A DNA stretch of 25,058 nt, taken from positions 1 through 25,058 of IMG/VR virus record IMGVR_UViG_3300027911_000062. The stretch is one strand, 5' to 3'. Position numbers and translations under genes: made by a program. Under the pieces are notes generated by a model that was not told the DNA's origin, searched no databases, and saw nothing but the letters and a program-made list of their open reading frames with translations. This DNA comes from a virus. Shown piece after piece: positions 1 to 25,058 of the stretch. The stretch's first letter is position 1. Each line of letters starts with the position of its first letter.

Positions 1-143
1 ACCGGCTTTGCTTCTTTAAGCTCGGCAATGGCTGCGTGTAGGCGGCCCGCAAGAGTGGCTTTGAACTGTGCGGAGTAGGTGCCGGGGTACTCAAACACGC
101 GCCGCGCTTCCTCTAGCAACCCTATAAGGTTTCTGTTTAACAT
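1..143 (-). CDS. Unknown protein, N-terminal part only (runs off the window)
   Basis: Only the first 47 codons are visible. The reading frame begins with ATG at 143 and stays open to the window edge, starting MLNRNLIGLLEEARRVFEYP. A good Shine-Dalgarno (GGAAGG, 8 nt spacer) precedes the ATG. The start overlaps the last codon and stop (TAA, 137-139) of the helicase gene, which implies translational coupling in the same leftward operon. The visible part is helical and has several Ala, Arg and Lys residues. I do not recognise a family. Being next to helicase and primase, it may belong to the replication module, but this is inference from position only. Confidence 0.6.
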   Translation of the reverse strand, partial: MLNRNLIGLLEEARRVFEYPGTYSAQFKATLAGRLHAAIAELKEAKP

Positions 144-1333
144 TCTTCGTACCTTCCTATGTCTGGGCGGATGAGGATTTGCTGTCTGCCATGACGGCTT
201 CTGGGATCTGTGTCGGCGTCGCCAACGAGCTTGTTTTTGGAAATGTTGAAATATCGTATATATTCCTCACCGGCATTGTGAGTCTTTCCAATTCCGATGA
301 TAAAGTCTGCTTCAGCCTGTTTAGCTGTTCGGGCGTTAGATACGTGTCCCATGTGTAGGTAAGGTTCACCTTCAGCATCCCCGGAAGCTTGGCAGACTCC
401 GATGACTGGCGCGTACTGCTTTGCCAGTTCTCTAGCCCATTGGTAGATAGCTCCCATAGCAAGGTCCTCTCGATCATTCTTAAACCCCTTTATCTTGTCG
501 ATCTGGTCAAAGACAATTAACCCCGGCTTGTGATCTGCACACATAGCCTCTACGTCCCGGGCAGACGTACTGGCGTTATCCACAATCTTGAGGTTATGAC
601 CACCTAGGTTCTGGTACTCTTGGTCATACCGCTCAGGATCCTCGTTCAGTTGCGCCGCAGTACACCCGAGAGCAGCTTGGAAACACCGAAGCTGGACTTT
701 GTTTCCTTGCTCTTCGTTGTTGAACCATAGGACAGGTCCGGATACTTGGGACGCGAAGTTCGTACACTCACTGGCAAGGAAGGTTGTTTTCCCTGTTTCT
801 GGGCGAGCAAATATGAATCCAAAATCTCCTTTTCGTAGAGATCCAAGAGACTTGTTGAGCCATGGGAGTCTCCAACGCAACCCCGGTGTTCCCGTCGTAG
901 TTTGTAGAATGCTTCTAAGGTCCTGTGATACGAATTCAGAGTCTCTTTGTTCATCTTTAATCTCCAGTTGTTTGGCAATCCTCATGACCGTCCCTAGGTC
1001 TTCCTTGCCTTCCGATAACCGGAATGCCGCTAGGGCGAGTTTAGAGGCGATCTGAGCCGTACGTGACTGCTGTAGTAATGTTTCTATGTCCAGTGGAATA
1101 TTTAGCTTCCAGCACCGGTCTAGTGCTTCGTAAGCATATTCTTTGTCTGGGTCTTCTAACGTCCCCAAAATTACCATAATGTCTTCAACAATGGGATCTT
1201 CCATGTTGAACCGGTACCACCGATCAATAGACTCTAGGATGGGAAAAAGATTGTCCGAAACAGTTATGTAAGATCTGTATTGCCGGTATAAATCACGCTT
1301 GAACAGCGAACGAAGAATTAGCAATTCTAGCAT
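137..1333 (-). CDS. DnaB-type replicative DNA helicase (RecA-fold ATPase)
   Basis: A 398-residue hexameric-helicase-type protein expected to unwind the phage fork 5' to 3' and to work with the separate primase encoded upstream. Residues 1-130 are a helical N-terminal domain. The RecA-like core carries a Walker A (RPETGKTT, about 177-184) and a Walker B (GLIVFDQID, about 271-279). Later come a Q/H-containing segment (VIGVCQASGD) and a basic stretch before the C-terminus, as in DnaB and the C-terminal half of T7 gp4. The ATG at 1333 lies inside the end of the upstream HNH gene (41-bp overlap) and is preceded by GGAAGGG. The length is a little shorter than cellular DnaB (about 470). The leftward promoter at 1761-1789 could drive HNH plus helicase. 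Confidence 0.9.
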   Translation of the reverse strand: MLELLILRSLFKRDLYRQYRSYITVSDNLFPILESIDRWYRFNMEDPIVEDIMVILGTLEDPDKEYAYEALDRCWKLNIPLDIETLLQQSRTAQIASKLALAAFRLSEGKEDLGTVMRIAKQLEIKDEQRDSEFVSQDLRSILQTTTGTPGLRWRLPWLNKSLGSLRKGDFGFIFARPETGKTTFLASECTNFASQVSGPVLWFNNEEQGNKVQLRCFQAALGCTAAQLNEDPERYDQEYQNLGGHNLKIVDNASTSARDVEAMCADHKPGLIVFDQIDKIKGFKNDREDLAMGAIYQWARELAKQYAPVIGVCQASGDAEGEPYLHMGHVSNARTAKQAEADFIIGIGKTHNAGEEYIRYFNISKNKLVGDADTDPRSRHGRQQILIRPDIGRYEEC

Positions 1334-1589
1334 TACGACCCTTCCATTTTCCCCAAGCTTCCCATTCCAACGTCATCCGTTTTAACCATTGATCCTCTAA
1401 AGTCTTAAGCCTGTGGCAATTAGCACAAAGAGTCTGAATATTTTCTATTACATCCTTTCCTCCAAGATGCAAAGGTTTAATGTGGTCTTGGTCTAGTTGG
1501 CACGGATTTATTGCTACAAACCCACATTTTTCACAGTGTTTCTTTTTATAAATTTTAAAGTAATAAGCATTTCTTTTTGGTAATATCAA
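1293..1589 (-). CDS. HNH endonuclease between primase and helicase
   Basis: A 98-residue HNH nuclease. Residues C19 and C22 pair with C55 and C58 as a zinc site. The DHI core at 35-37, N50 and H59 form the beta-beta-alpha metal motif, giving the classic McrA-like pattern Cx2C, DHIxPL, N, Cx2CH. There is no ATG in a sensible place. The frame opens with TTG at 1589, preceded by AAGGA with a 6-nt spacer, so I chose TTG. The 3' end overlaps the first 41 bp of the helicase gene. Its upstream half is visibly more AT-rich than its neighbours. It is probably a homing-type or free-standing mobile nuclease inserted in the replication module, though a host-DNA-degrading or packaging role cannot be excluded. 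Confidence 0.85.
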   Translation of the reverse strand: MILPKRNAYYFKIYKKKHCEKCGFVAINPCQLDQDHIKPLHLGGKDVIENIQTLCANCHRLKTLEDQWLKRMTLEWEAWGKWKGRNARIANSSFAVQA

Positions 1590-1608
1590 AATAAATCCTT
1601 AAAAGGTA

Positions 1609-1637
1609 TTGACAAATCTAAAGGATTAGTGTATAAT
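1609..1637 (+). promoter_or_regulatory. Perfect-consensus sigma70 promoter facing right into an AT tract
   Basis: TTGACA (1609-1614), 17-bp spacer, TATAAT (1632-1637), all matching consensus. It points away from the HNH gene, into the AT tract and then antisense to the primase gene. No rightward gene lies downstream, so it is more likely to make a regulatory or priming RNA than an mRNA (inference). Confidence 0.75.
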
Positions 1638-1643
1638 ACATTC

Positions 1644-1767
1644 TTTATATTAATATTATAATATATATATTATATAATATATTTAATTATATAGGTTTTA
1701 ATATAATTATATTAATTAATATATATATATTTAATATATTATATATATAATATAAATATTATTATAA
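1644..1767. other. 124-bp almost pure A/T tract, candidate replication origin / unwinding element
   Basis: Apart from GG at 1694-1695, every base from 1644 to 1767 is A or T, with many TATA-type alternations. It sits between primase and helicase genes and is bracketed by two inward-facing promoters. T7-type phages have a primary origin made of promoters followed by an AT-rich stretch, so by analogy this is a candidate melting site. No iterons were recognised, and the role is inferred. Confidence 0.5.
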
Positions 1768-1789
1768 CACAACCCAAGAGAAAAGTCAA
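1761..1789 (-). promoter_or_regulatory. Sigma70-type promoter facing left (HNH-helicase transcript)
   Basis: Read on the minus strand: TTGACT (1789-1784), 17-bp spacer, TATAAT (1766-1761). Eleven of twelve box positions match consensus. It starts a transcript near 1754 with a leader of about 165 nt through the AT tract before the TTG start of the HNH gene, and would supply helicase independently of upstream transcription. Confidence 0.75.
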
Positions 1790-1806
1790 GAGTATGCATG
1801 TTGTAT

Positions 1807-2502
1807 TTATGCAACAGCTAATTCCTGTGAAACATAAAGTTCAACAAGCTCTTTACTGTAGTACTTTGGATCTAGGTCAGTAATCACATACTTCGTGTTA
1901 AACAAGTGACGAAGATTTAATGCAAGCTTGACGCTGTCATATGCCTTGTCATTGTCTAACCAAACCACTATGTTCTTGTACCCAGACCGGGTGAGGAGCG
2001 GATACCAGTCCTTGTGGAAATAAGAGCCAAACAAAGGGAGAGCAGCATAACATCTACTAACAACCAAGGCAGATATAGGATCTTCGACAATAACCAGTGT
2101 GTCACCTTTACCTCCAAAGATATGGTATGGAATCGTACCGCTGGTGAATACCTTGGGTACCCCCTTCATGGTGTTGAGGCTACGACCCCAATAGAACTTA
2201 GGTAGGGTATCTCTTAGGGCAAGTCTGCCAAGCTCCGAGTCATATACGAAGTGTCGCTTGACTTCTTCTTCGGTAAGGAAGTTAGCGAGCCATTTGCTAG
2301 CGAGGGGGGGAATGCCACATACTGGAAAGGTGCTACGTACTGCATGGCTAGGGAGTTCAGGTACATATCGTTTTGAAGTTGTTGAGTACCCGCAAGAGAA
2401 GCAGAATTGTCCCCCATCTGGGTATACTGCGAGGTTGTCACCATGATTATCCTTTCCTAGTTTTTTACATTCTGGACATGCTATGTGCTTTACTCTACTC
2501 AT
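1807..2502 (-). CDS. T7-type DNA primase (zinc-binding + TOPRIM)
   Basis: A 231-residue primase that would make RNA primers for lagging-strand synthesis. The N-terminal zinc-binding domain has C9, C12, C34 and C37 (CPEC, then CFSC), like the N-terminus of T7 gp4. The TOPRIM catalytic core shows E140 (VIVEDPISAL) and the D183-x-D185 pair (WLDND). T7 gp4 fuses primase to helicase. Here the primase is a separate protein, and the helicase lies about 470 bp further along the operon, beyond the AT tract and an HNH gene. The ATG at 2502 overlaps the TGA of the DUF3310 gene (ATGA). A GGA-containing purine stretch lies about 12 nt upstream, so coupling may matter more than its own ribosome site. Confidence 0.88.
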   Translation of the reverse strand: MSRVKHIACPECKKLGKDNHGDNLAVYPDGGQFCFSCGYSTTSKRYVPELPSHAVRSTFPVCGIPPLASKWLANFLTEEEVKRHFVYDSELGRLALRDTLPKFYWGRSLNTMKGVPKVFTSGTIPYHIFGGKGDTLVIVEDPISALVVSRCYAALPLFGSYFHKDWYPLLTRSGYKNIVVWLDNDKAYDSVKLALNLRHLFNTKYVITDLDPKYYSKELVELYVSQELAVA

Positions 2503-2711
2503 AGGGTCTTCATCCTTACTATCTCCCGCTCAAGGTACCAGATAGCTTTACGCAGGTCCTGCTCTCTAGTCTCAGACGTCTTATGACCAGCACGCCACAA
2601 GTACTTGAGAGCATTCCCTGTGTTAAAGTCCATCCACTCAGCAACATCAATGCACTCAATGTTGTTGGGCAGCCAGTTGTAATGATCTGGATGGTTTACT
2701 GAACCAGCCAT
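2499..2711 (-). CDS. DUF3310 protein, T7 gp1.7 (nucleotide kinase)-like
   Basis: A 70-residue protein with the whole DUF3310 signature: VNHPDHY at the N-terminus, IECIDVAEWM, GNALKYLWRAGHK, then DLRKAIWYLEREI. T7 gp1.7, a nucleotide kinase, carries a related domain, and many phages keep such a protein beside replication genes. It may therefore feed the dNTP pool, but many family members lack biochemical proof. It overlaps the gene on each side (TGATG at 2711, ATGA at 2499), so it is translated as part of the leftward operon. Confidence 0.85.
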   Translation of the reverse strand: MAGSVNHPDHYNWLPNNIECIDVAEWMDFNTGNALKYLWRAGHKTSETREQDLRKAIWYLEREIVRMKTL

Positions 2712-3448
2712 CAGGGTAGCTCCGGTTCCATGTAGTTAGCCTTCTTGATTTCAGCATACACAAAATCAAGGAACTTGGGTAGATCCTCTGCCTTGAGGAT
2801 ATCAGGACCCTGAACATCAAGAACTTTGTACAGGTTCTTGGAGAACTTGGTAAAGGTCTTAATGTCAAAGTGTGTGGACCTCAGTTTCTCAAGATCCTCC
2901 GTTACTCCATGACAGCGAGCCTCCCACTCTAGCACCCGAGATACAGCTCTCTCCGCATACTCAGCTTTCTCTTGAGCATAGCGATAAAGACTGTCGTAAT
3001 CATGTATCATCAGGTTAGCTACTGCAGGTACCTGACTGGGCCAACGCTCTTTCATCTTTGACCGAAGAACGTCCGGAGAAGTTACAAACGACATATCCGT
3101 AGGCTTTGGTGCAGCCTTCTTCTTCAAAAAAGCTGGTAGCTCAAAATTAGGGAAGGGGTAAGCGACATCGTTGAGGGGTGGGGGAGGAGTAACCAGTACT
3201 ACTTGTCCGTCTAGCACAGTAAACGAAGCAGTCCAAACCCCACCCCCGAGTTGATTTAAATAATCATTCCGAGTTGCCTCATTACTAGAGTAAACGGCCT
3301 GTCCCGCAAAGTCATCTAAAGTACCGGCAGATACAAATCCATGATTCCAAGCACGAAGGACTTCTACCTCCCCCACATCATCCTCGTGGAGCAAGTCATA
3401 ATCTGAGGCGTCATAGACATACATACCCGGTTTAATAGGAAGATTCAT
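2711..3448 (-). CDS. Unknown protein downstream of the ATP-grasp gene
   Basis: A 245-residue protein I do not recognise. The first third looks beta-rich (MYVYDASDYD, VVLVTPPPPL) and is followed by a Lys/Pro linker. The C-terminal half (about 130-245) is helical and charged, with coiled-coil character (YAQEKAEYAERAVSRVLEWEAR). The ATG at 3448 is chosen over an in-frame TTG one codon earlier because AAGGAG lies 8 nt upstream of it. The start lies within the 3' end of the ATP-grasp gene and the stop overlaps the DUF3310 start. It may act with the amidoligase cluster, for example as a substrate or scaffold, but only position supports that. Confidence 0.7.
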   Translation of the reverse strand: MNLPIKPGMYVYDASDYDLLHEDDVGEVEVLRAWNHGFVSAGTLDDFAGQAVYSSNEATRNDYLNQLGGGVWTASFTVLDGQVVLVTPPPPLNDVAYPFPNFELPAFLKKKAAPKPTDMSFVTSPDVLRSKMKERWPSQVPAVANLMIHDYDSLYRYAQEKAEYAERAVSRVLEWEARCHGVTEDLEKLRSTHFDIKTFTKFSKNLYKVLDVQGPDILKAEDLPKFLDFVYAEIKKANYMEPELP

Positions 3449-4133
3449 CAAAAGACTCCTTAATGTTGTTGGCGTATACTAGCGCAGTACTGGGGCAAAT
3501 GCCGGGAGCACTGTTGACTTCCAGTGCAAAGCACTTACCCTTCTTTTCATTCCACACTACATCAACAGCCCCAGAGGCCGAGAACGATACCGCCGCCGCT
3601 GCACCCAGACCGACCTCCCGAAGATCTGCGGGTTCCACAATATCCTTGGAACAAAACACCCAGTCTCCATGAGTTCGGATCTTAGGATCAGGACTGGATC
3701 CCCGTCGCCGGCGCTTCTCTTGAACGAGGATAACCTTACCCTGCCAGCAGTGTACACGATACTCCTTCTTCTTGGGAATATACTTCAGGTACAGCTTTGC
3801 GTCAACTAGCTCGGCTCCTTTTTCGAGATAAATTGCTCCCTTTCCAGCAGCAGAGCATAGCAGCTTTCGAGCAATAACTGGTCCGGACTTGAGCCAGTCA
3901 CGGGCAACACTGGCATCGCGGGTGTACTCGGGACAGCTAACGCCGTGCTCTGTGAAGGCCTGTAGCGTGTGAAGCTTATTTGCGTTGATTCCATTAGGGT
4001 GTCCCCAATAAACAGGCTTTGGGCGAGGCTTTTTAGTTCGCCACACCTTATATCCCATAACCTTAGTCAAAGCATTAGCAAGCTGCTTTGCACCTCGGCT
4101 ACTCATTTTATACGGATGAACAGTTATCTTCAT
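3432..4133 (-). CDS. RimK-like ATP-grasp ligase
   Basis: A 233-residue ATP-dependent carboxylate-amine ligase. Visible ATP-grasp marks are an RK pair and glycine loop (PVIARKLLCSAAGKGAIYLEK, about 85-105), KKEYRVHCWQGKVI (about 122-135), the metal-binding D191 in GAVDVVWN and the E205-x-N207 pair in ALEVNSAPGI, matching the RimK/D-Ala-D-Ala-ligase ending. The basic run KRRRRG at 140-145 could hold a polyanionic substrate. It follows directly on the class II amidotransferase (ATGA overlap at 4130-4133), so the two are likely made together. The family joins an activated carboxyl group to an amine; the substrate here is unknown. The same kind of gene occurs in phiEco32-type amidoligase clusters. 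Confidence 0.85.
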   Translation of the reverse strand: MKITVHPYKMSSRGAKQLANALTKVMGYKVWRTKKPRPKPVYWGHPNGINANKLHTLQAFTEHGVSCPEYTRDASVARDWLKSGPVIARKLLCSAAGKGAIYLEKGAELVDAKLYLKYIPKKKEYRVHCWQGKVILVQEKRRRRGSSPDPKIRTHGDWVFCSKDIVEPADLREVGLGAAAAVSFSASGAVDVVWNEKKGKCFALEVNSAPGICPSTALVYANNIKESFDESSY

Positions 4134-5389
4134 TGTAGGATAGACTTCTCAAGAACACGCCCGCAATTCGCCCGGAAATCAGCGACACAGGCACCACAGA
4201 TCCACTTATCTTGGCGCATCTCAATAGCTCCCGTAGCTTCATCAGCCTGCCCAGCACAATCCTGACAGGTGTGTATGGTTTTTAGTACAGTACCCACTGG
4301 TGGGGTATTAACGTCATCAACCCAATAGATCTCCTTGAACTTGACTTGGTACGTCTTCTTGCCAGTCTCTGACGACAGCACACTACTGGGGATTGCACTG
4401 CCTTCCTTACCCAACAGATGGGCATGGGGCTCTCGGGTATAGAAGATAACATCTTCCAGATTGTCACCAGTAGCAAAGTACTTGAACTGGTTCTGACCAC
4501 TACCCACCATGCTATCCACAGTAAAGTACAGTTCATCAAGCTGGGTGTACGGCGTGATACGCTGTTCCACCTTCTTGGTAAACGGGGCCTGAGCAGGGCC
4601 GGGATTTACCGGGGTCGCCGGAGCCACTTGATAATAACTTTTGGGGCGCGGGAGTACCTTATCCACTTCCTCGAAGCCCTTGGGAGTCAACTGGTACAGC
4701 ACATGGGGCTTGAATGGGGTAATGTTCCCGGTTTCTTCCGTCTTGGGGAAGTACTTGAATCGCCCATACTTCTTGAGAGCAAACTCAAGCTCTAGCTCCG
4801 TAGACATAGCATAGCAGTAATCCGCATGCGAGAACTGGAACAGGGTACGCTCACCATTACGAGCAACAAACGTTTGGTGTGTACGCTTGTTGTAGGCAAT
4901 GATTGCAAACGCACCCTGAATACCCATCAGGGCCTCTTTAATGCCCACCTCATTGATCTTAAGGCACAGGGCATGGGAGTCTACCTCAACCCCACTGGTG
5001 GGCAGGTCTACGCCCCCATAAATCGTTCCATTGTGCACCAGCACCCAGTCACCCTCAACAAACGGATGGGCATTGGACTGCTTGATAGAGCCAAGAGTAG
5101 CATGCCGGTTGTGACCAAAGATCTGAGTCGCATACCGATTACCCTCTATAAGTGCCTCACGCCCTTCTTTTTGGTGCAGGATACTGAACGGACTACCCAC
5201 TGACTTGATGATATGCGGCGCATCGAAATGACCGTCCGTAGTAGTGTCTAGCTGCTTCTGTACAAAACAATACCCGGTTGAATGTTCACCACGATCCGTA
5301 GACAGAAGGCTCATCCAGTTAGCCAGCTTCAGATCTTCGGCTGAGGTCCACCCACCGCGTTTGTTAAATATGCCCCAAATTCCACACAT
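4130..5389 (-). CDS. Class II glutamine amidotransferase with C-terminal zinc ribbon
   Basis: A 419-residue Ntn-type glutaminase that would release ammonia from glutamine. ATG at 5389 puts the catalytic Cys at position 2 (MCGIWGIFNK) and has GGAGGT with a 6-nt spacer, so the longer upstream frame is rejected. Active-site marks are all present: RGEHSTGY (33-40), GHNRHATLG (92-100), NAHPF (106-110), HNGTIYGG (119-126) and DSHA (137-140). There is no asparagine-synthetase or GlmS sugar-isomerase domain. A Pro-rich linker (about 250-265) leads to an unfamiliar domain and a C-terminal zinc ribbon (C375, C378, C398, C401). The ammonia may feed the neighbouring ligases, giving a side-chain or terminal amide. 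Confidence 0.88.
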   Translation of the reverse strand: MCGIWGIFNKRGGWTSAEDLKLANWMSLLSTDRGEHSTGYCFVQKQLDTTTDGHFDAPHIIKSVGSPFSILHQKEGREALIEGNRYATQIFGHNRHATLGSIKQSNAHPFVEGDWVLVHNGTIYGGVDLPTSGVEVDSHALCLKINEVGIKEALMGIQGAFAIIAYNKRTHQTFVARNGERTLFQFSHADYCYAMSTELELEFALKKYGRFKYFPKTEETGNITPFKPHVLYQLTPKGFEEVDKVLPRPKSYYQVAPATPVNPGPAQAPFTKKVEQRITPYTQLDELYFTVDSMVGSGQNQFKYFATGDNLEDVIFYTREPHAHLLGKEGSAIPSSVLSSETGKKTYQVKFKEIYWVDDVNTPPVGTVLKTIHTCQDCAGQADEATGAIEMRQDKWICGACVADFRANCGRVLEKSILQ

Positions 5390-6234
5390 TAAAGCACCTC
5401 CGTAACAGCGATTGCCCAAGGGGCGTTGTTTTTCATCATTCCATACACTAGCTCTTCGTCAAAGAACTGAGCAGACTTACCCAGCACTACGTTAAAGAGT
5501 TTCAGGTAGTCATCCTGAATAACTGTGCGCTTGACTATCTCAACCAGTTCACTGCGATGCTCTTCGGCATACTTCATGAACTTGCACACAATCTGAATCC
5601 AACGACGATTCTTCTTCATGTCCCTATCGAAGTTGGCATGCCGAAACTCAACGGATAGCTGAGTCTGTGCAGGAGCTAAGTTAAGAGCACAGTACTTAGC
5701 CTCAGTGTACACACTAAGTCCGTTAGGGGCAAGGGACGTAATCGGATAGCAGTAAGGATTGTTTTGCCGGGCTTCGTTATGGAATGAGAAGAATACATCC
5801 TCAAACAAAGCATAGAGCGTAGGCAAAGCAAACAGTTCCCGCAGACTCCACTCAGACACATCCACATGAACGTGGATACTGGTACGAATAGAATCCATGT
5901 GATCTGGATACCGGATACCTAGCTCAGTCTCCAGTTCATATAGCGCATAGTCTATCGAATGACCAGACACCGGGACAGAAACAAACTCTACCCCATTATT
6001 GCGAAGGCTATTGTCCTTGGTGTATTTCCAGTACACCGAGTCCCGATAAACTACCAGACCACTTGGAGCGGGGCCAATGTTCTCAATCTCAAACTCCATA
6101 CCTATCGGCTTATAGAAAGCACCAAAGTAAGTAGGTATCTTACCGTAGCGTTCCATAGCAAAAGCCTGCCGTTCTACTTGACCGGCTAGTTTGGCTTTGG
6201 CGCCAAACATAGCAACTAAGCTCGGATTATCCAT
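5389..6234 (-). CDS. Amidoligase-superfamily COOH-NH2 ligase, type 1-like
   Basis: A 281-residue protein with the glutamine-synthetase-like amidoligase pattern (PF12224-type). GMEFEIE (45-51) supplies the first acidic metal ligands. DNSLRNNGVEFVS (74-86) follows, then SIHVHVDVS (119-127) with the paired histidines, and LSVEFRHA (193-200) with the Glu/Arg pair. Family members are predicted to form amide bonds between a carboxyl and an amine using ATP. Its stop (TAA, 5391-5389) shares a base with the ATG of the class II amidotransferase. The start at 6234 lies inside the end of the preceding gene with AGGTGG just upstream. Substrate unknown. Confidence 0.82.
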   Translation of the reverse strand: MDNPSLVAMFGAKAKLAGQVERQAFAMERYGKIPTYFGAFYKPIGMEFEIENIGPAPSGLVVYRDSVYWKYTKDNSLRNNGVEFVSVPVSGHSIDYALYELETELGIRYPDHMDSIRTSIHVHVDVSEWSLRELFALPTLYALFEDVFFSFHNEARQNNPYCYPITSLAPNGLSVYTEAKYCALNLAPAQTQLSVEFRHANFDRDMKKNRRWIQIVCKFMKYAEEHRSELVEIVKRTVIQDDYLKLFNVVLGKSAQFFDEELVYGMMKNNAPWAIAVTEVL

Positions 6235-6830
6235 TCTCCACCTATGTCAGTTAAAAGCTTTGCAACTGCAGGGCTGACGCCAAAGATTTCTTTGCCCTTG
6301 CAGAACCCAACGGCCACACCCAACAGCATGACCGTCCCATTGTCTATCAGGAAATTACTATCCAACAGCGTACCATGGCTTGTCTTACCTTGGGTCTTTC
6401 CTACCATGATCACACGCCGGATAGATGGGCCATTAAAATCTAACCCACTATTCTCAGTGTAGGCGCTGTATACATCATTGCTAGCTCCCCACATAAAAGA
6501 CTTATGCATCTTTCGGGTTATCCGATAGACTGAGTCCCCCACTAAACGATAACCCGCCCGCAGCAGTAAGGGCAGCAAGCGGATTGTCGTCCTCTCTGGA
6601 GGATTCTTAGCCGTTTCAGTGTCTACCGGATACCGGGCTCCAGATCCAAGATCTCCGTCAGGTTTTACACGATGGATCTCTGCTTCTGTAGTGTTTACAT
6701 CGTCGTTCCACCGGACACTCCCCACAGTAACAAGGATAGGCTCTGAGGTAGTCTTGTCTACGGCATAGCAGGTAGTACCTGAATACTTTCGACTCACATC
6801 CTCAGTGGCATACTCTAGGTAATGACTCAT
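6216..6830 (-). CDS. Unknown protein inside the amidoligase operon
   Basis: A 204-residue protein without a motif I recognise. It is mixed alpha/beta, with a beta-rich first half (CYAVDKTTSEPILVTVGSVRW) and a segment with a loop-like VGKTQGKTSHG (about 143-153) that does not sit in a convincing P-loop setting. ATG at 6830 has GAGG 7 nt upstream and overlaps the type 2 amidoligase stop (ATGA). Its end overlaps the type 1 amidoligase start. Being enclosed between two ligases makes it a strong candidate for a dedicated part of the pathway: substrate, carrier or partner. The WNDDVNT segment (about 41-47) resembles WVDDVNT in the C-terminal part of the class II amidotransferase. Confidence 0.7.
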   Translation of the reverse strand: MSHYLEYATEDVSRKYSGTTCYAVDKTTSEPILVTVGSVRWNDDVNTTEAEIHRVKPDGDLGSGARYPVDTETAKNPPERTTIRLLPLLLRAGYRLVGDSVYRITRKMHKSFMWGASNDVYSAYTENSGLDFNGPSIRRVIMVGKTQGKTSHGTLLDSNFLIDNGTVMLLGVAVGFCKGKEIFGVSPAVAKLLTDIGGEWIIRA

Positions 6831-7666
6831 ACGTATTCCTCAGAACGAACACCCAGACGCATCATCAGGTCCCGAGCAAGAGCCTTATCGTTGTGCTTGA
6901 ACATCCGAAGCACATCCTCCTCGTGAGCCTGACTAGTGAAAGACCGATGAGTACTGGCAGTCAGAGCCTTGGTGGTCAGGCCATAGACAGCCTGCATCAG
7001 ACTTTCAGACTTGAGCCAGAAGTTGGACACAGTGCGATACTCTACACCATAGTCTTTGAACCGCATGGCACCGGGGCGCCCATACAGTTCCTTACGGCGC
7101 TCATCCGTATCCACAAGGGTAGCCAGAGAACCTACCAGCATGTCCATGGCACGAACAACATTCACCTTCTGAAGATTGGTGAACTTACTAATGCCCCCTA
7201 CGTGGATATGACCACCAGCAGAGCGCAGGTTAGGGTCATTGGCGCGGGGAGGATTGTTGATCCGCATTTCCCATGCATTGAAGTCAGGACTGCAACCAAA
7301 CACACGGGCAGCGGGATGCTGTAACTCAGAGTCCGGCATTACTGCCGACGCATCGATACTCACCAGCAGATTCTGCTTGGCAGCCTCGGAACGGAGATAT
7401 TGGAGCATATTCCGATGGGCTTCGAGCCAATTGGCGGCACTCTTTGCCGGAGGGGTATTGTATTCCAGTAGCACATTGTCCACTTGGACAGCGTACCCCT
7501 TGCCAAGACTCTTAACTGCGATGGGCTCTTCCTTGGTGCCATTAAACCGGCCAATAGCACTGACATACCGGCCCCCAGTGTCCGTAAGGAACACTTCAGG
7601 ATCCGAACCAACCAGAATATACCGGTCCCGGGCATTGAGATCAGAAATGCTGACAGCTTCAGACAT
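6827..7666 (-). CDS. phiEco32-type COOH-NH2 ligase (amidoligase type 2)
   Basis: A 279-residue protein. The frame is open further upstream, but ATG at 7666 (MSEAVSISDL) has GGAG with a 6-nt spacer and lies in the tail of the hydrolase gene, so I use it. The type 2 amidoligase signature is clear: VGSDPEVFL (19-27), DNVLLEYNTPPA (63-74), GGHIHVGG (151-158) and YRTVSNFWL (210-218), giving the acidic, His and Arg positions of the glutamine-synthetase-like fold. The family was named for a phiEco32 protein. It is expected to make an amide bond at the expense of ATP; substrate unknown. Confidence 0.85.
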   Translation of the reverse strand: MSEAVSISDLNARDRYILVGSDPEVFLTDTGGRYVSAIGRFNGTKEEPIAVKSLGKGYAVQVDNVLLEYNTPPAKSAANWLEAHRNMLQYLRSEAAKQNLLVSIDASAVMPDSELQHPAARVFGCSPDFNAWEMRINNPPRANDPNLRSAGGHIHVGGISKFTNLQKVNVVRAMDMLVGSLATLVDTDERRKELYGRPGAMRFKDYGVEYRTVSNFWLKSESLMQAVYGLTTKALTASTHRSFTSQAHEEDVLRMFKHNDKALARDLMMRLGVRSEEYV

Positions 7667-8276
7667 ATTCAACTCCAAAAAGTTTAAACATAAGAGATTT
7701 GGTGTAATCGTAAATACTATTGCGTGAGTAGTCCCATTCAGGATGCCCTTGAACCCCCAAAGTACGTGTATCCTTCCAGTACACAACTTCAGGTTCTTCC
7801 ATAGTTTCTACAACATACTCTTTACCCTTGAAGCGACGACGATTGACTTTACCACCGTGCGCCAAAACATGACCGTCCTTTGGAATCATCATTTGATGAT
7901 GACAAGTATTAGTCATGATGATACGATTGTTTTCCTCAGGTATGACTAGGATATGATCCTCACCCACATGGCCCGGAACATCCTGAAACATACCACCACC
8001 TTGAATTGCACAAGCAAGCTGTGCACCACGGCAGATAGCGAGCACAGGGATATCCAGTTCCCATGCACGTTTGAGGGCTTCAACCTCTAGCTTATCCCGT
8101 AAAGATGGGACTGACTTGGCACTCGTCTTGATAGGAACTTCCCCATAGTATGATGGAGAGATATCCTCCCCACCATGCAGTATGAGGAATTTATGCTCAC
8201 GAGTCAATTCATCTGCACTAAGGATAGTCTCAGATGAACCAAACCGGTGGCACTCAAACAACATGCTTGCGTTCAC
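7659..8276 (-). CDS. Class I glutamine-amidotransferase-like gamma-glutamyl hydrolase (peptidase C26, PuuD-like)
   Basis: A 205-residue hydrolase. It has HGGEDISPSYYGE (34-46), the nucleophile elbow ICRGAQ with C82, and QGHPEW with H178 and E180 completing a Cys-His-Glu triad. PuuD-type enzymes cleave gamma-glutamyl amide bonds, so this one could trim or recycle a gamma-glutamyl product of the neighbouring ligases. The first codon is GTG at 8276, chosen because AAGGA lies 6 nt before it; it overlaps the TGA of the preceding gene (GTGA). An in-frame ATG four codons on is a weaker alternative. The same gene type accompanies amidoligases in phiEco32-like phages. Confidence 0.87.
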   Translation of the reverse strand: MNASMLFECHRFGSSETILSADELTREHKFLILHGGEDISPSYYGEVPIKTSAKSVPSLRDKLEVEALKRAWELDIPVLAICRGAQLACAIQGGGMFQDVPGHVGEDHILVIPEENNRIIMTNTCHHQMMIPKDGHVLAHGGKVNRRRFKGKEYVVETMEEPEVVYWKDTRTLGVQGHPEWDYSRNSIYDYTKSLMFKLFGVEYV

Positions 8277-8464
8277 AGGCTTTCCTTAAACTTGCGGAAC
8301 TCCTCATTAGTGACAGACGCACCACGAATGAGACGAACCTTGCCCTCGTTGACTTCAAACACCGTGTGCTTGTCCCAGCCTTGGCCAGTAAACACATCGA
8401 CAGTCTTGCCGTCAGTGCGGTGGAGAACTACGACGTTGCCTTCACGAACTGCTTTGCCGGCCAT
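8273..8464 (-). CDS. Small unknown protein, probable SH3/KOW-like beta barrel
   Basis: A 63-residue protein from ATG at 8464 (MAGKAVREGNVVVLHR), preceded by AAAGG with good spacing. A longer frame reaching 8524 would overlap the upstream gene and lacks a ribosome site. The first 50 residues alternate in a beta-strand pattern (VVVLHR, KTVDVF, KHTVFEV, KVRLIRG), as in small SH3-like barrels, followed by a short charged helix. Function unknown. Its stop overlaps the GTG of the hydrolase gene, so it is the gene immediately ahead of the amidoligase cluster and may belong to it. Confidence 0.65.
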   Translation of the reverse strand: MAGKAVREGNVVVLHRTDGKTVDVFTGQGWDKHTVFEVNEGKVRLIRGASVTNEEFRKFKESL

Positions 8465-8475
8465 GGTATTTCCTT

Positions 8476-9054
8476 TCAAGTAATAGTAACAAAGGTACAA
8501 ACTTCCTTGTGCCCGTACATCCATGACTCACTGGAGAACAGGTACTTGTACTTCTCAGGCTTACTGAATGCATACTGCTTCAACGAGGGTGAGACACAAG
8601 TAAACAGGAACGGCTTGCCATACTTGTTGGCAATCTCAGTCAGGCGATCCATATCCCGCTGACCATACACGTTAGCCATACCCACAGCACAACTCATCTG
8701 TGAATAGGCATTCCACGACATTTGACTTTGGGGTTCAAACGTCCAGATACCCCGCTGACGCATATCACCCGGCTCATCCCGCTCAGGCAGCTTATCTGCC
8801 CTGCGTTGGGAGATGTATTTGGTGGCCGCATTATACATCTTGTGAAAGCCGGTCTCATCTTCGTGGAATTGCTGGGAATTGTGGCGGATCCAGTAGCGCT
8901 CTACTGATGGGGTGATTGTTGCTACTGCAGGCCCAGAGGAATCGCTTTCATCCTCATCATCCTCATCATACTTCCCTCCATAAGGATCATCTTCCTCAAT
9001 GTACGCCGGCACATACTCTCCAAAAGTCTCATCAAGATTCAGTGTATTCGACAT
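8476..9054 (-). CDS. Unknown protein with acidic N-terminal region
   Basis: A 192-residue protein. I prefer ATG at 9054 (MSNTLNLDE) over the one at 9066 because GGAG stands 6 nt before it. Residues 15-45 are strongly acidic (EEDDPYGGKYDEDDEDES), then a region rich in Gln, Met, Tyr and Trp. No catalytic motif was recognised. The acidic stretch could mimic nucleic acid or bind a basic protein, but this is speculation. The 5' end overlaps the deaminase gene by 23 bp. Confidence 0.65.
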   Translation of the reverse strand: MSNTLNLDETFGEYVPAYIEEDDPYGGKYDEDDEDESDSSGPAVATITPSVERYWIRHNSQQFHEDETGFHKMYNAATKYISQRRADKLPERDEPGDMRQRGIWTFEPQSQMSWNAYSQMSCAVGMANVYGQRDMDRLTEIANKYGKPFLFTCVSPSLKQYAFSKPEKYKYLFSSESWMYGHKEVCTFVTIT

Positions 9055-9382
9055 GCTTAACTCCATAGAGGTTAATTGCAGATTGACATACAGGACATGG
9101 TTTAGCCAAGCGCGGCTGACCGTCCTTATCGAGCCTAATTACTAACAACCGAAGCCCAGATACGGATCGCTGGCGAAGTCGCCGCAAGGCTGCAATTTCG
9201 GCGTGTTCATATAGTCGTAGGGTATTACCTGTGTTGTGTGCGCACCTACGCTGTAATTTACTACTTTTGGAGTAGGAGTTATGTCCAATGGATACAATGC
9301 GCCTTCCGACAACGGCAAAGCATACGATTTTTCTTCGTCCTGTCCATCCGTTTCGGATGCACATGTCAATGTAGCGCTGCAT
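9032..9382 (-). CDS. Cytidine/deoxycytidylate deaminase-superfamily enzyme
   Basis: A 116-residue zinc deaminase. The active site is visible as H60-A61-E62 (YEHAEIAAL) and C96-P-V-C99 (KPCPVC). It is shorter than typical dCMP deaminases (about 170-190) and lacks an obvious regulatory insertion. The N-terminus is basic. It could deaminate free cytosine nucleotides for dTTP supply, a usual phage task, or act on a modified base or nucleic acid; the sequence does not decide. ATG at 9382 comes two bases after the previous stop (TAA GG ATG), with GGGG about 8 nt upstream, so it is translationally coupled. Confidence 0.8.
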   Translation of the reverse strand: MQRYIDMCIRNGWTGRRKIVCFAVVGRRIVSIGHNSYSKSSKLQRRCAHNTGNTLRLYEHAEIAALRRLRQRSVSGLRLLVIRLDKDGQPRLAKPCPVCQSAINLYGVKHVEYTES

Positions 9383-9385
9383 TCC

Positions 9386-9613
9386 TTATTCCCCATTTGG
9401 GTCCTCTCGATATGTTTCGGTTATAGTCATGTCAGCACGAGCCTCAATCTTGACCAGTAGATAAGTCTTGTAATCACTGGTCTCAGACGCTAGTGCTTCC
9501 TGATATAACCCTTCCATGTCTTCTTTGGGTCCTGAATACACCTCACACCCCAGATTAGGAGTGTCAGGCGTAAACTCTTCAGTAGTGAGAATAAGCAGAT
9601 GGGTTGGGTTCAC
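9386..9613 (-). CDS. Small unknown protein
   Basis: About 75 residues. GTG at 9613 is the best start, since GGAGG sits 6 nt upstream. The in-frame ATG at 9619 directly abuts that Shine-Dalgarno and would have no spacer. The sequence is acidic and beta/alpha mixed (LLILTTEEFTPDTPNLGCEVYSG would be its first strand-loop; split here as LLILTTEEF and LGCEVYSG). No family recognised. It overlaps the end of the upstream small gene and is coupled to the deaminase gene downstream. Confidence 0.55.
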   Translation of the reverse strand: MNPTHLLILTTEEFTPDTPNLGCEVYSGPKEDMEGLYQEALASETSDYKTYLLVKIEARADMTITETYREDPNGE

Positions 9614-9923
9614 CCTCATCCTCCATAACAGTGATATACATGGACAAGGTCAGGAAACGTGCACCTTGACGTTCTTTACCTTCCTTAAATTCATCAAAGT
9701 TGTTGTTTGGATCCCTGTTGGTATCAAATTCATTAATCCAACCTTCTAAATGATCAGGCCTATAAGAGAGTCCATAAGGAGCGTCATCTTCTGCTTCCCA
9801 GCGGGAAAAACAAATTTGTGTGCACTGACTGTCAAAATCACAATTACGATCTGACGCCCCACCCCAGAGATATTTATCCCGGGCATCGTACAACGTGTCT
9901 AGCATTGAATTTGCTTTAGGCAT
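9579..9923 (-). CDS. Small unknown acidic protein
   Basis: A 114-residue acidic protein (DNNFDEFKEGKER, EAEDDAPYG) with three cysteines near positions 28-38 and several aromatic residues. No family recognised. ATG at 9923 overlaps the last codons of the upstream gene, and only a weak GGTG precedes it, so translation is probably coupled. The stop lies 34 bp inside the next gene's frame. Confidence 0.55.
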   Translation of the reverse strand: MPKANSMLDTLYDARDKYLWGGASDRNCDFDSQCTQICFSRWEAEDDAPYGLSYRPDHLEGWINEFDTNRDPNNNFDEFKEGKERQGARFLTLSMYITVMEDEGEPNPSAYSHY

Positions 9924-10128
9924 TTGGCACCGTTACTTTGTTGGATTGTAGTGAAGCCACAACGATACGTGATTCATTGACCACGACACCGTTTGCAGAC
10001 CGACCTTTTAACGCATTGATAGCAGATTTGAGATACTTGTACCCCCCCATACGAATGTTAGTCGTAACCCACTCATCATCACCATCACTGGAATGACGTT
10101 GCCGGTTCATTGCTAGTGCGAAGAACAT
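9916..10128 (-). CDS. Small unknown basic protein
   Basis: A 70-residue protein with a central segment (YKYLKSAINALKGRSANGVVV) followed by a beta-like tail. AGGA precedes the ATG at 10128, and the upstream stop (TAA at 10138-10140) overlaps that ribosome site. One copy of the dispersed GACCGACCTT motif (9998-10007) lies within its codons for KGRS. Family not recognised. Confidence 0.55.
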   Translation of the reverse strand: MFFALAMNRQRHSSDGDDEWVTTNIRMGGYKYLKSAINALKGRSANGVVVNESRIVVASLQSNKVTVPNA

Positions 10129-10137
10129 GATTAGTCC

Positions 10138-10425
10138 TTAAAAGGAAAACTTCACTCCGATATGCGCGTTATGCGCAACAAACCCTGCCTCAATAGCCAC
10201 TGTCCCATAGTTTAAGACAGGAACATACTTCTTTGGCAGGACATGATTGAATACTACTAAACCCGCATCGGCAGTCAGGAAATAGCAGACCACCTTTATT
10301 TGTGACGGGTGGCTTCCTAATATTGGATTCATTTCTTGATACTGTTGCGGGTGCCGCGTCATATACAGAGTTTGAGACATGTCTGCGGTTTCCAACATCA
10401 GGGCAAGCACCAACGAGGCATCCAT
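10138..10425 (-). CDS. Small membrane protein, DUF5658-like
   Basis: A 95-residue hydrophobic protein. It carries an early Asp and Gln-Thr (TADMSQTLY, about 13-21) and EMNPIL (about 31-36), followed by two to three predicted membrane spans, the pattern I associate with DUF5658-type membrane proteins. The function of that family is not known to me. ATG at 10425 has TAGGAG about 8 nt upstream. It closes a run of two membrane microproteins transcribed from the promoter at 10678-10706, so the trio may act at the cell envelope. Confidence 0.6.
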   Translation of the reverse strand: MDASLVLALMLETADMSQTLYMTRHPQQYQEMNPILGSHPSQIKVVCYFLTADAGLVVFNHVLPKKYVPVLNYGTVAIEAGFVAHNAHIGVKFSF

Positions 10426-10441
10426 AATTCATCTCCTACTC

Positions 10442-10537
10442 CTAGTGAATATAAAGGATTGCCTTGGCACAGACAATCAGGATTATTACAGCGAAAATTC
10501 CCACTGCGAGAAATACATCAAGCTGATCGTCAGTCAT
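10442..10537 (-). CDS. 31-residue membrane microprotein
   Basis: ATG at 10537 to TAG at 10442-10444. The peptide has an acidic start (MTDDQLD) and one membrane span (about residues 7-28: VFLAVGIFAVIILIVCA). GGAG lies 8 nt before the ATG. The start overlaps the stop of the preceding microprotein (ATGA), and the next gene's ribosome site follows at once. The shape is that of a tiny holin-, pinholin- or host-membrane-targeting peptide, but nothing identifies a role. Confidence 0.55.
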   Translation of the reverse strand: MTDDQLDVFLAVGIFAVIILIVCAKAILYIH

Positions 10538-10599
10538 CGATCTTCTCCAAAGATACAAAAGATCATCATCACGATTACAACAGTGTACGCAATAGTCAT
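10534..10599 (-). CDS. 21-residue membrane microprotein
   Basis: The ORF is MTIAYTVVIVMMIFCIFGED plus R, one hydrophobic span with a charged C-terminus. ATG at 10599 has AAGG with an 8-nt spacer. The in-frame ATG at 10605 is only 2 nt from it and is unlikely. It is the first gene downstream of the promoter at 10678-10706, and the stop overlaps the next microprotein's ATG. Good ribosome spacing, coupling and promoter support translation despite its size. Confidence 0.45.
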   Translation of the reverse strand: MTIAYTVVIVMMIFCIFGEDR

Positions 10600-10615
10600 T
10601 ATCATCACCTTAAAA

Positions 10616-10630
10616 GTAGTAATTTACTAC
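10616..10630. repeat. Palindrome GTAGTAAWTTACTAC, copy 1
   Basis: GTAGTAATTTACTAC, perfectly palindromic around the central base and extended by one more pair. It lies 40-54 nt downstream of the predicted start of the leftward transcript from 10678-10706 and just before the first microprotein. See also 11221-11235 and 12329-12343. Candidate operator. Confidence 0.6.
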
Positions 10631-10677
10631 TAATTTAGCTTAACGTGCAAGCTTCCCTGTTCCCAGCCTACATACCC

Positions 10678-10706
10678 ATTATAGCACAGATTCAGCCTTA
10701 GGTCAA
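10678..10706 (-). promoter_or_regulatory. Sigma70 promoter with extended -10, facing left
   Basis: Minus strand: TTGACC (10706-10701), 17-bp spacer, TATAAT (10683-10678) with TG one base upstream of the -10. It overlaps the last codons of the 80-residue gene at 10698-10940 and would start a transcript near 10670 for the microproteins and the genes beyond. Confidence 0.75.
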
Positions 10707-10940
10707 GCCTGAGCCTGAATTGCGATGCGAGTTAGCCGTGACCGACCTTTCTATTACTTTAACACGCAACCAAAGCCAATTAAAAGCAATGCCAATAGGC
10801 GCAAATTTCTTTTCTTTGCCTCCAATTTGCTCATCAATACATGGAATCCATGTACCACGAAGGTGTGGCCATGCCAATCCTTTGGCCGTATTGATGCTTG
10901 TTTCGTGCTTATATTTAGCGATTGTGATTTTGTATTTCAT
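10698..10940 (-). CDS. Small unknown protein
   Basis: An 80-residue basic protein with several Trp residues (GLAWPHLRGTWIP, FNWLWLRVKV). ATG at 10940 is preceded by AAAGG with 8-nt spacing, starting 10 bp after the stop of the zinc-ribbon gene. One GACCGACCTT motif (10740-10749) is in its codons. The next promoter lies across its 3' end. No family recognised. Confidence 0.55.
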   Translation of the reverse strand: MKYKITIAKYKHETSINTAKGLAWPHLRGTWIPCIDEQIGGKEKKFAPIGIAFNWLWLRVKVIERSVTANSHRNSGSGLT

Positions 10941-10950
10941 TGGTTTACCT

Positions 10951-11160
10951 TTACGAATGACCGACCTTCACATTTATACCGATTAAATCATTGCGATTAG
11001 TGATTGGGACATAGTTGGACTTGTGCATAGGCACGATACAATGCTGGTATTTGCGTGCTCGTATTTCCCCACATTCTAGGCATACATTATATCCCAGTTT
11101 GGACCGACCTTCCATTATGACATTTCCACAGGCACAATATCGGCGCTGGTATTCTGACAT
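10951..11160 (-). CDS. Small zinc-ribbon protein
   Basis: A 69-residue protein with CACG (Cys 9 and 11) and CLEC (about 28-31), a compact zinc ribbon, plus a basic middle (EIRARKYQHC). ATG at 11160 is chosen because GAAGG stands 7 nt before it, inside a copy of the GAAGGTCGGTCC repeat; a longer frame would run into the terminator. Such phage zinc ribbons often bind nucleic acid or host RNA polymerase, but the role here is unknown. The Rho-independent terminator ends only 26 bp upstream, leaving no room for a promoter, so expression must depend on read-through. Confidence 0.6.
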   Translation of the reverse strand: MSEYQRRYCACGNVIMEGRSKLGYNVCLECGEIRARKYQHCIVPMHKSNYVPITNRNDLIGINVKVGHS

Positions 11161-11172
11161 GGACCGACCTTC
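11102..11172. repeat. Dispersed motif GACCGACCTTC (two of six copies, exactly 60 bp apart)
   Basis: Copies at 11102-11112 and 11162-11172. Further copies with the GACCGACCT core are at 10959-10969, 10740-10749, 9998-10007 and 3608-3616. All have the same orientation (GAAGGTCGGTC on the coding strand). One copy doubles as a Shine-Dalgarno; the others fall in coding sequence in different frames, so shared protein sequence does not explain them. Confidence 0.6.
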
Positions 11173-11186
11173 AAAAGTAATAGACG

Positions 11187-11216
11187 AAAAAAAGCCCACC
11201 CCCGAAGGGGCAGGCT
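11187..11216 (-). terminator. Rho-independent terminator with UUCG tetraloop
   Basis: On the minus strand the RNA reads AGCCUGCCCC, loop UUCG, GGGGUGGGCU. This is a 10-bp stem including two G-U pairs, closed by the very stable C(UUCG)G loop and followed by a run of U (at least 7). It lies 25 bp after the stop of the 256-residue gene (11242-12012) and ends that transcript, at least partly. Confidence 0.88.
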
Positions 11217-11220
11217 CTAA

Positions 11221-11235
11221 GTAGTAATTTACTAC
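11221..11235. repeat. Palindrome GTAGTAAWTTACTAC, copy 2
   Basis: GTAGTAATTTACTAC, extended to a 19-bp perfect palindrome at 11219-11237. It sits between the stop codon of the 256-residue gene and the terminator. Confidence 0.6.
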
Positions 11236-11241
11236 TTTTAT

Positions 11242-12012
11242 TTAGAACTGATTGGCGAGTGCTTCGGCCAGATCATCAGCCGTCATCACCTTCACCGCGC
11301 TGGGCTGGGTGTAGTCTTTCGTGATCTTGCCAGCGACAGGGGCCAGCGGGACAGCGTTCCAGATCGCATCAAGCCCTCCGGACAGCATGCCATCGAGTAC
11401 CTGCTTAACCTTAGCGGCCGTCGCCTTCTCTGCTTCGGTGACGTTCTTACGATCCGCAAACTTGCCCATTCGCAGCGAGCACTCCGTCAGTACATCACGG
11501 GGAGACTTGGCACTAGCTGCTTCACGCTCCCCCTGCTTGTGACGGATGAACGCATCTTGCAGGGCGCGCATGCCGTTCTGGGTGTCAGCCTTGATCTTAT
11601 TCGCGGTAAGATTGCGGCGTTCTTCCAGTTCGGCAATTACTACCGGCTCTTGCCCGCCTGCCTTGGCAGACTTGAACGCCATCACTTGCCCTTCCCACTT
11701 GGCATAAAGTGGGTGCAGTTTCTTCAGGAATTCGGTCAGTGCCTTGTAAGCAGGCGTACCCGAAGTGTAGCAGTCCTTATTTATCGGAGTGCCTTCTTCG
11801 TCCTTTTCCGCTCCAAAAATCTTGGAGATTCCCGGCTCTGCGACGATCCAACGATTGGCGACACCGGCTTGCGCTACTACCGCCTTCTTGGTTTCGTCGT
11901 AGGTCTTTTGGTCAATGCGATAGATGTGCTCCCCATCGCCTACCGTCAAAACTTCGGCATCAACCGCAACCGCGTCATCAGAGGAGACTTCAAAAGCGTT
12001 CAGGTTTTCCAT
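11242..12012 (-). CDS. Unknown 256-residue protein
   Basis: I do not recognise a family. The N-terminal third is acidic and beta-like (DAVAVDAEVLTVGDGEHIYRI). The middle is helical and charged with coiled-coil potential (VIAELEERRNLTANKIKADT), and the C-terminus has an Ala-rich helix (MTADDLAEALANQF). It has its own promoter (12065-12093), a good AGGGA ribosome site before ATG at 12012 and a strong terminator, so it forms a nearly self-contained unit. Its DNA is visibly more GC-rich than the genes to its left. Position as one of the first leftward genes suggests abundant early expression, perhaps a host-takeover or DNA-binding protein; this is inference. Confidence 0.72.
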   Translation of the reverse strand: MENLNAFEVSSDDAVAVDAEVLTVGDGEHIYRIDQKTYDETKKAVVAQAGVANRWIVAEPGISKIFGAEKDEEGTPINKDCYTSGTPAYKALTEFLKKLHPLYAKWEGQVMAFKSAKAGGQEPVVIAELEERRNLTANKIKADTQNGMRALQDAFIRHKQGEREAASAKSPRDVLTECSLRMGKFADRKNVTEAEKATAAKVKQVLDGMLSGGLDAIWNAVPLAPVAGKITKDYTQPSAVKVMTADDLAEALANQF

Positions 12013-12064
12013 GATTTTCCCTTTAGGAAGTATGACTAGGGACTATTCCCCAGCCATTAACTAC

Positions 12065-12093
12065 AGTATATCAGATTATTGCGCTTGTGTCAA
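12065..12093 (-). promoter_or_regulatory. Sigma70 promoter for the 256-residue gene
   Basis: Minus strand: TTGACA (12093-12088), 17-bp spacer, TATACT (12070-12065); eleven of twelve box positions match consensus. The leader holds a small GGGA-CTAT-TCCC inverted repeat, a possible operator. The -35 adjoins the stop codon of the 36-residue ORF. Confidence 0.75.
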
Positions 12094-12094
12094 G

Positions 12095-12205
12095 CTAGCC
12101 GACATTTAGCATCGCCACGCAAGCCACTGCCGTGAACCACAGAATCGCCAGCCCGCCGATTGTCGCCACGCTCATCACTAGCGCCAGTTCAAGAAAATCA
12201 CGCAT
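12095..12205 (-). CDS. 36-residue single-span membrane microprotein
   Basis: ATG at 12205 to TAG at 12095-12097. The peptide starts MRDFLELALVMSVATIGGLA and is hydrophobic nearly to its end. AGAGG precedes the ATG by about 7 nt, and a good promoter (12251-12278) lies just upstream. Its codons are GC-rich at third positions like those of the following 256-residue gene. It is the first leftward gene of the arm. Role unknown; a membrane-acting early phage peptide is plausible. Confidence 0.55.
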   Translation of the reverse strand: MRDFLELALVMSVATIGGLAILWFTAVACVAMLNVG

Positions 12206-12250
12206 GGGTTAGCCTCTTTAAAAAATCATCAATCAATCAACCATGCACAA

Positions 12251-12278
12251 AGTATATCACAGAATACTCTAATGTCAA
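12251..12278 (-). promoter_or_regulatory. Leftmost-facing sigma70 promoter of the leftward arm
   Basis: Minus strand: TTGACA (12278-12273), 16-bp spacer, TATACT (12256-12251). It starts near 12244, about 40 nt before the 36-residue ORF. With 12065-12093 it forms a tandem pair feeding the 256-residue gene. Confidence 0.7.
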
Positions 12279-12328
12279 GAGTTAAAGTGTAACAGATGTA
12301 ACAGCCTAGTGTTGTAAAAAAGAGACAA

Positions 12329-12343
12329 GTAGTAAATTACTAC
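12329..12343. repeat. Palindrome GTAGTAAWTTACTAC, copy 3
   Basis: GTAGTAAATTACTAC, the reverse complement of copies 1 and 2. It lies 51 bp upstream of the -35 box of the promoter at 12251-12278, inside the control region. Confidence 0.6.
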
Positions 12344-12524
12344 CAGACTCCCGGCGTACCCATCCGTGCTAGGGGAGGATACAGATACATGACATGTAAT
12401 GTGCCGTGTCCGGTGCGGCAAGTTAATGAATGTAAATGAGAGGCATTATCACCCTAAAACCATATATACGGGATGGTCTATAAATCAAAGCAAAGGGGGT
12501 AGGGGGGGAAAAGTGGGGCTATAT

Positions 12525-12556
12525 TGGAGCGCTTAATGCTCCATCAGAAATTTTTT
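12525..12556 (+). terminator. Weak hairpin with delayed T run
   Basis: TGGAGC, 7-nt loop, GCTCCA (12525-12543), then TTTTTT at 12551-12556. The 7-nt gap between stem and T run makes it a poor intrinsic terminator; it might instead be a protein site. Confidence 0.25.
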
Positions 12557-12686
12557 ATATTCCCACCAACTAAGACGTATACTGTATTAGTATTATCCTA
12601 CAATAATCACTTACATGCTGAAAAGCGCTAGTTTTTATTCTGACACGGATATATTGGGGGTAAATGGGGGTTTTATAGGATTCTTC

Positions 12687-12716
12687 TTGACACCGAGGTT
12701 TAAAGTATGGTATAAT
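12687..12716 (+). promoter_or_regulatory. Rightward promoter for packaging and virion genes
   Basis: TTGACA (12687-12692), 18-bp spacer, TATAAT (12711-12716). Both boxes are perfect. The transcript would start near 12723 and reach the small terminase ATG after about 180 nt. A perfect inverted repeat lies just inside the transcript. Confidence 0.78.
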
Positions 12717-12735
12717 ATTGTGTAGTGTAAAAAAA

Positions 12736-12763
12736 GATTAATAGTTTTATGGTTCTATTAATC
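12736..12763. promoter_or_regulatory. 9-bp inverted repeat just downstream of the late promoter
   Basis: GATTAATAG, 10-nt spacer, CTATTAATC, all nine pairs matching. It falls at about +13 to +40. It could be an operator for a repressor or a leader hairpin; the A/U-rich stem favours a DNA site. A second pair, ACCTTAAA (12795-12802) and TTTAAGGT (12845-12852), follows in the leader. Confidence 0.45.
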
Positions 12764-12901
12764 CTAATACATTAGATTATTTATAATGGTTTTGACCTTA
12801 AAATCTATATCTATAGTTTATATGGGTATATAGGTTATGTCTAGTTTAAGGTTTTAGTTTACATATATTAATACATATTAAAACATAGAGGGGTGGCATA
12901 G

Positions 12902-13453
12902 ATGCTAACCGATACCAAGTCAATTCAAGAACGTAAACCTAAATCCTCATGGAATAGGTGGTACACTGATAAGGAAAAGCTGGAAGCAGTTAAATGCTAT
13001 CTTATCACTGGTAACCAAGCAGCTACTGCTGCAGCACTGAACATAAACAAGAATACCATGAACACTTGGGTTAATTCCCAATGGTTCAAGGATCTTACTG
13101 AACAGGTTAAGCGTGAAGGTAATATCCAGCTTAACAACAAGCTTCGTAAGATTGCTGACAAGGCTATGGATGTAGCTCAGGACCGGCTGGAAAATGGAGA
13201 ATGGATCTATGACCAGAAAACCGGGGAAATGCGTCGTAAGCCTATCCAAGCCAAGGATGCCCATAAAATCGCTGTAGACCTTCTGGACAAGTCTTTCCAG
13301 TTAGAGGACCGGGGTGAACGGGTACAAACAGAACAAACCAACATTAACCACCTAGAACAACTAGCCCAAGCCTTTAAGGACATGGCTAACAAGACTAACC
13401 GTGTGGAAGTAATAGAGCATGTCGAATCCCAGCCACCTGTGGCCCTACCCTGA
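12902..13453 (+). CDS. Terminase small subunit
   Basis: A 183-residue DNA-recognition subunit of the packaging motor. Residues 23-60 form a helix-turn-helix (EAVKCYLITGNQAATAAALN, then NKNTMNTWV). A long helical oligomerisation region (about 65-155) follows, then a short acidic/Pro tail. ATG at 12902 has GAGGGG 8 nt upstream. It is the first gene of the rightward transcript and lies upstream of an HNH gene and large terminase, the usual packaging order. The family is diverse, so the call rests on the HTH, size and position. Confidence 0.75.
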   Translation: MLTDTKSIQERKPKSSWNRWYTDKEKLEAVKCYLITGNQAATAAALNINKNTMNTWVNSQWFKDLTEQVKREGNIQLNNKLRKIADKAMDVAQDRLENGEWIYDQKTGEMRRKPIQAKDAHKIAVDLLDKSFQLEDRGERVQTEQTNINHLEQLAQAFKDMANKTNRVEVIEHVESQPPVALP

Positions 13454-13496
13454 TGAAGAGCCTGATGATGGATCCGAAGATTATCCGGAGTTTTAA
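13419..13496 (+). CDS. Possible 25-residue acidic peptide
   Basis: ATG at 13419 inside the end of small terminase, stop TAA directly abutting the HNH ATG at 13497. The sequence MSNPSHLWPYPDEEPDDGSE ends DYPEF. Its only ribosome site is a poorly spaced GGAAG. It fills the gap between two genes but may be chance. Confidence 0.3.
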   Translation: MSNPSHLWPYPDEEPDDGSEDYPEF

Positions 13497-13778
13497 ATGC
13501 CTTTCATGACCAACGGTAAACGTGATTATAAAAAGGAAGATGCTTGGGATAAAAAGCATCCCGGACGTAAAGAACAGCGTGCAGAGCGTAACAAAGCCCG
13601 TGCAGAAGCAGTCAAAGACGGCGTAATCTCCAAACACTCCAAGCTACAAATTGATCATATAAAGCCCCTATCCAAAGGAGGGAAGAATGTCAGATCCAAC
13701 ACCCGAGCAATCTCTGCCCACTCCAACGAGTCCTACAGACGTAACGCAGACGGCTCCATTAAAGGTAAACGAGGATGA
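13497..13778 (+). CDS. HNH endonuclease of the packaging module
   Basis: A 93-residue basic protein. D53-H54 in QIDHIKPLSKGG, N68 and a later H75 and N77 make an HNH core without zinc-binding cysteines. GGAG lies 6 nt before the ATG. HNH proteins beside terminase genes are known in many phages (HK97 gp74 is one) and can be needed for terminase activity and head assembly. Its position right after small terminase fits that role better than homing. An out-of-frame ORF with a strong ribosome site begins inside it. Confidence 0.82.
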   Translation: MPFMTNGKRDYKKEDAWDKKHPGRKEQRAERNKARAEAVKDGVISKHSKLQIDHIKPLSKGGKNVRSNTRAISAHSNESYRRNADGSIKGKRG

Positions 13779-13827
13779 ACAACGAGATATCAACGGCTGG
13801 CGAATCGATCCAGTCAGCCAGCTCTGA
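13687..13827 (+). CDS. Nested 46-residue Pro/Thr-rich ORF
   Basis: ATG at 13687 is preceded by AAAGGAGGGAAGA, the best Shine-Dalgarno in this neighbourhood, though those bases also encode the SKGGKN of the HNH motif. The peptide starts MSDPTPEQSLPTPTSPTDVT. It runs out of the HNH frame and into the next gene, so at 13775-13778 all three forward frames are in use. It may be a true overlapping gene or a side effect of the HNH motif. Confidence 0.4.
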   Translation: MSDPTPEQSLPTPTSPTDVTQTAPLKVNEDEQRDINGWRIDPVSQL

Positions 13828-13999
13828 GGGCGTATCCTACCAAGGAAAAGTAGTTCAATCCCTTCCGAGCGGAAGTACTACCCCCGTAGACCACAACCCT
13901 GTAACAACCCAAACTGCTGGTGTAAACGTCCCCTTGATCTTGGGGCTGGTAATCATCCTAAGCGGTCTAGGGTACGAACTTTATAAACAACTATCATGA
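13775..13999 (+). CDS. Small C-tail-anchored membrane protein
   Basis: A 74-residue protein. The first 48 residues are polar and Ser/Thr-rich; then VNVPLILGLVIILSGLGYEL forms one membrane span, with a short basic tail. AAAGG lies 8 nt before the ATG, which overlaps the HNH stop by ATGA. Similar small membrane proteins sit near packaging genes in several phages, with unknown role. A holin cannot be excluded, but a single C-terminal span is not typical. Confidence 0.6.
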   Translation: MNNEISTAGESIQSASSEGVSYQGKVVQSLPSGSTTPVDHNPVTTQTAGVNVPLILGLVIILSGLGYELYKQLS

Positions 14000-14043
14000 T
14001 TACCTCGGGGTCATTCCCCAAAGCCCTCCAAGGAGATAAGAAA

Positions 14044-14307
14044 ATGGCATCCGGACAATCCCCCAAGAATGCGGCTATTACTAGCCGACACTCCCATCAT
14101 CGTAACAACGCTGCTGAACTGCATGATCACATGAAGGGGGGCACCTCTAACGCCAAGAAGTACGAACCCCACCCCAGCTACCCCATGGAAGCCGGTGCCA
14201 AGCGTGCTGCTGATCATCCTGTCCAGAAAGACCGGGAAGCTGATCGTGGTATGCAAAAGCGTGGCACTGTTGCTGGTCAAGCCAAGATTACCCGTAAGGT
14301 AAAGTAA
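14044..14307 (+). CDS. Small basic unknown protein (packaging region)
   Basis: An 87-residue, His/Lys/Arg-rich protein (SRHSHHRNNAAELHDHMKGG, then RKVK at the end). I start at ATG 14044 (MASGQSPKNA), which has AAGGAG with 8-9 nt spacing. The frame is open back to 13996 without a ribosome site. Low hydrophobicity and many charges suggest a disordered or DNA-bound virion or packaging protein. No family recognised. Confidence 0.6.
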   Translation: MASGQSPKNAAITSRHSHHRNNAAELHDHMKGGTSNAKKYEPHPSYPMEAGAKRAADHPVQKDREADRGMQKRGTVAGQAKITRKVK

Positions 14308-14462
14308 TGGCTGGTTCTCGACAAGTACATGGTCCTATCAAGGAATTGAGTGCTGGCCCAGCCCAGCCTAAACGCGGTATGGAAAAGGGTCAACCCAAGA
14401 TCCAACGTCCTATCGGCATGAAAAAGACAATAGTTCAGAAAAATATGGGGAGAGGGCGATGA
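14307..14462 (+). CDS. 51-residue basic protein
   Basis: ATG at 14307 overlaps the preceding stop (TAATG), AAGG lies about 8 nt upstream, and the TGA overlaps the next ATG (ATGA at 14459). The peptide is strongly basic and Gly/Pro-rich (KELSAGPAQPKRGMEKGQPK). It is the only way to fill this 150-bp gap, and coupling on both sides makes it likely to be real. Its composition resembles the preceding basic protein, so the pair may work together. Confidence 0.6.
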   Translation: MAGSRQVHGPIKELSAGPAQPKRGMEKGQPKIQRPIGMKKTIVQKNMGRGR

Positions 14463-14770
14463 CAGTTCAAGTAGATCCAGATCCCCAAGGATGCTGGCAA
14501 TATCCAATTAGTACCTCCGGTACTTTTGTCGTAAAGAATGGTCCCGGTACCTTTCTCGGTGTTATCTGCTCCAATGCCGGTACTACGTGGACTGTTACTG
14601 GTTATGACAATACCGCTGCTTCAGGTACCCTGATGACTGCTGGTGCAGTTACTATGGCTGTAGGTACCCCTAACGTAGGAATCCCTGCCGGTAGTGGTAT
14701 TAACTTCGTAAACGGGCTTACTATCGTTACTGCCGGTACTGCTGGAGCCCTTAGTATTCTTTACCGATGA
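14459..14770 (+). CDS. Small beta-rich protein, probable virion component
   Basis: A 103-residue protein almost wholly of short beta strands rich in Gly, Thr and Val (GTFVVKNGPGTFLGVICSNA). It resembles head decoration or stabilisation proteins in composition only. GGGGAGAGGG precedes the ATG. The TGA overlaps the large terminase ATG. Confidence 0.6.
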   Translation: MTVQVDPDPQGCWQYPISTSGTFVVKNGPGTFLGVICSNAGTTWTVTGYDNTAASGTLMTAGAVTMAVGTPNVGIPAGSGINFVNGLTIVTAGTAGALSILYR

Positions 14771-16410
14771 AATTAACCCGCGAAATCTTAGAAGGTTTCG
14801 TGGGGTCAGTGCTAGCGAAAAGATTCGATGACGCTGTTGAAACACCTACTTTCCACAAAGAACTATGGGATCTAGCTTGCTCGGATCATCAGTTTGTAGC
14901 TATCGCTGCCCCACGGGGACACGCCAAATCTACGGCAGGAACGCTGGCGTACGGATTAGCCGAACTGTTATTCCGGAACTCTCGCTACTGCCTTATTGTG
15001 TCCGATACAGAAGCTCAAGCAGCTATGTTCGTAAACTCAATGAAGAACGAGATAGCTGAGAATGAAACCCTGATAGACCTGTTCGGAATAGCTAGGAACG
15101 ACAAAGGCCAAGCCAATTTCGTCAAAGACACTGAAACAGACTTTATAGTACAATTCAAGGATGGCACTCTTTTCCGGGTTATGGGTAAGGGTGCTGAACA
15201 AAAGCTTCGTGGTCTGCTGTGGGATGGTTCCCGCCCAGACCTAGTTCTCGTAGATGACCTAGAGAACGACGAACTGGTAATGAACAAGGACCGCCGAGAC
15301 AAACTAAAGCGGTGGTTCCGGGGGGCTTTAATCCCCTGCCTGTCCCTCAAAGGCAAGCTGCGTATGTGGGGTACTATCCTACACATGGACAGCGTGCTGG
15401 AAAATCTAATGCCCAACGACAAGTGGACAGTAGATACCGGACTCAAGGTTTATTCGACTTACCCAAAGAAAATGATGTGGAAATCGGTAAAATACCGTGC
15501 ACACACCATGAATTTTGACCAGATTCTTTGGCCACAGAGGTTTAACAAAGACTACTTTAAGCTCCGCATGGAGGAGTTTACTAAAGATGGAATGTTAGAT
15601 CTGTACTCACAGGAGTACCTCAACAACCCGATGGACGAATCGGTTGCTTACTTTAAACGGGGGGACTTTCAACGTGAGGATGATGAAGACAAGAAAAAGA
15701 TCGTTAGGTACTATATTACGATTGATCCTGCAATATCTACTGAATCTCGTAGCGATTATAGTGTTTTTATTGTTGCTGCCGTGGATGAAGATCGCGGATT
15801 ACATATTAGGAATGTTATACGAGAGCGGTTGGATGGTAAAGAAATCATCGACACGATCCTCGCGCTCGAAAAGACCTACAAACCGGAAGCCATAGGTATC
15901 GAGGAAATGATGGTCTCCCAAGCCCTAGGCCCCTATCTCAGGGAAGCCATGGTAAAGGAAAACATCTTTCCCACACTAATTAAACTTAAGCATGGGGGCA
16001 AGGACAAGGTACAAAGATCCCGGAGCATACAGGCCCGGATGCGTGCCAAGACAGTAAAATTCGATATGAAGGCAGACTGGTATCCAGCCTTTGAAGATGA
16101 AGTCCTTAAATTCCCTCGTGGTGTTAAGGATGACCAAGTGGATGCCTTTGCCTACCTAGGTATGTTACTAGACATGATTATTGAAGCCCCAACCCAGCAA
16201 GAAGAAGCAGAGGAAGAATATCAGGATGAGCTACGGGAACATGCAGCAACCTCAGCAAATGGGCGCTCCCAATGGACCGGTTATGCCACAAACGAAGCTT
16301 TGCAAATGGTGTGGGGAGACGAAACTCCTAGAGCAGTTTCACAAACATCCGGATATGGCAAGCGGGCGTCTAAACAAATGTGGAAGTTGCGTTTTAAAAA
16401 CGGTTGCTAA
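14767..16410 (+). CDS. Terminase large subunit (packaging ATPase and nuclease)
   Basis: A 547-residue motor and nuclease that packages DNA into the prohead. Walker A is APRGHAKST (48-56), Walker B PDLVLVDDLE (157-166). The RNase H-like nuclease shows D320 (ITIDPAIS), an acidic pair at about 379-380 (IGIEEMM) and DDQVDAFAY (455-463). The catalytic fold is complete by about residue 475. The tail from about 506 is read from DNA that in another frame encodes the zinc finger of an HNH nuclease, so it is probably not native. ATG at 14767 is coupled to the previous gene. Confidence 0.92.
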   Translation: MKLTREILEGFVGSVLAKRFDDAVETPTFHKELWDLACSDHQFVAIAAPRGHAKSTAGTLAYGLAELLFRNSRYCLIVSDTEAQAAMFVNSMKNEIAENETLIDLFGIARNDKGQANFVKDTETDFIVQFKDGTLFRVMGKGAEQKLRGLLWDGSRPDLVLVDDLENDELVMNKDRRDKLKRWFRGALIPCLSLKGKLRMWGTILHMDSVLENLMPNDKWTVDTGLKVYSTYPKKMMWKSVKYRAHTMNFDQILWPQRFNKDYFKLRMEEFTKDGMLDLYSQEYLNNPMDESVAYFKRGDFQREDDEDKKKIVRYYITIDPAISTESRSDYSVFIVAAVDEDRGLHIRNVIRERLDGKEIIDTILALEKTYKPEAIGIEEMMVSQALGPYLREAMVKENIFPTLIKLKHGGKDKVQRSRSIQARMRAKTVKFDMKADWYPAFEDEVLKFPRGVKDDQVDAFAYLGMLLDMIIEAPTQQEEAEEEYQDELREHAATSANGRSQWTGYATNEALQMVWGDETPRAVSQTSGYGKRASKQMWKLRFKNGC

Positions 16411-16765
16411 TTGGCGAAAACTTGGAAAAAGAAACAGTAAAGAAGAAGCTCGAAAATATGCATTAGCTCGTCCGGGAGCAAAAAATGCTTCTCGAAGAAA
16501 ATCTGAGGCTAAACGAAGAAATCCTAAAGCTAGGCTAAATGGGGCAAATGAGTGGATAATTAAAGAAATATACGATCTTGCTTTACTTAGAACAAAACTT
16601 ACGGGAATTTCTTGGGTAGTAGATCACATTGTCCCACTGAATGGAAAGACTGTTTGCGGCCTACATGTAGAAAATAATCTACAAGTTGTTCCTGCAAATT
16701 GGAACAATAAAAAAGGTAATAAATTCGATGGCCTACCAACAACCTATTTCCCCACCGGGTATTAG
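16226..16765 (+). CDS. Zinc-finger HNH endonuclease inserted between large terminase and portal
   Basis: Numbered from ATG at 16226 (179 residues). The zinc finger CKWCGETK...NKCGSC has C26, C29, C52 and C55. A basic linker follows (60-108). The HNH core is WVVDHIVPL (D133, H134), then GLHVENNLQVVPANWNNKKGN (H147, N151) split here as GLHVENNLQVVP and NWNNKKGN. This layout is typical of phage homing nucleases. The start is uncertain: the first 20 residues look like a portal N-terminus, and ATG at 16283 is an alternative. It overlaps terminase by 185 bp and portal by 38 bp. From about 16390 to 16730 the DNA is visibly more AT-rich than its neighbours, a sign of transfer. Confidence 0.8.
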   Translation: MSYGNMQQPQQMGAPNGPVMPQTKLCKWCGETKLLEQFHKHPDMASGRLNKCGSCVLKTVANWRKLGKRNSKEEARKYALARPGAKNASRRKSEAKRRNPKARLNGANEWIIKEIYDLALLRTKLTGISWVVDHIVPLNGKTVCGLHVENNLQVVPANWNNKKGNKFDGLPTTYFPTGY

Positions 16766-18977
16766 CCCCCAAATGCCTCAGATGGGCTCAGGAGGCGCTC
16801 CCGGGCAGGTGTCGCTAGGGGGGCAGCAACCCCCACCCCAACAAGCGCCCCAGCAGCCTCCTGACGAGGATGCGCAGCAGGATCAGATGGACAATGCGTT
16901 TGACATTGCACTCCAGTCCACTAACCTTGCCAAAAAGCTGGACAAGGATGAGCTAGCCAAGATTGCCAATGAGTGCTTTCGGGGATTTGAAGATGATGAA
17001 GATAGCCGCAAGATGTGGATCATGGCTACAAAGGAATGGCTCAAACTCGCAGGTCAAATCTCTGAGAAAAAGACTTTTCCATGGCCTGATGCATCAAATA
17101 TCAAATATCCTCTTATTAGTACTGCTGCCATGCAGTTTTCTGCTCGCGCTTATCCTAGCCTTGTTCCTGCTGACGGCAACATTGTCCAAGCCCAAGTCTG
17201 GGGAAACGATCCGGACGGATCCAAGACAGACACCGGTAATCGTATCGGCAAGTACATGTCATGGCAGTTAATGCAGTCACTGGATTACTGGGAAGAGGAC
17301 ATGGACAAGCTCCTGCTGCAGGTATCTGTGGTAGGAATGATGCACAAAAAGACGTATTACTGCAAAGTTACGGACAAGATCCAGTCTACTTTGGTCTATC
17401 CTGAGAACTTTGTTGTAGATTACTGGACCACTAACCTAGATGAATGCGAGCGTGTCTCCGAAATCCTGTGGTTGTCCAAGAACAAGATTGAAGAAAAGAT
17501 CCGTGGTGGTGAATACCTCGACGTAGATCTAGGGAATGCCCCTTCTCCAGAGGCTTCCCAGCTAAACCAGACCATGAAAAAACAGAAAACTGTGGACTGG
17601 ACTACGCCGTTCAAGATTATTGAGCAGCATACATGGCTAGATCTTAATGATGACGGGCTCCGTGAGCCGTATATCGTAACTTTTGACCATAGCTCCAAGA
17701 AAATTCTCCGTATTTCTGCACGATACACCAAAAACGGTGTCAAGCTGGACAAGAAAGGCAAGCCGGTCTGCTATGAACCTGTCAACTATTACACGAAGTT
17801 TGGTTTTATACCTAATCCTGACGGTAGCTATTATGACTATGGTTTTGGGCACCTGCTTGGCCCGATTAACGAGGGAATAAACTCCATCCTGAACCAACTC
17901 ATTGATGCCGGTACGCTGGCTAACATGCAGATTGGTTTTATTGGTAAGGGCCTTCGCATGAAAATGGGCACCAGCCAGTTCACCCCCGGTGAGTGGCGTG
18001 CTGTCAATGCTACAGGAGATGACCTACGAAAACAAATCGTACCGCTTCCAACAAAAGAACCTTCCTCGGTTCTATTCCAATTATTGGGAATGTTGATTTC
18101 CAGCGGCAAGGAACTTGCATCAGTGGCGGAGATTTTTACTGGGAAGATGCCCGGTCAAAACACACCGGCCACTACCACCATGGCTACCATCGAACAGGGA
18201 ATGAAAGTTTTTACGGCTATATACAAACGTATTTACCGTTCTCTGGCCAAGGAATACAAGAAAGTATTCAAGCTAAATAACTACTATCTGGACAAGGAAA
18301 CCTACCTAGAAGTCCTTGGACAACAGGCTGTAAACCCCGAAGATTTTGATAGTGAGGTATATGACGTATGCCCAACAGCGGATCCTACAGCTACCACACA
18401 AACCGAAAAGTTGATGAAGGCCCAAGCCCTGATGGAGCTTATGCAGGCGTTTGGACCGGCTTTGGATCCCCAGAAAGTCTTGATGCGGATCTTGCAAGCG
18501 CAAGAGCAGCCGAACTGGCAAGAACTAATTCCCGGCATGCAGCAGACCGGACACCCTGCCCCAGTGCAGCAACCCCCGGATCCCAAGATGATGGCTATTC
18601 AAGAGAAGGCCAAAGCGGAACAAGCCAAGATCATGCTGGAGCAGCAAGCCCAGCAACAGTCCATGCAGATGGATCAACAGAAACAGGGTGCTGACCTGCA
18701 ATTCAAGGCTCAGGCCCATCAGATGGACCTTCAAAAGAAGGCAATGGAACTCAAGCTGGATGCCGCTAAAGCACACGCAAAAATGTCGGTAGACATGGCC
18801 AGTGCACAGCAACAGGCAGTCCACACAGAGCAACAGCATCAAATGGGGATGCAGCAGGACCAAGAAGCCCATCAAGCCGGAATGCAGCAGCAAGAAGAGG
18901 CTGCAAAAACTAAGAACGAGGTAATAAAATCAACAGCACAAGCGAAGACCTCAAGTTCTGGAAAAACGACGCAGTAA
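16728..18977 (+). CDS. Portal protein (head-tail connector)
   Basis: A 749-residue protein forming the ring through which DNA passes. The start MAYQQPISPP at 16728 is preferred to the earlier frame, which lies in HNH-coding DNA. It has a Pro/Gln-rich disordered N-terminus (1-55), then the long mixed portal body (about 60-590), and a C-terminal Gln/Met/Ala-rich coiled coil (about 610-749), a barrel-like extension seen in podovirus portals such as that of P22. The size (P22 gp1 about 725) and position after large terminase support the call. The ribosome site before 16728 (AGG about 10 nt away) is mediocre, perhaps because of the HNH insertion. Confidence 0.85.
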   Translation: MAYQQPISPPGISPQMPQMGSGGAPGQVSLGGQQPPPQQAPQQPPDEDAQQDQMDNAFDIALQSTNLAKKLDKDELAKIANECFRGFEDDEDSRKMWIMATKEWLKLAGQISEKKTFPWPDASNIKYPLISTAAMQFSARAYPSLVPADGNIVQAQVWGNDPDGSKTDTGNRIGKYMSWQLMQSLDYWEEDMDKLLLQVSVVGMMHKKTYYCKVTDKIQSTLVYPENFVVDYWTTNLDECERVSEILWLSKNKIEEKIRGGEYLDVDLGNAPSPEASQLNQTMKKQKTVDWTTPFKIIEQHTWLDLNDDGLREPYIVTFDHSSKKILRISARYTKNGVKLDKKGKPVCYEPVNYYTKFGFIPNPDGSYYDYGFGHLLGPINEGINSILNQLIDAGTLANMQIGFIGKGLRMKMGTSQFTPGEWRAVNATGDDLRKQIVPLPTKEPSSVLFQLLGMLISSGKELASVAEIFTGKMPGQNTPATTTMATIEQGMKVFTAIYKRIYRSLAKEYKKVFKLNNYYLDKETYLEVLGQQAVNPEDFDSEVYDVCPTADPTATTQTEKLMKAQALMELMQAFGPALDPQKVLMRILQAQEQPNWQELIPGMQQTGHPAPVQQPPDPKMMAIQEKAKAEQAKIMLEQQAQQQSMQMDQQKQGADLQFKAQAHQMDLQKKAMELKLDAAKAHAKMSVDMASAQQQAVHTEQQHQMGMQQDQEAHQAGMQQQEEAAKTKNEVIKSTAQAKTSSSGKTTQ

Positions 18978-19165
18978 CTCAAGAGTTTTTCCAAGCTATA
19001 CGAGAGTTAATCCGAGACGGAGAAATTGAATTAGGTGCAACGGCTGGACAAGACCAGTTGTATGACCGCTACCGAGCAGGCTACCTCAAGGGCCTAAAAG
19101 ATATCCTTGACGTAGAGTTCGACACAAGTATTTTCCCAGAGGAGCACAATGACACATCCAGTTGA
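18929..19165 (+). CDS. Small helical protein with no standard start codon
   Basis: An ORF of 78 codons in the -1 frame relative to portal, open from 18914. It reads NSTSEDLKFWKNDAVTQEFF, then helices with YLKGLKDILDVEFD, like the small helical proteins often found after portal. No ATG, GTG or TTG lies at the right place. ATC at 18929 has GAGG 6 nt upstream and gives a sensible N-terminus. Alternatives are TTG at 19058 (truncated), -1 slippage from the portal frame at AAAA, or a sequence error. It ends inside the GroES gene. Confidence 0.55.
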   Translation: MNSTSEDLKFWKNDAVTQEFFQAIRELIRDGEIELGATAGQDQLYDRYRAGYLKGLKDILDVEFDTSIFPEEHNDTSS

Positions 19166-19487
19166 AGCAGTTGGTTGCAAACTTGTCCTTAAGTCACTGG
19201 CAGTAGAAGACCCGGTTCTAAAGCGGGCACGCCAAGCAGGGTTTGCACTAGCGAAGGAAACAGAAAAAGACCTAGAGCGCATGCAGGCTGGTATTGACAA
19301 GGGAACTGTCCTTGACATTGGCCCCTCTTGCAGCGAGCATTACATCAGCGGTATCAAGGTGGGAGACACTGTAGTATTTGCGAAGTATGCAGGTAAGATT
19401 GTACCTGCCCTTGATAACGAAGACGAGAAATATCTTGTCATCAATGATGAGGACGTAGTTTGCAAATACAGGAGTAAGCATGAGTGA
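19149..19487 (+). CDS. GroES-like co-chaperonin
   Basis: A 112-residue Cpn10-fold protein. KGTVLDIGP (51-59), GIKVGDTVVFAKYAGKIVP (68-86) and YLVINDEDVVCKYR (95-108) match GroES. A longer helical insertion at 28-50 stands in place of the usual mobile-loop neighbourhood, so how it binds GroEL is not obvious. Phages use such proteins (T4 gp31 is the functional model) with host GroEL to fold the capsid protein. It sits directly before scaffold, two genes ahead of the virion protein and three ahead of capsid. ATG at 19149 follows GAGG; the stop overlaps the scaffold start. Confidence 0.83.
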   Translation: MTHPVEAVGCKLVLKSLAVEDPVLKRARQAGFALAKETEKDLERMQAGIDKGTVLDIGPSCSEHYISGIKVGDTVVFAKYAGKIVPALDNEDEKYLVINDEDVVCKYRSKHE

Positions 19488-20226
19488 TGCACCAGAAGTA
19501 CCAGATGTAGAAGCCCAAGCACTCGAAAACGGGTGGCAACCCGAAGAGGACTTCAAGGCTGATCCAAAGAACGCGGGTAAAAAGTGGCGTCCTGCGGAAG
19601 AATTCATGGACCGCAAGTCTCTCTTTGACAAGATCGAAGACCAGCACAAGCAGATCCGTGATCTAAAGAAGGGTGTCGATGCCCTATCAAAGCATAACCA
19701 AACCATCGAACAGGCTACCTACGAGCGGGCTATCAGGGAACTGAAGGCCGAGCGTAAGAAGGCCTTGGAAGACAATGATCTGGCCAAGGCCGAAGATCTC
19801 CGTGACCGCATTGATGAAGTAACGTCACAGAAGCAGAGCGCACCAGTTGCTACTGCCGGCCAGCAAGAACATCCAGAATATACGCAGTTTAAGCAGTCCA
19901 ATCCTTGGTATGAAAAGGATGTTAAGATGACTGCATGGGCTGACGGCATGGGAGCCCTACTTGCACGACAAGGTAAGAGCCCTTCTGATGTACTAGTGGA
20001 GATTAATAAATTGGCACGTGAAGAATTTCCTGAGAAGTTTGTCAAGCGCAATCCTAACAAGGATGATGCCCCAGATGTGACTACCGGTAGACAGAGCCGA
20101 TCCACAGCAGGCACATTCAAGCTTACGGAAGAGGAAGAGCGGGTTATGAAGCGTATGATCCGCGCCGGAGCGAAGATAGACGAGAAGGAATATAAAGAAC
20201 AGATCAAGAGATCAAAGGGACTGTAA
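19480..20226 (+). CDS. Capsid scaffolding protein
   Basis: A 248-residue acidic and helical protein. The N-terminus (ALENGWQPEEDFKADPKNAG) and KWRPAEEFMDRKSLFDKIE are common in phage scaffolds. A coiled coil covers about 45-125 (IRDLKKGVDALSKHN, IRELKAERKKALEDNDLAKA). A flexible Gln/Ser linker and a basic helical C-terminus (EEERVMKRMIRAGAK), expected to bind capsid protein, follow. AGGAG lies 5 nt before the ATG. Position between GroES and capsid genes supports the call. It should direct prohead assembly and leave before packaging. Confidence 0.8.
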   Translation: MSDAPEVPDVEAQALENGWQPEEDFKADPKNAGKKWRPAEEFMDRKSLFDKIEDQHKQIRDLKKGVDALSKHNQTIEQATYERAIRELKAERKKALEDNDLAKAEDLRDRIDEVTSQKQSAPVATAGQQEHPEYTQFKQSNPWYEKDVKMTAWADGMGALLARQGKSPSDVLVEINKLAREEFPEKFVKRNPNKDDAPDVTTGRQSRSTAGTFKLTEEEERVMKRMIRAGAKIDEKEYKEQIKRSKGL

Positions 20227-20227
20227 C

Positions 20228-20650
20228 ATGGAAAAGACAACAGTAGAGAACAAAACCAAAGCGCCAGTGCGCCCTAAGCGCAAGCCAGTTGGCACCCGTC
20301 AACGCTTGCAAATCGTTAATACAGACCCCGATAGGGCTTATCGGCTTATTGATGCTACACCTGATCGTATTGCCATGTTTGAAGAAGCTGGCTACCGTAT
20401 CGAACCTATCAAGAGCCATCTCGTCGGGGGACAGCGTACTGACGTCCCCTCTGCCACGGACAACTCAATTTCCGTTGGCGGTACGAAGAAACAAATTTTA
20501 GTGTCTATTGAACGCGAGTTCTACGAAGAAGACCAAGACGAGAAGTCTAAAGTTGTGGACGCCAAGGAAGCTGGAATTAAAAACCCACAAGCTTCTGAAG
20601 GCCAATACGGGCAAGTTAAACTCACTGAGGAACTCCGTAAACGCGCCTAG
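20228..20650 (+). CDS. Unknown protein between scaffold and virion genes
   Basis: A 140-residue protein. A basic N-terminus (KAPVRPKRKPVGTRQRLQ) leads to a small alpha/beta region (RLIDATPDRIAMFEEAGYRI, about 38-58), then a charged C-terminal helix. AGGGA precedes the ATG. Proteins of this size and charge pattern occur between scaffold and capsid in related phages, but I know no function. It may be a minor head component. Confidence 0.6.
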   Translation: MEKTTVENKTKAPVRPKRKPVGTRQRLQIVNTDPDRAYRLIDATPDRIAMFEEAGYRIEPIKSHLVGGQRTDVPSATDNSISVGGTKKQILVSIEREFYEEDQDEKSKVVDAKEAGIKNPQASEGQYGQVKLTEELRKRA

Positions 20651-20671
20651 GAAGTAATCTAGGAGAAATTA

Positions 20672-21337
20672 ATGGCAAACGTAAATCGTCCTGCCGGATT
20701 CCGTCCTGTTCGACATATGAATGGTTCCATGTATAATGGCCAGTCGAACCTGTACTACATCCCAAGCACGGATGCAAACACGTACGCTGTTGGTGACTTG
20801 GTTGCCTACGTTGGTACTACCTCTTCCACTGTTAGCCCTATTTGGTCTAATTACCCAGTTGGTATTCCCATCGTTGGCCGCCTCGCTACTGCAGGTACAG
20901 TACCTATTCTTGGTGCTATCGTAGGTTTCCTCGCGGATCCCACGAACTTACAAAACTCAGGTTTCAACCCCGCATCTAACGCCAATGGCCGTTATGTCTG
21001 GGTAGCTGACGCACCTGACCTTATCTTTGAAGCACAACTCTGTGGCGCTGCCGGCGTTGCAGTTGCACCAAACATTGCCGCTGCTGCTGGTACTAACTAT
21101 ATTGGTCTTAATGCTAGCCCATATATTGCTACCGCTGCAACATCTAACTTTGGTGCCGGTCTTTCCAACATGATGGTTGACGTGTCCACCGCTGCCACTA
21201 CGGCAACTCTGGGCCTCACGATCCTCCGCTATGTTATGCGTATTGACCAAGACTTGAGTACCGCTGGTCTGTATCCTAAAGTGGAATGCTACATTAATTC
21301 ACACTTTATGGGTTCAACTGGTACTGCCGGAATTTAA
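20672..21337 (+). CDS. Virion structural protein upstream of capsid (decoration-like)
   Basis: A 221-residue, Gly/Ala/Thr-rich beta protein starting MANVNRPAGFRPVRHMNGS, an opening common in phage head proteins encoded just before the capsid gene. The pattern of short strands and small residues suits a capsid decoration or stabilising protein. TAGGAG lies before the ATG. It ends 13 bp before the capsid gene. Confidence 0.7.
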   Translation: MANVNRPAGFRPVRHMNGSMYNGQSNLYYIPSTDANTYAVGDLVAYVGTTSSTVSPIWSNYPVGIPIVGRLATAGTVPILGAIVGFLADPTNLQNSGFNPASNANGRYVWVADAPDLIFEAQLCGAAGVAVAPNIAAAAGTNYIGLNASPYIATAATSNFGAGLSNMMVDVSTAATTATLGLTILRYVMRIDQDLSTAGLYPKVECYINSHFMGSTGTAGI

Positions 21338-21350
21338 GGAGAGCTAAACT

Positions 21351-22265
21351 ATGAGTATGCCAATCACTACTGGCTCGTTTAGTAAGGCTCTCTGGCCCGG
21401 CGTCAATGCTTGGTACGGGGAAGCCTACAACGAGTATCCTGTCGAATTTGACAAGATTTTCGAGAAAGAAACATCAACCCGTAACTATGAAGAAGACGTG
21501 CTTGTTACGTCCTTCGGTTACGCAATCCAAAAGCCTGAAGGCAGCGGTATCAGTTATGACACCCAACGCCAAGGCTTCATCACCCGATACACGCACATTG
21601 TATACGGTCTGGGTTTCATCATCACTCGTGAAATGTTTGAAGATGATCTCTATGACGTAGCAGCCAAGAAGCGTGCTAAGGGTCTTGCGTTCTCCATGCG
21701 TCAAACCAAGGAGATCGTAGGTGCCAACGTGTATAACCGTGCATTCAATGCATCATACCTCGGCGGCGATGGCGTTTCACTGATCAACTCGGCTCACCCC
21801 AACGTTGTCGGTGGTACGTGGAGCAACACACTAGCAGTGCCTTCTGACCTCTCTGAAGCCGCCCTTGAGCAAGCAATTGTTCAGATCAGCGTGTTCCAGA
21901 ATGACCGTGGCCTGATTATCTCTGCAATTCCTGAATCACTGATTGTGCCTTGGAACCTTGAGTTTGAAGCGCATCGGATCCTCCACTCCACTCAACGTGT
22001 TGGTGGTGACCTTAATGATCTGAATGCTCTCCGCGACATGGGTAAGTTCCCCAAGGGCATCATCATGAATCACTTCTTTACTGACCCAGATGCATGGTTC
22101 ATCCGTACTAACGTGCCAGATGGCATGAAGTACTTCGAGCGCCGTGAAGACGAGTTCAGCGAAGACAATGATTTCGATACGGAGAATGCTAAGTTCAAGG
22201 CTACTGGACGTTACAGCTTCGGCTGGAGCGATCCTCGCGGTCTGTTCGGTTCAGCAGGCGCGTAA
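21351..22265 (+). CDS. Major capsid protein (HK97 fold, Mu gpT-like length and pattern)
   Basis: A 304-residue protein. EYPVEFDKIFEKETSTRNYE (about 23-42) and the Tyr/Gly-rich YTHIVYGLGFIITREMFEDD (about 81-100) match the N-arm and E-loop regions of Mu gpT-type major head proteins. A long helix (about 103-135) and the P- and A-domain part follow, ending RYSFGWSDPRGLFGS. No protease-cleaved delta domain is evident, fitting the separate scaffold. A strong AAGGAG site and position after scaffold support high expression; a stem-loop directly follows the stop. Confidence 0.85.
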   Translation: MSMPITTGSFSKALWPGVNAWYGEAYNEYPVEFDKIFEKETSTRNYEEDVLVTSFGYAIQKPEGSGISYDTQRQGFITRYTHIVYGLGFIITREMFEDDLYDVAAKKRAKGLAFSMRQTKEIVGANVYNRAFNASYLGGDGVSLINSAHPNVVGGTWSNTLAVPSDLSEAALEQAIVQISVFQNDRGLIISAIPESLIVPWNLEFEAHRILHSTQRVGGDLNDLNALRDMGKFPKGIIMNHFFTDPDAWFIRTNVPDGMKYFERREDEFSEDNDFDTENAKFKATGRYSFGWSDPRGLFGSAGA

Positions 22266-22268
22266 TGA

Positions 22269-22294
22269 AAGCAGGGGCTTCGGCCCCTGTTTCT
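22269..22294 (+). terminator. UUCG stem-loop after the capsid gene
   Basis: CAGGGGC (22272-22278), TTCG, GCCCCTG (22283-22289), extended by G-U and A-U pairs, followed by only TTTCT. The U run is short, so it is likely a leaky terminator or an mRNA 3' stabiliser that sets capsid above downstream genes. Confidence 0.65.
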
Positions 22295-22304
22295 AGGAGA
22301 CAAT

Positions 22305-23360
22305 ATGTTTAAATATCCTGATCAATTCATTACACCATCATCTGCAGCCAAAACCCTGATGCTCAAGACGTTCGCTGTGCGACGTCAAGACATTTATCAG
22401 GGCCTAAGCAATCCAACTAACACCAACACGTTTGGTTATGCTATTCAACAAGGTTATGGCAATCAACGGGGCCTAAAGGCTGAATTCCCTGCGCAATCTA
22501 CTATCGCAGGTATGTTCATCACTAATCCCCAGCTAGCCACTCCTACTGGTACCGGTATTGCTGCCACAGTTCGTGTCGGCAAAGTTCTACCAGTTCTTGG
22601 TATTTCAGCCCCAACCTCCTCAACTACGGCTACTGTCTATTGCGCATACGCTCACGGCCTGACCAGTTCAGACACGGTTCTTATTAGTGATTGCGTTGCT
22701 GTTGTACAGGGTACTGGTGCTGCTTATGCAACTCCCACGGCGTTCAATAACTGTACGCCTATCACGGTTAATGGTGTTGTTACCAACACCGTTGGGGGTC
22801 CTAACCAAGGTACAAAGACGTCTTATACCGTCACTCCTGACGCTACTGACCCATGTAAGTTTACTGTCACCCTACTTGCCACTACTACCCAAGCTATTCA
22901 GTGTGGTGCTATTGGTAGCTCGTTTGGTGTAAACGTATCCAACAACAACTTCCAAGGTGTGTCTCTTGGTACGTTGGGTCTAGTTGTAGCCGATAGTTAT
23001 TTCGGCACAGCGAACGTCTTTACAGGTGGTATTGCTACGGGCTTCCAAGTATTTCCCGGCCTTAAGAACGTAGGCGTGTTTGCTTCCCAAAGCAGCACTG
23101 CAGGTTCTGTCCAAGGTTATTGGAATGCTCAGCCTGCTCAAGTTCTGGGTTATAACACTACTGCTGGTACCCCACAAATTTGGAGCGTCTCTGGCGCACT
23201 GAATGCTTTGCTGGGTGCTGACGGTAACTATAACTACTTTGTTGAGCCCGGTCTGGATCTTCAGATGACTGGTTACTACCAAGAAACTGTTACGGCTGGC
23301 TCGGTTACCGCGTCAACTGTTGGCGGTCCTTGGGTTATTTTTGTGTACTACTTCCAGTAA
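22305..23360 (+). CDS. Beta-rich virion protein 1
   Basis: A 351-residue Thr/Gly/Val-rich protein. The N-terminal 80 residues contain a helical start (SSAAKTLMLKTFAVRRQDIY). The rest is short strands with Ig-like spacing (STTATVYCAYAHGLTSSDTV), compatible with a head decoration or tail tube-associated protein. TAGGAG precedes the ATG. It is flanked by two stem-loop terminators, so its level is set separately from capsid. No specific family recognised. Confidence 0.65.
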   Translation: MFKYPDQFITPSSAAKTLMLKTFAVRRQDIYQGLSNPTNTNTFGYAIQQGYGNQRGLKAEFPAQSTIAGMFITNPQLATPTGTGIAATVRVGKVLPVLGISAPTSSTTATVYCAYAHGLTSSDTVLISDCVAVVQGTGAAYATPTAFNNCTPITVNGVVTNTVGGPNQGTKTSYTVTPDATDPCKFTVTLLATTTQAIQCGAIGSSFGVNVSNNNFQGVSLGTLGLVVADSYFGTANVFTGGIATGFQVFPGLKNVGVFASQSSTAGSVQGYWNAQPAQVLGYNTTAGTPQIWSVSGALNALLGADGNYNYFVEPGLDLQMTGYYQETVTAGSVTASTVGGPWVIFVYYFQ

Positions 23361-23364
23361 TACA

Positions 23365-23389
23365 GGTGGCCCCGCGAGGGGCCATCTTT
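23365..23389 (+). terminator. GNRA stem-loop terminator
   Basis: GGTGGCCCC, loop GCGA, GGGGCCATC (9 pairs with one G-U), followed by TTTACTT. The loop is a GNRA tetraloop. The broken U run suggests partial termination or mRNA protection. Confidence 0.65.
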
Positions 23390-23406
23390 ACTTCTAAGGA
23401 CTTCTC

Positions 23407-24168
23407 ATGTCTAATGCCACTCTCGTAAGCTCAGGTGCAGGTGTACGGCCTTTTATCTGGGGGGATCCCAACATCGGTCTTAATTACACTGCTATTGCAA
23501 CTCCCTCCCTTGGTAAATACAAGGACTCAATTTATACCGGTTTCCAAGCTATTCTGACGGATACCGTTGCCGGCCCAACAGCCACAATTACTATTCAAGG
23601 TACTAACGATGCACTGTCTGGTGCAGGCGTTCTTTTACCTGTTCAACTTACTAACAGTTCTGCTACTGTAACTATTCCTACGACTACGTACAATACGTTT
23701 AACGTACTGGATGGTAACAATCAGCCTACCGGTCAACGCAGCATTAACAGCCTCCCATACCAGAGTTTCCTCTCTGTACCTTACCCCAACATGTGGCTGG
23801 TTCCTCCAACTGCCTCTGCCCTTCGGGGTCTACCTGAGGGAGGCAACCCACAAATTATGGGTCCTTTGGGCGTAGGTATGATTGCCCTAGGCGCTACAGG
23901 TCTGCCTCTAGGCGTTACTCTTTCTGCAGTAGCTGCTACCAGTCTAACCCTGTCCGCTGCCTTTACCGGCACCACGGGTATTTACTACATTACGTTTGCC
24001 AATAACTATTGGAACTCTACACCACTAGGCACTATTACTTTAACGGGTGGTACCGCTACTTATGCTGCTGACGGCTTTGCTGTGCAGTCTACATGGCGTT
24101 TTATACGTGCTAACGTAACTGCAATCACGGGGACACTACCCCAAGTTACTGTACTAGCATCATTCTAA
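23407..24168 (+). CDS. Beta-rich virion protein 2
   Basis: A 253-residue protein rich in Thr, Gly, Leu and Pro. It has strand-like repeats (TATITIQGTNDALSGAG, TLGTITLTGGTATY-like segments) and an Ala/Thr-rich middle (SAVAATSLTLSAAFTGTTG). AAGGA stands before the ATG. Like the preceding protein it has the composition of a virion decoration or neck protein. Its TAA is directly followed by the ATG of the next gene. Confidence 0.6.
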   Translation: MSNATLVSSGAGVRPFIWGDPNIGLNYTAIATPSLGKYKDSIYTGFQAILTDTVAGPTATITIQGTNDALSGAGVLLPVQLTNSSATVTIPTTTYNTFNVLDGNNQPTGQRSINSLPYQSFLSVPYPNMWLVPPTASALRGLPEGGNPQIMGPLGVGMIALGATGLPLGVTLSAVAATSLTLSAAFTGTTGIYYITFANNYWNSTPLGTITLTGGTATYAADGFAVQSTWRFIRANVTAITGTLPQVTVLASF

Positions 24169-24420
24169 ATGGACAACCTACATCTTATTAGCTGGGTACT
24201 TAATGGGGTTTTAGCCGTTCTGTTGTACCTAATGAGGACACAACTAGAGGATACAAAGGGGCGTATGGAAACTATCGAAAAACTACATCGGGAACTAGCA
24301 AAGGAAGTAGTCGATGTTAAAGTACACTACCTCCTCAAAGATGACTTCAGCGAATTTAAAGACGAACTCTGGCGCAAGCTGGATGATCTAAAAGAAATAG
24401 TCCGTCATAAGGATGCCTAG
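24169..24420 (+). CDS. Small membrane-anchored coiled-coil protein
   Basis: An 83-residue protein. Residues 5-22 (HLISWVLNGVLAVLLYLM) form one membrane span; residues 25-80 are a charged coiled coil with heptads (METIEKLHRELAKEVVDVK, then FKDELWRKLDDLKEIV). ATG directly follows the previous TAA with no Shine-Dalgarno, so translation should be by termination-reinitiation. Proteins of this shape are common near tail and lysis genes, and a holin-like or spanin-like role is possible but unproven. Confidence 0.65.
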   Translation: MDNLHLISWVLNGVLAVLLYLMRTQLEDTKGRMETIEKLHRELAKEVVDVKVHYLLKDDFSEFKDELWRKLDDLKEIVRHKDA

Positions 24421-24848
24421 TGTTAGATGATAAGGAAGTCTTTGTATCTGGTTTGTTCAATATCTACTGCATGTCCTGCGGTAGGAAATACAAATCAAAC
24501 GAGATACGGAAACGGTGGGATGGGCTACTAGTCTGCGATGAAGACTGGGAACCCCGTCACCCACAGGACTTTGTTCGCGGTGTTCAAGAGAAATCTAACA
24601 TCCTACCTTACACGTTTGACAATGATGGTGACCACTACTCCGGTATAGTACAGGCATGCACCCTGATGAATTCAGTGGGTGTAGCAGGGCAGGGGGTAGC
24701 TGGTTGCGCAGTATCCGGTTCCCTTACTTTCTGGGAAAATGGCGGATCTAAGACTGCTGGCTATCCTAACGGCACCAGCGGAGCTACAAATACAACTACT
24801 ATCTCAGGCACCTTTGTTGCTGGCTGGGGTATTTCGGGGACAGCATGA
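24420..24848 (+). CDS. Zinc-finger protein with Gly/Ser/Thr-rich C-terminus
   Basis: A 142-residue protein starting with GTG at 24420, whose first base is the last base of the previous TAG. Residues 17-48 hold CMSCGRKYKSNEIRKRWDGL and VCDEDWEPRHPQDF, a two-Cys plus Cys/His arrangement common in phage proteins encoded just before tail fibre genes. The C-terminal half is Gly/Ser/Thr-rich and beta-like, resembling an assembled virion part. Its stop overlaps the tail-spike ATG (ATGA). Confidence 0.65.
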   Translation: MLDDKEVFVSGLFNIYCMSCGRKYKSNEIRKRWDGLLVCDEDWEPRHPQDFVRGVQEKSNILPYTFDNDGDHYSGIVQACTLMNSVGVAGQGVAGCAVSGSLTFWENGGSKTAGYPNGTSGATNTTTISGTFVAGWGISGTA

Positions 24849-25058
24849 CACAGTTTACAGATGGACAAACAGTAGTAAATGCGGCATGGCTTAACGGTGT
24901 TGACAAAGCTGTTAATCAAAGTGGCACCAATGCTGGTGCTGCTCTTATTTCTTACACCCCTCCGGGTACTGGCGCAGTTGCAACTACCGTTGCCGTGCGC
25001 GAGAACCGAGCATGGCTGACTCCAGAAGATTTCGGCGCTGTCGGGGACGGTGTAACGG
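24845..25058 (+). CDS. Tail spike or tail fibre, N-terminal part (runs off the window)
   Basis: 71 codons visible. The start MTQFTDGQTVVNAAWLNGVD resembles virion-binding heads of tail spikes. It ends with WLTPEDFGAVGDGVT, the entry motif of pectate-lyase-like right-handed beta-helix domains (FGAVGDG). The full protein would bind or cut host surface polysaccharide. The ATG overlaps the stop of the zinc-finger gene. Confidence 0.8.
   Translation, partial: MTQFTDGQTVVNAAWLNGVDKAVNQSGTNAGAALISYTPPGTGAVATTVAVRENRAWLTPEDFGAVGDGVT

Follow-up and report, generated by a model that had tools for sequence, protein, structure and literature searches.

An intact phage amide-bond cassette of a widespread type, with a probable gamma-glutamyl-cleaving step, in an IMG/VR virus fragment

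The closest described system is a set of seven phage genes that was given the name 'peptidoglycan modification cassette' in 2017 and recorded for phiEco32, 7-11, PA11, tf, LUZ24, PaP3 and CW02 (PMC5498523); that article cites Iyer and Hardies for the cassette. Peptidoglycan as its target is a hypothesis from the literature, a role in superinfection is a published guess (PMC5498523, PMC10580990), and a search of the literature found no demonstrated product or reported metabolite. In LUZ24 (gp16-gp22), phiEco32-type phages, RIO-1 and PSA-HP1, the genes share the order PF14395 ligase, protein U, PF12224 amidoligase, glutaminase and ATP-grasp ligase, beside primase/helicase genes. The same cassette was found here in LUZ24, SCYZ1, Alcaligenes phage QDWS535, E. 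coli phage Bas86 and a crAss-like phage, and the order ligase, U-slot gene, amidoligase, glutaminase and ATP-grasp was seen in the first four of these as well as in ECO319P1. In Bas86, the PF14395 gene (locus L107, 8490-9798) is annotated as two joined segments that enclose a gene for an HNH endonuclease, and appears to be interrupted by an intron.

The locus studied here lies on a 25,058-nt fragment of an IMG/VR virus (IMGVR_UViG_3300027911_000062), referred to below as the window, and is an intact copy of this already known phage set rather than a new system. Sequence comparison bears on the families, active sites and gene order of the set, and adds to the earlier descriptions its strong conservation, its nearly phage-only range, its near-universal gamma-glutamyl-cleaving partner and the family of protein U as an extra conserved part. 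The right side of the window carries packaging and virion genes on the plus strand, and the minus strand carries early and replication genes, alongside which the cassette is probably expressed early. According to the terminase, the closest named relatives are QDWS535 (53%) and Caudoviricetes sp. MW202796 (49% identity). A first-pass annotation had proposed five enzymes with intact active sites at 3432-8276, and all five were recovered there on the minus strand by Pfam and PHROG searches, together with protein U between the two amidoligases:

7659-8276, minus strand: peptidase C26 / class-I GATase-like gamma-glutamyl hydrolase, 205 aa, GTG start, C82-H178-E180
6827-7669, minus strand: COOH.NH2 ligase type 2, a GS-fold amidoligase (PF14395 E=1e-12, phrog_3815 E=9e-73)
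6216-6830, minus strand: protein U, 204 aa, cassette-specific by profile, synteny and predicted fold
5389-6234, minus strand: Amidoligase_2, a second GS-fold amidoligase (PF12224 E=2.6e-6, phrog_7469 E=1e-23)
4130-5389, minus strand: Ntn class-II glutamine amidotransferase with Cys2 (GATase_6 E=8e-13, phrog_4736 E=8e-38)
3432-4133, minus strand: RimK-like ATP-grasp ligase, 233 aa (phrog_2599 E=1.5e-36)

Adjacent genes overlap by 1-19 nt, mostly at ATGA, GTGA or TAATG junctions, so that a single coupled transcript is plausible. Profile searches assigned both amidoligases, with PF14395 and PF12224 matches that exceed the Pfam cut-off, as well as the glutaminase and the C26 protein (PF07722 E=2e-17); the ATP-grasp protein stays under the Pfam cut-offs (R2K_3 E=0.16), and its family call rests on phrog_2599. 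Among NCBIfam models, the closest to the C26 protein are those for gamma-glutamyl-CDP-amidate hydrolase and PuuD, both far under cut-off, and in the PDB it matches PuuD (6vtv, E=2e-4). Solved relatives of the PF14395 ligase, the ATP-grasp protein and the glutaminase were sought by sequence and none found. The predicted active sites are also intact, as had been claimed: when aligned with about 85-90 relatives per family, the window proteins keep all fully conserved columns except the GTG-encoded first residue. The C26 protein has C82, H178 and E180, each of which is kept in 98-100% of 86 relatives. The PF14395 ligase retains the motifs DPE, QxDN..E, GGHxH, RR..YG, KxYGxEYR and SNxW, and the PF12224 ligase retains G45, E47, E49, D74, S76, E83, H121, H123, Y181, N185, E196 and R198. 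The glutaminase keeps its catalytic set (Cys2, R95, N120, G121 and D137) and has two CxxC pairs in its C-terminal region, and K53, G99, E124, R126, K140, D191, E205 and N207 are retained in the ATP-grasp protein.

Gene neighbourhoods were compared across 91 loci, 90 of which were chosen by their PF14395 ligase with the window as the remaining one, and were scored with iterated profiles. This sample was selected on a single gene and includes some near-duplicates and many truncated contigs, so its counts describe partners of the PF14395 ligase rather than independent events: the PF12224 amidoligase and the glutaminase were each found in 89 of the 91 loci, the ATP-grasp ligase in 85, C26 in 81, U in 68 and gamma-glutamyl cyclotransferase (GGCT) in 29. 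The first three of these partner counts indicate that the ligases are used together. Nearly half of the loci (45/91) have exactly the gene order of the window, a second layout with undetectable U was seen in 22, and between the PF14395 and ATP-grasp genes 86-98% of junctions overlap or are spaced by 20 nt at most; the shared order and the tight junctions together exclude chance. Replication genes surround the cassette in most surveyed loci, and no recurrent transporter or dedicated regulator was found beside it. The expectation of a conserved neighbourhood in phiEco32/LUZ24-type phages was thus borne out, and the window shows every feature of that type: the four enzymes, a gamma-glutamyl-cleaving enzyme, the order with U and replication neighbours. 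A search for related loci with the PF12224 protein alone returned nothing. Three loci (L047, L065 and L087) have an additional PF12224-like gene upstream of the C26 gene.

QDWS535 is the closest named relative (PF14395 protein 44% identical, related terminase) and shares the window order C26-PF14395-U-PF12224-GAT-ATP-grasp, but two added genes separate its C26 gene from the ligase gene, and a GGCT gene lies farther upstream. LUZ24 has GGCT without C26, whereas the window has C26 upstream of the ligase and no GGCT within its 25-kb fragment. A second type of cassette (type B), found in crAss-like and other large phages such as cr108_1, uses the same enzyme families as the window in the order ATP-grasp-C26-PF14395-GAT-PF12224; its GAT and PF12224 proteins are longer, GGCT is often duplicated, and neither U nor a replacement for it was detected.

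Direct searches with the sequence of the window U gave nothing by tblastn against phage records or by pattern in viral contigs, and assigned it to no Pfam or PHROG family. Its membership in the U family, which occupies the slot between the two amidoligases in 68 of the surveyed loci, was recovered by profile: a model built without the window ranks the window U first (E=0.012, against 2,000 shuffles and 541 other ORFs), and the runner-up occupies the same slot in another cassette (L018). In hhalign, the comparison gave E=0.0012 over 148 columns, with none of 150 controls as good and the program's own probability only 20%; identity to counterparts is only 12-18%, and the RQW motif of the family is only partly kept. 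The family model has a pLDDT of 94.5, and an AF2 model of the window U, built with the family alignment, reaches a pLDDT of 84 with the same order of elements; both match the same viral proteins, including those of CW02, Vp_R1 and RIO-1. Profile, synteny and predicted fold together place the window U, as a divergent member, in a conserved family of cassette proteins. Its globular fold is predicted to comprise an SH3-like barrel followed by a second beta domain; no whole-protein match was found in the PDB, and the resemblance of the first barrel to Hfq, Tudor/spindlin and RimP barrels (Z ~6) is too weak to name a function. The possibility that U was fused to, or derived from, the longer GAT or PF12224 proteins of type B was rejected, as hhalign gave no similarity.

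The first-pass annotation had listed three genes as candidate substrates or carriers. The one at 6216-6830 is indeed a conserved part of the cassette, but it is predicted to be a folded two-barrel protein, and so seems more suited to the role of an adaptor or accessory subunit than to that of a peptide substrate; those at 2711-3448 and 8273-8467 are not conserved, as no relatives of either were found in the surveyed cassette neighbourhoods.

Enzymes that cleave gamma-glutamyl bonds were sought over 45 whole records: C26 was found in 39 and GGCT in 15, with both in ten. Five of the six records lacking a PF07722 match have GGCT, and the contig of the sixth (L020) starts just upstream of the cassette and yields a partial C26 with a purpose-built profile. 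By these sequence matches, essentially every complete cassette is accompanied by C26 or the unrelated GGCT. Both act on gamma-glutamyl amides, and that two unrelated folds cover all checked cassettes supports the view that the pathway probably makes a gamma-glutamyl bond and then cuts it. Strict mutual exclusion of the two was considered and rejected, as several phages carry both, and their joint presence in QDWS535 and type-B phages indicates that they are not simply interchangeable.

The PF14395 ligase, which marks the cassette, was identified in several hundred viral contigs from metagenomes and in at least 315 records of sequenced phages. A comparable conserved-pattern search returned at least 549 relatives in viral contigs, as against 11 in 84,980 bacterial and archaeal genomes; these 11 are all on metagenome-assembled contigs, nine of them with several other cassette genes, and they are probably phage contigs binned with their hosts. 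This distribution centres the pathway on phages, in contrast to metabolism that is borrowed from a host. In a metagenome-assembled contig labelled Deltaproteobacteria (L105, 8986-14435), a PF12224-like gene occurs together with two PF14395-like genes (367 and 385 aa), with no other cassette gene in the stretch examined, and its ligases could represent a different cellular or viral use.

The putrescine pathway of PuuA and PuuD pairs a GS-fold gamma-glutamyl ligase with a C26 gamma-glutamyl hydrolase, and the pairing in the window follows a similar logic. However, the phage ligases are of the PF14395 and PF12224 types, the window proteins giving no match to PF00120, the classical GS of a PuuA/PuuD-type ligase, and a glutaminase and an ATP-grasp ligase are added. 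From the partner hydrolase and the fold class we infer that the ligases have gamma-glutamyl specificity. We propose that the PF14395 ligase uses ATP to join the gamma-carboxyl of glutamate to an amine in the cytoplasm, yielding a gamma-glutamyl amide, that the PF12224 ligase and the RimK-like ATP-grasp protein add one or two more amide bonds, and that the class-II glutaminase hydrolyses glutamine and passes ammonia to one of the ligases. The C26 hydrolase would then remove or recycle the gamma-glutamyl group, a job that GGCT would do in other phages, and U would act as a non-catalytic adaptor that holds the complex or its substrate. No transmembrane-like stretch was found in any cassette protein, which argues that the work is cytoplasmic, and the product would be destined for a cytoplasmic precursor of the envelope (peptidoglycan). 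A multi-step amide-bond pathway that includes gamma-glutamyl cleavage, as first suggested from the sequence, is supported by the families, the active sites and the partner survey. The proposal as a whole, in which an intact and widespread phage cassette builds and trims a gamma-glutamyl amide that is likely an envelope precursor, is put forward with a little less than even confidence; its conjectural parts are which reactions take place and in what sequence, what U does and where the product goes. A wall precursor is perhaps the single most likely destination, with a free metabolite and a protein tag as serious rivals.

The pathway might instead yield a free gamma-glutamyl or amidated peptide-like signal, inhibitor or defence blocker that is attached to no polymer. 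Puu and butirosin biosynthesis are protecting-group pathways based on gamma-glutamyl groups, and the cassette resembles them in logic. Its near restriction to phages agrees with such a product, as does the sensitivity of the cassette-carrying Gordonclarkvirinae to only one tested defence system (PMC11990801). The surveyed loci nevertheless lack a recurrent transporter or dedicated regulator and no such metabolite was found reported; this reading seems possible but on the unlikely side. Somewhat more doubtful is the tagging of a host or phage protein with glutamate or a peptide by the ATP-grasp ligase and the amidoligases, with trimming by C26 or GGCT. RimK homologues glutamylate ribosomal protein S6, a precedent for tagging of this kind, and the SH3/Tudor-like barrel of U is of a type that often binds peptides, at the weak similarity given above. 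R2K-family phage ATP-grasp ligases have also been proposed to modify host proteins (PMC7824862). Gamma-glutamyl cyclotransferases, on the other hand, act on small gamma-glutamyl compounds, and a glutaminase with two GS-fold ligases exceeds what a tagging system needs.

Hypermodification of DNA bases, by which phage DNA would be shielded from restriction, is disfavoured as very improbable, even though the cassette lies amid replication genes in most loci and the Gordonclarkvirinae resist restriction-modification in vivo without a known modification pathway (PMC11990801). The DNA of tf, a LUZ24-group phage with amidoligase and glutaminase genes, is cut by RsaI, HpaI, EcoRV, SmaI and HaeIII (PMC3517423), which argues against a general DNA-modifying role; moreover, the ends of phiEco32 were mapped via restriction profiling (PMC9965538), and no DNA-binding or glycosylase-like protein was found in the cassette. 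The window does have a dCMP-deaminase-like gene upstream of the cassette (9032-9382, PF00383 E=6e-7), which may be counted in favour of DNA modification; relatives of this gene occur near the cassette in about eight of the 91 loci. Equally little weight is given to auxiliary nitrogen metabolism, in which ammonia is brought into amino acids and the host grows faster. This was proposed for phage ZRK32, which has some of the cassette genes; when the phage was added, its host grew more on nitrate or ammonium (PMC10945688). Three ATP-dependent ligases working with a gamma-glutamyl-cleaving enzyme would waste ATP in such a role, and cellular genomes almost entirely lack the PF14395 ligase.

Published data on two other phages are counted in favour of the proposed pathway. 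Six early proteins were detected by mass spectrometry in preparations of Kuravirus SU10, and the ATP-grasp protein, the glutaminase and GGCT were among them (PMC4281155). Phage FJK, evolved on P. aeruginosa biofilm, acquired missense changes in its genes for the amidoligase and the glutaminase; the positions differed between rounds 15 and 30 of one passage series in which other genes changed too (PMC11450229), and these changes suggest that the pathway may affect phage fitness. It is also conceivable, if improbable, that an undescribed gamma-glutamyl small molecule or conjugate, built on or with U, shields phages from host defences or competing phages. The first-pass annotation had raised a possible defence or superinfection trait; a PADLOC search of eight proteins gave no match to a defence family. 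If true, such a shielding conjugate would span Pseudomonadota and Bacteroidota hosts and may help to explain the restriction resistance of Gordonclarkvirinae. That such a conserved synthesis by several enzymes occurs almost solely in phages suggests that infection involves an as yet undescribed chemical step. The survey limits the options: the ligases work jointly, a gamma-glutamyl bond is probably formed and later cleaved, and U is part of the pathway. Bas86 and its relatives, which are tractable E. coli phages, have the cassette.

Further sequence elements were observed in the window outside the cassette. The 17-bp palindrome AGTAGTAAWTTACTACT has four copies with 0-3 mismatches (9249, 10615, 11220 and 12328), compared with 0.03 expected by chance, and these lie between early genes of the minus strand, upstream of the cassette; an exact match was found in none of 106 loci, and the palindrome looks like a candidate operator of a phage regulator. 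Five exact same-strand repeats of AAGGTCGGTC lie on the minus strand between 9998 and 11171, also among early genes, with three further near-copies elsewhere. Between the HNH and primase genes, a strongly AT-rich block with nested palindromes (1636-1766) is a possible candidate for the replication origin.
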